A DNA stretch of 64,000 bases. Origin: Rhodococcus triatomae. GTDB taxonomy: Bacteria > Actinomycetota > Actinomycetes > Mycobacteriales > Mycobacteriaceae. A program made the position numbers and the translations under genes. The DNA lies in NCBI RefSeq assembly GCF_014217785.1, contig NZ_CP048814.1:1-64000 (forward strand), read 5' to 3'. Position 1 is the first letter of the stretch; the number at the start of each line of letters is the position of its first letter. The notes beneath the pieces are model-generated. The model was not told where the DNA came from and did no database searches. It saw nothing but the letters and a program-made list of their open reading frames with translations. Shown piece after piece: positions 1-64,000 of the stretch.

Positions 1-78
1 CTGGAATAAGTTACGTCAAGGAAAACGGAGCGTCAAATCCCCAGGTCGCCGCCCACGGTGGGATGAAAGCCGCAGGTG

Positions 79-98
79 GGGCCGCCCGAAGGCGGCCC
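79..98 (-). terminator. Hairpin downstream of tyrS
   Basis: An 8-bp perfect stem (GGGCCGCC / GGCGGCCC) with a CGAA tetraloop lies about 50 bp past the tyrS stop. No T-tract follows on the minus strand, so it is a terminator-like hairpin of the GC-rich actinobacterial kind rather than a canonical intrinsic terminator. Nothing else is recognisable between 1 and 144. Confidence 0.45.
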
Positions 99-144
99 GC
101 TCCCGGGCTTCCACGCCGCCGCGGCTGTTGTGACGCCCCACACG

Positions 145-1422
145 TCACCGGGTGGCGACTTCGATGCCGGCGAAGTTTCGCTTGCCGCGGCGGATGACCA
201 GCCACTTTCCGTGCAGCGCGTCGACAGATTCCGGAGTCCATCCCTCGTCCGCGATCTTGACGTTGTTCACCGACGCCCCACCCTCCTTGACCGTCCTGCG
301 TGCCGCGCCCTTGCTCTCGCAGAGCCCACTCAGGACGAGCAGATCCACGATCGTCGAGGGAGCCCCGGGATCGAGGACGGACACCGACGCCTCCCGCAAC
401 GCGGCGGCGAGGGTGGCCTCGTCCAGCTCGCCGAGTTCGGCACGGCCGAACAGTGCCTGACTCGCCAGCTCGACCGACCTGGTGTTCGCCTCACCGTGCA
501 CGAGCGTGGTCATCTCCGCGGCGAGTCGGCGCTGCGCCGCCCGTAGTTGCGGGCGCTCCGCGGTCGAGATCTCCAGATCGGCCAGTTCCTCGGCGGACAG
601 GAAGGTGAACCAGCGCAGGTACTTGATCACGTCCGCGTCGCCGGTGTTCACGAAGTACTGGTACCAGGCGTACGGGCTGGTCATCTCCGGATCCAGCCAC
701 AGGCTCCCGCCACCGGTGGACTTGCCGAACTTCTTTCCGTCCGCCGAGGTCACCAGAGGCACGGTGAGCGCATGCACCGACTCGCCGTCGAGGCGGCGGT
801 TGAGCTCGACGCCCGCGATGATGTTGCCCCACTGATCGGAACCACCGACCTGCAGCCGGCACCCGTGGTCACGTCGCAGATGTACGTAGTCGTTCGCCTG
901 CAACAGCATGTAGCTGAACTCGGTGTAGGACATCCCGTCCGCCTCGAGCCGCCGCTTGACGGTGTCGCGCGCGAGCATGACGTTCACCGAGAAGTGCTTG
1001 CCGATGTCCCGGAGGAAGTCGATTGCCGACAGCTTCCCGGTCCACGTCATGTTGTTCTCGATGACGGCGCCGGTGGGAGAGTCGTCGAAGTCGACGAACC
1101 GTTCGAGTTGACCACGAATCCGGTCCGCCCATTCGGCCACCGTGTCCGGAGAGTTCATCGTGCGCTCACCGACGTCTCGGGGGTCGCCGATCATCCCGGT
1201 CGCTCCCCCGGCGAGGACGATCGGGCGATGTCCGGCCCGCTGGAAGCGCTTCAACGCCAGGAGCGGGACCAGATGGCCGGCATGCAGGCTCGGCCCGGTG
1301 GGGTCGAACCCGGCATAGAGCGTGACCGGACCGGCGGCGAGATCCTTCCGCAGGGCATCCAGATCGGTCGACTGGGCAATGAGCCCACGCCAGGTCAGTT
1401 CGTCGATGATGTTCTCAGTCAC
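145..1422 (-). CDS. tyrS: Tyrosyl-tRNA synthetase
   Basis: This cytoplasmic class I aminoacyl-tRNA synthetase charges tRNA-Tyr with tyrosine. The product is about 425 residues, normal for bacterial TyrS. The HIGH-like motif is HAGH (about residues 47-50) in a [13 protein letters not shown] context, and the KMSKS-like motif is KFGKS near residue 230. A C-terminal S4-type RNA-binding domain ends in a basic tail ([13 protein letters not shown]). I chose the GTG at 1422, giving VTENIIDEL, because it matches the usual TyrS N-terminus; in-frame ATGs at 1434 and 1455 are alternatives, and the latter would overlap mpg. It follows mpg on the same strand by 26 bp, and the two are probably co-transcribed, as in mycobacteria. 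Confidence 0.97.
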
Positions 1423-1448
1423 GACACCGATCATCCCATCCGCGGTTC

Positions 1449-2066
1449 TCACCATGCCGACGAGTCGGCCACCAGCGCACGCGGGCTGCGTCGATAGGCC
1501 GACACCTCCGGGGCGCCGGGTATCCACAGGCGCCACGGCCGCTCGGACGCCGCGCTCACCCCGACCCTCGGACCCGACTCCCACCGGGCCGCGTCGCCGA
1601 GCCCGAGGCGCACACGGGAAGCCGGGTCGAACAGATCGGCCCCGTTGTCGTCGAGGGAGATCCCGGTCGCCGAGCCCAGGTTGCCGGGACCACGTGCCCA
1701 GTCCCGACGCGGACGCGCGCCGCCGCGGCGTGCACGCACGCTCTCGTCGCCCCGCAGGACCCGACCCGCCCGCAACAGGACGGCGGACGCCGTCCCGGGC
1801 GGTCCGGTCGAGACGTTCATGCAGAAGTGCAGCCCGTAGCTGCGATAGACGTACAGACGGCCCGCGGGTCCGAACATCACGCTGTTGCGCGGGGTCGGCC
1901 CCCGATACGAGTGCGCCGCAGGATCCGGCCACGGGCCGTCCGGATCGCCCCCGTACGCCTCGACCTCGACGATCTCCATCTCGACGTCGTCGACGACCAG
2001 GCACCCGCCGAGGATCAGACCCGCGGCTTCGACGGGCGCACACGCGGACAGACGTTCGGAGCTCAC
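1449..2066 (-). CDS. mpg: 3-methyladenine DNA glycosylase (AAG/MPG family)
   Basis: This base-excision repair enzyme removes alkylated purines such as 3-methyladenine. The roughly 205-residue product shows the AAG-fold motifs EVEAYGG (with the catalytic Glu), [20 protein letters not shown] and [15 protein letters not shown], and later [12 protein letters not shown]. The start is the GTG at 2066 (VSSERLSA). The open frame continues upstream to an ATG at 2123, but that lies inside the palindrome of the divergent ABC operon and adds only basic low-complexity sequence. It sits immediately before tyrS, the same order as Rv1688-Rv1689 in M. tuberculosis. Confidence 0.93.
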
Positions 2067-2089
2067 CCGTCGATTGTGCCTGCGCTCCC

Positions 2090-2137
2090 TTGACCCGGCG
2101 GCAACCGGACGCGCAGAATTCATCGTGTGATGAATTC
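2090..2137 (+). promoter_or_regulatory. Promoter and probable TetR operator of the ABC exporter operon
   Basis: A TTGACC -35 (2090-2095) and CAGAAT -10 (2114-2119, 18-bp spacer) precede the ATPase gene. A perfect 22-bp inverted repeat (2116-2137: GAATTCATC, 4-nt spacer, GATGAATTC) covers the -10 and start site. It is by far the best palindrome here, and the operon encodes a TetR regulator, so autoregulation is inferred. Confidence 0.7.
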
Positions 2138-2161
2138 ATTCGGCAGACGACGGGACGGCCG

Positions 2162-2914
2162 ATGACCGAGGCGGCCGCGATCAGCACGCGGGAACTCACC
2201 GTGCGCCGCGGGCGTCGGATGGTGCTCGACGGGCTGAACCTCGACGTCGAGGCAGGCGCCGTCACCGGCCTACTCGGCCCGTCCGGGTCCGGAAAGACCA
2301 CCCTCATCCGTGCCGTCGTGGGCACCCAGATCGTGCGGTCCGGCCAGGTGACCGTCCTCGGGGAGCCCGCCGGCTCCCCGGCCCTGCGTCACCGCATCGG
2401 TTACGTCACACAGTCCCCCAGCATCTACGCGGATCTCACGGTCACCCGCAACGTCCGCTACTTCGCATCCCTCTACGGGCGGTCCGGCGCCGCCGCCGAC
2501 TCGGCGATCGAGGCTGTCGGACTCCGCTCGCACCGTTCCCGACTGGCGGGCAACCTGTCCGGCGGACAGTCGAGCCGCGTGTCACTGGCGTGCGCGCTCG
2601 TCGCGGAGCCGGAGGTCCTCCTGCTCGACGAACCCACCGTCGGCCTGGACCCCGTACTCCGCGCCGACCTCTGGGATCGTTTCGCCGACCTGGCCCGGAA
2701 CGGCACGACACTCCTCGTGTCGAGTCACGTGATGGAAGAGGCGGACCACTGCGCAACTCTGCTTCTCCTGCGCGAGGGAAGGCTGCTCGCGCACGTCACG
2801 CCCACCGGATTACGTCGACGCACCGGCCGGGAACGCCTCGACGAGGCCTTCCTGCAATTGATCCGGGAGACCGGCCCGGCGGACGACACCGAGGCCCGGG
2901 GTGAGGACCGATGA
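2162..2914 (+). CDS. ABC-2 type exporter, ATP-binding subunit
   Basis: This is the nucleotide-binding subunit of a two-component ABC exporter, 250 residues. Walker A is GPSGSGKTT near residue 40, the signature is LSGGQSSRV, Walker B is [13 protein letters not shown], and the switch His lies in [11 protein letters not shown]. The Q-loop is [10 protein letters not shown]. It overlaps the permease gene by ATGA, so translation is coupled. It corresponds in position to Rv1687c of M. tuberculosis. The substrate cannot be read from sequence; such pairs under TetR control often export lipophilic drugs or lipids. The ATG at 2162 was chosen because the upstream frame runs through the operator. Confidence 0.92.
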
Positions 2915-3666
2915 ATCCACGAATTCTGGTCGCGACGACGGGCCGGATCCTCGCCCAGTTGCGCTCCGATCACCGCACCGTGGCGATGATCCTCCTCGTT
3001 CCGACACTGCTGATGGTGTTGCTCTACTTCCTGTACCAGGACGTACCCACGGCCCCGGGGGAGCCGTCCCTGTACTCCCGGATTGCGGTCACGATGCTGG
3101 GCGTCCTGCCCTTCGTCGTGATGTTCCTCGTCACCTCGATCGCGATGCAGCGCGAACGCTCGTCGGGAACCCTCGAACGGCTACTGACCACTCCCCTGGC
3201 CAAATTCGATCTGCTCGGCGGCTACGCCGCCGCGTTCTCCGCCGCGGCGATCGCCCAGGCCGCCCTCGCCTGCGCAGCGGCCTTCGGGTTCCTGGGCATC
3301 GAGACGGCGGGAAGCGTCGCGTGGGTGGTGACGATCGCCGTGCTCAACGCAATCCTCGGCGTAGCTCTGGGCCTGCTGTGCAGCGCGTTCGCCCGGACCG
3401 AGTTCCAGGCCGTGCAGTTCATGCCGGTCGTGGTCATCCCGCAGTTCCTGCTCTGCGGCCTGCTCGTGCCCCGCGACCAGCTACCGACCTGGCTCGAATG
3501 GGTCAGCAACGTCCTCCCCCTCAGCTACGCGGTCGACGCGCTCGGGCAGGTGACCGTTCACCCCGGCGTCACCGGGCTCATGCTGCGCGATCTTGCCGTG
3601 GTCCTCGGCTTCGTCGTGGTGTCCCTCACTCTCGCGGCGGCGACGCTGCGACGCCGCACGCCGTGA
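2911..3666 (+). CDS. ABC-2 type exporter, permease subunit
   Basis: This is the integral membrane partner of the preceding ATPase, 251 residues. About six hydrophobic segments are visible: MILLVPTLLMVLLYFLY, a second around VLPFVVMFLVTSIAM, then the ABC2 motif RERSSGTLERLLTTPL, and four further segments ending in VVLGFVVVSLTLAAATL. The LVPRDQLPTWLEWVSNVLPLSY stretch is typical of ABC2_membrane permeases. The start ATG overlaps the ATPase stop, and the stop overlaps the regulator's GTG, so the three genes form one tightly coupled operon. It is the positional equivalent of Rv1686c. Confidence 0.9.
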   Translation: MNPRILVATTGRILAQLRSDHRTVAMILLVPTLLMVLLYFLYQDVPTAPGEPSLYSRIAVTMLGVLPFVVMFLVTSIAMQRERSSGTLERLLTTPLAKFDLLGGYAAAFSAAAIAQAALACAAAFGFLGIETAGSVAWVVTIAVLNAILGVALGLLCSAFARTEFQAVQFMPVVVIPQFLLCGLLVPRDQLPTWLEWVSNVLPLSYAVDALGQVTVHPGVTGLMLRDLAVVLGFVVVSLTLAAATLRRRTP

Positions 3667-4298
3667 GTGCGCGCGGCACTCGGCCCGGACGGCGCCCGGG
3701 AAGCTCGTCCACCCGGCAGGAGATCCTCGCCGCCGCCCGGGTGGAGTTCGCGCGGAACGGCTTCGACCGCACCACGATCCGCGCGGTCGCGAGCGCAGCC
3801 CGGGTCGACCCCGCGTTGGTGCACCACTATTTCGGGACGAAACGCGGACTCTTCACCGCGTCATTGGAAGTACCGGTGGATCCGTCCGAGGTGATCGCTC
3901 CGGTCCTCGAACTCCCGGTCGGCGACATCGGGCCGGCACTGCTCCGCACCGTCCTCGGAGCCTGGGAATCGCCGCTCCGGCCCACACTCGCGGCTGCGTT
4001 CCGAGCGACGGTCACCGAGTCCGACGGCGCACTCCTGCGTACGTTCCTGCTCGAGTTCGTCCTCCGCGATCTCGTCCCACTGGTCGACGAGCCCGCCGGG
4101 TCGGGCCGGGTCCGGGTGCAGTTGGTCGCCTCCCAGATCGCCGGGCTCCTCCTCACCCGCTACGTCCTCACGCTCGAGCCGCTCGCCTCGCTGCCCGTCG
4201 ACGACGTCGTCGCGGTCGTGGGGCCGACGGTCCAGCGCTACCTCACCGGCGACTGGGGACGCGACCTCACCGGGAGTGCCTCGTCAGGAATCCGCTGA
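3663..4298 (+). CDS. TetR/AcrR family repressor
   Basis: This 211-residue regulator has an N-terminal TetR helix-turn-helix (STRQEILAAARVEFARNGFD, then TTIRAVASAARVDPALVHHYFGTKRGLF, residues about 18-65). Its C-terminal ligand domain resembles the TetR_C_33 type seen in mycobacterial exporter regulators. The GTG start (VSARGTRPG) overlaps the permease stop as GTGA. It most likely represses its own operon through the palindrome at 2116-2137; the inducing ligand is unknown. The 3' end overlaps the convergent Trm112-like gene by 15 bp. It is equivalent to Rv1685c. Confidence 0.92.
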   Translation: MSARGTRPGRRPGSSSTRQEILAAARVEFARNGFDRTTIRAVASAARVDPALVHHYFGTKRGLFTASLEVPVDPSEVIAPVLELPVGDIGPALLRTVLGAWESPLRPTLAAAFRATVTESDGALLRTFLLEFVLRDLVPLVDEPAGSGRVRVQLVASQIAGLLLTRYVLTLEPLASLPVDDVVAVVGPTVQRYLTGDWGRDLTGSASSGIR

Positions 4299-4508
4299 CG
4301 GCGGCGCATCCGCCCGGGCGAGCAGCTGATCGTGTTCCGCCGCATCGACATCACGCGCCTCGTCGACGAGCAGGACCGGGATGCCGGCATCGATCGGGTA
4401 GGCCCGGCGCAACCGCGGGTTGTAGAGCAGCTCGTCCCCGATCAACAGCAGCGGGCCCTTGTCCTGAGGGCAGGCGAGGATGCTGAGCAAGGTCGGGTCG
4501 ATGGCCAC
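4284..4508 (-). CDS. Trm112-family small protein
   Basis: This 74-residue protein belongs to the Trm112/UPF0434 family. Conserved features are the opening DPTLLSILACPQDKGPL, then ELLYNPRLRRAYPIDAGIPVLL with the family's YPI..GIP.LL signature near residue 40. Trm112 proteins usually activate partner methyltransferases by masking a hydrophobic face; the partner here is unknown. Only one Cys (ACP) remains, so the zinc site of classical Trm112 looks incomplete. The GTG start (VAIDPT) lies 34 bp after the lipase/synthetase gene on the same strand. M. tuberculosis Rv1684 is the same size in the same place. Confidence 0.85.
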   Translation of the reverse strand: MAIDPTLLSILACPQDKGPLLLIGDELLYNPRLRRAYPIDAGIPVLLVDEARDVDAAEHDQLLARADAPPSADS

Positions 4509-4542
4509 TGGGTTCCTCTCGGGGGTCGGTTCGCGGTTCAGG

Positions 4543-7500
4543 CTACCGCGCCCCGGTGGCGAGGGAACCATGTGGAGCCCCGGCATGCACTCCTCGCCCC
4601 TCGGCGAAATGAGCGGCCACGGCCTTGGTGAAACGCTTGTACGTGCCCGATTCGAGGTCGAGGTAGCGCACCCGCGGCCCGGGCGACGGGAGCCCTGCGG
4701 CGCGCAGTTCGGTGGCGCTCGGCCGGTACGACGTCCCGACCGGGATACCGGCGACCACGGTGAGGATGTCCGGCCACTGATCCACCGGGATGTGCGCGAA
4801 CGCATCCTCGATGTCGGCCACCGCGGGGAGACCGTTGCCCTTCACCGTCATCGCCGCCACGGCAATCTCGGTGCCGTCGACCTCGATCCCGTAGACGACC
4901 GCGAGGTCGACCTTCCGGACACACCCGAGCGCATCGACCAGCGGGGTCGTGTAGATCGGCCCACGCGGCGACACGACGACGGTGCGTTTGTGGTCGACCA
5001 GCCAGTAGTCCCCGTCCTGGTCGCGCCGGAAGAGGTTCTCGGTCGGGCTCCAGGCGTCACCTGCCGCGAAGATGCCCCGCAGGGCGCCCCCCTGCATCTC
5101 GGCGTAGACGCCGGCGCGACCGAGCAGCAGGCCCACCTCGTCGTCGGCGCACTCGCGGACGAACCCGTTCTCGTCCTCGATGAGCGACCGTGTCACCGGG
5201 TCGTAGGCGGCCAGCTTCACCTCGGCGGTGCCGGGCAGCGGGCGACCCTTGCAGCCGATCTTGGCGCCGGAGACGTTCGCGAGGATGACGTCTCCCTCGG
5301 TGGACGCGTAGAACTCCAGAACCTGTGCCGGCGTGAACTCGTCGATCGTCCGGTTCCACAGTGCCGGGGACATGCCGGAGCCGATGAACAGGCGTACCGG
5401 GTGGATGCCGTGCACCGTCGTCTCGTCGGCGTCGAGGATCTCCCTCAACATGGTCCAGGTGTAGCTCACCACCGTGACGCCGTAGCGGTGGACCTCCTCG
5501 CCGAAGCGCTTCGGATCGAGGCTGCGGGACAGCGCGATCCGGGACCCGCCCGCGACGGCACCGCCCAGGGTGGCGAGCAGGCTCGACGGATGGTGGAGCG
5601 GGGTGAGGCAGTAGACGGTGTCGCTGCGGTCGAGATCGGCGGCGGAGGCCGTACCGAACGCCGACAGCGCCCACCGGTGATTCGTGATCTGCTTGATCTC
5701 GAGGCTTCCGTGCGACTCGGTGAAGAGTATGAACGCGAGTTCACGTGCGAGACCGGGATCGGGCCGGTACCACCCGGGCAGGGTGACGGCATCGGCGTCG
5801 ATCTGCTCGAGGTCGACGACCTTCCATCCCGGCTTCAGCTCCAGCTCGCGCACCTCGCCGCCGCCGAGTGCGAGGACTTCCTTCCCGGTGCCGACCGCCA
5901 GCTCCACGTGCTCCGGATCGGCGACGATGCGGGACACGTTCCCCAACTCGACGGCGACGGGCAGTTGGTCGCCGTCCGGGGGCAGCAACACCGCGACGGC
6001 ACCGATCCGCGACAACGCGGCGACGGCCGCGAGCGCACTCGGACGGGTACCCATGAGCACTCCGACGTGAGCGGCGGGGCGCACACCGGACTGGATGAGC
6101 CCCCGCACGACCCGGTCGATCCGGGCACCCGCGTTCTCGTGGGTGTGTATCCGGTTGTCGAAGACGAACAGCTCACCGCGCGGCGCCTTGCGACGCTGCT
6201 CGGCGAGCAGGCGGCTCAGTGAGATCTGCGTGTGCGGCTGGATCTGGCCCAGGCGGGCGAGCCGCGGGAGAGCCCGAGTCGCCTCGCCGGACAACTCCAC
6301 CGTCCCGCGCACCGCACCCGAGGCCAGGTCGCTCAGGCCCCTTCCGACGCCGATGCCCAGTTCCGCCACCGAGGCCACCGTGTGCACGACACGGTCCGCG
6401 AGAGACACGCCGGTCTCGCCGGGATGGACCTCGTCCCGGCGCATCGCGTACACCTCGGCGGGCTTGCCGCCCTCCCCCTCGCGCCAGAGCACCCACTCCC
6501 CCGTCGTCGGCCAGCTGTGCGAGACGGCCGCTGATCCGACCACGAGCCCGAAATGACCGGCCCTCAGCGAGGATTCGAATACGTCGGCGCTCGGTGCGGC
6601 CTGCTGGATTCCTCGAACGGCCACGGGTTGCCCGATGTCGTCGACTTCACCGAGGAAGGCCAGAATGGGGGTCGAGATCTCGGCGAGCGAGACCACCGTG
6701 TCCTTGATGACGAATCCGCCCGTCATCATCCGGTTGTGGGCGATGAATTGCTTGAGCAGTTCCGCGACCGCGGGGCCCGACCAGCCCACCCACCCTTCGG
6801 TGGCGAGGAAGCGGCGCTGCTGTTCCCGTGGGAGCAATGCTTCGCGGTCGTGCAACTGGAGGAGGAACTCCACCCGCGACCGGAGGGTCTTCACCGGGTC
6901 CAGGAGCTGAAAGCCGGTGCGCGCCATCCATCCCGAGACCGCGAGCCGACTGAAGACGTGGTCGGCGAGGAAGTCCGCGGCATTCGACGCCACTTCCGCC
7001 GGGATGCCGAACGGCAAACCGGCGAGGGTGTCCACCGGGCTGCCGAAGGTGATCAGGCTGGCGATGTCCCGGCTGCGCCGGTACGCGGCGGCCTGATAGG
7101 CGAACATTCCGCCCTGGGAGTATCCGGCGAGGTGCACCTTACGGCCGGTCTGCCGGCGGACGAACTCCACGATGTCACTGATCGCGATGACGTGATCGGC
7201 GAGATTGCGATCCCACCCACCCTCCTCGACGTCGGGCTCGCCGAAGTCGACCACCCAGGGATCGATGCCCATCTCCCGGAGAACGCTGACGGCACCCTGG
7301 TCCTTGGTCACGTCGTAGACGTCCGCCGACATCATCATCGGTGGCACCAGGACGATCGGGGGGCCGGCCTCGCCGGTCTCGGCGTCGGTGAAGTACCTCC
7401 GCAACCGATACATGGGGGTGCGCTCGACGACGACGTACGGCGAACGGGTGATGTCGGTGGCCAGACCGCCGAGCCGGACCACCTCCAACCCGTTCTGGGC

Positions 7501-7554
7501 CGTAGCCACCACACGACGGACCGGACCGATCACCGAGTTCGCTCTCACACGCAC
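4543..7554 (-). CDS. Bifunctional alpha/beta-hydrolase and acyl-CoA-synthetase-like protein (Rv1683 type)
   Basis: This 1003-residue two-domain protein matches M. tuberculosis Rv1683 in architecture; that protein is linked to triacylglycerol metabolism and lipid droplets. Residues about 40-350 form a PhaC-like hydrolase with the nucleophile elbow AGYSQGG near 145, preceded by IVLVPPMMMSADVYD. Residues about 430-980 form an AMP-binding ligase-like domain. The ATP-binding loop, normally rich in Ser/Thr-Gly, reads FTESHGSLEIKQIT, which is strongly altered. The later motifs FYASTEGDVILANVSG, GDAWSPTENLFRR and a C-terminal TYKRFTK lysine region remain. Ligase activity is therefore uncertain. The GTG start has a GGGGAG ribosome site. 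It lies 89 bp after argH; I see no clear promoter in that gap. Confidence 0.88.
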   Translation of the reverse strand: MRVRANSVIGPVRRVVATAQNGLEVVRLGGLATDITRSPYVVVERTPMYRLRRYFTDAETGEAGPPIVLVPPMMMSADVYDVTKDQGAVSVLREMGIDPWVVDFGEPDVEEGGWDRNLADHVIAISDIVEFVRRQTGRKVHLAGYSQGGMFAYQAAAYRRSRDIASLITFGSPVDTLAGLPFGIPAEVASNAADFLADHVFSRLAVSGWMARTGFQLLDPVKTLRSRVEFLLQLHDREALLPREQQRRFLATEGWVGWSGPAVAELLKQFIAHNRMMTGGFVIKDTVVSLAEISTPILAFLGEVDDIGQPVAVRGIQQAAPSADVFESSLRAGHFGLVVGSAAVSHSWPTTGEWVLWREGEGGKPAEVYAMRRDEVHPGETGVSLADRVVHTVASVAELGIGVGRGLSDLASGAVRGTVELSGEATRALPRLARLGQIQPHTQISLSRLLAEQRRKAPRGELFVFDNRIHTHENAGARIDRVVRGLIQSGVRPAAHVGVLMGTRPSALAAVAALSRIGAVAVLLPPDGDQLPVAVELGNVSRIVADPEHVELAVGTGKEVLALGGGEVRELELKPGWKVVDLEQIDADAVTLPGWYRPDPGLARELAFILFTESHGSLEIKQITNHRWALSAFGTASAADLDRSDTVYCLTPLHHPSSLLATLGGAVAGGSRIALSRSLDPKRFGEEVHRYGVTVVSYTWTMLREILDADETTVHGIHPVRLFIGSGMSPALWNRTIDEFTPAQVLEFYASTEGDVILANVSGAKIGCKGRPLPGTAEVKLAAYDPVTRSLIEDENGFVRECADDEVGLLLGRAGVYAEMQGGALRGIFAAGDAWSPTENLFRRDQDGDYWLVDHKRTVVVSPRGPIYTTPLVDALGCVRKVDLAVVYGIEVDGTEIAVAAMTVKGNGLPAVADIEDAFAHIPVDQWPDILTVVAGIPVGTSYRPSATELRAAGLPSPGPRVRYLDLESGTYKRFTKAVAAHFAEGRGVHAGAPHGSLATGAR

Positions 7555-7643
7555 GTCGCCACTCCCCGCTACTCGAACTGTGACCTAAGTCTGCCTGTGC
7601 ACGTTCTGTGTTACCACGCGGGGTCCGGCCACGACGTGATCTC

Positions 7644-10273
<2,630 letters not shown>

Positions 10274-10367
10274 TGTCTGTGTGCTCCTTAGGTTGTTCTG
10301 TAGAGAATGTGCAGCGTTCGCGAGGTTCGGATTCGCGGACGTGCATTCGGGACGTTCGATTCGATTG

Positions 10368-16357
<5,990 letters not shown>

Positions 16358-16373
16358 TCAGTCGTCCCTGCAG

Positions 16374-16844
16374 TCAGTCGTCCCCGAACGTGCCCATCGA
16401 TTTCCGGATCTCGTCCAACCTGGCCTTCGCCGCCTTCTCCCGTTCCGTCCACTGCTGCTCCACCGACTTGCCTGCCGGTGTCTCGTGCGCCAGTTCCGCA
16501 GAACCGATCGCGGTACCGAATCGTCCCTCGATCTTCTCCCGCACCGCGTCGTAGGTGGGGACACCGTCGTCGGTGTAGTCGGATCGGGTGACATCCCCAC
16601 CCGAGAGACCCGTGCCCGAGAAACCCGTGCCCGACGCGGGCGACGAGGCGACGCCCGACGTGTCGGCCTCCGCATCGAGGATCGGGAACGCCTCGACCGG
16701 ACGGAGGACCTCGCCGCCTGGATCGGCACACGCCGCGGCGAGGAACGCCAGACCCGGCCGCGCATCGGCGACCTCGCGCACGACCGCCACGATCTCGGCA
16801 TCGGTCAGTGCGGACAGTGCGTCACGAGCGATGGAGGGGTCCAT
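16374..16844 (-). CDS. Hypothetical protein
   Basis: The family is not recognised. The product is 156 residues, soluble, acidic and without signal peptide or membrane segment. The N-terminal half is helical (MDPSIARDALSALTDAEIVAVVREVADARPG), the middle is Gly/Ser/Thr-rich, and the C-terminal half is charged and probably coiled (EQQWTEREKAAKARLDEIRKSM). The ATG at 16844 has a GGAGGG ribosome site at good spacing; an upstream start at 16880 is possible but less supported. It ends 16 bp before the ARG-box region, on the same strand as argC, so read-through into the arg operon is possible. Confidence 0.7.
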   Translation of the reverse strand: MDPSIARDALSALTDAEIVAVVREVADARPGLAFLAAACADPGGEVLRPVEAFPILDAEADTSGVASSPASGTGFSGTGLSGGDVTRSDYTDDGVPTYDAVREKIEGRFGTAIGSAELAHETPAGKSVEQQWTEREKAAKARLDEIRKSMGTFGDD

Positions 16845-16940
16845 ACCGTCCACCCTCCCAGCGGATCGAGCTCCCGACAACCTCCTTGCCCGACACGGTG
16901 CGTCATGTGTAATGCGTCATGTGTACACCGACGCGGTGCG

Positions 16941-18338
16941 TCACGGTGCCGGGAAGAGCACACCGGGGTTGAGAATGCCCCGTGGATCCAGGGCGTGCTT
17001 GATCGATCTCATGACCTCGATGTCGACCGGCTCGCGTCCGAGCGACAGCCACGGCAGCTTCGCCCGGCCGATCCCGTGCTCGGCGCTGATGCTGCCGCGA
17101 TACCGGGCCACCAGGGTGAACACCGTCTCGGTGACGGGCCCGGCCAGATCCGGCGGTACGTCGAGAACGTTGACGTGGATGTTGCCGTCGAGGAAGTGCC
17201 CGAACTGGACACAGCGCGCACCCGGGGCACACTCGGCGATCCCGGCCGTGATCGCGTCGACGACCGGACCCATCGTCCCGAGCGGAACCGCGACGTCGAG
17301 TTTGACGACGGGAGTCGCCGACGATCGAGCGATCGCTTCCGTGTGCCCTTCCCGGATCTGCCAGAGCCGACGTCCAGGCGCCTCGTCCACGACCGCATCG
17401 ACGACGAGATCGTCGGCCGCGCCGAGGATCTCGACCACATCGTCCGTGGTTCCGCCGGACACCTCGACCAGTATCGAGAACGGGGCCTTCCCGCCTGCGG
17501 GCAGCGCCGACGCGGTGCGTCCGGCGACGAGGCCGACCCCGGCCGCGGTCATCAACTCCGCCGCCTCGACGGTCAGCCCGTGGCGCGCCGCACGGCGGCA
17601 GAACTCGACAGCCGCGTCCACCCGGTCGACGGCAGCGAGTACGACCTGTGCCGGCGGCGCCGGGCCCACCAGCCGCATGAGGACCGCGGTGACGACTGCG
17701 AGGGTCCCTTCGCTCCCGCACAGCAGGCCGGGCAGGTCGTAGCCGACGTTGTCCTTGACCAGGGGCTGCCATCGGCGCAGCACGCGTCCGTCCGCCACCA
17801 CCGCCTCCACACCGAGCAGTTGCCTGCGCGTGTTGCCGTGGCGGATCATCCGGATCCCTCCGGCGTTGGTCGCGACGATCCCGCCGAGAGTGGCGCTCTC
17901 CCGCGAGGCCAGATCCACGCCCATCCGCAGTCCGTGCTCGCGTGCCGCCCGATCCGCCTCTGCCACGGTGACTCCGGCCGCGGCCTCGATCGTCTGCCCT
18001 ACCGCGTCCACGATCGGCGCACCGAGCAGGCGCCGCGTGCTGAGCAGAACCGCACCCGGCGCGGGTATCCCACCGCCGACGAGCCCCGTGTTCCCACCCT
18101 GTGCGGTGACCGGTACGTCCGCGGCGTGACACAGCCGCAGCACCTGCGCCACCTCGTCGGTCCCCGCGGGGCGGACGACCACGGCGACGTCCGAGCGATA
18201 CCGACCGGTCCAGTCGGTGGTGTACCCGGTCACCGTCGCAGGGTCGGTGAGCACGTTCGCCGTGCCCACGACGGCACTGAGCGCCCGGACGACGTCCTCG
18301 TGTCCGGCGGCCCGTCCGTGCCCGTCCCGAGTCGTCAT
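16941..18338 (-). CDS. FAD-binding oxidoreductase, GlcD/D-2-hydroxyacid dehydrogenase type
   Basis: This 465-residue flavoprotein belongs to the vanillyl-alcohol-oxidase/GlcD superfamily. The FAD-binding domain shows VVVRPAGTDEVAQVLRLC, the pyrophosphate motif TAQGGNTGLVGGGIP near residue 75, and NAGGIRMIRHGNTR near 150. The C-terminal FAD-oxidase_C domain has FGHFLDGNIHVNVL (metal/substrate His) and SAEHGIGRAK near its end. D-lactate, glycolate or D-2-hydroxyglutarate are all plausible substrates; sequence alone does not decide. The ATG at 18338 sits almost against an AGGAGG, so spacing is odd; a TTG at 18368 would add ten basic residues. It is divergent from the sulfur operon. Confidence 0.88.
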   Translation of the reverse strand: MTTRDGHGRAAGHEDVVRALSAVVGTANVLTDPATVTGYTTDWTGRYRSDVAVVVRPAGTDEVAQVLRLCHAADVPVTAQGGNTGLVGGGIPAPGAVLLSTRRLLGAPIVDAVGQTIEAAAGVTVAEADRAAREHGLRMGVDLASRESATLGGIVATNAGGIRMIRHGNTRRQLLGVEAVVADGRVLRRWQPLVKDNVGYDLPGLLCGSEGTLAVVTAVLMRLVGPAPPAQVVLAAVDRVDAAVEFCRRAARHGLTVEAAELMTAAGVGLVAGRTASALPAGGKAPFSILVEVSGGTTDDVVEILGAADDLVVDAVVDEAPGRRLWQIREGHTEAIARSSATPVVKLDVAVPLGTMGPVVDAITAGIAECAPGARCVQFGHFLDGNIHVNVLDVPPDLAGPVTETVFTLVARYRGSISAEHGIGRAKLPWLSLGREPVDIEVMRSIKHALDPRGILNPGVLFPAP

Positions 18339-18479
18339 TCCTCCTGCGTACCCCCTCCGACGGCGCAAGTCACGGGTTCACGTATCGGTCCGGATCCGCA
18401 TGGACTCTCGGCAGCCGCACGCCGGCTCGCCGCGCGACACGCCGGTCGCCACCCGAAACACCGCGCGTTTGCCTTCCGC

Positions 18480-18508
18480 TTGCCGATTCAACCTTCGTCG
18501 GGTAGGAA
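18480..18508 (+). promoter_or_regulatory. Promoter of the sulfonate operon
   Basis: TTGCCG (-35, 18480-18485), a 17-nt spacer and TAGGAA (-10, 18503-18508) are followed 7 nt later by the GTG of the leader peptide at 18516. The spacing predicts a transcript beginning at, or one base before, that GTG, so the leader would be translated from a leaderless mRNA. Confidence 0.6.
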
Positions 18509-18515
18509 TTGCACC

Positions 18516-18590
18516 GTGCAAACGACCCACCTGGTGCGGCGCCTGAGCGTCGACCTGTGCCGTATGTGCGCCAACACCTGTTGTAGGTGA
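18516..18590 (+). CDS. Cysteine-rich leader peptide (24 codons)
   Basis: This short open frame starts with GTG and ends with TGA at 18588-18590. It begins VQTTHLVRRLSVDL and ends CRMCANTCCR, giving four Cys in the last ten residues, two of them adjacent (TGT TGT) next to the stop. Leaderless poly-cysteine short ORFs before sulfur-acquisition genes are known in mycobacteria, where slow translation of Cys codons reports cysteine supply. Its place 138 nt before a sulfonate transporter, right after a promoter, strongly suggests the same role. Too short for a homology score, so the call rests on composition, position and family knowledge. Confidence 0.8.
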   Translation: MQTTHLVRRLSVDLCRMCANTCCR

Positions 18591-18596
18591 TCTCCG

Positions 18597-18637
18597 GCGC
18601 GCTCTTCAGCGCGCTGTCACCGGCCCGTGCTGCCGGT
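18597..18637 (+). promoter_or_regulatory. Attenuator-like hairpins after the leader peptide
   Basis: Two successive hairpins start 6 nt after the leader stop: GCGCGCT / AGCGCGC with a CTTC loop (18597-18614), and ACCGGC / GCCGGT with a 7-nt loop (18619-18637). They lie between the Cys-codon cluster and the first transporter gene, where ribosome stalling could change their folding. No U-tract follows, so control of translation or Rho access is likelier than intrinsic termination. Confidence 0.55.
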
Positions 18638-18728
18638 TCCCGGCCTTCCGCCACCTTGCTCTCCGCTGCCCACCCCTCGGTTCGTTGCCGATGTAGTCGT
18701 GGACGCTTCCTCTGTCGAAAGCAGAACC

Positions 18729-19589
18729 ATGTCCGTATCCCTGGACGCCCCACCCGACGTCACCGACCCGTCGCCTCCACCCGCGCCGCGGCGCCGCCGC
18801 CTCCGCCTCGCCGCCCATCGCGTCGGCCTGCCGTTGTTGTCGCTGGCGCTGTTCCTCGGCCTGTGGCAGATCGCTGCCGCGAGCGGAACGTGGAACGAGA
18901 CGTTCGTGCCCTACCCCAGCACCGTCTGGAAGGCGTTCGTCGACTTCTCCACCACCCACGACGGCGTCCGCGGATACCAGGGCTACCTGCTGTGGGAACA
19001 CCTCTACATGACGCTGCGACGCGTCGCGATCGGCGTCGTCATCGGCGTGGTTCTCGGTGTTCTCCTGGGCCTCGCCATGGGTACCGTCAGCTGGATTCGC
19101 TCACTCCTCGAGCCCTGGTTGACCTTCCTGCGTGCGCTCCCGCCCCTGGCCTACTTTTTCCTGCTGGTGATCTGGCTGGGCATCGACGAGGCACCGAAGA
19201 TCACGCTCCTCGCACTGGCCGCGCTCCCACCCGCAGCGGTGGCGACGACCGCCGCGGTGCTCGCGACACCGGTCACTCTCGTCGAGGCCGCCCGGGCGCT
19301 CGGCGCGAGCCGGGTCCAGGTGATCCGTGACGTGGTCGCCCCGTCGGCGCTTCCGGAGACCTTCACCGGTATCCGGCTCTCGGTGGGGATCGCCTACTCG
19401 TCGGTGGTCGCCGCCGAACTGTTCAACGGAATCCCCGGCATCGGCGGCGCCGTCAAGGACGCCAGCAACTACAACAACACCCCGGTCGTCCTCGTCGGCA
19501 TCTTCGCCATCGGGTTTTCCGGGCTCGTCATCGACGGACTGCTCCGCGCGCTCGAACGACGCGTCGTCCCCTGGAGAGGCAAGGCATGA
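18729..19589 (+). CDS. Taurine/alkylsulfonate ABC transporter permease
   Basis: This is the inner-membrane subunit of a TauABC/SsuABC-type importer, 286 residues. After a Pro/Arg-rich cytoplasmic start, about six membrane segments follow (for example VGLPLLSLALFLGLWQIAAA and VAIGVVIGVVLGVLLGLAMG). The EAA loop coupling to the ATPase is EAARALGASRVQVIRDVVAPSALPE near residue 185. The ATG at 18729 is the first sensible start after the attenuator region; its ribosome site is weak (GAAAG), consistent with regulated initiation. It overlaps the lipoprotein gene by ATGA. Confidence 0.9.
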   Translation: MSVSLDAPPDVTDPSPPPAPRRRRLRLAAHRVGLPLLSLALFLGLWQIAAASGTWNETFVPYPSTVWKAFVDFSTTHDGVRGYQGYLLWEHLYMTLRRVAIGVVIGVVLGVLLGLAMGTVSWIRSLLEPWLTFLRALPPLAYFFLLVIWLGIDEAPKITLLALAALPPAAVATTAAVLATPVTLVEAARALGASRVQVIRDVVAPSALPETFTGIRLSVGIAYSSVVAAELFNGIPGIGGAVKDASNYNNTPVVLVGIFAIGFSGLVIDGLLRALERRVVPWRGKA

Positions 19590-20644
19590 ACGACACCCAC
19601 ACCCCTCGATTCGGAATCCGCACGCTGCGGCTGCTCGCGGTGGCCCTCACCGGGCTGCTCGCCGTGGCCGGATGCTCGGTGGACCAGAACAGCCAGGATG
19701 CGGGCAAGCCCACCATCCGACTGGCCTACCAGTCGTTCCCGAGCGGCGACCTCGTCGTGAAGAACAACGGCTGGCTCGAGGAAGCGTTGCCGGACTACAA
19801 CATTCGGTGGACGAAGTTCGACTCCGGCGCGGACGTCAACACCGCGTTCGTGGCCGGTGAGGTCGACTTCGGCGCGATCGGCTCGAGTCCCGTCGCGCGT
19901 GGGCTGTCGGCGCCGTTGAACATCCCGTACCAGGTCGCGTTCGTTCTCGACGTCGCCGGCGACAACGAGGCGCTGGTCGCGCGGGACGGCACGGGCATCG
20001 AGACCGTCGCCGACCTGCGCGGCCGCAAGGTGGGGACGGCGTTCGCCTCCACCGCGCACTACAGCCTGCTGGCGGCGCTCGGACAGGCTGGGGTCGGTGC
20101 CGACGAGGTCCAGCTGATCGATCTGCAGCCGCAGGCCTCCCTCGCCGCCTGGGAACGGGGCGACATCGACGCGGTCTACACCTGGCTGCCCACCCTGGAT
20201 CAGCTCCGGGAGAGCGGAACCACCCTCGTCAGCAGTCGGGAACTCGCCACCGCCGGCAAGCCCACTCTGGACCTGGGAGTGGTGGCCACCGCGTTCGCCA
20301 CCGAGCACCCCGAGGCCGTCGACGCCTGGCGACGGGTCCAGGCACGTGCCCTCGACACGATCGCGAACGATCCCGACGCCGCGGCATCCGCCGTCGCCGC
20401 CGAGATAGGCATCACCGAGGAGGAAGCAGCGAACCAGCTGTCCCAGGGCGTGTTCCTCTCCCCCGCGGAGCTGACCTCGCCGGAATGGCTGGGAACCGAG
20501 GACGCGGTCGGCTCCCTCGCCGTCAACCTGCAGGCAGCCTCCCAGTTCCTGGCCGAGCAGAACCAGATCGACGCCGCCCCTCCACTGGAGACGTTCCAGG
20601 ACGCGATCTACGTGAAAGGACTTCCCGATGTCCTCGACGAGTGA
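19586..20644 (+). CDS. Taurine/alkylsulfonate ABC transporter substrate-binding lipoprotein
   Basis: This 352-residue extracytoplasmic receptor has a lipobox LLAVAGC near residue 30 after a hydrophobic signal, predicting a lipid-anchored binding protein. The core is of TauA/NMT1 type: TIRLAYQSFPSGDLVVKNNGWLEEALP, then GSSPVARGLSAPLNIPYQ, and DLRGRKVGTAFASTAHYSLLAAL. TauA-like proteins bind taurine or short alkyl sulfonates. It overlaps the ATPase gene by 17 bp, so the operon is tightly coupled. Confidence 0.9.
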   Translation: MNDTHTPRFGIRTLRLLAVALTGLLAVAGCSVDQNSQDAGKPTIRLAYQSFPSGDLVVKNNGWLEEALPDYNIRWTKFDSGADVNTAFVAGEVDFGAIGSSPVARGLSAPLNIPYQVAFVLDVAGDNEALVARDGTGIETVADLRGRKVGTAFASTAHYSLLAALGQAGVGADEVQLIDLQPQASLAAWERGDIDAVYTWLPTLDQLRESGTTLVSSRELATAGKPTLDLGVVATAFATEHPEAVDAWRRVQARALDTIANDPDAAASAVAAEIGITEEEAANQLSQGVFLSPAELTSPEWLGTEDAVGSLAVNLQAASQFLAEQNQIDAAPPLETFQDAIYVKGLPDVLDE

Positions 20645-21449
20645 GCACACGGGCGCCCCTCCCGCGATCGGGATCGGGGACGTCACCCACGTCTACGGCG
20701 AGGGTCGCGAGGCCGTCACGGCGCTCGGTCCGGTCTCGCTGACGGTTCCCGACGGGGAGTTCCTCGTCCTCGTCGGCGCTTCGGGGTGCGGGAAGAGCAC
20801 ACTGCTCCGACTGATCGCCGGGTTCGACACCCCCACCGCGGGTTCCCTGCGGGTGGCCGGGGATACTCCCACGCCCGGCCTGACCTCGGGCGTCGTCTTC
20901 CAGCAACCGCGGCTGTTCCCCTGGCGAACCGTCGCGGGCAACGTGGACCTGGCGCTGAAGTACGCGGGCGTTCCCCGTGCCGACCGCACCGACCGACGCG
21001 ACGAACTGCTCGAACGTGTCGGCCTGGAAGGTACCGGGGCGCGGCGAATCTGGGAGATCTCGGGCGGACAGCAGCAACGAGTCGCGATCGCCCGCGCCCT
21101 CGCGGGCAACACCCCGTTGCTGCTGCTCGACGAGCCGTTCGCCGCACTCGACGCCCTCACCCGGGAGAGGCTCCAGGAAGACCTGCGCAAGGTGAGCGCC
21201 GAGTCCGGACGCACGAGCGTCTTCGTCACGCACAGCGCGGACGAGGCAGCATTCCTCGCCTCGCGGATCGTCGTCCTCACCCATCGGCCGGGCCGGGTGG
21301 CCCTCGACATTCCGGTCGATCTCCCCCGCAACGGGGTCGACCCGGACGAGTTGCGCGGCTCACCCGAATACGCCGCGCTGCGCGCCGAGGTCGGGCACGC
21401 GGTCAAGGCCGCAGCCACCGTCACCGAACCGGAAAGGATCCGCTCGTGA
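20628..21449 (+). CDS. Taurine/alkylsulfonate ABC transporter ATPase
   Basis: This 273-residue import ATPase has Walker A GASGCGKST near residue 50, Q-loop VVFQQPRLFPWRTV, signature [15 protein letters not shown], Walker B LLLLDEPFAALD and switch His VTHSADEA. The FQQPRLFPWRTV and EPFAALD blocks are typical of the nitrate/sulfonate/taurine (TauB/SsuB) subfamily. It ends in a GTGA overlap with the dioxygenase gene. Confidence 0.92.
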   Translation: MSSTSEHTGAPPAIGIGDVTHVYGEGREAVTALGPVSLTVPDGEFLVLVGASGCGKSTLLRLIAGFDTPTAGSLRVAGDTPTPGLTSGVVFQQPRLFPWRTVAGNVDLALKYAGVPRADRTDRRDELLERVGLEGTGARRIWEISGGQQQRVAIARALAGNTPLLLLDEPFAALDALTRERLQEDLRKVSAESGRTSVFVTHSADEAAFLASRIVVLTHRPGRVALDIPVDLPRNGVDPDELRGSPEYAALRAEVGHAVKAAATVTEPERIRS

Positions 21450-22330
21450 GTCTCACACTCGACACCCGCACCACCGACATTCCCTCGGCCACACTGACAC
21501 TCGACCGGTTCGGACCCGGCTTCGGAGCCGAGGTCCTCGGCTTCGACGTCGCCGGTGCGAGCGATGCCCAGATCGTGGCGCTGCAAGCCGCGCTCGTCGA
21601 GCACAAGGTGCTCGTCCTCCGCGACCAGCACCTCGACGACGACGCACACATCGAGCTCGGGCGCCGCCTCGGCGAGCTGACCGCGGGTCATCCGGTTCAC
21701 GACAGTGGGGACGTCGCCGCCGAAATCTATTCCCTCGACAGCCAGGACAACGGCTTCGCGGACGTCTGGCACACCGACGTCACCTTCATGCGGCGGCCAC
21801 CCCTGGGATCGATCCTGCGCCCGGTCGTGCTTCCGCCCACCGGCGGCGACACGAACTGGGCGGACTCCCAACTGGCGTACGAATCGCTGTCCGCACCGAT
21901 CCGGGATCTCGTCGACGGACTCACCGCAATCCACGACGGCAATCGCGAATTCGGGTACTACCTCGAGCAGCGACGCGGCGGGCAGGGCAACGAGTGGGAC
22001 GGCGAGCGCGTCGAGCGGCTGGTTCCGGTCGAACACCCCGTGGTGCGGGTTCATCCCGAGACCGGCCGCAAGGGACTGTTCGTCAATCCGGGCTTCACGT
22101 CGCACATCGTCGGAGTCTCCGACGCCGAGAGCCGGAGCATCCTCGACCTCCTCTACGCCCACCTGACCAAGCCGGAGCACATCGTCCGGCACCGTTGGCG
22201 GCTCGGCGATCTGGTGCTGTGGGACAACCGGAGTACCGCCCACTACGCGAACCGCGACTACGGCACCGCGCATCGGGTGATGCACCGGATCACCCTGCGC
22301 GGCGACATCCCCGTCGGCCCGCGACGCTGA
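21446..22330 (+). CDS. TauD-type alpha-ketoglutarate-dependent dioxygenase
   Basis: This 294-residue Fe(II)/2-oxoglutarate dioxygenase should release sulfite from taurine or a related sulfonate, or act on sulfate esters like the AtsK branch. The facial triad is visible: His and Asp in DVWHTDVTFM near residue 110, and the distal His in HYANRDYGTAHRVMHRITL near 270, with the Arg that holds 2-oxoglutarate just after. GDLVLWDNRSTAHY is the usual TauD C-terminal motif. The GTG start overlaps the ATPase gene. The operon therefore couples uptake to desulfonation, and the Cys leader upstream would adjust it to cysteine supply. Confidence 0.91.
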   Translation: MSLTLDTRTTDIPSATLTLDRFGPGFGAEVLGFDVAGASDAQIVALQAALVEHKVLVLRDQHLDDDAHIELGRRLGELTAGHPVHDSGDVAAEIYSLDSQDNGFADVWHTDVTFMRRPPLGSILRPVVLPPTGGDTNWADSQLAYESLSAPIRDLVDGLTAIHDGNREFGYYLEQRRGGQGNEWDGERVERLVPVEHPVVRVHPETGRKGLFVNPGFTSHIVGVSDAESRSILDLLYAHLTKPEHIVRHRWRLGDLVLWDNRSTAHYANRDYGTAHRVMHRITLRGDIPVGPRR

Positions 22331-22342
22331 CCGGTTCGTCCG

Positions 22343-23029
22343 TCAGCACTGCCCGCGCGTGACCTCCTCGGGCAGGGCACCCACCATCTCCACACCGGAT
22401 CCGTTCCACCGGTAGGTGATGTCGACGCTGCCCTGCGGGGCGGCGTTCGGCTCCTCGCCCACCAGATACCGGTAGGTGACGTCGACGTGGTCGCCACCCG
22501 AGCCGGTGACCGTCTGATAGCCGAGATTGCAGCGGGTACCCGTGCCCTGGAACTCGCCCCGGTGGAACAGCAGGAGCTGCCAGGGCGACGACACCGTCGC
22601 ACCCTCCGTCTCGAGGACGACGTAACTCAGGTCCGAACAGCCGTCGAGCGTGGACTCCGCCGCCTGCCAGGAGACCCCGGACATCGGAGGTGGGATCGCC
22701 GCAACGGCATTCGCGATCGCAGTGGGCTCGCCACCCGGAACGGAACAGTCGTCTCCCGCTCCGGTCTCCGTCGGTGCGGCCGCCGTGGACGCGTGTCCGG
22801 TCGCCTCCCCCTGCTCCGGGCGCGGGGACGGCGTCGCGCCTTCCTCGTGCGTCGCCGCACCGGTCTCCGTGATGTCGCCACCTTCGGGCGCGGCCGTTCC
22901 GCTCGTGTCACTTCCGCACCCCGACACGGCGACGACCACGGCGCCGGCTGCGAGAACCGCCGTCAGCGCCGAACGGCGACCGATTCGGCGGCGATCCTCG
23001 GAAATATCGCGCTCTCCGTATATCCGCAC
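22343..23029 (-). CDS. LppP/LprE-like lipoprotein
   Basis: This 228-residue exported lipoprotein has a signal peptide with twin-arginine-like RRRIGRRSALTAVLAAG and the lipobox VAVSGC near residue 37, then a long Pro/Thr/Glu-rich linker. The C-terminal domain has four Cys and the WQLLLFHRGEFQGTGT block typical of the mycobacterial LppP/LprE family. Its function is unknown; the domain is found only in actinobacteria with mycolic envelopes. I chose the GTG at 23029 because GGAGG lies 5-6 nt before it; the open frame begins at a GTG at 23050. It converges on the dioxygenase gene with 12 bp between. Confidence 0.8.
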   Translation of the reverse strand: MRIYGERDISEDRRRIGRRSALTAVLAAGAVVVAVSGCGSDTSGTAAPEGGDITETGAATHEEGATPSPRPEQGEATGHASTAAAPTETGAGDDCSVPGGEPTAIANAVAAIPPPMSGVSWQAAESTLDGCSDLSYVVLETEGATVSSPWQLLLFHRGEFQGTGTRCNLGYQTVTGSGGDHVDVTYRYLVGEEPNAAPQGSVDITYRWNGSGVEMVGALPEEVTRGQC

Positions 23030-23178
23030 GAGCCCCTCCGTTCCCGTCACCGACGGTCGGCGACATCAGGTCTGTCGCGCCGCGAGGCCGGATCGTTAGT
23101 CACGACAAGGTTCCGATCCGACAACAGGGCCCGGAGCGGCGAGATGACGGCACACCCCGCGGGGAGCAAGATGGCCGG

Positions 23179-24168
23179 GTGTTCACACGCTCCGACTCCC
23201 CTCCGCGATCCATGCACGTGTTCCTGCTCGCACTCGGGGTCGGCGTTCTTCTCGTGCCGGTGTCGGAGCCCGTATTACGCGCATACCCGGCCGTGGCGAC
23301 GTTCGCCACCCTCTTCGCCGCGGTGTTCGTCCAGGCGTTGCCGTTCCTCGTCCTCGGTGTCCTTCTCAGCGCGGCAATCGCCGCCTTCGTCCCCGCGGGC
23401 CTGTTCGAGCGGATCCTGCCCCGGAACGAGCATGCTGCCGTGGGCATTGCGGGATTCGGTGGGGCGGCCCTTCCCGGCTGCGAGTGCGGAGCGGTGCCGG
23501 TGGCTCGGAGGCTGGTCGATCAGGGCGTCCCCCGAGCTGCCGCGCTCACGTTCCTCCTCGCGGCACCGGCCGTCAATCCAGTGGTACTGGTGGCAACGGC
23601 GGTCGCCTTCCCCGACGACCCGAAAGTCGTTCTCGCCCGGGCACTCGGTTCGATGGCCACGGCGCTGACGATGGGATGGTTGTGGATTCGGATCGGGCGA
23701 CCCGAGTGGATCACCGCCCGTCCTCCGTCCGTGCACTCCTGCGCCGGGGGCGGTGGCCGTACGGCCACCTTCGTCGAGAGTGCCCGCAGCGACTTCCTCC
23801 AGTCCAGCTCCTTCCTCGTGGTGGGCGCGGCGGCCGCAGCCGTGCTGCACATCGTCGTTCCTGCGGGGATCTACGACGAGCTCGCGAATCGGATCCTGCT
23901 CGCGATCCTCGTGATGGCGATCCTCGCGGTGGTGCTGTCGTTGTGTTCGGAGGCCGATGCTTTCGTGGTCGCGAGCCTTCCCATGCTCCCCCTCCTCCCT
24001 CGCCTGGTGTTCCTGGTGGTCGGCCCGGCAGTCGACGTCAAGCTCTTCGTCATGCAGGTGGGTGCCTTCGGTCGGGCGTTCGCTCTCCGGTTCGCCCCGC
24101 TGACGTTCGTCGTCGCCGTGACGTGCGGGAGCATCGCCGGTCTCGTCGTGTTCGGGGGCGCGGGATGA
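23179..24168 (+). CDS. Permease of the ArsP/DUF318 type
   Basis: This 329-residue membrane protein has about eight hydrophobic segments. Two conserved blocks mark the family: GGAALPGCECGAVPVARRLVDQGVPRAAALTF (residues about 90-125) and LSLCSEADAFVVASLP near 255. Such permeases (YcgR of Bacillus is one) pair with a TIGR03943 protein, as here, with an ATGA overlap. Transported ion is unproven. The position at the edge of a zinc island and the His-rich partner suggest metal-related transport. The GTG at 23179 is used; an ATG at 23212 is possible. No Zur-like box is visible in 23030-23178. Confidence 0.82.
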   Translation: MFTRSDSPPRSMHVFLLALGVGVLLVPVSEPVLRAYPAVATFATLFAAVFVQALPFLVLGVLLSAAIAAFVPAGLFERILPRNEHAAVGIAGFGGAALPGCECGAVPVARRLVDQGVPRAAALTFLLAAPAVNPVVLVATAVAFPDDPKVVLARALGSMATALTMGWLWIRIGRPEWITARPPSVHSCAGGGGRTATFVESARSDFLQSSSFLVVGAAAAAVLHIVVPAGIYDELANRILLAILVMAILAVVLSLCSEADAFVVASLPMLPLLPRLVFLVVGPAVDVKLFVMQVGAFGRAFALRFAPLTFVVAVTCGSIAGLVVFGGAG

Positions 24169-24929
24169 CGCGGGCGACCTCCAACGTGGTCCTGCTCCTC
24201 GTCGGGATGATGACCGTGCAACTCGCGGGGAACGGCACCTACGCGCGGTACGTCGCGGTCGGATTCGGGCCGTACCTGATGGCCGCTGGTCTCGTCCTCG
24301 TCCTACTCGCGGTCGCAGCGATGATCCTGGACGTGCGCCGGCACGGCGCAGAGGCCGCCGCGGATTCCCCGCACCGGGCTCACGCGCATTCGGGCCACGA
24401 GCACTCCGGTGGCGTGCACTGGTTTCTGGTGGCCGCAGTCGTCGTCATCGTGTTCGTCTCCCCGCCTCCACTGAGCGTCTCGTCGGTGGGAAACATCCGT
24501 TCCGAGGCGATCGCCACCGTGGAGCGGGAACCGTTTCCTCCGCTCCCCGGCGGCGACGCGCCGGAAATCGGGATCGCCGACGCGGTCACGCGAGCCGCAC
24601 GGGACTCGACCGACAGTCTCGTCGGCAGGGAGATCACCCTCACCGGCTTCGTGGTGCGCACCTCGAACGGCGGCGCGCCGCGAGCCGACGGGTCCCTGAC
24701 CGGGCTCGATCTCGCGCGTATCCGCATCGTCTGCTGCGCCGCCGATGCGCGGACGGTACGGGTCCACCTGTCCCCGGAGGTGCCCGCGTACCCCGAGGGA
24801 ACCTGGGTCTCGGTCCGGGGTGTCGTCGACCCCGTTTCCTCGACACCGTCCACTCGCTACATTCCGACGCTGCACGTCCGGTCCGTCACCGAGATCGAGG
24901 CACCGGACCATCCGTATGCACCCCGATAG
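24165..24929 (+). CDS. TIGR03943 family putative permease subunit
   Basis: This 254-residue protein is of the YcgQ/TIGR03943 type. Two N-terminal membrane helices (VVLLLVGMMTVQLAG; YLMAAGLVLVLLAVAAMIL) are followed by a His-rich stretch (PHRAHAHSGHEHSGGVHW, residues about 69-86), a third helix (FLVAAVVVIVFV), and an extracytoplasmic OB-like domain with the conserved RIRIVCCAADARTVRV block near 187 and GTWVSVRGVV. The His cluster and the Cys pair look suited to metal binding. It always accompanies the DUF318 permease and is translationally coupled to it here. Confidence 0.83.
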   Translation: MTRATSNVVLLLVGMMTVQLAGNGTYARYVAVGFGPYLMAAGLVLVLLAVAAMILDVRRHGAEAAADSPHRAHAHSGHEHSGGVHWFLVAAVVVIVFVSPPPLSVSSVGNIRSEAIATVEREPFPPLPGGDAPEIGIADAVTRAARDSTDSLVGREITLTGFVVRTSNGGAPRADGSLTGLDLARIRIVCCAADARTVRVHLSPEVPAYPEGTWVSVRGVVDPVSSTPSTRYIPTLHVRSVTEIEAPDHPYAPR

Positions 24930-24930
24930 T

Positions 24931-24971
24931 TATCGGCAATGATTGTCAATATGCGCCTCGGCCGATAGGCT
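24931..24971 (+). promoter_or_regulatory. Zur-box-like operator and -10 of the ChlI/ChlD-like pair
   Basis: A 21-bp imperfect palindrome centred at 24941 (24931-24951; core GGCAATGATTGTCAAT) matches the Zur box type of actinobacteria. A TAGGCT -10 (24966-24971) stands 7 nt before the ATG at 24979, predicting a leaderless mRNA. The box covers the expected -35 region, so Zur-Zn would repress. Confidence 0.75.
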
Positions 24972-24978
24972 CCCCGAG

Positions 24979-25917
24979 ATGTCGGAGACCTTCCCCTTCA
25001 CCGCCGTCATCGGCCAGGAATCGTTCAAACGAGCACTACTCCTCAACACGATCGATCCCGGGATCGGCGGTGTCCTGGCCATGGGCGATCGCGGCACCGC
25101 CAAGTCCACTCTCGTGCGGTCGCTGGCAGATCTCATCGCCGGCTCCGGAAGCCACTCACCCGTCGTCGACCTCCCCCTGGGCGCGACCGAGGATCGGGTG
25201 GTGGGCTCCCTGGACGTCGATGCCGCCCTCGCCCGAGGCGAGTTCCGCTTCCGCCCAGGGCTACTCGCCGACGCGCACGAGGGATTTCTCTACATCGACG
25301 AGGTCAACCTCCTCGACGACCATCTCGTCGACCTCCTGCTCGACGTCGCCGCAGGCGGAGTCAATCGGGTCGAACGCGAAGGTGTCAGCCACAGCCATCC
25401 GGCGCGCTTCGTGCTGGTCGGTTCCGGCAACCCGGAGGAGGGTGAGCTACGGCCACAGCTCGAAGACCGCTTCGGCCTCTCGACGTTCGTCTCCACTCTC
25501 CGCGACGTCGCCACTCGCACCGCGATCGTGCGGGCGCGCCTCGCGTTCGACGCCGATCCGGTGGCGTTCAGGTCGCGGTACGCCGCACGGCAATCCGAGC
25601 TCGGCGGCCTCGTCGCTGCAGCCAGGTCGGCGCTCCCCGACGTCCGGGTGCCGGATCGGATCGTCGAGAAGGCCGTCGAGTTCTGTGTCGCCGCCGAGGC
25701 CGTCGGACACCGCGCCGAGATCGTCCTCGTCCGCGCGGCTCGTGCGTCCGCGGCCCTCCACGGGCGGACCGAGGTTCTCCACACCGATCTGGCCGAGGTC
25801 ATGCTTCCTGCGCTGCGCCACCGCATTCCACGAGATCCCTTCGAGCCTGCGGCTCGGGTGAATGCCCGCCTGACGAACACGATTCGCGCCGTGACGGGCG
25901 GCCCCGTCGCCGCATGA
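24979..25917 (+). CDS. ChlI/BchI-type AAA+ ATPase
   Basis: This 312-residue AAA+ motor resembles the I subunit of magnesium chelatase. It has Walker A AMGDRGTAKSTLVRSL near residue 35, Walker B GFLYIDEVNLLDDHLVDLLLD near 100, the insert VNRVEREGVSHSHPARF, and sensor/Arg region GSGNPEEGELRPQLEDRFGL near 145. In true chelatases this subunit works with a D (VWA) and an H/CobN subunit that holds the porphyrin and metal. Only the D-like partner is present here. The Zur-type box upstream implies a job under zinc limitation, perhaps metal insertion or removal in an unknown target. It is coupled to the next gene by ATGA. Confidence 0.88.
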   Translation: MSETFPFTAVIGQESFKRALLLNTIDPGIGGVLAMGDRGTAKSTLVRSLADLIAGSGSHSPVVDLPLGATEDRVVGSLDVDAALARGEFRFRPGLLADAHEGFLYIDEVNLLDDHLVDLLLDVAAGGVNRVEREGVSHSHPARFVLVGSGNPEEGELRPQLEDRFGLSTFVSTLRDVATRTAIVRARLAFDADPVAFRSRYAARQSELGGLVAAARSALPDVRVPDRIVEKAVEFCVAAEAVGHRAEIVLVRAARASAALHGRTEVLHTDLAEVMLPALRHRIPRDPFEPAARVNARLTNTIRAVTGGPVAA

Positions 25918-27404
25918 GCTGCCACCCGCTCCCCTGGGAGCCGACGGTCGAACAATTGCTCACATCGCACCAGTGGGCGCTGTGCCGAGCCTGGGCTCGC
26001 GGCGGACGCTTCGGACTCGCCCTCGTCGGCGATTCCTGGGGCCGCGAACGCCTGCTGCGAGAACTCTCCCGTCGCGCCGACGCGGTGCACGTCGGTCCCG
26101 GAACCTCCGTGACGACACTGACGACGGGTGACGACCGGCTCGGACGGCGCAGCGCGCCTCTGAACGACCGCGCCGATCGCACCGCACTCGCCGTCGCGGC
26201 GGTCGACACGCTGGACCCCCAGGTAGCGGCCGCGATCACCACCGTCCGGATCCTCGCCTCGGCGCCCGACTGGGAGTCCATCCCCGTCGCCCTCCGGGAT
26301 TCGCTGACCGTGGTCGTCGGCGTCCGGCGCCGGCCGGTGGGCCGCCCACGTCGCATCCCGCCCGGTGGAGACGACGTCGTGACGGCGATCGTCCGCCTGC
26401 TCGACGCGAATTCCCTGTGCAGCCATCGCCTCGATCTGGGCGCCGTCGCGTGTGTGCGCGCCGTGGGCCTCGACGGGGCGGCAGCACTCGACCTGGTGGC
26501 ACGGTTCGTCGTCGCTCCGCGTCTCCCCGCAGTCGCGGAATCGCCCGCACCGCAAGAGAACACCACTGCTCCTCCACACACGTCGGGCACCGCCGGCGGC
26601 GACGGCACGGACGAGCTGACTCCGGACCAGGCCGAGTGCGAGTCCGGTCCGCCGAGGGCACCGCTCACGGCCGGACCCGGGCCACCGCCCGCTCCACCCG
26701 CGCGCCGAACGGTGCGGCGAATACTGCCCGGTCGCCGTGGCGCCGTCGCCCGCGACCTCCGCGGACGCCCGCGCGGCGTGTCCACCTATCATCCGGAATC
26801 CGGAGTCGCGGTCGTCCCCACGCTCGTCGGCGCAGCACGCGAGGGCCGCCGTATCCCCACTGCCGCCGATCTCCGCAGCTGGCGCCGAGTTCGCCGGGGT
26901 GGGCGGATTCTGGTTGTGATACTCGACCGTTCGGACTCGATGGGCGGTCTCCGCGCACGGGATGCGGCGGCATTCGCAGAACGCGCCCTACGCTCGGCCG
27001 TCGCCGATCGGTGTGAGCTCGCCGTGATCGCCGCCCGGGGCGCCCGCGCGGAGCTGTCCCTGGCACCGACCCGGAGTCTGCACCGCGCCCACCGCACGAT
27101 CCGCGACCTCTCGTGTGGCGGCGGCACCCCGTTGGCTTCGGCATTCGAACTCGCCACCGACCTCGTTCGGCTGATCGGCCGCGACGTCGACGTCCGCTGC
27201 TGCATCCTCACCGACGGGGCGGCGACGGTCCGGCTGACCGGCGACGACCGGGGTTCGGCCGTCGAGCAGGCGGAGCGGGAACTGACGACCCTGGCCCAGC
27301 TGTGCACCCGAGTCGAGGTCATCCCGTGCGCTCACCCCGGGATGCGGGTGCGCAGGGATCAGCTGGAGTGGCTCGCTCGTGCCGGGGCCGTGGTCGCCGA
27401 ATGA
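25914..27404 (+). CDS. ChlD/BchD-type VWA-domain protein
   Basis: This 496-residue partner of the AAA+ protein has three parts. An N-terminal AAA-like part has a degenerate P-loop (VGDSWGRERLLREL, no GKT). A Pro/acidic linker follows (about 205-265). A C-terminal VWA domain has an intact MIDAS: DRSDS near residue 339, the Thr in CGGGTPLASA, and the Asp in CCILTDGA. This is the layout of magnesium-chelatase D subunits. The degenerate ATPase half implies a regulatory/adaptor role, with the I-like neighbour providing hydrolysis. No CobN/ChlH-type third subunit is in the window. The real substrate is unknown. Confidence 0.85.
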   Translation: MSCHPLPWEPTVEQLLTSHQWALCRAWARGGRFGLALVGDSWGRERLLRELSRRADAVHVGPGTSVTTLTTGDDRLGRRSAPLNDRADRTALAVAAVDTLDPQVAAAITTVRILASAPDWESIPVALRDSLTVVVGVRRRPVGRPRRIPPGGDDVVTAIVRLLDANSLCSHRLDLGAVACVRAVGLDGAAALDLVARFVVAPRLPAVAESPAPQENTTAPPHTSGTAGGDGTDELTPDQAECESGPPRAPLTAGPGPPPAPPARRTVRRILPGRRGAVARDLRGRPRGVSTYHPESGVAVVPTLVGAAREGRRIPTAADLRSWRRVRRGGRILVVILDRSDSMGGLRARDAAAFAERALRSAVADRCELAVIAARGARAELSLAPTRSLHRAHRTIRDLSCGGGTPLASAFELATDLVRLIGRDVDVRCCILTDGAATVRLTGDDRGSAVEQAERELTTLAQLCTRVEVIPCAHPGMRVRRDQLEWLARAGAVVAE

Positions 27405-27408
27405 CGCG

Positions 27409-27441
27409 TCGGGCCGCAACGCGCAGCGCGTTGCGGCCCGA
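27409..27441. terminator. Bidirectional terminator hairpin
   Basis: A perfect 15-bp inverted repeat (TCGGGCCGCAACGCG and complement) with a CAG loop lies between the converging ChlD-like and aztD1 genes. Confidence 0.7.
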
Positions 27442-27462
27442 TGTCGTTCTGCAGGCAGGGAA

Positions 27463-28686
27463 TCAGCCGGTCACACCGGTGATCTCGTTGGGCGTCTCGG
27501 GCAACTCGACGGAGGCCGTCACCGTCCCACCCTCGATGTCGACGGCGTGCACGGAGTTGGTGGCCGGGTCGGTCACGTACGCCGTGTGATCCTCGACGAA
27601 CAGCGCCGGTCGCGGCTCCTGCCACTTCTCCGGCTCGGTCCACGGATCGATCACGTCGATGGAGTTCGTCACCTGCTTGGTATCGACGTCGATGACGTGG
27701 AGACGACCGTCGGTGCCGAGGACGAGCGCCTCACCGTGCGGTCCCCGACCCAACGAACGGAAGGTGTAACTCGTACCGAGGTCCACCAGATCGAGTCGGC
27801 CCGTCCGGGTGTCGACGAGTGCCACCCGCTCCGGGCGCTCCAGATCCGCATCTGGATCGGACTTGTAGTCGCCGAGGAGAACCGGAGATTCCTCGTCGCC
27901 TGCCTGATTGCCGATGCGGCCGTACGGGTCCGGGCTCGCGATCTTGGTGATGGTGCCGTCCCGATAGACGAGGACGCCGGTCTGGCAGCCGACGACGACT
28001 GCCTCGTCCGCGGCCACCGCCTCGCCGTGCACTCCGGGGCAGTCCTCGTTGCGGGCGATCTCGTTACGGTCGCGATCGAGGACGACGATCCCCGTACGCT
28101 CCTCCTCGTCACCGATCGTGGTGAGCAGGCTGCCGTCCGAGAGTTCTACCGCGACACCGTGGTGTGGCTCCGGGGTCGTGTACTCCGTCACGTCCGGCTC
28201 ACCCTCGGACAGGTCCGAGGAGTCGAAGATCCGGACCAGCCCGGTGCCGTCGTCGAAGAGGACCGTCTTGCCTGCGTGACGGACCACGTGGCCGGGGGTC
28301 TCCGCGGAGAAGGTGATGTCGGTCAGTGCCGGCTCCGCGGTGTAGTGCGAGGTGCCGTCCGTCCACGTACCGGTGTCGAGCGCCGTGAATCCACTGCCCG
28401 TGCTGACGAAGACATGGCGCCCGTCGCCTGCCGGATTGAGCCGGACGAAGCCTTCCGACTCCGCGGATCCGACGACCTCGAGGCTTTCGGCATCGAGCAC
28501 GAGAATTCCACCGTCGTGGGACACCGCGAGCCGAGGGGTGGCGGCCGCAACCGAAGTGGGCTCGGCCGTGGCCGCGCCGTCCTGGCCGGCCTCCGCGTCC
28601 GAGGAGGAACAGGAAGCGATCAGTACGGCGGAGAGCCCGAGGGCCGCCATACCGACCGGAAGTCGATATCGATGTGTTGAAGTCAC
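27463..28686 (-). CDS. aztD: AztD-type periplasmic zinc chaperone (paralogue 1)
   Basis: This 407-residue exported lipoprotein-like beta-propeller has a hydrophobic signal ending in AVLIASC (lipobox, near residue 26). Blade-like repeats with a D.D....V..ID pattern fill the rest. Conserved His sites include TPEPHHGVAVEL near residue 180 and CPGVHGEAVAADEAVVVGC near 225. In Paracoccus, AztD hands zinc to the binding protein AztC. The gene stands alone after a 62-bp gap from aztC, with its own Zur-like box. The GTG at 28686 follows a GATACT -10 by 8 nt, so it may be leaderless. Confidence 0.82.
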   Translation of the reverse strand: MTSTHRYRLPVGMAALGLSAVLIASCSSSDAEAGQDGAATAEPTSVAAATPRLAVSHDGGILVLDAESLEVVGSAESEGFVRLNPAGDGRHVFVSTGSGFTALDTGTWTDGTSHYTAEPALTDITFSAETPGHVVRHAGKTVLFDDGTGLVRIFDSSDLSEGEPDVTEYTTPEPHHGVAVELSDGSLLTTIGDEEERTGIVVLDRDRNEIARNEDCPGVHGEAVAADEAVVVGCQTGVLVYRDGTITKIASPDPYGRIGNQAGDEESPVLLGDYKSDPDADLERPERVALVDTRTGRLDLVDLGTSYTFRSLGRGPHGEALVLGTDGRLHVIDVDTKQVTNSIDVIDPWTEPEKWQEPRPALFVEDHTAYVTDPATNSVHAVDIEGGTVTASVELPETPNEITGVTG

Positions 28687-28694
28687 AGGAAAGA

Positions 28695-28723
28695 AGTATC
28701 CTTACTGCAAACGATTGTCAAAG
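28695..28723 (-). promoter_or_regulatory. Zur-box-like operator and -10 of aztD1
   Basis: A palindrome centred at 28713 (28703-28723; plus-strand core GCAAACGATTGTCAAAG) shares CGATTGTCA-type half sites with the other zinc-island boxes. GATACT on the minus strand (28700-28695) is a plausible -10, 8 nt before the GTG. Confidence 0.65.
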
Positions 28724-28748
28724 TCGTAGATGCGCATATCGCGACCGA

Positions 28749-29675
28749 TCACCGCGAAAGACCTTCCTGGATCGCCAGGGAATTGGAGTCCATCATCTCG
28801 ATGTACGTGCTCGCGCCCGAGCCCTCACTGCCCAGCGACTCGGTGAACAGCGCTCTCACCTCGACCGGAGTGTCGGCCTCCGAGGCAAGGACCTGAGCCA
28901 ACCGATCGGGCTGGGACGAGTCGACGAAGATCGCCGGGACACCGGCCGCGGAGATCGTGGCCGTCAGTTCGGACAGATCCGAGGCGCTCGGTGACGCCAA
29001 CGTGGTTCCGCTGGGTACGACAGCGCCGATCACCTCGAAGCCGAAACGTTCCGCCAGATAGCCGAAGACGTGGTGATTGGTCACCAGCTTCCGCCGATCC
29101 GGAGGTAGCGACTCGAACCGCGACTGCATGCGGGAGGTCAAGGCCTCGAGTTCGGCGAGATATTCCTGCGCCCTGGCCGAGACCGCTGTCGCGTCGACTC
29201 CGGGCACGCTGTCGACGACGGCGCGCTCGATGGCCGACACGGCCGTCGCCATCCGTTCCGGATCCGTCCAGAAATGCGGATCGGGCATACCCGACGACTG
29301 CCCTGCCACATAGTCCAGCGGGTTCACCGCGGGACCGACCTCGAGGACCGGAATTCCTTCCGACCGTGCCGTGTCGACCGTCTTCGTGATCCCTTCCTCG
29401 AGCCCGAGACCGTTGGAGACGACAAGATCGGATCGCTCCACCCGCGCCGCCTCGGCCGCGGAGATCTCGAACGAATGCGGGTCGGCGTCACGCGGCATGA
29501 GCACCATGACCTCGACCTCGTCGCCGACGACGTTCTCCACGACGTCACCGAGGATATTGGTGGTGACCACCACGAGTGGACCGTTCGATCCGGCCGCCGA
29601 CTCGCACCCGGAGAGCGCGGACCCGAGTACGGCAGCCACCAGGACGGCGGCGGCACCGACGAGACGGCGACGCAT
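28749..29675 (-). CDS. aztC: Zinc ABC transporter substrate-binding lipoprotein AztC
   Basis: This 308-residue cluster A-I metal-binding lipoprotein has the signal VLVAAVLGSALSGC with lipobox LSGC near residue 24. Expected metal ligands are His in PRDADPHSFE (about 66), His in GMPDPHFWTD (about 133), His in VTNHHVFGYLAERFGF (about 199) and Asp in IFVDSSQPDR (about 250). It lacks the long His-rich loop of ZnuA, which is characteristic of AztC and fits its dependence on AztD for zinc loading. The ATG overlaps the aztD2 stop by one base. Confidence 0.88.
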   Translation of the reverse strand: MRRRLVGAAAVLVAAVLGSALSGCESAAGSNGPLVVVTTNILGDVVENVVGDEVEVMVLMPRDADPHSFEISAAEAARVERSDLVVSNGLGLEEGITKTVDTARSEGIPVLEVGPAVNPLDYVAGQSSGMPDPHFWTDPERMATAVSAIERAVVDSVPGVDATAVSARAQEYLAELEALTSRMQSRFESLPPDRRKLVTNHHVFGYLAERFGFEVIGAVVPSGTTLASPSASDLSELTATISAAGVPAIFVDSSQPDRLAQVLASEADTPVEVRALFTESLGSEGSGASTYIEMMDSNSLAIQEGLSR

Positions 29676-30970
29676 CAGAAGCCTGCCAGCGTCATGGAAG
29701 CGGGAGCCACGCCGACGTCGAGAGTCCGCGCCACGCGAGCGCCGTCGCGATAGTCGATCTCCAGCACTACCTCGGCGGCGGGATCCGCGACGTACGCCCG
29801 GTTGCCGCCGACGACGACCACCGGCGCGGTCGCGCTCCGGTCACTCGGATCGAACGGCTCCGCGAGGACGGACGACGAACCCGTCTCCTCGCCCGTAGCC
29901 GCGTCGTAGACCCGGAACGTACGGTCGGCAAGCACCGCGAGGGCGTTGCGACCGTCCCCGGAGAGATTCACGCTCAGCACCGGCTCGGGGGTCGCGATCT
30001 GTGACCACTGCCGGGTGGCGGTGTCGAACAAGAGGATTCCCGCATTGCTCGCCGCCGGCCCGGCCGGGGCGACGACGACCGGCAGCTTGTCCTGGGTCCG
30101 GAACGAGGAGGGGCGCGTCTCGGCGGTGATCCCCGGCGGATACCCAACCTTCTCCGAGATCCACTGCCCGTCCGCGACGCTCGCCACGAACACGCCGTCA
30201 TCGCACGCCGCGATCGCGTAGGTGCGGAACGCTGCCTGCCCGTGCATCCGCGGGCAGAAGTCCGTGAACTCCTGGACGAACTCCCCTCCACCGTCGCGTA
30301 GTTCGAACGAGCTCGGCCGCGAGTCGTCCGCCTCTCCCGAGGGACGCGAGGTCACGAAGTGATCGGACACCGGGATCACCACTCCGTGATGTGGGCCGCC
30401 GGTCTCGACGGTGCCGGTCACCGTGACATCCCCGTTCCGAAGACCGGAGTTGTCCAGCACGTCGGCCTCGCCCTCACCGTCGAAGAACACGGCCACCTTG
30501 CCGTCCCCGGCAACGATGTGAGCCGGATCGTCGCCGCTCAGCACTCCCAGTTCGGCGGGCGATCTGACATAGGAATGCGTGTGGTCTCCGTGATCGATCG
30601 TCCAGGAACCGACGTCGATCACGTGGACCCGGCCGTCCTCGCCGGACGAGGCCGCTGCGGTGGCGAATGCGTACCTGCCACCGACGTCGGTGAGCCGCGA
30701 CGGCTCCTGTACGTCGAAGGTCGCGATGTTCTCACCCGACTCCAGATCGAGCACGTCCACTCGTCCCGAATCGGCATCCGACACGACCAACCGGGGTTGT
30801 GGACCGTCGACCTCGGTCGATCCCTCGTCTGCCTGGAGGTCGCTCCCGGGCCTCGCACCGGTCGCCGCGGGTTCGCCCGTCGCGCCGTCCTCGTCACTCC
30901 CACAGCCTGTGGCGACGAGGCCCAGCGCGAGCGCCACGGCCGAGATACGACGGATACTCGTCGACTTCAT
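29675..30970 (-). CDS. AztD-type periplasmic zinc chaperone (paralogue 2)
   Basis: This second AztD-like lipoprotein, 431 residues, has signal and lipobox LGLVATGC near residue 23, an acidic linker, then a beta-propeller. Its metal-binding candidates differ from paralogue 1: WTIDHGDHTHSYV near residue 130 adds three His, while ETGGPHHGVVIP and CPRMHGQAAFRTYAIAAC are shared in position. It is the upstream, translationally coupled partner of aztC and is thus the likelier classical AztD. A GGAG ribosome site precedes the ATG, and a Zur-like box separates it from aztB. Confidence 0.82.
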   Translation of the reverse strand: MKSTSIRRISAVALALGLVATGCGSDEDGATGEPAATGARPGSDLQADEGSTEVDGPQPRLVVSDADSGRVDVLDLESGENIATFDVQEPSRLTDVGGRYAFATAAASSGEDGRVHVIDVGSWTIDHGDHTHSYVRSPAELGVLSGDDPAHIVAGDGKVAVFFDGEGEADVLDNSGLRNGDVTVTGTVETGGPHHGVVIPVSDHFVTSRPSGEADDSRPSSFELRDGGGEFVQEFTDFCPRMHGQAAFRTYAIAACDDGVFVASVADGQWISEKVGYPPGITAETRPSSFRTQDKLPVVVAPAGPAASNAGILLFDTATRQWSQIATPEPVLSVNLSGDGRNALAVLADRTFRVYDAATGEETGSSSVLAEPFDPSDRSATAPVVVVGGNRAYVADPAAEVVLEIDYRDGARVARTLDVGVAPASMTLAGF

Positions 30971-30987
30971 TCACACTCCACTCATAA

Positions 30988-31008
30988 TCATGACAATCAT
31001 TTTCGACT
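30988..31008 (-). promoter_or_regulatory. Zur-box-like operator of aztD2-aztC
   Basis: A 21-bp palindrome centred at 30998 (plus-strand core ATGACAATCATTTTCG) lies between the aztB stop and the aztD2 start, overlapping the last two bases of aztB. It is the closest of the five to the classical mycobacterial Zur half-site TGAxAATCATT. It implies a separate Zur-controlled promoter for aztD2-aztC. Confidence 0.75.
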
Positions 31009-31873
31009 ACTGTAGCGAAGTCCGAACCGACTCCCCCTCGGTGGCGGCCCGCCCGCGTAGTCCGGAGGCCGCGGAACCGAGCGCGGCGACGACGAAGAAC
31101 TGCAGAACCGCGAGGCCCGCGATCGTCGCCCCCGCCGCGGTGTTCGCGTGCCAGGACACCACCAGCCCGAAGAAGGTCGCGCTCCAGCCGAGCAGAACCG
31201 CGATCGCCATCGTGGACACGATCGATCGACGACACAGTGCCGCCGTCGCCGACGGCGCGACCAGCAGACCGAAGACCAACAGGGTCCCCACGATTCGGAA
31301 CGAGGCGACGACCGCGAGCACGACGAGCGCCAGGAGGAGCACGTGGGCCAGCCGTGGTCGCATTCCGAGCGTGAACGCCTTGCGCTCGTCGAACACCAGC
31401 GCGACGAAGGGCCGGTAGGCCACGACGGAGATCGCCCCTGCCACGGCCACCGCGCACCCGAGCCAGATCAGGTCACCCCGGGTGGCGGACAGGACGTCAC
31501 CGAACAGGAATGCCGTCAGATCGACGGCGAAGGACCGCGCCCGGGACACGATGACGACGCCGAGGGCGAGCATTCCAACGAACAGCAGTCCGATTCCGGT
31601 GTCCTCGGACAGCCGGGAGCGTGTGGTCACCCATGCGACACCGAGAATCATCACCACGGCGCTCGCGGCGGCGCCCAGAAGCAGATTCGCACCGGCGAGG
31701 TAGGCGATCGCCACCCCGGGAAGCATGCCGTGCGACACGGCCTCGCTCATGAACGCCATACCGCGTATCACCACCCACGTGCCCACCAGGGCACACAGGA
31801 CCGATACCAGCAATCCCGCAGCCAGCGCCCGTTGGACGAAGGTCGCGGTGAAAGGATCGAGTAGCCACTGCAC
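31007..31873 (-). CDS. aztB: Zinc ABC transporter permease AztB
   Basis: This 288-residue permease of the ABC-3 (ZnuB/MntB) family has about eight to nine hydrophobic segments. Family motifs include GMAFMSEAVSHGMLPGVAIAYL near residue 38 and SFRIVGTLLVFGLLVAPSATAALC near 200. The GTG start (VQWLLDPF) is 6 nt from a TAGGTT -10 that overlaps the -10 of the divergent aztA, and a Zur-like box lies just beyond. It supplies the membrane channel for AztA and AztC. Confidence 0.9.
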   Translation of the reverse strand: MQWLLDPFTATFVQRALAAGLLVSVLCALVGTWVVIRGMAFMSEAVSHGMLPGVAIAYLAGANLLLGAAASAVVMILGVAWVTTRSRLSEDTGIGLLFVGMLALGVVIVSRARSFAVDLTAFLFGDVLSATRGDLIWLGCAVAVAGAISVVAYRPFVALVFDERKAFTLGMRPRLAHVLLLALVVLAVVASFRIVGTLLVFGLLVAPSATAALCRRSIVSTMAIAVLLGWSATFFGLVVSWHANTAAGATIAGLAVLQFFVVAALGSAASGLRGRAATEGESVRTSLQ

Positions 31874-31878
31874 CCTGC

Positions 31879-31905
31879 TAACCTAGGCGATAATGATTGT
31901 CGTAA
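31879..31905. promoter_or_regulatory. Divergent aztA/aztB promoter with Zur-box-like operator
   Basis: A palindrome centred at 31895 (31885-31905; core CGATAATGATTGTCG) covers the first 13 bases of aztA. The heptamer TAACCTA at 31879-31885 reads as TAACCT (-10, plus) and TAGGTT (-10, minus), placed 8 nt before the aztA ATG and 6 nt before the aztB GTG. Both transcripts would be leaderless and share one operator. Confidence 0.72.
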
Positions 31906-32567
31906 GCGATGTGGTGGTGCGATACGGGACCAGGGCTGCCCTGAGCGGAGTCACCGCCACGTTCGAACCGGGCGCGATCACAGCCCTGGTCGGCCACAAC
32001 GGGTCCGGCAAGTCCACTCTGCTCCAGGCGCTGGCGGGCACCGTGACACCGTCCACCGGCCGGATCACCGGCACCGATCGGGCAGACATCGCCTACGTCC
32101 CTCAACGCAGTAGCGTGCGAGACGAGCTACCCCTGTCGGTACGCGAGGTCGTCGCCATGGGTGCGTGGCGGCGACGAGGCCTGTGGCGCAGGCTGAGCCC
32201 CGAGGATCGCCGCGCCGTCGACGCGGCCCTCGACCGCCTCGGCGTGGCGCACCTGTCGACACGGCGGATCGGCGACCTCTCCGGCGGACAACGCCAACGG
32301 GCACTGCTCGCCCAGGCAGTGGTCCAGCGCGGGCAGATCGTCCTCCTCGACGAACCCGCCACCGGGCTCGACGCCGAAGCCCGCGCCGTGATCGTGGACG
32401 TCATGCGCGACGAAGCCCGTCGTGGCGCGATCGTGGTCGTCGCCACCCACGACCGGCGCGACTGCCGCGACGCCGACCAGGTCCTGCGGCTCGAGGACGG
32501 CATCCTCTCCACCGAGACCACCGCGTTCGGCGACACCGTCTGCAGCGACACCGTGCACAGCGGCTGA
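31893..32567 (+). CDS. aztA: Zinc ABC transporter ATPase AztA
   Basis: This 224-residue import ATPase has Walker A GHNGSGKSTLLQAL near residue 36, signature LSGGQRQRALLAQAV near 130, Walker B IVLLDEPATGLD, and switch His VVVATHDRRDC near 192. The AYVPQRSSVRDELPLSVREVVAMG block is typical of zinc/manganese ABC importers. The ATG lies inside the Zur-like operator, so an mRNA starting here would have no leader. The short length (ZnuC proteins often carry extra C-terminal His-rich tails) matches AztA. Confidence 0.9.
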   Translation: MIVVSDVVVRYGTRAALSGVTATFEPGAITALVGHNGSGKSTLLQALAGTVTPSTGRITGTDRADIAYVPQRSSVRDELPLSVREVVAMGAWRRRGLWRRLSPEDRRAVDAALDRLGVAHLSTRRIGDLSGGQRQRALLAQAVVQRGQIVLLDEPATGLDAEARAVIVDVMRDEARRGAIVVVATHDRRDCRDADQVLRLEDGILSTETTAFGDTVCSDTVHSG

Positions 32568-32580
32568 TCCCGCCCCCGTG

Positions 32581-32631
32581 GGGTGAAAGTGCCCTTCGCC
32601 TCCTCAGACCGGTCGAACGGTCCCTTCACCC
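32581..32631. repeat. Complex intergenic inverted repeat
   Basis: Outer arms GGGTGAA (32581-32587) and TTCACCC (32625-32631) enclose an inner GACCG / CGGTC hairpin (32607-32622). The element lies between the converging aztA and ctpC genes and could serve as a bidirectional terminator or be a copy of a dispersed genomic repeat. Confidence 0.55.
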
Positions 32632-32641
32632 AGGAAGGAGA

Positions 32642-32670
32642 GGGGGAAGGGGAAGGGGAAAACGCGGGGG
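32642..32670 (+). other. G-quadruplex-like G-tract cluster
   Basis: Four runs of 4-5 G on the plus strand (32642-32646, 32649-32652, 32655-32658, 32666-32670) are separated by loops of 2, 2 and 7 nt. This satisfies the usual quadruplex pattern. It ends one base before the ctpC stop codon on the opposite strand. Confidence 0.6.
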
Positions 32671-34848
32671 TCAGAGGCGGTAGCGGATCAATCGGGAGCT
32701 GTTGGCGACGACGGCGACGGACGAGGCGTTGTGCAGCACGGCGGCGAGCACCGGCGACAGCGCACCTCCGGCACCGACCAGAAGGCCGATCGCGTTGACC
32801 GCGATCGACATCCCGTAGTTCTGCCGGATCACCGCGACCGCGTGCCGGCCGAGGTCGCGGGTATCGAGAATGCGCTCGAGGTGGTCGCCGGCGAGTGCGA
32901 CGTCTGCCGTCTCCACCGCGACATCCGTCCCGGCCAGTCCCATCGCGATGCCGATGTCCGCCGCGGCCAGCGCCGGGGCGTCGTTCGTTCCGTCGCCGAC
33001 CATCGCCACCACATAGCCACGATCCTGCAGGGACCGCACGGCCTCCAGTTTGTCGTCGGGCAGCACCTCCGCGCGCCACTCGTCGATCCCGAGTTCGGCC
33101 GCGACAGCCGCCGCCGTCTCCGGATGGTCGCCGGTGAGCATGACGATGCGCCGGACCCCGTCGGCCCGTAGGCGTTCGAGGACGTCGCGGGCACCGGGCC
33201 GCACCTCGTCCCGGAGGCTGATCAACCCCACCAGCGTGCCGTCCACGGCGAGGAGCAGCGGTGTCTCCGCCTCGCGCCGCAACCTGGTCACCCAGTCGCG
33301 GGCATCGTCGGACAGCGTGATCCCCTCGCCGACGAGCAGCGAAGGACTGCCGAGCAGCAGTGTGCGTCCCGCAGCGATCGTCCGCATCCCGAGACCGACG
33401 AGCACCTCGCATTCCTCGTGCGGCGGGATCGCGATGTGCCGTTCCTCGGTGCTCCGAATCACCGCCTCCGCCAGCGGATGCCGGGAATGCACTTCCGAAC
33501 TGGCCGCGTAGGCCAGAACGTGCTCCGGCTCCCACGCGAGGTCGAAGGCCACCACATTGGTGACGACCGGCCGGCCGACCGTGAGCGTGCCCGTCTTGTC
33601 GAACACCACGGCGTCGACGCGACCGGCCTCCTCGAGGTGCGAACCGCCCTTGATGAGAATTCCCCGCCGGGCGCCGTTGCCGATCGCCGCGCTGATCGCG
33701 GTGGGCGTGGCCAACCCGACCGCGCACGGGCAGGCGACGAGAAGCATGGTCATCGCACGGCGGACGTCGCGGGTGACGAGCAGCGTCAACGCCGACAACG
33801 CGAAGGACGCAGGCACGAATCGCCGGGAGAACGCCGCGCCGACGGTTTCGATGGGGGCACGATCCTCCTGCGCCTCCTCCACCCGCGCGATGATCCGGCC
33901 GATGGTGGTCTCGGTCCCGACCGCGGTCGCCCGCACGACCAGCCGTCCCCGGATCACCACCGAACCGGCGTGGATGCGCGCGCCCTCCTCGAACGTCACC
34001 GGGAGCGTCTCGCCCGTGATCGCGGACTGGTCCACCACTGCCTGCCCCTCGACCACGACGCCGTCGACGGGAATCGCCACGTGATCGTGCACGACGACCT
34101 CGTCTCCGGCACGGAGCGAGTCGATGTCCACGGAGACCTCGCTGCCGTCGCCGAGACGAATCCACGCCGTGTCCTGGGTCCCGGTCAGCAGATCCGCAAT
34201 CGCGCGACGGGTCCGCCGCAGCGTCAGATCCTGGAGGTACTCGCCGATGTTGAGCAGCCACAGCACGGTGAGGGCGACCACGTTCTCCCGCAGCACGAGG
34301 CTGGCGATCGTGGCAGCCGACACCAGCGCGTCGGTGCCGGCGGAACGCCGCCCGGCGAGGGCACGGAGCGCGCCGCGCAGGAACGGATATCCGGTGAACA
34401 CGGTGACAGCGGTGGCCCCGAGACGGCCACCCGGCCCCAACACGGACGGGCGCCGAAATGCGTAGCGACGCAGGCCCAGTACCGCAAGAGCAGCCCCACC
34501 GACAGCCATGCGCAACAGATCACCGTTGGTGACGTCCGCAGAGTACGGAACCCTCGCCGGGGTCTTCGACGGATCGACGGCCAGGCCGGTCTCGATCGCG
34601 GCGAGGATCTCCGGCCGGGATGCCTTGCTGCGGGAGTACCAGACGACGACCGATCCGGTCCGCGGGTACGCGTGGGCGGCGCGCACCCCGGTGACACCGA
34701 GCAGCGCGTCCTCGATCCCTACTGCTCGGCTGCGACTGGACCGCAGCGACGGGACAGCGAAGCGGACCCGACCCGCCGCGTCCGAGACGACGTCGGGCGC
34801 CCGGAAAACTGCTGCCTTTTCGACCGGCCGGTCAGTGCTGGTGGTCAT
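32671..34848 (-). CDS. ctpC: CtpC-like P1B-type metal-transporting ATPase
   Basis: This 725-residue efflux ATPase is of the mycobacterial CtpC (Rv3270) type. The metal-path motif is LLVACPCAVGLATPTA near residue 375; the phosphorylation site is VFDKTGTLTVG near 420; TGE is in SAITGETLPV near 275; MVGDGTNDAPALAAADIG near 630 is the hinge. The N-terminus has no CXXC metal domain, only a ferredoxin-like part with RSKASRPEI. CtpC needs a PacL partner and has been tied to zinc and manganese export; zinc fits this island best. The start overlaps the PacL-like gene by 17 bp. Confidence 0.9.
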   Translation of the reverse strand: MTTSTDRPVEKAAVFRAPDVVSDAAGRVRFAVPSLRSSRSRAVGIEDALLGVTGVRAAHAYPRTGSVVVWYSRSKASRPEILAAIETGLAVDPSKTPARVPYSADVTNGDLLRMAVGGAALAVLGLRRYAFRRPSVLGPGGRLGATAVTVFTGYPFLRGALRALAGRRSAGTDALVSAATIASLVLRENVVALTVLWLLNIGEYLQDLTLRRTRRAIADLLTGTQDTAWIRLGDGSEVSVDIDSLRAGDEVVVHDHVAIPVDGVVVEGQAVVDQSAITGETLPVTFEEGARIHAGSVVIRGRLVVRATAVGTETTIGRIIARVEEAQEDRAPIETVGAAFSRRFVPASFALSALTLLVTRDVRRAMTMLLVACPCAVGLATPTAISAAIGNGARRGILIKGGSHLEEAGRVDAVVFDKTGTLTVGRPVVTNVVAFDLAWEPEHVLAYAASSEVHSRHPLAEAVIRSTEERHIAIPPHEECEVLVGLGMRTIAAGRTLLLGSPSLLVGEGITLSDDARDWVTRLRREAETPLLLAVDGTLVGLISLRDEVRPGARDVLERLRADGVRRIVMLTGDHPETAAAVAAELGIDEWRAEVLPDDKLEAVRSLQDRGYVVAMVGDGTNDAPALAAADIGIAMGLAGTDVAVETADVALAGDHLERILDTRDLGRHAVAVIRQNYGMSIAVNAIGLLVGAGGALSPVLAAVLHNASSVAVVANSSRLIRYRL

Positions 34849-35110
34849 GCGGCGACTCCGACGCGGGCAGTGGCGCCTCCTCGCCGATCCGCTCGCGCGC
34901 CTCGGACACCACGTCGGACACCGCGAGCCGCGCCGACTCGGCGCCCTCCTCCGCCTTCCGGACCCCGCGCAGCCCCCACTCCGTGACGGTGACCGCCGCG
35001 TCGCGGACGCTGCCCTCGCGTGCCAGGCGCTTCACGCCTTCGACGGCGGCCACCCCGACAGCACCCGTCACCACCGTGGACGCGGCTTTGGCAACCAGAC
35101 CGTGAATCAT
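34832..35110 (-). CDS. PacL1-like (DUF1490) metallochaperone of CtpC
   Basis: This 92-residue protein resembles Rv3269 (PacL1), the obligate partner of CtpC in M. tuberculosis. The N-terminal half has a short hydrophobic helix (TVVTGAVGVAAVEGV, residues about 12-26), the middle is an amphipathic charged helix, and the C-terminus ends in SPHDHQH, the counterpart of the metal-binding DLHDHDH tail. PacL proteins scaffold and stabilise the pump and bind zinc. A TAGAAT sequence at 35196-35191 on the minus strand is a possible -10; no Zur-like box is seen here. Confidence 0.87.
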   Translation of the reverse strand: MIHGLVAKAASTVVTGAVGVAAVEGVKRLAREGSVRDAAVTVTEWGLRGVRKAEEGAESARLAVSDVVSEARERIGEEAPLPASESPHDHQH

Positions 35111-35235
35111 GAGTGCTCCTGTGTTCCTGGGACCGTCTCGGTCGCTGTCGTGTACGTCGTCGTTCGTCCTCCGGCATGGGCCGTGTACCGATTCTATGCG
35201 GAGTCGGCGTGCGCAGGCGGGAGCCGTACGGCGCG

Positions 35236-35358
35236 TCAGCCCTGCCGGGCCTTGAACCGGGGGTTCTGCTTGTTGATCACGTAGATCCGGCCCTTGCGCT
35301 TGACCACCTGCGAACCGGGCAGCTTCTTCAACGCCTTGAGCGATGCACGAACCTTCAC
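35236..35358 (-). CDS. Zinc-independent ribosomal protein L36 paralogue
   Basis: This 40-codon gene encodes a ribosomal protein L36 of the Cys-free type: it begins [17 protein letters not shown] and ends NPRFKARQG. The zinc-ribbon Cys/His residues of normal L36 are absent, so it can replace the zinc form when zinc is scarce (C-minus paralogue). A GAGGAGG ribosome site lies 4 nt before the GTG. The Zur-like palindrome at 35384-35408 lies just upstream, matching the usual regulation of such paralogues. It would spare ribosomal zinc. Confidence 0.9.
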
Positions 35359-35383
35359 GGGACCTCCTCGATCGACATTTATT

Positions 35384-35408
35384 GGTTACGATTATCGTTA
35401 TCGTAACC
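35384..35408. promoter_or_regulatory. Zur-box-like operator between L36 paralogue and CobW-like gene
   Basis: A 25-bp palindrome with perfect 9-bp arms (GGTTACGAT / ATCGTAACC) is centred at 35396 between two divergent genes. TAACCT at 35404-35409 is a candidate -10 for the rightward gene. Its core is less like the AATGATTGTC type than the other four, but the context (zinc-free ribosomal protein) strongly supports Zur. Confidence 0.72.
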
Positions 35409-35445
35409 TACCCACCGAACCCCGCCCCCGGGTGGAAGGAATCGC

Positions 35446-36468
35446 GTGCACCTCGAACCGGCCCTCGACGTCCATCTCGTGTTCGGCGCGCACCCGCGAC
35501 CACGCCGACAGCTGATCGCCACGCTCGCGCAGCGTGAGCCGGATCAGGTCCTCCCGTGCCACGACGACATGGGTGACGACGAGATCACCGAGCGTGCAAC
35601 GGACTTCGTCGCGCACCGGATCGGGAGGACCACGGCGGGAGACACCGTCGTGATCGAGTGCCCCGACCATTCGCACCCGGTCCATCTGGGCGCCGGCATC
35701 GCCGAAGGAATCCGATGCGCCCTCGACCTCGACGCCTCGATCACCTCCCACACCGTGCTCACGGAGACAACCTTCCACCTCGACCTGCACGGCGAGGACT
35801 CGACGATCGTGCGCTCGGTGATCGCGCAGATCGAGCATGCAGCGCACATTCACCTGGTCGGCACGGCGCCTGGTGAGCCCGCGAGAAGTGCGGCGAGCGC
35901 ACCCCCGGAACTGACTCTCGCCCTCCTGGAATGCCTGGCTCCGGCCGCGTACCTCACTCACCGCCACAGCACCCGCATCGGCCGTCGAGCACGCCGTTCC
36001 CGTCATCTCGCCTCGGGACCCGGCTGGGCGACGATCCTGGATGGCGAGTTCGACGTGCCCGAGATCGTCTCCACGGGCCGGCCGGACGTCTCGTGCTTCC
36101 GCTACGAACAGCTCCGGCCGTTCCATCCCGGACGACTGCAACAAGTGCTCGACGACGTCTTCGACAGCCGGGCCTACGGGTGGGTGGTGCGGTCCGCCGG
36201 CTTCTGTCGGCTCGCGACGAGGCCGGAGAGCACCGCCCACTGGGATCAGGCGGGCCGGTCCCTCTCGTTCGAGCACCTTGCCCGCGACGCGGAGCACGAC
36301 GAACTACTCGCGATCGGGCAGGACCTCGCCTTCATCGGCGTAGACCTCGACCGCCGTCGACTGTCGGCCGCGCTCGACTCCTGCACGCTCGACGACTCGG
36401 AACTGATCGCCGGCCCGAGCCGCTGGCAACAGTACGCAGATCCGTTTCCCGAATGGCTGTGCCCCTGA
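35446..36468 (+). CDS. CobW-C-domain protein of COG0523 type without P-loop
   Basis: This 340-residue protein has a clear C-terminal CobW_C domain: RPFHPGRLQQVLDDVF near residue 225, YGWVVRSAGFCRLATRP near 245, then HWDQAGRSLSFE. In the N-terminal half the GTPase P-loop (normally GxxGxGKT) is replaced by VFGAHPRPRRQLIATLA near residue 12-28, and the CxCC metal motif is missing. The region instead has His/Cys-rich ECPDHSHPVHLG. It may be a non-hydrolysing relative of Zur-regulated COG0523 chaperones. Its pairing with a zinc-free ribosomal protein recalls the mycobacterial C-minus operon, which also encodes the ribosome hibernation recruiter Mrf; relatedness is untested. The GTG has an AGGA ribosome site. 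Confidence 0.75.
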   Translation: MHLEPALDVHLVFGAHPRPRRQLIATLAQREPDQVLPCHDDMGDDEITERATDFVAHRIGRTTAGDTVVIECPDHSHPVHLGAGIAEGIRCALDLDASITSHTVLTETTFHLDLHGEDSTIVRSVIAQIEHAAHIHLVGTAPGEPARSAASAPPELTLALLECLAPAAYLTHRHSTRIGRRARRSRHLASGPGWATILDGEFDVPEIVSTGRPDVSCFRYEQLRPFHPGRLQQVLDDVFDSRAYGWVVRSAGFCRLATRPESTAHWDQAGRSLSFEHLARDAEHDELLAIGQDLAFIGVDLDRRRLSAALDSCTLDDSELIAGPSRWQQYADPFPEWLCP

Positions 36469-36481
36469 GGGGCACCCACGC

Positions 36482-38968
36482 TCACGCGCGCAGCTGCGCA
36501 CCCACCGCCTGGGTCGCCGCGGCCACCGCCGCGTCACGCGCCGCGCTCGCCTCGTCCTCGGTGAGCGTGCGGTCCTCGGCACGGAAACGGAGCGCGAACG
36601 CGAGGGACTTCCGGTTCTCGCCGACCTGCTCGCCCTCGTACACGTCGAACAGTTTCACGTCCTCGAGTAGCTCGCCGCCACCGGCCCCCAGCGCTGACGC
36701 GACCTCGGCGGCCGGAACGTCCCGGTCCACCACGACGGCGACATCCTGCAGCACGGCGGGGAACGGCGAGATCCGGGGCGCGGGAAGAACTTCCCGGACC
36801 GGAAGGGCATCCACGTCGATCTCGAACGCGCAGGTGCGTGGGGGCAACCCCGACCGCTCGAGTACCGCCGGGTGCAACTCACCGGCATGACCGACGACGA
36901 CGTCGCCGAGCATGATCTCGGCCCCCCGACCCGGGTGGTACGGCAGGAGCCTGGTGGCGCGCAGGCTCACCTCGACACCCGCGGCATCCGCCACGTCCTG
37001 AACGGCCGCGAAAGCGTCGGACGCTTCGGCCGGGCGGCCGGGGCCCCACGGCCCGGCGGGCTCGCGCAGTCCGGTGAGCACGCCGGAGACATGGAGGGGT
37101 TGCGCCGGCAGCGAGCGGTTCAGTGTGGCGATCTGCTCGTCGGTCGGGCGGCGGTCCACCGGAAGTGCGGCAACCGGGGCGGTCTCCGGACCGGGCTGCA
37201 CCACCTGGGCGATCCCGAAGAGCGACAGATCGCGCTGACCGCGGGAGACGTTGCGCGCCACCACCTCCAGTAGTCCCGGCAGCAGGGTGGTCGCGAGTTC
37301 CGGACGGTCCGCCTCGAGCGGATTGAGCACCTTCGTGGTGACGCGCCGCGGGTCGTCCTCGTCCAGGCCCCACGCATCGAAGACACCCGCGGGAAGGAAC
37401 ACCGGAGGCAGGACCTCGACGTATCCGGCACCGGCGAGCGCACGCGCCACCGACCGCCGACGTCGTTGGGTGGGGGTCAGGCCACGCCCCGCCGGGGCGG
37501 CGGGTACCACCGAGGGGATCTGCTCGAGCCCCTCGAGCCGCAGCACCTCCTCGACGAGGTCCGCCGGTTGAACGAGGTCGGGCCGCCAGGACGGTGGCGT
37601 GACCACCAGCTCGCCGTGGCCCGAATCGTTGACGTCCACGTCGACGGCGCACCCGATCTGGGTGAGCCTGCGCACCGCGGTACCGTTCGGGTAGCTCACA
37701 CCCGCCACGCGATCGGGCAGGTCCAGGTCCATCCGGACCTCCGGCCGAGCCCGCACCGAACCGACATCGGTGAGTCCGGGCTCGATCCGGCCCCCGGCGA
37801 TCTCCACCAGCAGCGCCGCCGCCCGGTCGAGTGCTGCGACCGGAATCGCCGGGTCGACGGTGCGCTCGAAACGCTTGCTCGCCTCACTGGAGAGCTTGTG
37901 GCGCCGACCGGTGCGGAACACCGCCAGCGGGTCCCACGTCGCCGCCTCGAGAAGAACATCCGTCGTGTCGGCTCCGACCTCGGTGCTCGCCCCGCCCATC
38001 ACCCCGGCGAGCGAGACGACGCCCGACTCGTCCGCGATGACGACGTCCTCCGGATCCAGAGCCCGCTCGACGTCGTCGAGGGTGACGAGCTTCTCCCCCG
38101 CCGTCGCACGGCGCACGACGAGTTCCCCGGACACCGCGGCGGCGTCGAATGCGTGCAGCGGCTGGCCGAGCTCGAGCAACACGTAGTTGGTGACGTCCAC
38201 CGCCGGCGAGATCGGGCGCACCCCGGCGAGCAGCAGACGCCGCTGCATCCACCAGGGGGTCAGTGCCTCGGGATCGATACCGGTGACCCGCCTCATCGCG
38301 AATCGGGTGGCACCCGACTCGGGTTCGAGCCGCACCGGCCATGCCTGCCCCTCGGCCGCATGGGGTTGGACCAGTGCGGGGTCGGCGAACTCCAGATCGA
38401 AACCACATGCGAGTTCACGGGTGAGTCCCCGCACGGAGAAGCAGTAGCCGCGATCGGGAGTGATGTTGAGCTCGATGACGGTGTCGTCGAGACCGAGCAG
38501 CTCCTTGGCGTCAGCGCCGGGCAGCGAGGTTCCCGGCGCCAGAACCAGGATTCCGGAATGATCCTTGCCCACACCGAGTTCTGCCGTCGAGCAGATCATC
38601 CCGTCGGAGACCTGCCCGTACGTCTTCCTGGACGCGATCGCGAACCCTCCCGGCAGCACCGCACCCGGAAGTGCGACGACGACCAGATCGCCCTCTGCGA
38701 AGTTCCTTGCCCCGCAGACGATTCCCTGGGGCTCGGGGTTGCCGACGTCGACCTTGCAGAAGCGAATCGGCTTCTTGAACTCGGTCAGTTCGGTGATCTC
38801 GACGACCCTGCCGACGACGAGCGGTCCCTCGACCTGCTCGAGATGATCGACGGCTTCCACTTCGAGGCCCACCCGGACGAACCCGGCGTCCAGCTCCTGG
38901 GCGGTGATCTCCCAGCCCGGGTTGGCCCGCTGCAGGATTTCGGTCAGCCACGATTGCGCAACTCGCAC
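36482..38968 (-). CDS. pheT: Phenylalanyl-tRNA synthetase beta subunit
   Basis: This 828-residue large subunit of the heterotetrameric enzyme starts [14 protein letters not shown] tRNA-binding OB domain follows ([26 protein letters not shown], residues about 50-150), then the B3/B4 editing domain, the B5 domain ([20 protein letters not shown] near 415), the catalytic-like core, and a C-terminal anticodon-binding FDX-ACB domain ([22 protein letters not shown] near 735). It lies 53 bp after pheS on the same strand. It converges on the CobW-like gene with 13 bp between. Confidence 0.97.
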
Positions 38969-39021
38969 GTCAGCTCAGCTTTCTCGTTCGTTCGGTGGAT
39001 GCGGTCGGAGACGGACGACGG

Positions 39022-40985
<1,964 letters not shown>

Positions 40986-41023
40986 GGGTCGTTTCCGATG
41001 CTGGTGCGTCGTACCGCGGTGGC

Positions 41024-41413
41024 TCAGGCCACGTCTCCGGCCGGAGCGTTCACGTCGGCCGGCAGCGCGGCCTTCGCGACGGCGACCAGACCGGCGAAAG
41101 CGGTCGGGTCCGACACGGCGAGCTCGGCGAGGTTCTTGCGGTCCACCTCGACCTCGGCCAGGCGCAGGCCCTGGATGAGGCGGTTGTAGGTGATGTCGTT
41201 GGCGCGGGCAGCGGCGTTGATGCGCGTGATCCACAGCTTCCGGAAGTCACCCTTGCGCGCACGGCGGTCGCGGTAGGCGTAGGTGAGCGAGTGGAGCTGC
41301 TGCTCCTTGGCCTTGCGGTACAGACGCGAACGCTGTCCGCGGTAGCCGCTCGAGGCTTCGAGAATCGAACGACGCTTCTTCTGGGCGTTGACCGCCCTCT
41401 TTACGCGTGCCAC
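41024..41413 (-). CDS. rplT: 50S ribosomal protein L20
   Basis: This 129-residue rRNA-binding protein is essential for early assembly of the large subunit. It starts [18 protein letters not shown] and shows [19 protein letters not shown] and [21 protein letters not shown], which are diagnostic. It is part of the infC-rpmI-rplT operon, the normal bacterial order. The C-terminal tail ([14 protein letters not shown]) is typical of actinobacteria. Confidence 0.98.
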
Positions 41414-41483
41414 TGAAAAATCCTGTCGATCTGCGGGACGGTGGACAATCCGCCCCGGGGGTGGTCAGAGAAAGTGTGCCGAC

Positions 41484-41678
41484 TCAGATGTCGAGCAGTC
41501 GCTTGACGCGCGGGGTGTCGGCCTTGCTGACGACAGCCTTGCCGTCCAGGCGGCGCGTCACCTTCGTCGGCTTGTGCTCGAGGAGGTGGCGGCGGCCGGC
41601 CTTCTGGCGCAGGATCTTTCCGCTACCGGACACCTTGAATCGCTTCGCGGTGCCGCTGTGGGTCTTCGACTTGGGCAT
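41484..41678 (-). CDS. rpmI: 50S ribosomal protein L35
   Basis: This 64-residue basic protein begins [20 protein letters not shown] and continues with [20 protein letters not shown], both family signatures. It lies 68 bp after infC and 70 bp before rplT. Confidence 0.98.
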
Positions 41679-41746
41679 GAGAGTCCTCAGTTCTTCTCGT
41701 TCCGGATCACCGGTTCGTCGATGATTCCGGATGTCGTGCTGGTGGT

Positions 41747-42394
<648 letters not shown>

Positions 42395-42452
42395 GGGGCC
42401 TCCTAGGTTGAGCGGTGTGGTGACCGCCTGCAGCCCGTACGCCCGTCTTCCA

Positions 42453-42493
42453 ACAAAAGAACCCCGCTCCGGTGAGTGCCTCACCTGCGGGGT
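42453..42493 (-). terminator. Attenuator-like terminator in the infC leader
   Basis: On the minus strand a stem ACCCCGC / GCGGGGT, with an inner GGTGAG / CTCACC stem, is followed by CTTTTGTT. It lies about 60 nt before the infC ATC start and 180-200 nt after the likely transcription start, so it can act as an attenuator for the ribosomal operon. Confidence 0.65.
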
Positions 42494-42494
42494 C

Positions 42495-42677
42495 CGTTGT
42501 CGACCGATCCGGCGAACTCGTGCTCGCCACCTCACGCCCGTGAGGACACGGAGGGCTCGACACCGCTTCCGTGCGACCGGACCCCTGAACTGCAGAAACA
42601 CTGCCGCGCAGAGGTGGGAGCCGGACTCCACTTGCTGCCTCCGAGTTACCCGGAGGCGGTCGTTGCGTTCCAGGATA
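42495..42677 (-). promoter_or_regulatory. infC operon leader and promoter
   Basis: The 359-bp gap between infC and DUF1844 holds a TATCCT -10 on the minus strand (42677-42672) and a long leader of about 270 nt. An early hairpin (CCTCCG / CGGAGG, 42638-42656) is visible, then the attenuator. No convincing leader peptide was found, although the whole leader is open in the infC frame. Confidence 0.5.
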
Positions 42678-42753
42678 GCATCACCGCACGTCGGGAACCC
42701 AATCGGCGGCACTGCGCGCCACCGGCACCATCGACAATGCCATGCTCTGTGTC

Positions 42754-43128
42754 ATGACCGAGAGCTTCGTTCCCGAACCGGACTCCCCCGACGACCTGGA
42801 CTCCCCCGATGTCCGCGAACTCGCCGAAGTGCCCTCCATCGAGGTCATCAGCCGGGCTGCGGTGATGCTGATGAGTTCTGCCGCGGAGAAGCTCGGACTG
42901 TCCGAGTCCGAGCCGCTGTCGAGTCCCCACTTCGATCTCGACGAGGCGCGACGACTCATCACCGCGCTGGCCGGGCTGGTCACCGCGTCGATCGAGTACC
43001 TCGGCCCGCATGCGGGACCGATCCGTGAAGGCCTCCAGGCCCTGCAGCGGGCGTTCCGCGAATCGTCCGCGCACCCGGACGAGCCGGGCAAGGGGCCGGG
43101 CGAGAAGTACACCGGCCCGGTGTACTGA
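42754..43128 (+). CDS. DUF1844 protein
   Basis: This 124-residue protein is small, acidic and helical. Its core VRELAEVPSIEVISRAAVMLMSSAAEKLGL (residues about 20-49) and DLDEARRLITALAGLVTASIEYLGP are the DUF1844 signatures; the family lies divergent to infC in many actinobacteria. No function is known. The charged tail ends EKYTGPVY. ATG at 42754 is used rather than the upstream ATG at 42742, since the former gives the family's start. Confidence 0.85.
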   Translation: MTESFVPEPDSPDDLDSPDVRELAEVPSIEVISRAAVMLMSSAAEKLGLSESEPLSSPHFDLDEARRLITALAGLVTASIEYLGPHAGPIREGLQALQRAFRESSAHPDEPGKGPGEKYTGPVY

Positions 43129-43171
43129 CCCCCCCGACCCGCCCTACCACTCGGCTCCGTGCCGGGAGAGG

Positions 43172-43714
43172 TCAGCGGCCGGGCACGACCGAGATCGTTC
43201 CCTGGCAGACGGCGTTCTGCGGGTTGACGAACCACCACCCGGCGCCGGTCTGGACCGTCACCGTGAAGGACACCGTCCCGGTCCCGGTCCAGGTGCGGTT
43301 GATCGGGATCCCCGGCTTCTGCTGCCACGCGGCCTCGTCGCTGACGCTGCTGCCGGACGCACCCGTCGTGGAGTTGTGCCAGTCGACGAGAACCCGGGTG
43401 CCGTACCAATTGGGTCCGATACTCGGAAGGAGGCCGGCGGGCGGGGCAGGCAACTCGTTGTTGCCACTGAGGAGGATCGCCGGCTCCAGCCCTGCTCCGC
43501 CCGGAGGAAGCGACTCTCCGGACGAGGCGGTCACGGTCCAGGTGAACGACGGTGCCCAGAAGAGCGGGTTCGCACTCGAACAGGTCATCGTCGTCGATGT
43601 CGGCGGGGCGGGCTGTGCGTTCGCCACTGCCCCTCCTCCTGCCACCATTGCCGTACCCACCCCAGCGGCGGCGAGCACAGACGCGCACACACGGCGCACC
43701 GATTGCCGGTTCAT
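43172..43714 (-). CDS. Secreted protein of unknown function
   Basis: This is not a family I can name. The 180-residue product has a Sec signal (RRVCASVLAAAGVGTAMVAGGGAVANA, cleavage probably after ANA near residue 34) and no anchor. The mature part is rich in Gly, Ser, Thr and Trp with two Cys (MTCSS and NAVCQG), probably one disulfide, and looks beta-rich like an immunoglobulin or adhesin fold. ATG at 43714 is chosen for AGGAGG 7 nt upstream; an ATG at 43720 is too close to it. Confidence 0.75.
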   Translation of the reverse strand: MNRQSVRRVCASVLAAAGVGTAMVAGGGAVANAQPAPPTSTTMTCSSANPLFWAPSFTWTVTASSGESLPPGGAGLEPAILLSGNNELPAPPAGLLPSIGPNWYGTRVLVDWHNSTTGASGSSVSDEAAWQQKPGIPINRTWTGTGTVSFTVTVQTGAGWWFVNPQNAVCQGTISVVPGR

Positions 43715-43749
43715 GGTCATTCCTCCTCGATTCGCGACAGGGCATCGTC

Positions 43750-43821
43750 ACCGGACACGGAGTGTCCGCTTCTCGACGGACACGGAGTGCCCGCATCTCA
43801 CCGGACACGGAGTGTCCGCAT
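43750..43821. repeat. Three tandem 25-bp palindromic repeats
   Basis: The core GGACACGGAGTGTCCGC starts at 43753, 43778 and 43803, with a period of exactly 25 bp. Each core has GGACAC / GTGTCC arms around GGA; the middle copy has one change (GTGCCC). The array stands between the WYL regulator's stop and the secreted protein's start. Confidence 0.85.
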
Positions 43822-43872
43822 CATCATCTTTTCTATCGCCGACACTGCGGGATTCGTCACAGAATCGGCGCG

Positions 43873-44577
43873 CTACGGCCCGACACCGATCCTGCGGGCG
43901 TCGGGAGGCGGGACGCCGAACGTGTCCTCCGCACGAGGCTCGAACCGGTCCCGGGTCGTCGTCGCCGTGGCGATCCGATCGAGCCGGAACCACCTCACCG
44001 CGCCGCGGGTGCGACACCACGCGACGAGGAACCAGGAACCCGAGGTGTGCACGAGCAGATGCGGTTCCACCACCCGTTCACTGTCGTTGCCCTCGCCGTC
44101 GCGATAGTGCAGCGAGATCGCCAGGTTGCGGCGCAGCCCCTCCTCCACAACTCGGCGGACCGTCGCGCCCGCCTCGACGGGACGGTCCCCGCGGATCCAG
44201 ACCCGGGCGCCGAGTGCCTCCACCTCGGCGCGTGAGCCCGGATCCATGACGTCCAGTAATTTGGCCAGCGCCGCCCGACCGTCGGCGGCGAAGGGTGCGG
44301 TGTCCCCCGCCGCCTGCAGGGCCGACGCGACCGCCACTGCCTGCGCGGGAGTGAAATTGACCGGAGGCAGAGTCGGACGACCGCTGATGCCGTAGCCGCC
44401 ACCCGGTCCGGAACGGGCCCAGACGGGCACCCCCGCGGCCTGGAGTGTGGCGATGTCCCGCTTCACCGTTCGTGTGGTCACCTCGAGCCGCGTCGCGAGC
44501 TGCCCCGCCGTGCGGCCCCGATCGCCGGCCCGTCGCAGTTCCTCGGTGAGCGCGTGAAGCCGGGATGCTCGATCCAT
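43873..44577 (-). CDS. WYL-domain transcriptional regulator
   Basis: This 234-residue regulator has an N-terminal HTH_11 DNA-binding domain (RLHALTEELRRAGDRGRTAGQLATRLEV then TTRTVKRDIATLQAAGVPV, residues about 5-52) and a C-terminal WYL-type ligand domain (SISLHYRDGEGND-like region near 153, HLLVHTSGSWFLVAWC near 172 and RWFRLDRI near 195). WYL proteins sense nucleic-acid or small-molecule signals. The gene diverges from a hydrolase gene 94 bp away and may regulate it. Confidence 0.9.
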   Translation of the reverse strand: MDRASRLHALTEELRRAGDRGRTAGQLATRLEVTTRTVKRDIATLQAAGVPVWARSGPGGGYGISGRPTLPPVNFTPAQAVAVASALQAAGDTAPFAADGRAALAKLLDVMDPGSRAEVEALGARVWIRGDRPVEAGATVRRVVEEGLRRNLAISLHYRDGEGNDSERVVEPHLLVHTSGSWFLVAWCRTRGAVRWFRLDRIATATTTRDRFEPRAEDTFGVPPPDARRIGVGP

Positions 44578-44670
44578 GACGAAAGTCTGACAGAGAGGGG
44601 CGACTCGTTATGGAACCGAGACGAATACGGTGACACGCTGCTGTCACCGATCCCGCCGGATGCTCGTTCC

Positions 44671-45408
44671 ATGACACCGACACCGCACGATCACCGCTCC
44701 CACTACATCCTGGTTCCCGGCTTCTGGTTGGGAGCCTGGGCGTGGGACCGCGTGGCCCCGGCACTGCGCGACTCCGGAGCGCGCGTCACAGCTCTCACCC
44801 TGCCCGGCTCGGACTCCCCGGACACCGCACGGGACGCGATCACGCTGGACGACCGCGTCGACGCGATACTGGCGGCAGTGCGGACGACCGCGGAGGACGA
44901 GGACGTGATCCTGGTCGTCCACAGCGGCGCCGGCCCGGTCGGATACGCGGTCAGTGACCGTGTGCCGGAAGACCTGGCCCGGGTCGTCTACGTCGACTCG
45001 GGCCCGATGCCTCACGGCGCCGCGCTCCGACCGGACCTGCCCGACTCCACGGTCGAGATCCCGCTTCCGACATGGGCCGAACTCGAGGCGGACGGCAACA
45101 GCCTCGACGGGCTCGACACCGCAGATCTGGAGGAGTTCGCGGCACGCGCGGTACCCGAACCAGCCGGCCCCGCACGGACGCCGCTCGATCTCACCGACGA
45201 TCGACGACTCGAGCTGCCCACGACAGTGGTCTGCAGCAGTTTTCCGGCCGAGGTCATCACCCGGATGGCGCAGGCCGGTCACCCGATGGCGGCCGAGCTC
45301 GCGCGGATCCGCCACGTCGACTATGTCGATCTGCCCACCGGACACTGGCCGATGTGGTCGCGCCCGGACGACCTCGCCGCAGCACTGCTGGACGCGGTCC
45401 GATCCTGA
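44671..45408 (+). CDS. Alpha/beta-hydrolase
   Basis: This 245-residue hydrolase has the oxyanion strand YILVPGFWLGAWAWDRV near residue 12 and a nucleophile elbow ILVVHSGAGPVGYAV near 75 (Ser in HSGAG, a variant of GxSxG). The acid/base end is visible as LPTGHWPMWSRPDDLA near 225, with the catalytic His. It resembles salicylate-esterase/pheophorbidase-like small hydrolases; the substrate is unknown. It is divergent to the WYL regulator and ends 3 bp before htpG. Confidence 0.85.
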   Translation: MTPTPHDHRSHYILVPGFWLGAWAWDRVAPALRDSGARVTALTLPGSDSPDTARDAITLDDRVDAILAAVRTTAEDEDVILVVHSGAGPVGYAVSDRVPEDLARVVYVDSGPMPHGAALRPDLPDSTVEIPLPTWAELEADGNSLDGLDTADLEEFAARAVPEPAGPARTPLDLTDDRRLELPTTVVCSSFPAEVITRMAQAGHPMAAELARIRHVDYVDLPTGHWPMWSRPDDLAAALLDAVRS

Positions 45409-45411
45409 CGG

Positions 45412-47355
45412 TCAGACGGTACGGGCCAACCGATCGGCGAGCATTTTGGTGAATGCCGCCGGATCGGTCAGCTCGCCGCCCTCGGCGAGGAGCGCCATGC
45501 CGTAGAGCAACTGCGCGGTCTCGGCCTGGGCGGACTCGTCGGGACGCTCCTCCCTCGCCGCGCGCAGGCCGGTCACCAGCGGATGGTCGGGATTGAGTTC
45601 GAGGATCCGCTTGGTGACCGGCACCGGCTGGCCCGACGCACGGTACATCCGCTCGAGAGCCGGCGACATGCTGAAGTCGTCGCCGACGATGCAGGCCGGG
45701 GACTCCGTCAGCCTCGACGACAGGCGCACCTTCTGCACGTACTCGTCGAGCGTCTCCTGCATCCAGGCGAGCAGCGGCTCGAAGTCCTTCTCGCGCTCCT
45801 CGCGCTCGGACTCGGCGGCCTTCTTCTCCTCCTCGGACTCGAGGTCGACCTCGCCCTTCGCGATCGACTGGAAACGCTTGCCGTCGAACTCCGGTGCCGC
45901 CCCCACCCACATCTCGTCCACCGGGTCCGAGAGCAACAACACCTCGAGACCTCGCGCGCGGAATGCCTCCATGTGCGGTGAGCTCTCGATCTGCCGACGC
46001 GATTCGCCGGTCATGTAGAAGATCTGCTCCTGTCCGTCCTTCATCCGCTCCACGTACTCGGCAAGGGTCGTCACACCCTCGTCGGAATGGGTGGACTCGA
46101 ACGACGAGATGCCCAGGATCGTCTCGCGATTGTCGGTATCGGAGAGGAGGCCCTCCTTGATCGCCCGGCCGAACTGCGTCCAGAGGGTCCGATACTTGTC
46201 CGGACTCGACGACATCAGATCCTTGATCGTCGAGAGCACCTTCTTCGTGAGCCGCCGACGGATCGCGCGGATCTGGCGGTCCTGCTGCAGGATCTCGCGG
46301 GAAACGTTGAGCGAGAGGTCCTGTGCGTCGACGACACCCTTGACGAATCGCAGGTACGGCGGGACGAGGTCGTCGCAGTCGTCCATGATGAACACGCGCC
46401 GCACGTAGAGCGAGATCCCAGTCTTCCCGTCCCGCATGAACAGGTCGTGGGGCGCGTGCGAGGGCAGGAAGAGCAGCGCCTGGTACTCGAACGTGCCCTC
46501 GGCCTTCATCGGGATGATCTCGAGCGGGTCGTCCCACGCGTGCGCGACGTGACGGTAGAACTCTCGGTACTCCTCGTCGGACACCTCGTCCCGAGACCGG
46601 GTCCACAAGGCCTTCATCGAGTTGAGCGTCGTCGTCTCCCGGACGATCTCGGCATCCTCACCGCTGCCGGGCCGCTCGGTCTCCATGCGGATCGGCCACG
46701 AGATGAAGTCCGAGTACTTCGTGACGATCTCCTTGATCTTCCACTCCGACGTGTAGTCGAAGAGGTGATCGTCGGAGTCCTCGGGCTTGAGGTGCAGGGT
46801 CACCGACGTGCCCTGCGGAGCCTCGTCGAGCGTCTCGATCGTGTAGGTACCGTCGCCGCCGGACTCCCAGCGGGTCGCCGACGTCTCCCCGGCACGACGA
46901 GTCGTGAGGGTGACCTTGTCGGCGACCATGAACGTGGCATAGAAGCCGATACCGAACTGGCCGATCAACTCTCCCGAGGCGGCAGCGTCCTTCACTCCCG
47001 AATCGACGGCGTCCTTCGCCTCTGCCAACGTGCGACGAAGCTCGCCGGTGCCCGACCTGGCGAGTGTGCCGATGAGTTCGACCACCTCGTCACGGCTCAT
47101 GCCGATACCGTTGTCGCGCACGGTGAGTGTGCGCGCCTCCTTGTCGGCTTCGATCTCGATGTGGAGATCCGACGTGTCGACGTCGAGATCCTTGTCCCGA
47201 TACGACTCGAGCCGGAGTTTGTCGAGTGCATCGGACGAGTTGGAGACGAGCTCGCGCAGGAACGTGTCCTTGTTCGAGTAGACGGAGTGGATCATCAGAT
47301 CCAGAAGCTGTCTCGTCTCCGCCTGGAACTCGAGCTGCTCGATCTTCGCGGTCAT
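45412..47355 (-). CDS. htpG: Hsp90-type chaperone HtpG
   Basis: This 647-residue ATP-dependent chaperone has an N-terminal GHKL ATPase: LRELVSNSSDALDKLRLES near residue 28, VRDNGIGMSRDEV near 80 and GQFGIGFYATFMVAD near 122. The middle domain has FLPSHAPHDLF and LNVSREILQQDR. The C-terminal dimerisation domain is complete. I chose the ATG at 47355 (MTAKIEQLEFQAE), which is the family's usual start; the open frame runs 14 codons further. It has an insertion (AEAKDAVDSGVKDAAASG) near residue 105. Confidence 0.97.
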   Translation of the reverse strand: MTAKIEQLEFQAETRQLLDLMIHSVYSNKDTFLRELVSNSSDALDKLRLESYRDKDLDVDTSDLHIEIEADKEARTLTVRDNGIGMSRDEVVELIGTLARSGTGELRRTLAEAKDAVDSGVKDAAASGELIGQFGIGFYATFMVADKVTLTTRRAGETSATRWESGGDGTYTIETLDEAPQGTSVTLHLKPEDSDDHLFDYTSEWKIKEIVTKYSDFISWPIRMETERPGSGEDAEIVRETTTLNSMKALWTRSRDEVSDEEYREFYRHVAHAWDDPLEIIPMKAEGTFEYQALLFLPSHAPHDLFMRDGKTGISLYVRRVFIMDDCDDLVPPYLRFVKGVVDAQDLSLNVSREILQQDRQIRAIRRRLTKKVLSTIKDLMSSSPDKYRTLWTQFGRAIKEGLLSDTDNRETILGISSFESTHSDEGVTTLAEYVERMKDGQEQIFYMTGESRRQIESSPHMEAFRARGLEVLLLSDPVDEMWVGAAPEFDGKRFQSIAKGEVDLESEEEKKAAESEREEREKDFEPLLAWMQETLDEYVQKVRLSSRLTESPACIVGDDFSMSPALERMYRASGQPVPVTKRILELNPDHPLVTGLRAAREERPDESAQAETAQLLYGMALLAEGGELTDPAAFTKMLADRLARTV

Positions 47356-47416
47356 GGCGTGTGGGTCCCCTTCGGAAGCAGAACTGACGTCGAACAATTC
47401 GACGTGATCCTACGAC

Positions 47417-47950
47417 TCACCGCTCGACCGTGGTGTCGGTGGGGAGTCGATCCGCGACGGCGTCGAACCAGTCCAGCGCTGCCCGCTCGTAGCGGATCCC
47501 GTACTCGAGTGTCGCGATCCCGAACTCGTCGGGCTCGCCTCCCGCCAGCACGGACTCGTACTCGGCCAGTTGGCGTTCGTGAACCTCCCGGTGGGCGGTG
47601 AGCATCTCCCGCAGGCGCTCGGGGGGAAGATGTGCGCCGAAGGCAACCGTCAACAGCAGGGGATGACGAATGTTCTCCGGCCCCGGATCGCGGTCGATCC
47701 ACTCGGCGAACGCGGCACGGCCTGCGCCGGTGATCGTGTACGGCTTGCGGTCACGAGGCCCCGACTCCCCCGCCTCCACCAGGCCGGATCGGTCCATCGC
47801 CGCAAGCTCGCGATAGACCTGACTGGTGGTGATCGACCAGAACTTGCCGATCCTGCGCTGCGTCATACCCACCAGATCCCAGCCCGTCCGCGGGCCCTCG
47901 TGCAGGAATCCGAGAAGCGACGCCGCCGTGGCATTGAGCTCCCTGACCAT
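47417..47950 (-). CDS. PadR-family regulator
   Basis: This 177-residue repressor has a winged-helix domain (TAASLLGFLHEGPRTGWDLVG and SITTSQVYRELAAMDRSGLVEAG, residues about 8-60) with the QVYREL recognition-helix motif of PadR. The C-terminal Vir-like dimer helices (LREMLTAHREVHERQLAEYES) are present. The ATG at 47950 is favoured because GGAGG is 5 nt away; a GTG lies just before it. It diverges from a DUF1707 gene with a palindrome between them. Confidence 0.92.
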   Translation of the reverse strand: MVRELNATAASLLGFLHEGPRTGWDLVGMTQRRIGKFWSITTSQVYRELAAMDRSGLVEAGESGPRDRKPYTITGAGRAAFAEWIDRDPGPENIRHPLLLTVAFGAHLPPERLREMLTAHREVHERQLAEYESVLAGGEPDEFGIATLEYGIRYERAALDWFDAVADRLPTDTTVER

Positions 47951-47987
47951 CACGACCTCCGTTCACCCCTGGGCACTGGATACCCCC

Positions 47988-48043
47988 TTGACATTCCACT
48001 GTGTCATATCGACGATGGAGACAAGTCACATTCCACAATGGAA
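47988..48043. promoter_or_regulatory. PadR/DUF1707 intergenic promoter and operator
   Basis: TTGACA at 47988-47993 is a perfect -35 for the rightward gene. A short palindrome TTCCACAATGGAA (48031-48043) and a related CATTCCACTGTG (47992-48003) sit on both sides of it. PadR self-regulation through these is inferred. Confidence 0.5.
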
Positions 48044-48077
48044 CGTCTGTCCAGTTCTCTCGACGGAGGTGTCGGCC

Positions 48078-48653
48078 ATGAGCAGCCCGAACGAACGTCC
48101 CGCACCGGACGACCTTCGTGCGTCGGATGCCGAACGCGAGCAGATCGTCGAACAGCTCGGCAGGCACGTCGCCGACGGCCGGCTCACGATCGCCGAATTC
48201 GACACCCGAGCGGCCGACGTCTACCGCTCCGTCACGCGCGCACAGGCGCGCGAGACACTCCGCGACCTTCCGGAGCTGCCCGGCCCTCCGGCGGCGAGCG
48301 CACCGACACCTGCCTCGCCGCACCGGAGGCGGCGGCTGCTGCGCCTTCCGGTCCATCAGCGAATCGAGTGGAGCGCGTGGCTCGCGGTCGGCAGCATCAA
48401 CGTCGTGATCTGGGGAATCGTGTCTCTGGTGGCCGACGGAGGGGTGTACCCGTGGCCGATCTGGGTGATCGGCCCGTGGGGAGCGGTCCTGGCACTCCGG
48501 ACCCTCACCGGCTGGGAGGGCAGCTGCGACGGGGCGGACCGGACAGCTCACCACCAGCGGGTGAAAGAGCTTCGCCGTCAGGCACGTCGGATCAGCGAGC
48601 GGCCGCCTTTCGCGGCGCACGCTTACGCGCCGCGCCAGCGGTACCACCGCTAG
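48078..48653 (+). CDS. DUF1707 membrane protein
   Basis: This 191-residue protein has an N-terminal DUF1707 domain ([41 protein letters not shown], about residues 13-53), a Pro-rich linker, and a 2TM-type C-terminal part ([18 protein letters not shown] and [15 protein letters not shown]). This arrangement is common in actinobacteria; its function is unknown. Being next to a PadR regulator it may be its target. Its last 62 bp overlap the 3' end of uvrA on the other strand. Confidence 0.87.
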
Positions 48654-51609
48654 CCGACTTCGCGGCGGCGGTCTTCTTCGTGCCCGCCGTGCCATTCGTC
48701 GGTGTCGAGGAGGCTCGCTTGTTCGCGGCCGTGCCCGACGTGGCTGCGGCTCCCGCAGCGAGCACATCGGCCAGGAACCGGCCGGTGTAGCTCTCCGCCA
48801 CCTGAGCGACGTCCTCCGGCGTGCCCTGCGCGACCACCGTGCCGCCACCGGAGCCGCCCTCCGGGCCCATGTCGACGATCCAGTCCGATGTCTTGATGAC
48901 GTCGAGATTGTGCTCGATCACGATGACGGTGTTGCCCTTGTCCACCAGGCCGTTGACGACGCCGAGCAGCTTGCGGATGTCCTCGAAATGCAGGCCGGTG
49001 GTGGGTTCGTCGAGGATGTACACGGTGCGGCCGGTGGACCGCTTCTGCAACTCCGCCGCCAGCTTGACCCGCTGCGCCTCACCGCCCGACAGCGTGGGCG
49101 CGGGCTGACCGAGCCGCACGTACCCGAGCCCCACCTCGACCAGCGTCGCGAGATAGCGGTGGATCGAGGTGATCGCCTCGAAGAACTCCGCGGCCTCCTC
49201 GATCGGCATGTCCAGTACCTCGGCGATGGTCTTGCCCTTGTAGTGCACCTCGAGGGTTTCCCGGTTGTACCGGGCCCCGTGGCACACCTCGCACGGCACG
49301 TAGACGTCGGGCAGGAAGTTCATCTCGATCTTGAGCGTGCCGTCGCCCGAGCACGCCTCGCAGCGGCCGCCCTTGACGTTGAAGGAGAACCGCCCGGGCT
49401 GATATCCCCGTACCTTGGCCTCCGTGGTCGCGGCGAACAGCGTGCGGATCTTGTCGAACACACCCGTGTAGGTCGCCGGATTGGACCGCGGCGTCCGCCC
49501 GATCGGCGACTGGTCCACCTGGACGAGCTTGTCCAGCTGATCGAGCCCGTTGATGCGCGTGTGCCTGCCCGGCACCTGACGTGCACCGTTGAGTTTGTTG
49601 GCCATCACCGTGGCCAGGATGTCGTTGACCAGGGTCGACTTGCCGGAACCGGACACCCCCGTGACCGCGGTGAGCACGCCGAGCGGGAAGCTCACGTCGA
49701 TCCCGGCGAGGTTGTGTTCCCGTGCCCCGACGACCGTGACCTGCCGCTTGCGGTCGACCGGACGGCGGAGGGCAGGCACGTCGATCACCCGGCGACCCGA
49801 CAGATACGCGCCGGTGATCGACTCCGGGTCTTCGAGCAGCTCCGCGTACGAACCGCTGTGCACGACCTTGCCGCCGTGCTCGCCGGCGAGGGGGCCGATG
49901 TCGACCACCCAGTCCGAGGCCCGGATGGTGTCCTCGTCGTGTTCCACCACGATGAGGGTGTTTCCGAGATCCCTCAGCCGCGTGAGCGTCTCGATGAGCC
50001 TGCGGTTGTCGCGCTGGTGCAGGCCGATGGACGGCTCGTCCAGGACGTACAGCACGCCGACGAGACCGGAACCGATCTGGGTCGCCAGGCGGATGCGTTG
50101 GGCCTCACCGCCCGACAGTGTTCCGGCTGCCCGGGCCAGCGACAGGTACTCGAGCCCGACGTCGAGGAGGAAGCCGAGTCGGGCCTGGACCTCCTTGAGC
50201 ACCTGCCCGGCGATCGCCTCCTCGCGCGAACCCAGGGTGAGACTGTTGAGGAACTCCGCGCAATCCGCGATCGACAGCTCGGCGACGTCCGCGATGGACT
50301 TGGTCCCGAACTCGTCGCTCGCGATCATCACCGCAAGGATCTCGGGGCGCAGCCGCGCTCCCCCGCACGCCGGGCACGGGGTGTCCCGCATGTACCCGTC
50401 GTAGCGTTCCTTCATCTGGTCGGACTCGGTCTGTTCCAGGCGCCGGTGCAGGAACGGCATGACGCCTTCGAACTCCGCGTAGTACGAACGGGTACGGCCG
50501 TACCGGTTCTTGTACCGCACGTGCACCTGCTCGGTGCTGCCCTCGAGCACTGCCTTGCGCGCCTTCGCGGGCAGCTTGTTCCACGGCGTGTCGAGATCGA
50601 ATCCCAGGATGTCTCCGAGACCGGACAGCAGTCGTCCGAAGTACTCCGAGCTCTGTCCCATCGACCACGGCGCGATGGCCCCCTCGGCGAGGGTCAACTC
50701 CGGATCCGGGACGACGAGGTCCGGGTCCACCTCCTTGCGGATGCCCAGGCCCGTGCACTCCGGGCACGCGCCGTACGGGGAGTTGAAGGAGAACGACCGG
50801 GGCTCGAGATCGTCGATCGAGAGCGCATGACCGTTGGGGCAGGCGAGCTTCTCCGAGAACCGGCGCTCGCGGTCCGCCGCGTTCTCGTCCCGATCGACGA
50901 AGTCGAGCACGACGATCCCCTCGGCGAGACCGAGCGCCGTCTCGATCGAGTCGGTGAGCCGCTGCTTCGAGCTCGGTTTCACCGTGAGGCGGTCCACGAC
51001 CACCTCGATGTCGTGCTTCTCCTGCTTCTTGAGCTTGGGGGGCTCGGTGAGGGGATACACCACGCCGTCCACGCGCACCCGCGAATAGCCCTGCGTGTTG
51101 AGTTGCTCGAACAGGTCGACGAACTCGCCCTTGCGGGTACGCACCACCGGAGCGAGGACCTGGAAGCGCGTGCCCTCTTCCATGTCGAGCACCTGGTCCA
51201 CGATCTGCTGCGGCGTCTGCCGTGCGATCTGCGCACCACACACCGGGCAGTGCGGGGTCCCGGCCCTCGCGAACAACAGGCGAAGGTAGTCGTACACCTC
51301 CGTGATGGTCCCGACGGTGGAGCGCGGGTTGCGGTTGGTCGACTTCTGGTCGATGGACACCGCGGGCGACAGGCCCTCGATGAAGTCGACATCGGGCTTG
51401 TCCATCTGACCCAGGAACTGGCGTGCGTAGGCCGACAGCGACTCGACGTACCGGCGCTGCCCTTCCGCGAAGATCGTGTCGAACGCCAAGCTCGACTTGC
51501 CCGAACCGGAGAGCCCGGTGAAGACGATGAGGCTGTCCCGGGGCAGATCGAGGTCGATACCTCGCAGATTGTGCTCGCGAGCACCACGCACGATGAGGCG
51601 ATCCGCCAC
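48592..51609 (-). CDS. uvrA: Excinuclease ABC subunit A
   Basis: UvrA finds DNA lesions and loads UvrB in nucleotide excision repair. The 1005-residue protein has two ABC modules: Walker [15 protein letters not shown] near residue 32 and [14 protein letters not shown] near 660, zinc fingers with CPVCGAQ / CPACGG and CEACSGDG / CEVCHG, signatures [12 protein letters not shown] and [12 protein letters not shown], and Walker B blocks [13 protein letters not shown] and [12 protein letters not shown]. The GTG at 51609 has AAGGG upstream; the open frame runs on to 51825. A roughly 55-residue Ala/Thr/Lys/Arg-rich tail (from about 950) extends past the normal end. Confidence 0.97.
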
Positions 51610-51795
51610 TGAACATCCCTTCTCATTGTCGACACCGCCCGGCACGTCCACACGCACGGCGACATCGCGAATTCCGACACCGAGAACGACGCCGGGTGAA
51701 TCCGGCACCGAGAACTCGCTCGCCCATCGTAGGACCGCCCACCGACACGTCCGCCGGACGAGCCGCGCCCCGCGCCGACCAGCCCTCTTCGACGG

Positions 51796-51801
51796 TAGCC
51801 T
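51796..51801 (+). promoter_or_regulatory. -10 element of the metallo-hydrolase gene
   Basis: TAGCCT stands 7 nt before the ATG at 51809. This spacing is typical of leaderless actinobacterial mRNAs; there is no ribosome site before the ATG. Confidence 0.5.
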
Positions 51802-51808
51802 TCCGTCC

Positions 51809-52492
51809 ATGAGCGAGCAGCCCATCGTGATCGACGACTCCTACACCGGCCACGTCACGTCGGGCGAACCGGCGCAGCGCCGCACCGTCCCCGGCGCGGC
51901 GATCACCAAGATGTCGGTCGGCCCCATGGACAACAACGTGTACCTGGTGATCTGTTCCGGCACCGGCAAGGCACTGCTCGTCGACGCCGCCAACGATGCG
52001 ACCCGAGTGATCGACCTGGTCGATCGGTACGCCCCGGGACTCGAACTGATCGTGACGACCCACCAACACGCCGACCACTGGCTCGCGCTGGAAGCGGTCA
52101 CCAAGGCCACCGGGGTGAAGACCGCAGCTCATCCGCTGGATGCGCCCGCGCTGCCTGTTCACCCCGACGTGCTCCTCGCCGACGACGACACCCTCACGGT
52201 CGGTGATCTCCAACTCGACGTGATCCATCTCGCGGGCCACACCCCGGGCGGCATCGCGCTGGCGCTCACCGCCGACGACCGCACACACGTGTTCACCGGC
52301 GATTCCCTGTTCCCCGGGGGCGTCGGCAAGACGGCGGACGCCGAGGCCTTCGCCTCCCTGCTGGGCGACGTCGAGACGAAACTGTTCGCCCGCTTCCCCG
52401 ACGACACGGTCGTGTACCCGGGTCACGGGGACGACACCACGCTCGGCGCCGAGCGTCCACACCTCGGCGAGTGGCGCGCCCGCGGGTGGTGA
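51809..52492 (+). CDS. Metallo-beta-lactamase-fold hydrolase
   Basis: This 227-residue enzyme has all metal ligands of a glyoxalase-II-like fold: TTHQHADHW (HxHxDH, residues about 89-97), [12 protein letters not shown] (His near 147), [10 protein letters not shown] (Asp near 167), and VYPGHGDDT (His near 210). M. tuberculosis Rv1637c is in the same place, divergent to uvrA. Likely substrates are thioesters of glutathione or mycothiol analogues, but this is not proven. A TAGCCT -10 suggests a leaderless mRNA. Confidence 0.92.
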
Positions 52493-52566
52493 ACTTCCGG
52501 ATCGCCCCGCCCCGCAGCGGCCGTGGTTAGTGTGGGGAGGACGTATCCAACTGCCGGGAGGTCTTC

Positions 52567-53340
52567 ATGCTCGTCCGTCGCATTGCACGTCCCCTGCTCG
52601 CCTCGGTGTTCATCGCCGGAGGGATCGACTCGCTGAAGAGTCCCGCTCAGAAGGCGGAGGTGGCCGGGCCGTGGATCGACAAGTCCGCGGGCGCCCTTCC
52701 CGATTCGGTGACCGAGAAGGTACCCACCGAGCCGGAAACGCTCGTCAAGATCAACGCCGGGGTACAGATCGGAGCCGGTAGCCTCCTCGCCCTCGGTAAG
52801 TTCCCCCGGCTGTCAGCGCTCGCATTGGCTGCCACCCTCGTCCCCACCACGCTCGCCGGCCACGACTTCTGGAACAAGGACGACCCGCAGCAGCAGGCAC
52901 TGCACCGGCTGCAATTCCTGAAGAACGCCGGGCTCCTCGGCGGACTGCTCATCACCGCCGTCGACACCGAGGGCAAGCCCTCACTCGGATGGCGCGGCCG
53001 CCGCGCAGCGCGGGCGGCGCAGCAGCGAGTGGAGGAGATCCTGCCGTTCGGGTCCGGCGACGAGTCCCCGGTGACCCCCGCCCTGTCGACCGCGACGGAG
53101 AAGGGAGCCTCCCTGCTCGAGAGCGCTCGCGACCGGGGCGGCGACCTGGCGGAAACGGTGCGTTCGCGTGCTCCCGAACTCGCCGGGACGGTCCGTTCGC
53201 GCGCGCCCGAACTCGCCGAGACGGCGCGCACGCGTAGCGCCGCCTGGGCCGAGGCGGCCGCCGAACGCGGCGAGGCTCTCGGCGACCGGGTCGAGACCGC
53301 CGTGAAGAAAGCACAGGAGAAGGCCGCCGAGGCACGCTGA
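52567..53340 (+). CDS. DoxX-family membrane protein with repetitive tail
   Basis: This 257-residue protein has an N-terminal DoxX-like four-helix membrane part (ARPLLASVFIAGGIDSLKSP; GVQIGAGSLLALG; LSALALAATLVPTTLAGHDFW; NAGLLGGLLITAVD, residues about 6-140), followed by a cytoplasmic helical tail with imperfect 11-residue repeats (RSRAPELAGTV RSRAPELAETA RTRSAAWAEAA). The repeats suggest an amphipathic or coiled-coil scaffold. The DoxX partner genes of redox complexes are not near. A GGGAGG ribosome site precedes the ATG. Confidence 0.85.
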   Translation: MLVRRIARPLLASVFIAGGIDSLKSPAQKAEVAGPWIDKSAGALPDSVTEKVPTEPETLVKINAGVQIGAGSLLALGKFPRLSALALAATLVPTTLAGHDFWNKDDPQQQALHRLQFLKNAGLLGGLLITAVDTEGKPSLGWRGRRAARAAQQRVEEILPFGSGDESPVTPALSTATEKGASLLESARDRGGDLAETVRSRAPELAGTVRSRAPELAETARTRSAAWAEAAAERGEALGDRVETAVKKAQEKAAEAR

Positions 53341-53403
53341 CAGCGCGCAGGGCGATCACGACGCTGCTGACCTGCGCTTCTGCGCGGTCTCCTCTCTCGG
53401 GAC

Positions 53404-53439
53404 TAGACTGCTACGGCACTTTTGCGGGCGCTCCGCAAA
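53404..53439 (+). promoter_or_regulatory. Promoter and 5'-leader inverted repeat of the HelD-like gene
   Basis: TAGACT (-10, 53404-53409) is followed about 12 nt later by a 19-bp perfect inverted repeat: TTTGCGG, 5-nt spacer, CCGCAAA (53421-53439). It can be an operator just past the start site or an RNA hairpin in the leader. Confidence 0.55.
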
Positions 53440-53482
53440 CGCTGCCGACACCCTCGCAGCCTTCCCGAACTAGGAGTTCTCT

Positions 53483-55786
53483 TTGCCCGACGAGAACGCG
53501 TCCCCCCTCGAACTCGCGGTCGACCTCGACGCCGAACGCGAGCGCGAGCAGCAGTACGTGACCATGCTCTACACGCGTCTCGACAACCTCCGCCGCTATG
53601 CCGACGAACGGTTGCGCAGAGTGCTCCTCGAGTCCGGGGGCACTCCGCAGGCGCGCAGCGAGCGGGAATCCTTCAACCAGATGTACACGGACGATCTGGC
53701 CAAGTACGACGCCGCCGAGAACGGCCTGTGCTTCGGCCGGATCGATCTCGACGACGAGAGCCGCCACATCGGCCGCGTCGGCATCCTCGACGAGGAGAAC
53801 GACTACGAGACCCTCCTGCTCGACTGGCGCGCACCGCTGGCCCGGCCGTTCTATCTCGCCACACCGGCCGCCCCGGAGGGGGTGAACCGGCGCCGGCACA
53901 TCCGGAGCCGGTCGCGGACGGTCACCGCTGTCAACGACGAGTTCCTCGACCTCGATGCGGCGCGAGCCGCCGGTGTCGTCACCGGATCGGACGGCGTCGC
54001 CGGGGAGAGCGCGCTGCTCGCGGCCCTCAACGCGGCACGCACCGGTCACATGAACGACATCGTCGAGACCATCCAGGCCGAGCAGGACGCCGTCATCCGC
54101 TCCGATCACAAGAGCGTCCTGGTCGTCCAGGGCGGGCCGGGCACCGGGAAGACCGCGGTAGCGCTGCACCGCGCCGCCTACCTGCTCTACACCTATCGCA
54201 AGCAGCTCGAGAAGAGCGGCGTGCTCATCATCGGACCCAACGCCACCTTCCTCGACTACATCGGCCAGGTTCTGCCCTCCCTCGGTGAGACGGGCGTGCT
54301 CCTGTCCACGATCGGCGACCTCTACCCGGGCGTGCGTGCCACTCGCGAGGACTCTCTCGAAGCCGGGAGGGTGAAGGGATCCCTCGCCATGATCGAGGTC
54401 CTCACGCAGGCCGTCCGCGACCGTCAGGAACTCCCCGGCCGTCCGGTACGTCTCGAGTTCGACAACTACGAACTCACACTGGACCGCAAGGTCGTCACGC
54501 GAGCACGTGGCCGAGCCCGATCGTCGCGCCGACCGCACAACCTGGCTCGGCCGATCTTCGTCTCCTCGGTGATCGAGGCGCTCGCGCAGCAGCTGGCGGA
54601 CACGATGGGGGCCAACGTCGTCGACGGCGGAAGCCTGCTCAGCCGGGACGACATCGCGGACATTCGTGACGAGATGCGCCAGGACCCGGCCATCATGGCG
54701 GCGGTCGGAGCGCTGTGGCCCGAGCTGAGCCCGCAGGAAGTCCTGCTCGACCTCTGGGCGCAACCCGCCCGGCTCGAGGCGGCCGCCGGGAATCTCCTCG
54801 ACCCGGACACCCGAGCACTACTCGCCCGCACCGGACCCGGATTCAGCGCCGCCGATGCTCCCCTCCTCGACGAGCTGGCAGAACTGCTCGGCATCGACGA
54901 CACCGCGGAACAGGAACGGGCACAACGCCGCTGGCGCCAGCAGATCGCGGATGCCCAGGGCGCCCTCGACATCCTCACCGGCTCCGCGCCCCAGGATCTC
55001 GAGGACGAACTCGATCCGGAGATCCTCATGGCCTACGACCTGGTCGACGCGAGCCAGCTCGCGAGGCGCCAGGACGCGCATCAACGCCGTTCGACCGCCG
55101 AACGCGCGGCCGCGGACCGCACCTGGACCTACGGACACGTGATCGTCGACGAGGCGCAGGAACTGTCCGAGATGGCGTGGCGCATGCTCATGCGGCGCAT
55201 TCCGAACAGGTGGATGACACTGGTCGGAGACACCGCGCAGACCGGTGACCTCGCCGGCACCTCGGCATGGCAGACGGTGCTCGGACCCTATGTGGCACAA
55301 CGCTGGAAGTTGACCGAGCTGACGGTGAACTACCGGACACCGAGCGAGATCATGGAACTGGCCCACCGGGTGCTCGACGAGATCGACCCCGAGCAGTCGG
55401 TGCCGCGATCGATTCGCGAGTCCGGGTTCGCACCGTGGGCGTCCGAGGTCCCTGCCGGGGAGAGGGTTTCGGCCGTGCGCGCCGTACTGGACGGCGAAAC
55501 CGGGCCGGGAACGGTCGCAGTCCTCATCCCCGGCCCCCTGGTGGCGGAGTTCGCCGACCTCGCCTCGGAAACGGTGCAGGTCTCGACCGTCCGCGAGGCG
55601 AAGGGGCTGGAGTTCGACTCCGTCGTCATCGTCGAGCCCCGAGACATCGTCGAGGAGTCCCCCCGCGGCCTCAACGATCTGTACGTGGCGCTGACCCGCG
55701 CCACCCAGCGGCTCGGGATGGTGCACACGAGGCCGCTACCGGAAGCACTCGGCGCCGTTCCCGGCGCCTCCCCCACCGCCTCCTGA
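53483..55786 (+). CDS. HelD/HelR-like RNA-polymerase-associated helicase
   Basis: This 767-residue superfamily-1 ATPase has a coiled N-terminal arm (REREQQYVTMLYTRLDNLRRYADERLRRVL, about 18-47) that in HelD enters the RNA polymerase channel. Walker A is VVQGGPGTGKTAVALHRAAYLLYTYR near residue 215; motif II is VIVDEAQELSEMAW near 553; the late motif is VREAKGLEFDSVVIVEP near 708 and NDLYVALTRATQRLGMVH. Class II HelD proteins recycle stalled polymerase, and the HelR branch in Streptomyces and Mycobacterium abscessus displaces rifampicin. Which branch this is cannot be told by eye. The TTG start has AGGAG 7 nt upstream. Confidence 0.85.
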   Translation: MPDENASPLELAVDLDAEREREQQYVTMLYTRLDNLRRYADERLRRVLLESGGTPQARSERESFNQMYTDDLAKYDAAENGLCFGRIDLDDESRHIGRVGILDEENDYETLLLDWRAPLARPFYLATPAAPEGVNRRRHIRSRSRTVTAVNDEFLDLDAARAAGVVTGSDGVAGESALLAALNAARTGHMNDIVETIQAEQDAVIRSDHKSVLVVQGGPGTGKTAVALHRAAYLLYTYRKQLEKSGVLIIGPNATFLDYIGQVLPSLGETGVLLSTIGDLYPGVRATREDSLEAGRVKGSLAMIEVLTQAVRDRQELPGRPVRLEFDNYELTLDRKVVTRARGRARSSRRPHNLARPIFVSSVIEALAQQLADTMGANVVDGGSLLSRDDIADIRDEMRQDPAIMAAVGALWPELSPQEVLLDLWAQPARLEAAAGNLLDPDTRALLARTGPGFSAADAPLLDELAELLGIDDTAEQERAQRRWRQQIADAQGALDILTGSAPQDLEDELDPEILMAYDLVDASQLARRQDAHQRRSTAERAAADRTWTYGHVIVDEAQELSEMAWRMLMRRIPNRWMTLVGDTAQTGDLAGTSAWQTVLGPYVAQRWKLTELTVNYRTPSEIMELAHRVLDEIDPEQSVPRSIRESGFAPWASEVPAGERVSAVRAVLDGETGPGTVAVLIPGPLVAEFADLASETVQVSTVREAKGLEFDSVVIVEPRDIVEESPRGLNDLYVALTRATQRLGMVHTRPLPEALGAVPGASPTAS

Positions 55787-55792
55787 CGACAC

Positions 55793-55828
55793 CGTGCCGT
55801 GGTTCGGCGAGGGCCGAACCACGGCACG
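55793..55828. terminator. Bidirectional terminator hairpin
   Basis: A perfect 16-bp inverted repeat (CGTGCCGTGGTTCGGC and complement) with a GAGG loop separates the converging HelD-like and universal-stress-protein genes. Confidence 0.8.
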
Positions 55829-55832
55829 GCGA

Positions 55833-56285
55833 TCAGCGCACGGTGTGAACGATGAGGACGTCGGAGGTGGACTTGCGGGCGGCATCCGACGGCACCGATC
55901 CGAGCAGGCGGCCGGTGAGCGTGTTCAGCCCGCGGTTCCCGATGACCAACAGATCCGCCTCGACCTCGTCCACCAGCGCCAGCAACGACTCGACCGGGGC
56001 CCCGACGACGGCGCGCTCGACGATGTCCTTGGCCCCCTTGGCCACGGCACGTTCACGGGCCGTGCGGAGGATCTCGTACGTCGGTGCGGCACCGGTGATC
56101 TGGTATGCCTCGTCACCGAGGACGTCGGCGTCCTTACCGATGTCCTTCGGATCGGCCGGGTAGTAGGCACAGGCGACAAAGAGCTTCGCCCCTGCATCCC
56201 CGGCCAGCGCAGCGGCCTTCTCCACGGCCCGATACGACGACTCGGAGCCATCGGTCCCCACGACTACGGTCCGGTACGCGCTCAT
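55833..56285 (-). CDS. Universal stress protein
   Basis: This 150-residue single UspA domain begins YRTVVVGTDGSESSYRAVEKA and has the ATP-binding signature GNRGLNTLTGRLLGSVPSDAARKS near residue 118 (G2xG9xGS). M. tuberculosis Rv1636 is at the same place next to uvrB and binds cAMP, so cAMP is a possible ligand here. GGAGG precedes the ATG; a TAGGGT -10 on the minus strand lies at 56359-56354. Confidence 0.93.
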   Translation of the reverse strand: MSAYRTVVVGTDGSESSYRAVEKAAALAGDAGAKLFVACAYYPADPKDIGKDADVLGDEAYQITGAAPTYEILRTARERAVAKGAKDIVERAVVGAPVESLLALVDEVEADLLVIGNRGLNTLTGRLLGSVPSDAARKSTSDVLIVHTVR

Positions 56286-56435
56286 TCAATCCTCCAGGTA
56301 TCCACGACGGTCGGTGGTCGAGGTCGGCACGCAGCACCTCGACCGTTGCGCTGACCCTAGCGGTTACCGAGTCATCAACGGTCGAACTGACACGCACCCC
56401 ACACGCCGACCGTCACATGCACGACAGGTCACAAT

Positions 56436-56459
56436 GGGTCCAAAATGTGATGTGGACCC
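56436..56459 (-). terminator. Hairpin after uvrB
   Basis: Arms GGGTCCA and TGGACCC with a 10-nt AT-rich loop begin about 20 bp past the uvrB stop on the minus strand. A terminator is likely; it could also be an operator for the stress protein promoter just beyond. Confidence 0.45.
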
Positions 56460-56479
56460 TACCACTCGGTACGGTCGGG

Positions 56480-58642
56480 CTACTTCAACCCCGCGGCGTC
56501 CATTCCCCGCAGTTCCTTCTTGAGATCCGAGATCTCGTCCCGCAGCCGCCCGGCCAGTTCGAACTGCAGGTCACGGGCGGCGTTCATCATCTGCGCGGTG
56601 AGATCGGTGATGAGGTCCGCCAGTTCGGCGCGCGGCATCGACTTCGTGTCACGCCCCTCCACGACACCGGCACTGACGGAACGCCCGGGCTCGCCCTGGG
56701 CCCGACGCCCACGCGACGCGTTGCGCCCGGAGCCACCCACATCGACCGTCTCCGCGGTGTCGTCCGCCTCGACGTACACCTGGTCGAGGATGTCGGCGAT
56801 CTTCTTCCGCAACGGTTGCGGATCGATGCCCCGCTCCTCGTTGTAGGCGATCTGCTTCTCGCGGCGCCGTTCGGTCTCCTCGATCGCGTGCTGCATCGAG
56901 TCGGTGATCTTGTCCGCATACATGTGGACCTCACCCGAGACGTTGCGGGCGGCGCGACCGATGGTCTGGATCAGGCTGGTGGAGCTGCGCAGGAAGCCTT
57001 CCTTGTCCGCGTCCAGAATCGCCACCAGGGACACCTCCGGCAGGTCCAGTCCCTCACGCAGCAGGTTGATTCCGACCAGCACGTCGAATTCGCCGAGACG
57101 CAACTGGCGAAGCAACTCGACGCGGCGCAGCGTGTCGATGTCGGAATGCAGGTACCGCACCTTGATTCCCAGTTCGAGCAGGTAGTCGGTGAGGTCCTCG
57201 GACATCTTCTTGGTCAGCGTGGTGACCAGGACGCGCTCGTCCTGCTCGGCACGCCGACGGATCTCGTGGACCAGGTCGTCGATCTGACCCTTGGTGGGCT
57301 TGACCACGACCCGAGGATCGACCAGCCCCGTCGGGCGGATGACCTGCTCGACGAACTCGCCGCCACTCTGCCCGAGCTCGTACTTGCCCGGCGTGGCCGA
57401 CAGGTACACGGCCTGGCCGATCCGATCGGCGAACTCCTCCCAGGTGAGCGGCCGATTGTCCACGGCGGACGGGAGCCGGAACCCGAACTCCACGAGGTTG
57501 CGCTTGCGGGACATGTCGCCCTCGTACATCGCGCCGATCTGCGGCACCGTGACGTGGGACTCGTCGATGACCAGGAGGAAATCCTCCGGGAAGTAGTCGA
57601 TGAGCGTCGCCGGGGCCGAGCCGGCGGCGCGGCCGTCGATGTGGCGGGAGTAGTTCTCGATGCCGGAGCAGAAGCCGACCTGGCGAATCATCTCGAGGTC
57701 GTACTGGGTACGCATGCGCAGACGTTGCGCCTCGAGCAGCTTGCCCCGGTTCTCGAGGTCGGCCAGCCGCTCCTCGAGTTCGACCTCGATGTCCGCGACC
57801 GCCCGTTCCATGCGCTCCGGGCCGGCGACGTAATGGGTCGCCGGGAAGATTCGCAGTGATTCGACCTGCCGCACCACGTCCCCGGTGAGGGGATGCAGGT
57901 AGTACAGCGCCTCGATCTCGTCGCCGAAGAACTCGATCCGCACCGCGAGTTCCTCGTAGGAGGGAATGATCTCCACGGTGTCGCCGCGCACCCGGAACGA
58001 CCCGCGAGTGAATGCGGTGTCGTTGCGGTTGTACTGCACGTCCACCAGCAGGCGCAGCAGCGCGTCCCGCGGCACTTCCACGCCCGTCTCGAGATGAATG
58101 GACCGGTCGAGGTAGGACTGCGGGGTACCGAGGCCGTAGATACAGGACACCGAGGCCACCACGACGACGTCACGCCGGGACAGCAGGCTCGACGTCGCGG
58201 AGTGCCGGAGCCGCTCGACGTCGTCGTTGATCGAGGAGTCCTTCTCGATGTACGTGTCCGTCTGCGCGATGTACGCCTCGGGTTGGTAGTAGTCGTAGTA
58301 CGAGACGAAGTACTCGACCGCGTTGTTCGGCAACATCTCCCGGAGCTCGTTCGCCAGCTGTGCCGCGAGAGTCTTGTTGGGTGCCATCACGAGAGTGGGG
58401 CGCTGGACCCGCTCGATCAGCCACGCCGTGGTCGCGGACTTGCCGGTGCCGGTGGCACCGAGCAGCACGATGTCCTTCTCCCCCGCGTCGATACGACGCT
58501 CGAGTTCGTCGATGGCGGCCGGCTGATCGCCTGCCGGCCGATAGTCGCTCACGACCTGGAACCGCGCCTCCGACCGTTCGATCTCCCCGATGGGCCGGAA
58601 TTCGGAGTGCGCAACCACCGGATGCTCGGATGCAAAGGCCAT
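56480..58642 (-). CDS. uvrB: Excinuclease ABC subunit B
   Basis: UvrB verifies DNA damage and recruits UvrC. The 720-residue protein has Walker [16 protein letters not shown] near residue 62, the beta-hairpin [16 protein letters not shown] near 110, motif [14 protein letters not shown] near 353, [11 protein letters not shown], and [27 protein letters not shown] near 515. A C-terminal UVR domain ([24 protein letters not shown]) is intact. A TACCCT -10 is 6 nt before the ATG, so the mRNA is likely leaderless. It diverges from the DUF402 gene, and no LexA box is visible in the 88 bp between them. Confidence 0.98.
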
Positions 58643-58648
58643 GTCACC

Positions 58649-58724
58649 AGGGTAGTCGTAGCCTCCGACACCGGCCCCGGATCACGCCGCCACGCCACCG
58701 GCCGGCCGGCCGGCCGGGTAGGTT
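58649..58724. promoter_or_regulatory. Divergent leaderless promoters of uvrB and the DUF402 gene
   Basis: TACCCT (minus, 58654-58649) lies 6 nt before the uvrB ATG and TAGGTT (plus, 58719-58724) lies 6 nt before the DUF402 ATG. Between them is a GGCC-rich run (GGCCGGCCGGCCGGCCGG around 58701-58717). Confidence 0.5.
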
Positions 58725-58730
58725 CCTGTC

Positions 58731-59237
58731 ATGGCCGCAGTGCACCCACCGAAGATCGAGTACTTCGATCTCGTGGAACGGACCAACACCGACCCCAAGG
58801 GATTCGTCCGCCCGGTGGATCACTACCGGGTCGAGCCGTGGGGCCTGTACATGGCGCGCTCGGCCGATCACCGCCAGTTCCACTACCTCGAATCCTGGAT
58901 CCTGCCGGACCTCGGCATCCGCGCGACCGTCTTCCACTTCCACCCGTACCACGCGCGGGATCAGGACCACTACGTCGACATCGGTTCCTTCACCCGCGGT
59001 GACACCGTGTGGAAGTCCGAGGACCACTACCTCGACCTGGTCGTACGTACCGGCCGGGACACCGAACTGCTCGACGTCGACGAACTCGTGGAGGCACACA
59101 CCGCGGGCCTGCTGGATGCCGCCGCCACCGAGCAGGCGATCCTCACCGCCACCACGGCGATCGACGGAATCGCCGCCCACGGGCACGACCTCGCGGCGTG
59201 GCTCGCGAGCCGGGGTATGCCGATCAGCTGGCGCTGA
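58731..59237 (+). CDS. DUF402 protein
   Basis: This 168-residue protein has the DUF402 core: VDHYRVEPWGLYMAR near residue 28, a FHFHPYHARDQDHYVDIGSFTRGDTVW block, and KSEDHYLDLVVRTG with conserved Asp and His near 95. Some DUF402 proteins are nucleoside-phosphatases. M. tuberculosis Rv1632c is the positional equivalent between uvrB and coaE. Its 3' end overlaps coaE by 14 bp. Confidence 0.88.
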   Translation: MAAVHPPKIEYFDLVERTNTDPKGFVRPVDHYRVEPWGLYMARSADHRQFHYLESWILPDLGIRATVFHFHPYHARDQDHYVDIGSFTRGDTVWKSEDHYLDLVVRTGRDTELLDVDELVEAHTAGLLDAAATEQAILTATTAIDGIAAHGHDLAAWLASRGMPISWR

Positions 59238-60447
59238 CGGTCCAGCCGGTCTCCTCCGCCCATGCCCAGGCGCGGTGATACGCCCGGTCGAACCACGGCG
59301 CCTTCCCGTCGGCGTACCGCGCACGCGTCTCCGCCGCCGTCGGTGCATCCGCCGCCCGCTCCGCGGACGCCTCCTTGATCCGCAGATACTCGGCGCGCAC
59401 GTCCGGATCCGCTCGCAGCCAATCCCGGAAAAGCAGGGCGAACTGCTGGCCCGGTGACCCGTCGACGCGCAGGTGTACGTGGGCGGGTCGTCCGGGATCC
59501 GCGGCGCCGTGCAGGCGCATCTCCCACACCGCGGGATCGACTTCGCCGCCGACATACGCCGGCTTCGGCCGTTCCGAGTACACCTGGGCCACCCGCGGAT
59601 ACCCACCATCGGCCAGGTGATCGACGAGGCGGTCCGCGGAAGCCAGATCGGCGACCGTCACCTGCACGTCGACGACGTCGACCGAGGCCAGCCCGGGAAC
59701 CGCGGTCGAGCCGATGTGATCGACACGAATCGCGTCGGCACCGCACAGCAGCCGGAGCCGGGCCGCCAGTCGACCGGCCTCGGCGGGCCACTCCGGGTCG
59801 GGCTCGGCCAGTCGCGGCAGCACGGATACCGGAGTCCGAGAACGTAGGTTCGCCTCGAACGGCACCAGCCGCTCGTGCCACAGCTGTCGCACCTGCCGGA
59901 CCAGATCCTCCGGCTCGCCGTTGTTGTCCAGCCGCACGTCCGCCACGGCAACGCGCTGCTCGTCCGATGCCTGCGCCGCGATCCGGGCTCGCGCGTCCTT
60001 CTCGTCCATGCCGCGGATCTCGGTGAGCCGCCGGAGCCGTTCGGGCTCCTCGACGAACACGATCGCCACGAGCGGGAAGGCCGGACCCATACCGCCCTCG
60101 ACGAGAAGCGGAATGTCCTGTACCACGACGGCATCCGGCGGCGCCTGTTCGATGCGTTCGGCGGTGCGACGGCCGATCAGTGGATGCAGGACGGCGTTGA
60201 GCGCCGTCCTGGACTCGTCGTCGGCGAACGCCACGGCCGCCAGGGCCGGGCGATCCAGGCGCCCGTCCGCGGTGAGGATCGACCCGCCGAATCTGTCGAC
60301 CAGAGCGGCAAGACCCTCGGTTCCCGGTTCCACCACTTCCCGCGCGATCAGGTCCGCGTCGACGATCACCGCGCCGAGTTCGGCGAGTTCACTCGACACG
60401 GTCGACTTGCCGGCTCCGATGCCTCCGGTGAGGCCCACTCTCAACAC
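59224..60447 (-). CDS. coaE: Dephospho-CoA kinase fused to a GrpB-like domain
   Basis: The N-terminal 200 residues are dephospho-CoA kinase, the last step in coenzyme A synthesis: P-loop GLTGGIGAGKSTV near residue 6, VIVDADLIAREV near 28, PLLVEGG near 114. The C-terminal 200 residues are a GrpB/UPF0157 domain (VDHIGSTAVPGLASVDVVDVQV near 242) of nucleotidyltransferase fold. The fusion is a mycobacterial/corynebacterial trait; M. tuberculosis CoaE has the same 407 residues, and its C-terminal part helps folding and stability. The GTG start is followed by LRVGLTGG. Confidence 0.96.
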   Translation of the reverse strand: MLRVGLTGGIGAGKSTVSSELAELGAVIVDADLIAREVVEPGTEGLAALVDRFGGSILTADGRLDRPALAAVAFADDESRTALNAVLHPLIGRRTAERIEQAPPDAVVVQDIPLLVEGGMGPAFPLVAIVFVEEPERLRRLTEIRGMDEKDARARIAAQASDEQRVAVADVRLDNNGEPEDLVRQVRQLWHERLVPFEANLRSRTPVSVLPRLAEPDPEWPAEAGRLAARLRLLCGADAIRVDHIGSTAVPGLASVDVVDVQVTVADLASADRLVDHLADGGYPRVAQVYSERPKPAYVGGEVDPAVWEMRLHGAADPGRPAHVHLRVDGSPGQQFALLFRDWLRADPDVRAEYLRIKEASAERAADAPTAAETRARYADGKAPWFDRAYHRAWAWAEETGWTVSAS

Positions 60448-60607
60448 CGCACCAGTCTGTCATCCTCGCCGGGCTCGCCGTCGGGCGACGCGCGCGGACC
60501 GGCACCGACTCACCAGCATCAAATACCCCGAAACGGGCGACTCGTCGGCTATCTTTCGACTACCAGTTTCGAGCCCGACCTACCTGCTCCCGGGAAGGAG
60601 CGCTCCG

Positions 60608-60814
60608 ATGTCCGCTCCCCGTATCGTCGGCCGGCACCGCCTCGGCATGCCCGGTGGTGTGCACTGCCTCGAACACCCCCAGGTCGCGTCGGCGCTCGCC
60701 GAGCATCGCCGCACCTGGCTGTCGACCCTGATCAGCAACGGGCGGCACAGCTTTGCGGCGATGCGTCGTCGCACCGCCGCACCGTCCTCCTGGGTGCCCG
60801 CCCCGGCCGGCTGA
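60608..60814 (+). CDS. Small hypothetical protein
   Basis: This 68-residue open frame starts MSAPRIVGRHRLGMPGG and is basic and soluble. AAGGAG lies 8 nt before the ATG, and TATCTT (about 60552-60557) with the AT-richer stretch before it looks like a promoter. Codon choice is GC-rich like its neighbours, and the frame is followed by a strong terminator. No family is recognised; a stress-induced small protein or a chance frame are both possible. Confidence 0.5.
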   Translation: MSAPRIVGRHRLGMPGGVHCLEHPQVASALAEHRRTWLSTLISNGRHSFAAMRRRTAAPSSWVPAPAG

Positions 60815-60878
60815 TCGCGCACGGTCGACGACAGCGCTCGGCGCAACGCGTTCCCACGACACGACGAGCCACGACACA

Positions 60879-60923
60879 CAACGAGAAACCCCGCTCTCCG
60901 GTGGAGAGCGGGGTTTCTCGTTG
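60879..60923. terminator. Bidirectional terminator between small ORF and rpsA
   Basis: A 21-bp perfect stem (arms CAACGAGAAACCCCG... at 60879-60899 and its complement at 60903-60923) with a GGT loop is the strongest terminator in the window. On the minus strand it lies 51 bp past rpsA. Confidence 0.9.
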
Positions 60924-60973
60924 TTCGGGTCGGGATGGGGCCGGTCAGCGAATCACTGACCGGCCCGCCCGAA

Positions 60974-62446
60974 TCATGCGTTGCCGGAAAGCTTCTCGCG
61001 AAGCGCAGCCAGCTGGGCATCGCTGGCGAGCGATCCACCGGTGGTCTCCGGTGCGCTGGCAGCGACACCGGGCTCGGCGGCACCGGACTCGGAGGAGTAG
61101 CCGGCGGCGGCAGTCGCAGCCTCGGCGGCCTCGTCGGCAGCCATCTTCTCCATCTGAGCGGTGTGCATCTTGTGGCGACGCTCCGCCTCGGCGTAGCGCT
61201 TCTCCCACTCCTCACGCTGCTTGTCGAAGCCCTCGAGCCATTCGTTGGTCTCGGGATCGAAGCCCTCGGGGAAGATGTAGTTGCCCTGCTCGTCGTAGCT
61301 GTCGGCCATGCCGTACTTGGACGGATCGAACTCGGCGCTGTAGTCCTCGTTGGCCTGCTTCAGCGACAGCGAGATACGACGACGCTCGAGGTCGATGTCG
61401 ATGACCTTGACCATCGCGTCGTCGCCGACGGCCACGACCTGGTCCGGCACCTCGACATGGCGCTCGGCCAGCTCGGAGATGTGCACGAGGCCTTCGATTC
61501 CCTCTTCGACGCGCACGAAGGCACCGAACGGAACCAGCTTGGTGACCTTGCCGGGCACGATCTGGCCGATTGCGTGGGTGCGGGCGAACTGACGCCACGG
61601 ATCTTCCTGCGTCGCCTTGAGCGAGAGGGAGACACGCTCGCGGTCCAGGTCGACGTCCAGAACCTCGACGGTGACCTCGTTGCCGACCTCGACGACCTCG
61701 GACGGGTGGTCGATGTGCTTCCAGGAGAGCTCGGAGACGTGCACCAGACCGTCGACGCCGCCGAGATCGACGAACGCACCGAAGTTGACGATCGAGGACA
61801 CGATGCCCTTGCGGACCTGACCCTTCTGGAGCTGGTGCAGGAACTCGCTGCGAACCTCGGACTGGGTCTGCTCGAGCCATGCACGGCGCGACAGAACCAC
61901 GTTGTTGCGGTTCTTGTCGAGCTCGATGATCTTGGCCTCGATCTCCTTGCCGACGTACGGCTGCAGATCGCGGACGCGGCGCATCTCGACGAGCGACGCG
62001 GGAAGGAAGCCACGCAGGCCGATGTCGAGGATGAGACCACCCTTGACGACCTCGATGACGGTGCCCTTGACGGCCTCGTCCTTCTCCTTGAGCTCCTCGA
62101 TGGTGCCCCAGGCGCGCTCGTACTGAGCACGCTTCTTCGACAGGATCAGGCGGCCTTCCTTGTCCTCCTTGGTGAGGACCAGAGCCTCGACCTCATCGCC
62201 CACGGAGACGACCTCGTTGGGGTCGACGTCGTGCTTGATGGAGAGCTCACGGGAAGGGATGACACCTTCGGTCTTGTAACCGATGTCGAGCAGAACCTCG
62301 TCGCGATCGACCTTGACGATGGTTCCTTCGACGATGTCACCGTCGTTGAAGTACTTGATCGTGGCGTCGATGGCGGCGAGGAAGTCCTCGGCGGAGCCGA
62401 TGTCGTTGACGGCTACCTGCGGCGAGGTCACGGTGGTGGAGGGCAT
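60974..62446 (-). CDS. rpsA: 30S ribosomal protein S1
   Basis: This 490-residue protein has four S1 RNA-binding motifs: GDIVEGTIVKVDRDEVLLDIGYKTEGVIP near residue 36, GTVIEVVKGGLILDIGLRGFLPAS near 128, KGIVSSIVNFGAFVDLGGVDGLVHVSEL near 210, and GKVTKLVPFGAFVRVEEGIEGLVHISEL near 296. The C-terminal tail is acidic and Ala-rich. Four domains are typical for actinobacteria, against six in E. coli. It needs a long leader (up to 277 bp before the divergent methyltransferase), in which a 2x18-bp direct repeat lies at 62536-62571. Confidence 0.98.
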   Translation of the reverse strand: MPSTTVTSPQVAVNDIGSAEDFLAAIDATIKYFNDGDIVEGTIVKVDRDEVLLDIGYKTEGVIPSRELSIKHDVDPNEVVSVGDEVEALVLTKEDKEGRLILSKKRAQYERAWGTIEELKEKDEAVKGTVIEVVKGGLILDIGLRGFLPASLVEMRRVRDLQPYVGKEIEAKIIELDKNRNNVVLSRRAWLEQTQSEVRSEFLHQLQKGQVRKGIVSSIVNFGAFVDLGGVDGLVHVSELSWKHIDHPSEVVEVGNEVTVEVLDVDLDRERVSLSLKATQEDPWRQFARTHAIGQIVPGKVTKLVPFGAFVRVEEGIEGLVHISELAERHVEVPDQVVAVGDDAMVKVIDIDLERRRISLSLKQANEDYSAEFDPSKYGMADSYDEQGNYIFPEGFDPETNEWLEGFDKQREEWEKRYAEAERRHKMHTAQMEKMAADEAAEAATAAAGYSSESGAAEPGVAASAPETTGGSLASDAQLAALREKLSGNA

Positions 62447-62535
62447 TAGTAGAGTTGCTCCGGACGGGTTGTGGTCGGTTGATGATGTTCTGTCGGGCGC
62501 GGCAACCCGACCCGACGGAAACCCGAGGGCACCAC

Positions 62536-62571
62536 ACTCGGAGAAACTCGCATACTCGGAGAAACCCCAGC
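62536..62571. repeat. Two 18-bp direct repeats in the rpsA leader
   Basis: ACTCGGAGAAAC occurs at 62536 and 62554, period 18 bp. It lies in the leader of rpsA on the minus strand and upstream of the methyltransferase on the plus strand. Function unknown. Confidence 0.6.
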
Positions 62572-62710
62572 GGAACCCAGGGAGAACCTGGACCGGATCC
62601 GGTTACCCGAGCGCTCCGGTGTCACCCCGAGGGATCATCCGGACACACTCGCGTCCAACAGCGTACGCGTCCGGAGTTCAGCTGGGCAAACCCACCCCGA
62701 TCCGCGCCTC

Positions 62711-62716
62711 TACTCT
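62711..62716 (+). promoter_or_regulatory. -10 element of the methyltransferase gene
   Basis: TACTCT stands 7 nt before the GTG at 62724, with no ribosome site between; a leaderless mRNA is likely. Confidence 0.5.
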
Positions 62717-62723
62717 GTCATCC

Positions 62724-63617
62724 GTGACCACTCCACCGCCACCTGATTCCGACAATTCCGACGAGAAACTCGCCGCCGACCGTCATGCGGGCGCGGAGAG
62801 CCTCCTCGGCACCGCCCACGCCGGACGGGCCCGACTGGACTCCGCGGCGAGCGAACGGGCGAGTCGTTCGTGGTGGGATGCCGACGCCGACGACTACCAC
62901 CGCACGCACGGGGAGTTCCTGGGAGTGGATTCGACCGCCGGCGAGTTCGTGTGGTGCCCGGAGGGGCTGCACGAGGGCGACCATCACCTGCTCGGGGACG
63001 TGGCGGGCAAGGACGTCCTCGAGGTCGGCTGCGGATCGGCCCCGTGTTCGCGCTGGCTGGCGACGCAGGGAGCCCGGCCTGTCGGACTCGATCTGTCCCT
63101 GGCCATGCTCGAGCGGGGCGTCGCCGCCATGCGGGGCGACACGGCGGCGGTGCCGCTGGTGCAGGCGAACGCCGAGTCACTCCCCTTCGCGGATGCCAGC
63201 TTCGACCTCGCCTGTTCGGCTTTTGGTGCGGTTCCGTTCGTTGCGGATTCTGCCCTGGTGATGAGAGAGGTCGCCCGAGTACTGCGCCCCGGCGGGCGGT
63301 GGGTCTTCGCCGTGAACCACCCGATCCGGTGGATCTTCCCCGACGACCCGGGCCCGGACGGCCTCACCGCGACACTCTCCTACTTCGATCGCACGCCCTA
63401 CGTCGAGACGGACGCCGACGGCGTGCCCACCTACGTCGAGCACCACCGAACCCTCGGCGACCGGGTGCGCGAGATCGTCGCCGCGGGCCTCGAACTCCAC
63501 GACCTCGTCGAACCCGAGTGGCCGGAATGGTCGGACCGGGAGTGGGGGCAGTGGAGTCCCCTGCGCGGCGCACTCTTCCCGGGAACCGCGATCTTCAGCT
63601 GCCGTAAGCCCGGCTGA
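62724..63617 (+). CDS. SAM-dependent class I methyltransferase
   Basis: This 297-residue enzyme has the class I methyltransferase core: DVLEVGCGSAPCSRWLATQGARPVGLDLS near residue 98 (motif I and the acidic end of strand 2), NAESLPFADASFDLACSAFGAVPFV near 150, and VLRPGGRWVFAVNHPI near 190. The N-terminal part with RASRSWWDADADDYHRTHGEF is a cap typical of ubiE/mycobacterial Methyltransf_11 proteins. The substrate is unknown. It is divergent from rpsA, as in other actinobacteria. Confidence 0.9.
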   Translation: MTTPPPPDSDNSDEKLAADRHAGAESLLGTAHAGRARLDSAASERASRSWWDADADDYHRTHGEFLGVDSTAGEFVWCPEGLHEGDHHLLGDVAGKDVLEVGCGSAPCSRWLATQGARPVGLDLSLAMLERGVAAMRGDTAAVPLVQANAESLPFADASFDLACSAFGAVPFVADSALVMREVARVLRPGGRWVFAVNHPIRWIFPDDPGPDGLTATLSYFDRTPYVETDADGVPTYVEHHRTLGDRVREIVAAGLELHDLVEPEWPEWSDREWGQWSPLRGALFPGTAIFSCRKPG

Positions 63618-63650
63618 GTGCCCCTCGGCAGTTCCGATCGGCCCGGGCGG

Positions 63651-64000
63651 TCACAGCAGGTTCGACAGGAACGCCCGGGTCCGCTCGTGCGTCGGCGTGC
63701 TCATGACCTCGCGCGGATCGCCCGACTCGACGACGACCCCGCCGTCCATGAACACCAGCCGGTCGGCCACTTCGCGGGCGAAGCCCATCTCGTGGGTGAC
63801 GACCACCATCGTCATTCCGTCGGCGGCGAGTTTCTTCATGACCGCGAGGACCTCACCCACCAGTTCCGGGTCCAGCGCCGACGTGGGCTCGTCGAAGAGC
63901 ATGAGCTTGGGGTCCATCGCGAGTGCCCGCGCGATCGCGACGCGCTGCTGCTGCCCGCCCGACAACTGCGCCGGGTACGCGTCGGCCTTGTCACCGAGTC
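63651..64000 (-). CDS. Polar amino-acid ABC transporter ATPase (C-terminal part)
   Basis: Only the C-terminal part is in the window; the gene continues past base 64000. Visible motifs are the signature [18 protein letters not shown], Walker [21 protein letters not shown], and switch His [23 protein letters not shown]. The [11 protein letters not shown] block with [15 protein letters not shown] marks the GlnQ/HisP subfamily that imports glutamine, glutamate or other polar amino acids. The Walker A motif and start lie outside. Confidence 0.9.

Follow-up and report, generated by a model that had tools for sequence, protein, structure and literature searches.

The I/D gene pair described here lies in a 64-kb stretch of DNA (the window), and it has about an even chance of being the ATP-driven half (the motor) of a porphyrin-chelatase lineage under Zur control, here uncoupled from the ring-binding H subunit; this assessment is drawn from sequence comparison. 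A chelatase I/D motor usually belongs to an enzyme that inserts metal into chlorophyll-like rings. The features on which the analysis rests are collected in Table 1.

Table 1. Features of the I/D locus and the adjoining azt genes in the window, with strand and basis of assignment.
Feature	Position	Strand	Basis
ArsP_1-type permease, upstream, same strand as the pair	23179..24168	+	profile matches
TIGR03943/DUF1980 putative permease subunit, ending 4 bp before the Zur-like box	24165..24929	+	profile matches
Zur-like box CGGCAATGATTGTCA upstream of the I gene	24934..24948	.	matrix scan; same box type in relatives
Possible -10 element TAGGCT (leaderless or short-leader promoter)	24966..24971	+	sequence reading only
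I subunit, BchI/ChlI-type AAA+ ATPase, 312 aa, ATG to stop	24979..25917	+	profile matches, solved relatives, tree
D subunit, BchD-type, VWA with MIDAS, 496 aa	25914..27404	+	profile and PDB matches
Terminator-like hairpin after D	27403..27448	+	-40.2 kcal/mol, z -7.4
AztD zinc metallochaperone, Zur-like box at 28706	27463..28686	-	profile match, box scan
AztC zinc-binding protein	28749..29675	-	profile match
AztD paralogue, Zur-like box at 30991	29675..30970	-	box scan
AztB permease	31007..31873	-	
AztA ATPase, transcribed divergently from AztB; weak Zur-like box (13.9 bits) at 31888	31893..32567	+	box scan

The I and D frames are joined by a 4-bp ATGA overlap, and both proteins are intact, as the original prediction had claimed: in I the Walker A, Walker B and sensor 1 motifs read GDRGTAKS, FLYIDE and GSGNPEE, and D retains its MIDAS (D338-R-S340-D-S342, T405, D434). 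The solved-structure relatives of I are BchI/ChlI; its score against TIGR02030 is 381.4 bits where the cut-off is 466.95, so that it is not that equivalog, and its TIGR02442 score of 389.5 bits is also below cut-off. D comprises an N-terminal part without a Walker A motif, a linker and the VWA domain with the MIDAS. It matches the full-length BchD profile over residues 23-453 (99.85%; 14.9% for the N-terminal part alone), its sole PDB sequence match is 2x31, the magnesium chelatase 60 kDa subunit, and it scores below the TIGR02031 and NF009943 cut-offs. A structure predicted for D from an alignment of four rows had a mean pLDDT of 50.6 and was poor; its Foldseek matches, led by VWA domains with weak AAA+ ones among them, weigh no more than the model itself. 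Across the two proteins Mg_chelatase and AAA_lid_2 score above their cut-offs, and bpMoxR reaches 20 bits against a cut-off of 27. These profiles and motifs identify a BchI-type I and a BchD-type D, and do not identify I as a MoxR-type AAA+ partner.

The box upstream of I scores 17.2 bits and is the third best Zur-like site in the window, against maxima of 8.3-15.1 bits over 12 Markov shuffles of the same sequence; the nine Zur-type sites behind the matrix include none from a chl gene. The four top sites of the window cluster, comprising this box and three at azt genes, the last of which (31888) lies within the shuffle range. A lone 16.4-bit site occurs in an 18-kb Hoyosella locus (L041, position 2223), so single sites around this score may be chance. 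A Zur-like box precedes the I gene in all four loci of Hoyosella-type genomes, exact to the scan pattern in three of them and one base off it in the window. Exact matches are few, at 1 to 5 sites per genome, and one stands directly before a zinc-type binding-protein gene in G000, G050 (which we take to be Hoyosella subflava), G247 and G448; matches fell inside ORFs at 6 of the 20 loci read, and a reversed-pattern control gave matches in three genomes. The predicted Zur-like box is thereby recovered in the window as well as in 4/4 Hoyosella-type genomes, where the locus is another one, and a 15-bp box upstream, of a type found before zinc binding-protein genes, is consistent by sequence with membership of the Zur regulon. 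The TAGGCT element ends 7 bases before the I-gene ATG, so a leaderless start of I is possible. No Zur-like site of at least 10/14 was seen upstream of the ArsP_1-type permease (23179), and the strong hairpin after D separates the D gene from the opposing aztD.

The origin of the pair is suggested by two distant actinobacterial genomes, G247 and G448, in which an operon runs FecCD/BtuC permease, ATPase, binding protein (IsdE/BtuF-like in G247), BchH-type H, I and D; a Zur-like box precedes its first gene, that of the importer. The two H proteins score 1052.9 and 1004 bits against a BchH cut-off of 829 and fall below the CobN cut-off. In the I tree, the window protein, three Hoyosella proteins and the two from these operons form one group (100/100), and B12 ChlID forms a separate one (100/99); the window pair neither clusters with B12 ChlID nor lies near cob genes. 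Window I is 64.5-67.3% identical to the members of its group and at most 55.4% identical to the 23 other I proteins of the set, a gap that is narrower once plasmid sequences are considered, as partial matches there reach 58.6% identity over 78% of I. Window D had no match in the plasmid collection, and the top H relatives there are annotated as magnesium-chelatase H or lie among bch genes. Because its I clade recurs in Zur-boxed importer-BchH-I-D operons, the window pair probably shares its origin with that porphyrin-chelatase/importer system, and the two H-operon relatives hint that its role lies in scavenging zinc and not in making a pigment or a vitamin. The description of the pair as having no third subunit therefore stands for the window, where no ChlH/CobN-type gene was seen around it, and for the window genome, in which no dedicated H was found; it does not stand for the family, where a BchH-type H and a FecCD-type importer share an operon with I/D in two distant actinobacteria.

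A Zur-boxed FecCD importer of the window genome itself (C1:3287311) was considered as the missing importer and rejected. It is 64% identical to an importer of Hoyosella rhizosphaerae that adjoins a catechol NRPS-like cluster, against 44-47% to the H-operon importers, and it adjoins a YcaO-like gene; from these identities and this neighbour it looks like another metallophore system.

The nearest relatives found are the four Hoyosella-type genomes, one of which (G080) is placed in a different genus group from the other three. They carry the pair without a dedicated H and among different neighbour genes, read as glycosyltransferase and polysaccharide-exporter genes. Co-occurrence with aztABCD, which the original prediction had proposed as a check, finds no support there: no azt neighbours were seen at the Hoyosella loci, where the ORF picks missed some genes, D among them. 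The MIDAS neighbourhood of D reads DRSDSMG in place of DASGSM, and it is changed in all five H-less D proteins and in neither of the two H-bearing ones (0/2); this change tracks the tree and may be mere divergence.

We propose the following mechanism for the uncoupled motor. As zinc falls, Zur would leave the box and I and D would be made. The I ring would then hydrolyse ATP and strain a client held in trans by the VWA/MIDAS of D, and the metal bound by this client would be pulled out or put in. For the complete operons, the client would be the BchH-type H with a tetrapyrrole brought in from outside; this ligand is most plausibly a zinc tetrapyrrole, from which the metal would be removed, and of the roles open to the full operon such a release of zinc is the most attractive. 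As no dedicated H was found in the window genome or in Hoyosella, and the MIDAS neighbourhood is changed, the motor there most likely acts on some other client, not dedicated to it, in cells starved of zinc.

Consideration of the other chelatase genes of the genome bears on whether the pair belongs instead to a known pathway. A PF02514 search of the window genome gave one H-type gene, of the CobN type, and none over the BchH cut-off. This CobN sits behind a cobalamin riboswitch, its frame is broken within a run of C, and its 19-kb stretch holds no Zur-like site above 8.1 bits; the Zur-boxed CobN/ChlH-like gene elsewhere in the genome that the original prediction had offered as a partner is excluded on these grounds. 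A fused ChlID, a separate gene, adjoins cobO/cobB-like genes (names from a reading of the translations), and an annotated Tsukamurella record has a like order of mqo, GNAT, VWA and then cobyrinate a,c-diamide synthase. With a riboswitch-controlled CobN as the H-type gene and this ChlID beside the cobO/cobB-like genes, the window I/D pair is an extra set. We consider it unlikely that the pair serves CobN in trans, either as a spare cobaltochelatase motor during zinc starvation or as the driver of CobN in reverse. The five genomes with an H-less pair yielded no H-type gene other than a CobN-type one (one in each, CobN in the two typed), a role of ChlI and ChlD as partners of CobN has been proposed for actinobacteria (PMC9227772, in the part of the text available), and the four Hoyosella CobN loci carry no cobalamin riboswitch at gathering score. 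However, the dedicated ChlID, a long ChlID-like frame in each Hoyosella-type genome, the riboswitch and the interrupted frame of the window CobN, the lack of a Zur-like site above chance upstream of CobN in the window genome and at the four Hoyosella loci, and the separation of the I clade from B12 ChlID all argue against such a role. That I and D are ordinary subunits of a cobalamin or bacteriochlorophyll chelatase is highly improbable, although the domain models that match them are so named. Synteny and tree contradict it, and with the dedicated fused ChlID the tree rules out a cobalamin role of the pair; the genome has no H over the BchH cut-off, no (bacterio)chlorophyll genes were found among the typed genes around the pair or the ORFs read in L039-L042, L076 and L077, and the stretches read at the pair and its relatives hold no cob or bch genes, a point on which the original prediction is supported.

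Two further explanations concern the history of the pair. Its genome may once have held the whole Zur-controlled importer-H-I-D operon, with I and D as a decaying leftover. The occurrence is patchy, at 1 of 28 genomes of the genus, where most or all candidates were scored, and 5 of 151 of the family; other searches scored three candidates per genome in the rows shown, so that absences in them are weak. In H. altamirensis, moreover, the I frame is broken near residue 263, by decay or by sequencing error. The other four H-less loci nevertheless keep I and D open with their motifs retained, the window I being 66-67% identical to the three Hoyosella proteins, and the Zur-like box is retained at unrelated loci, so we regard decay as improbable. 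Slightly less doubtful is that the two form a MoxR/VWA-like remodeller, independent of H from the outset, which the H-bearing operons recruited. H-less ChlI and ChlD pairs of unknown function are reported from other phyla in the accessible portion of PMC9227772, an I gene and a VWA gene are paired on a halophile plasmid, where the 7 kb read carry no H annotation, and in the tree the weak support for window and Hoyosella I as sisters (87/28) is compatible with loss as well as gain of H. On the other side, I and D are nearest in kind to magnesium-chelatase subunits and not to MoxR, as the bpMoxR score shows. The uncoupled chelatase motor remains our preferred reading.

Taken together, the retention of a Zur-like box at two loci that are otherwise unrelated, and an I clade that recurs in Zur-boxed importer-BchH operons, link one ChlI and ChlD pair to zinc starvation and point to a testable substrate class. 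More tentatively, we suggest a possible route by which non-phototrophic actinobacteria acquire zinc: a BtuCD/FecCD-type importer would bring in a zinc tetrapyrrole (zinc coproporphyrin, for example), and a BchHID-type complex working in reverse would free the zinc, with Zur controlling the whole. In the window genome and Hoyosella the I/D motor would have been kept alone and re-aimed at another client of zinc starvation, which would offer a handle on the unsolved function of ChlI and ChlD pairs without a large subunit. Should the full operon remove zinc from tetrapyrroles, magnesium chelatase would gain a catabolic, zinc-scavenging cousin outside photosynthesis. Titles and abstract openings, covering the literature in part, yielded no description of a Zur-controlled chelatase; among the full texts consulted, chelatase is mentioned in PMC2770081 alone, twice, and both times it is cobalt chelatase.

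The system resembles magnesium chelatase (BchHID/ChlHID) in its BchI-type AAA+ I and BchD-type D, and in the BchH-type H that shares the operon in two relatives. It differs in its Zur-like box, in the importer genes of the H-bearing form, in the absence of bch/chl pathway genes from the surroundings seen, and in that a BchH-type H is present in G247 and G448 but was not found in the window genome. With the actinobacterial cobaltochelatase (CobN and fused ChlID, TIGR02442) it shares the I/D superfamily; the window I and D are, however, separate genes of another tree group with a Zur-like box, and a dedicated B12 set lies elsewhere in the genome. The AztABCD zinc importer has the same box type and adjoins the pair in the window, but consists of different proteins and was not seen beside the pair in Hoyosella. 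For the H-bearing operons, the HmuS de-chelatase of Bacteroidota offers an analogy, being a CobN/ChlH-family protein linked to the removal of metal from an imported tetrapyrrole; in the available part of its description it is predicted to be membrane-anchored and requires NADH rather than ATP (PMC12583661). For the related BtuS, the accessible text reports that a BtuS1/2 double mutant shows no loss of de-chelation (PMC6460266). HmuS takes iron from heme, as that partial source describes (PMC12583661), whereas zinc is the metal that we propose for the H-bearing operons.

Our comparisons show that the two genes form a putative Zur-boxed BchI/BchD-type motor, kin to a Zur-boxed importer-BchH-I-D operon of two distant actinobacteria. 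The intact pair of the original prediction is borne out: the Walker and sensor motifs are complete in I, the AAA+ protein, and in D, the VWA protein, every MIDAS residue is in place and Walker A is absent. The genes share an ATGA overlap and a strong hairpin lies 3' of D. In profile searches I matched AAA_lid_2, Mg_chelatase, TIGR02442 and TIGR02030, and D matched VWA_2, TIGR02442 and BchD models, with all NCBIfam matches below their cut-offs. ChlI/BchI are solved relatives of I, and among solved structures the D profile has one relative at an E threshold of 0.01, the magnesium-chelatase 60 kDa subunit 2x31. A profile of seven D proteins aligned with three BchD over window D residues 23-453 (hhalign 99.85%); the first 205 residues alone gave no BchD alignment (14.9%), so the N-terminal BchD assignment rests on the full-length alignment.

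Features of the window (C1:1-64000), with associated gene or strand where given
Feature	Position	Gene or strand
I, AAA+ protein, 312 aa	24979-25917	
D, VWA protein, 496 aa	25914-27404	
Zur-like site	24934	I gene
Zur-like site	28706	aztD
Zur-like site	30991	aztD paralogue
Zur-like site	31888	aztB/aztA gap
Second AztD-like protein	29675-30970	(-)
P1B-type ATPase	32671-34848	(-)
Weak Zur-like site TGGTTACGATTATCG	35383-35397	
COG0523-type GTPase gene	35446-36468	(+)

A first scan of the 64 kb with a hand-written Zur consensus (threshold 10/14) found four sites, with 0.9 expected from plain shuffles. Scored with a matrix built from nine distinct Zur-type sites, none at chl genes, the Zur-like box claimed before the pair stands as a predicted site, reaching 17.2 bits (rank 3 in the window), beyond the maxima of 12 shuffles (8.3-15.1); the site in the aztB/aztA gap reached 13.9 bits against the same maxima. 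The box before I is the best match in all four Hoyosella-type loci (22.9, 22.9, 22.9 and 19.0 bits), as is the box before the importer gene in both operons carrying the third, ring-binding subunit H (21.6 and 20.6 bits), an agreement that is consistency rather than proof because the training sites came partly from the same genomes. One unexplained site, in stretch L041, scores 16.4 bits.

Seven genomes were also scanned for TGRNAAYNRTTNYCA with no mismatch allowed. Exact sites numbered two in the window genome, five in each Hoyosella-type genome (G024, G050, G067, G080), and four and one in the H-operon genomes G247 and G448; the reversed pattern gave two in G080, one each in G067 and G247, and none in the other four. 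The boxes of window I and of G080 are each one base off. Twenty 3-kb stretches around exact sites were examined. The window genome, G050, G247 and G448 have one exact site at most 41 bases from the start of a zinc binding-protein-type gene (AztC, AdcA and ZnuA models, all below cut-off), that of G247 also lying 17 bases upstream of a Fur-family gene. Six of the 20 sites fall well within predicted ORFs (L135, L136, L138, L141, L144, L148), and some of the rest precede short or doubtful ORFs. The boxes tGaNNatSatNNtCa and taaTGaNAANNNTTNtCANta, in passages of PMC5472717, agree with this type, as does the mycobacterial box in an extract of PMC7174638.

Other zinc-type loci were seen. Between aztC and aztB, a further AztD-like protein is encoded behind a Zur-like box of its own; it is divergent, scoring 152.8 bits with the AztD model against a cut-off of 400. 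The heavy-metal P1B-type ATPase gene adjoins the azt genes, and the GTPase gene (ZigA/MRF-like, CobW_C) starts 48 bases past TGGTTACGATTATCG, whose 11.6 bits are within chance range. Elsewhere in the genome (L161, C1:3279000-3298000) an exact box at 8312 has a divergent YcaO-like gene set on one side and, on the other, clustered FecCD importer genes together with one for a peptidase-like protein. By these names, taken from the translations, the locus may be a metallophore system of the azoline peptide kind under zinc control. Three Hoyosella-type genomes (L163, L139, L142) have an exact box 54-55 bases upstream of a decarboxylase-like gene; in L163 (G050, box 6882) the genes after it resemble those for cysteine synthase, an aminotransferase and an MFS protein. 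This may be a small cluster for a metallophore. In L162 (G080, Hoyosella rhizosphaerae) a box at 14087 precedes a FecCD permease beside an NRPS-like cluster of the catechol type, which may make a zincophore.

The I/D system is rare. Some D match occurs in 112 of 151 family genomes, with orthologues by score in five (window, G050, and the Hoyosella genomes G067, G024 and G080), where the best D piece reaches at least 144.7 bits, against at most 58 elsewhere; within the genus, one of 28 genomes has an orthologue. A glycosyltransferase-like gene precedes I and D in three Hoyosella-type genomes and lies near them in G080, with ABC-exporter-like genes further out in all four. The Zur-boxed I gene of Hoyosella altamirensis (L040/L043) is frame-broken near residue 263. 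The suggested check for co-occurrence with aztABCD gave no support, as no azt relative was seen at these four loci.

Class-wide, 37 of 394 genomes gave a D match at 1e-20; among the matches listed, the N-terminal part is covered with at least 189 bits in the window genome, G247 and G448, and the others reach at most 97.2 bits. Four D matches at 1e-35 came from 200 genomes of G448's family; three of these matches (long frames with 124-129 bits, restricted to the second half) read as probable fused I+D cobalamin motors (ChlID). There was no further case in 22 genomes of G247's order, and none was added among the matches listed for the window's order (397 genomes) and for the phylum (396 genomes).

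In G247 and G448 the gene order is FecCD/BtuC-type permease, ABC ATPase, binding protein, H, I, D. The binding protein of G247 (L076 2199-4040) consists of two tandem domains that share about 50% identity. The two H proteins, 59% identical, score 1052.9 and 1004 bits with BchH (cut-off 829) and 582.8 and 628.8 with the CobN model (cut-off 822.05); they share 36-38% identity with Novosphingobium BchH and 33-34% with CobN of the window genome and Hoyosella. BchH exceeds its cut-off in one of 296 class genomes, G247; the matches listed do not include G448. A further H-type gene, CobN-like in its PF02514 score, is present in both G247 and G448 and is preceded in G247 by a cobalamin riboswitch. No bch pathway genes were seen in the two 19-kb operon stretches. 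The MIDAS is DRSDSMG in all five H-less D proteins and DASGSM in both H-bearing ones.

In a tree of 29 I sequences, omitting the broken H. altamirensis I, window I, three Hoyosella I and both H-operon I form one group (100/100), separate from phototroph BchI (100/98) and from a set of 16 actinobacterial rows in which ChlID predominates (100/99). Window I joins Hoyosella I weakly (87/28). Identities are 64.5-67.3% within the group and at most 55.4% to outside sequences of the set; partial hits on plasmids, which the tree does not include, rise to 58.6% across 78% of I. A Haloterrigena turkmenica plasmid (L159) carries a separate VWA and AAA pair of this kind, with no H-type gene annotated within about 7 kb and three mycofactocin-coupled oxidoreductases next.

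The predicted lack of a dedicated third subunit was upheld. A PF02514 search of the 4.77-Mb window genome found one gene, in two pieces, of CobN type, and no BchH-type H (700.5 with TIGR02025, cut-off 829). The longer piece shares 82% identity with a Hoyosella CobN, and a cobalamin riboswitch lies upstream. At a run of C (C1:4624237-4624260; L001 near 4360) the gene falls into two frames, through either a sequencing error or a real break. A separate cobalamin motor, fused ChlID, lies at C1:4067135, followed by cobO- and cobB-like genes. Each Hoyosella-type genome likewise has one H-type gene, that of G050 being CobN by score (1102.6, cut-off 822.05), and a long ChlID-like frame; their CobN loci showed no cobalamin riboswitch at gathering score, and Zur-like sites there score at most 13.5 bits, with none close upstream of CobN. 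With no BchH-type H found in the window genome, its I/D motor must act on CobN or on another client. A client other than CobN is somewhat more likely, given that B12 has a motor of its own, that CobN is preceded by the riboswitch and interrupted in frame, and that the MIDAS has changed. In passages of PMC9227772, ChlI/ChlD lacking a large subunit are acknowledged to be an unsolved question, and the window pair renders it testable.

We propose that the H-operon would free zinc from an imported tetrapyrrole, given its zinc-type control, an importer of the tetrapyrrole/siderophore type, an H of the porphyrin type and the precedent of HmuS. Such a substrate is conceivable since an engineered actinobacterium produces zinc coproporphyrin III (excerpt of PMC6160403). 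HmuS is a de-chelatase of the CobN/ChlH family; it differs from the proposed ATP motor in requiring NADH, not ATP (passages of PMC12583661).
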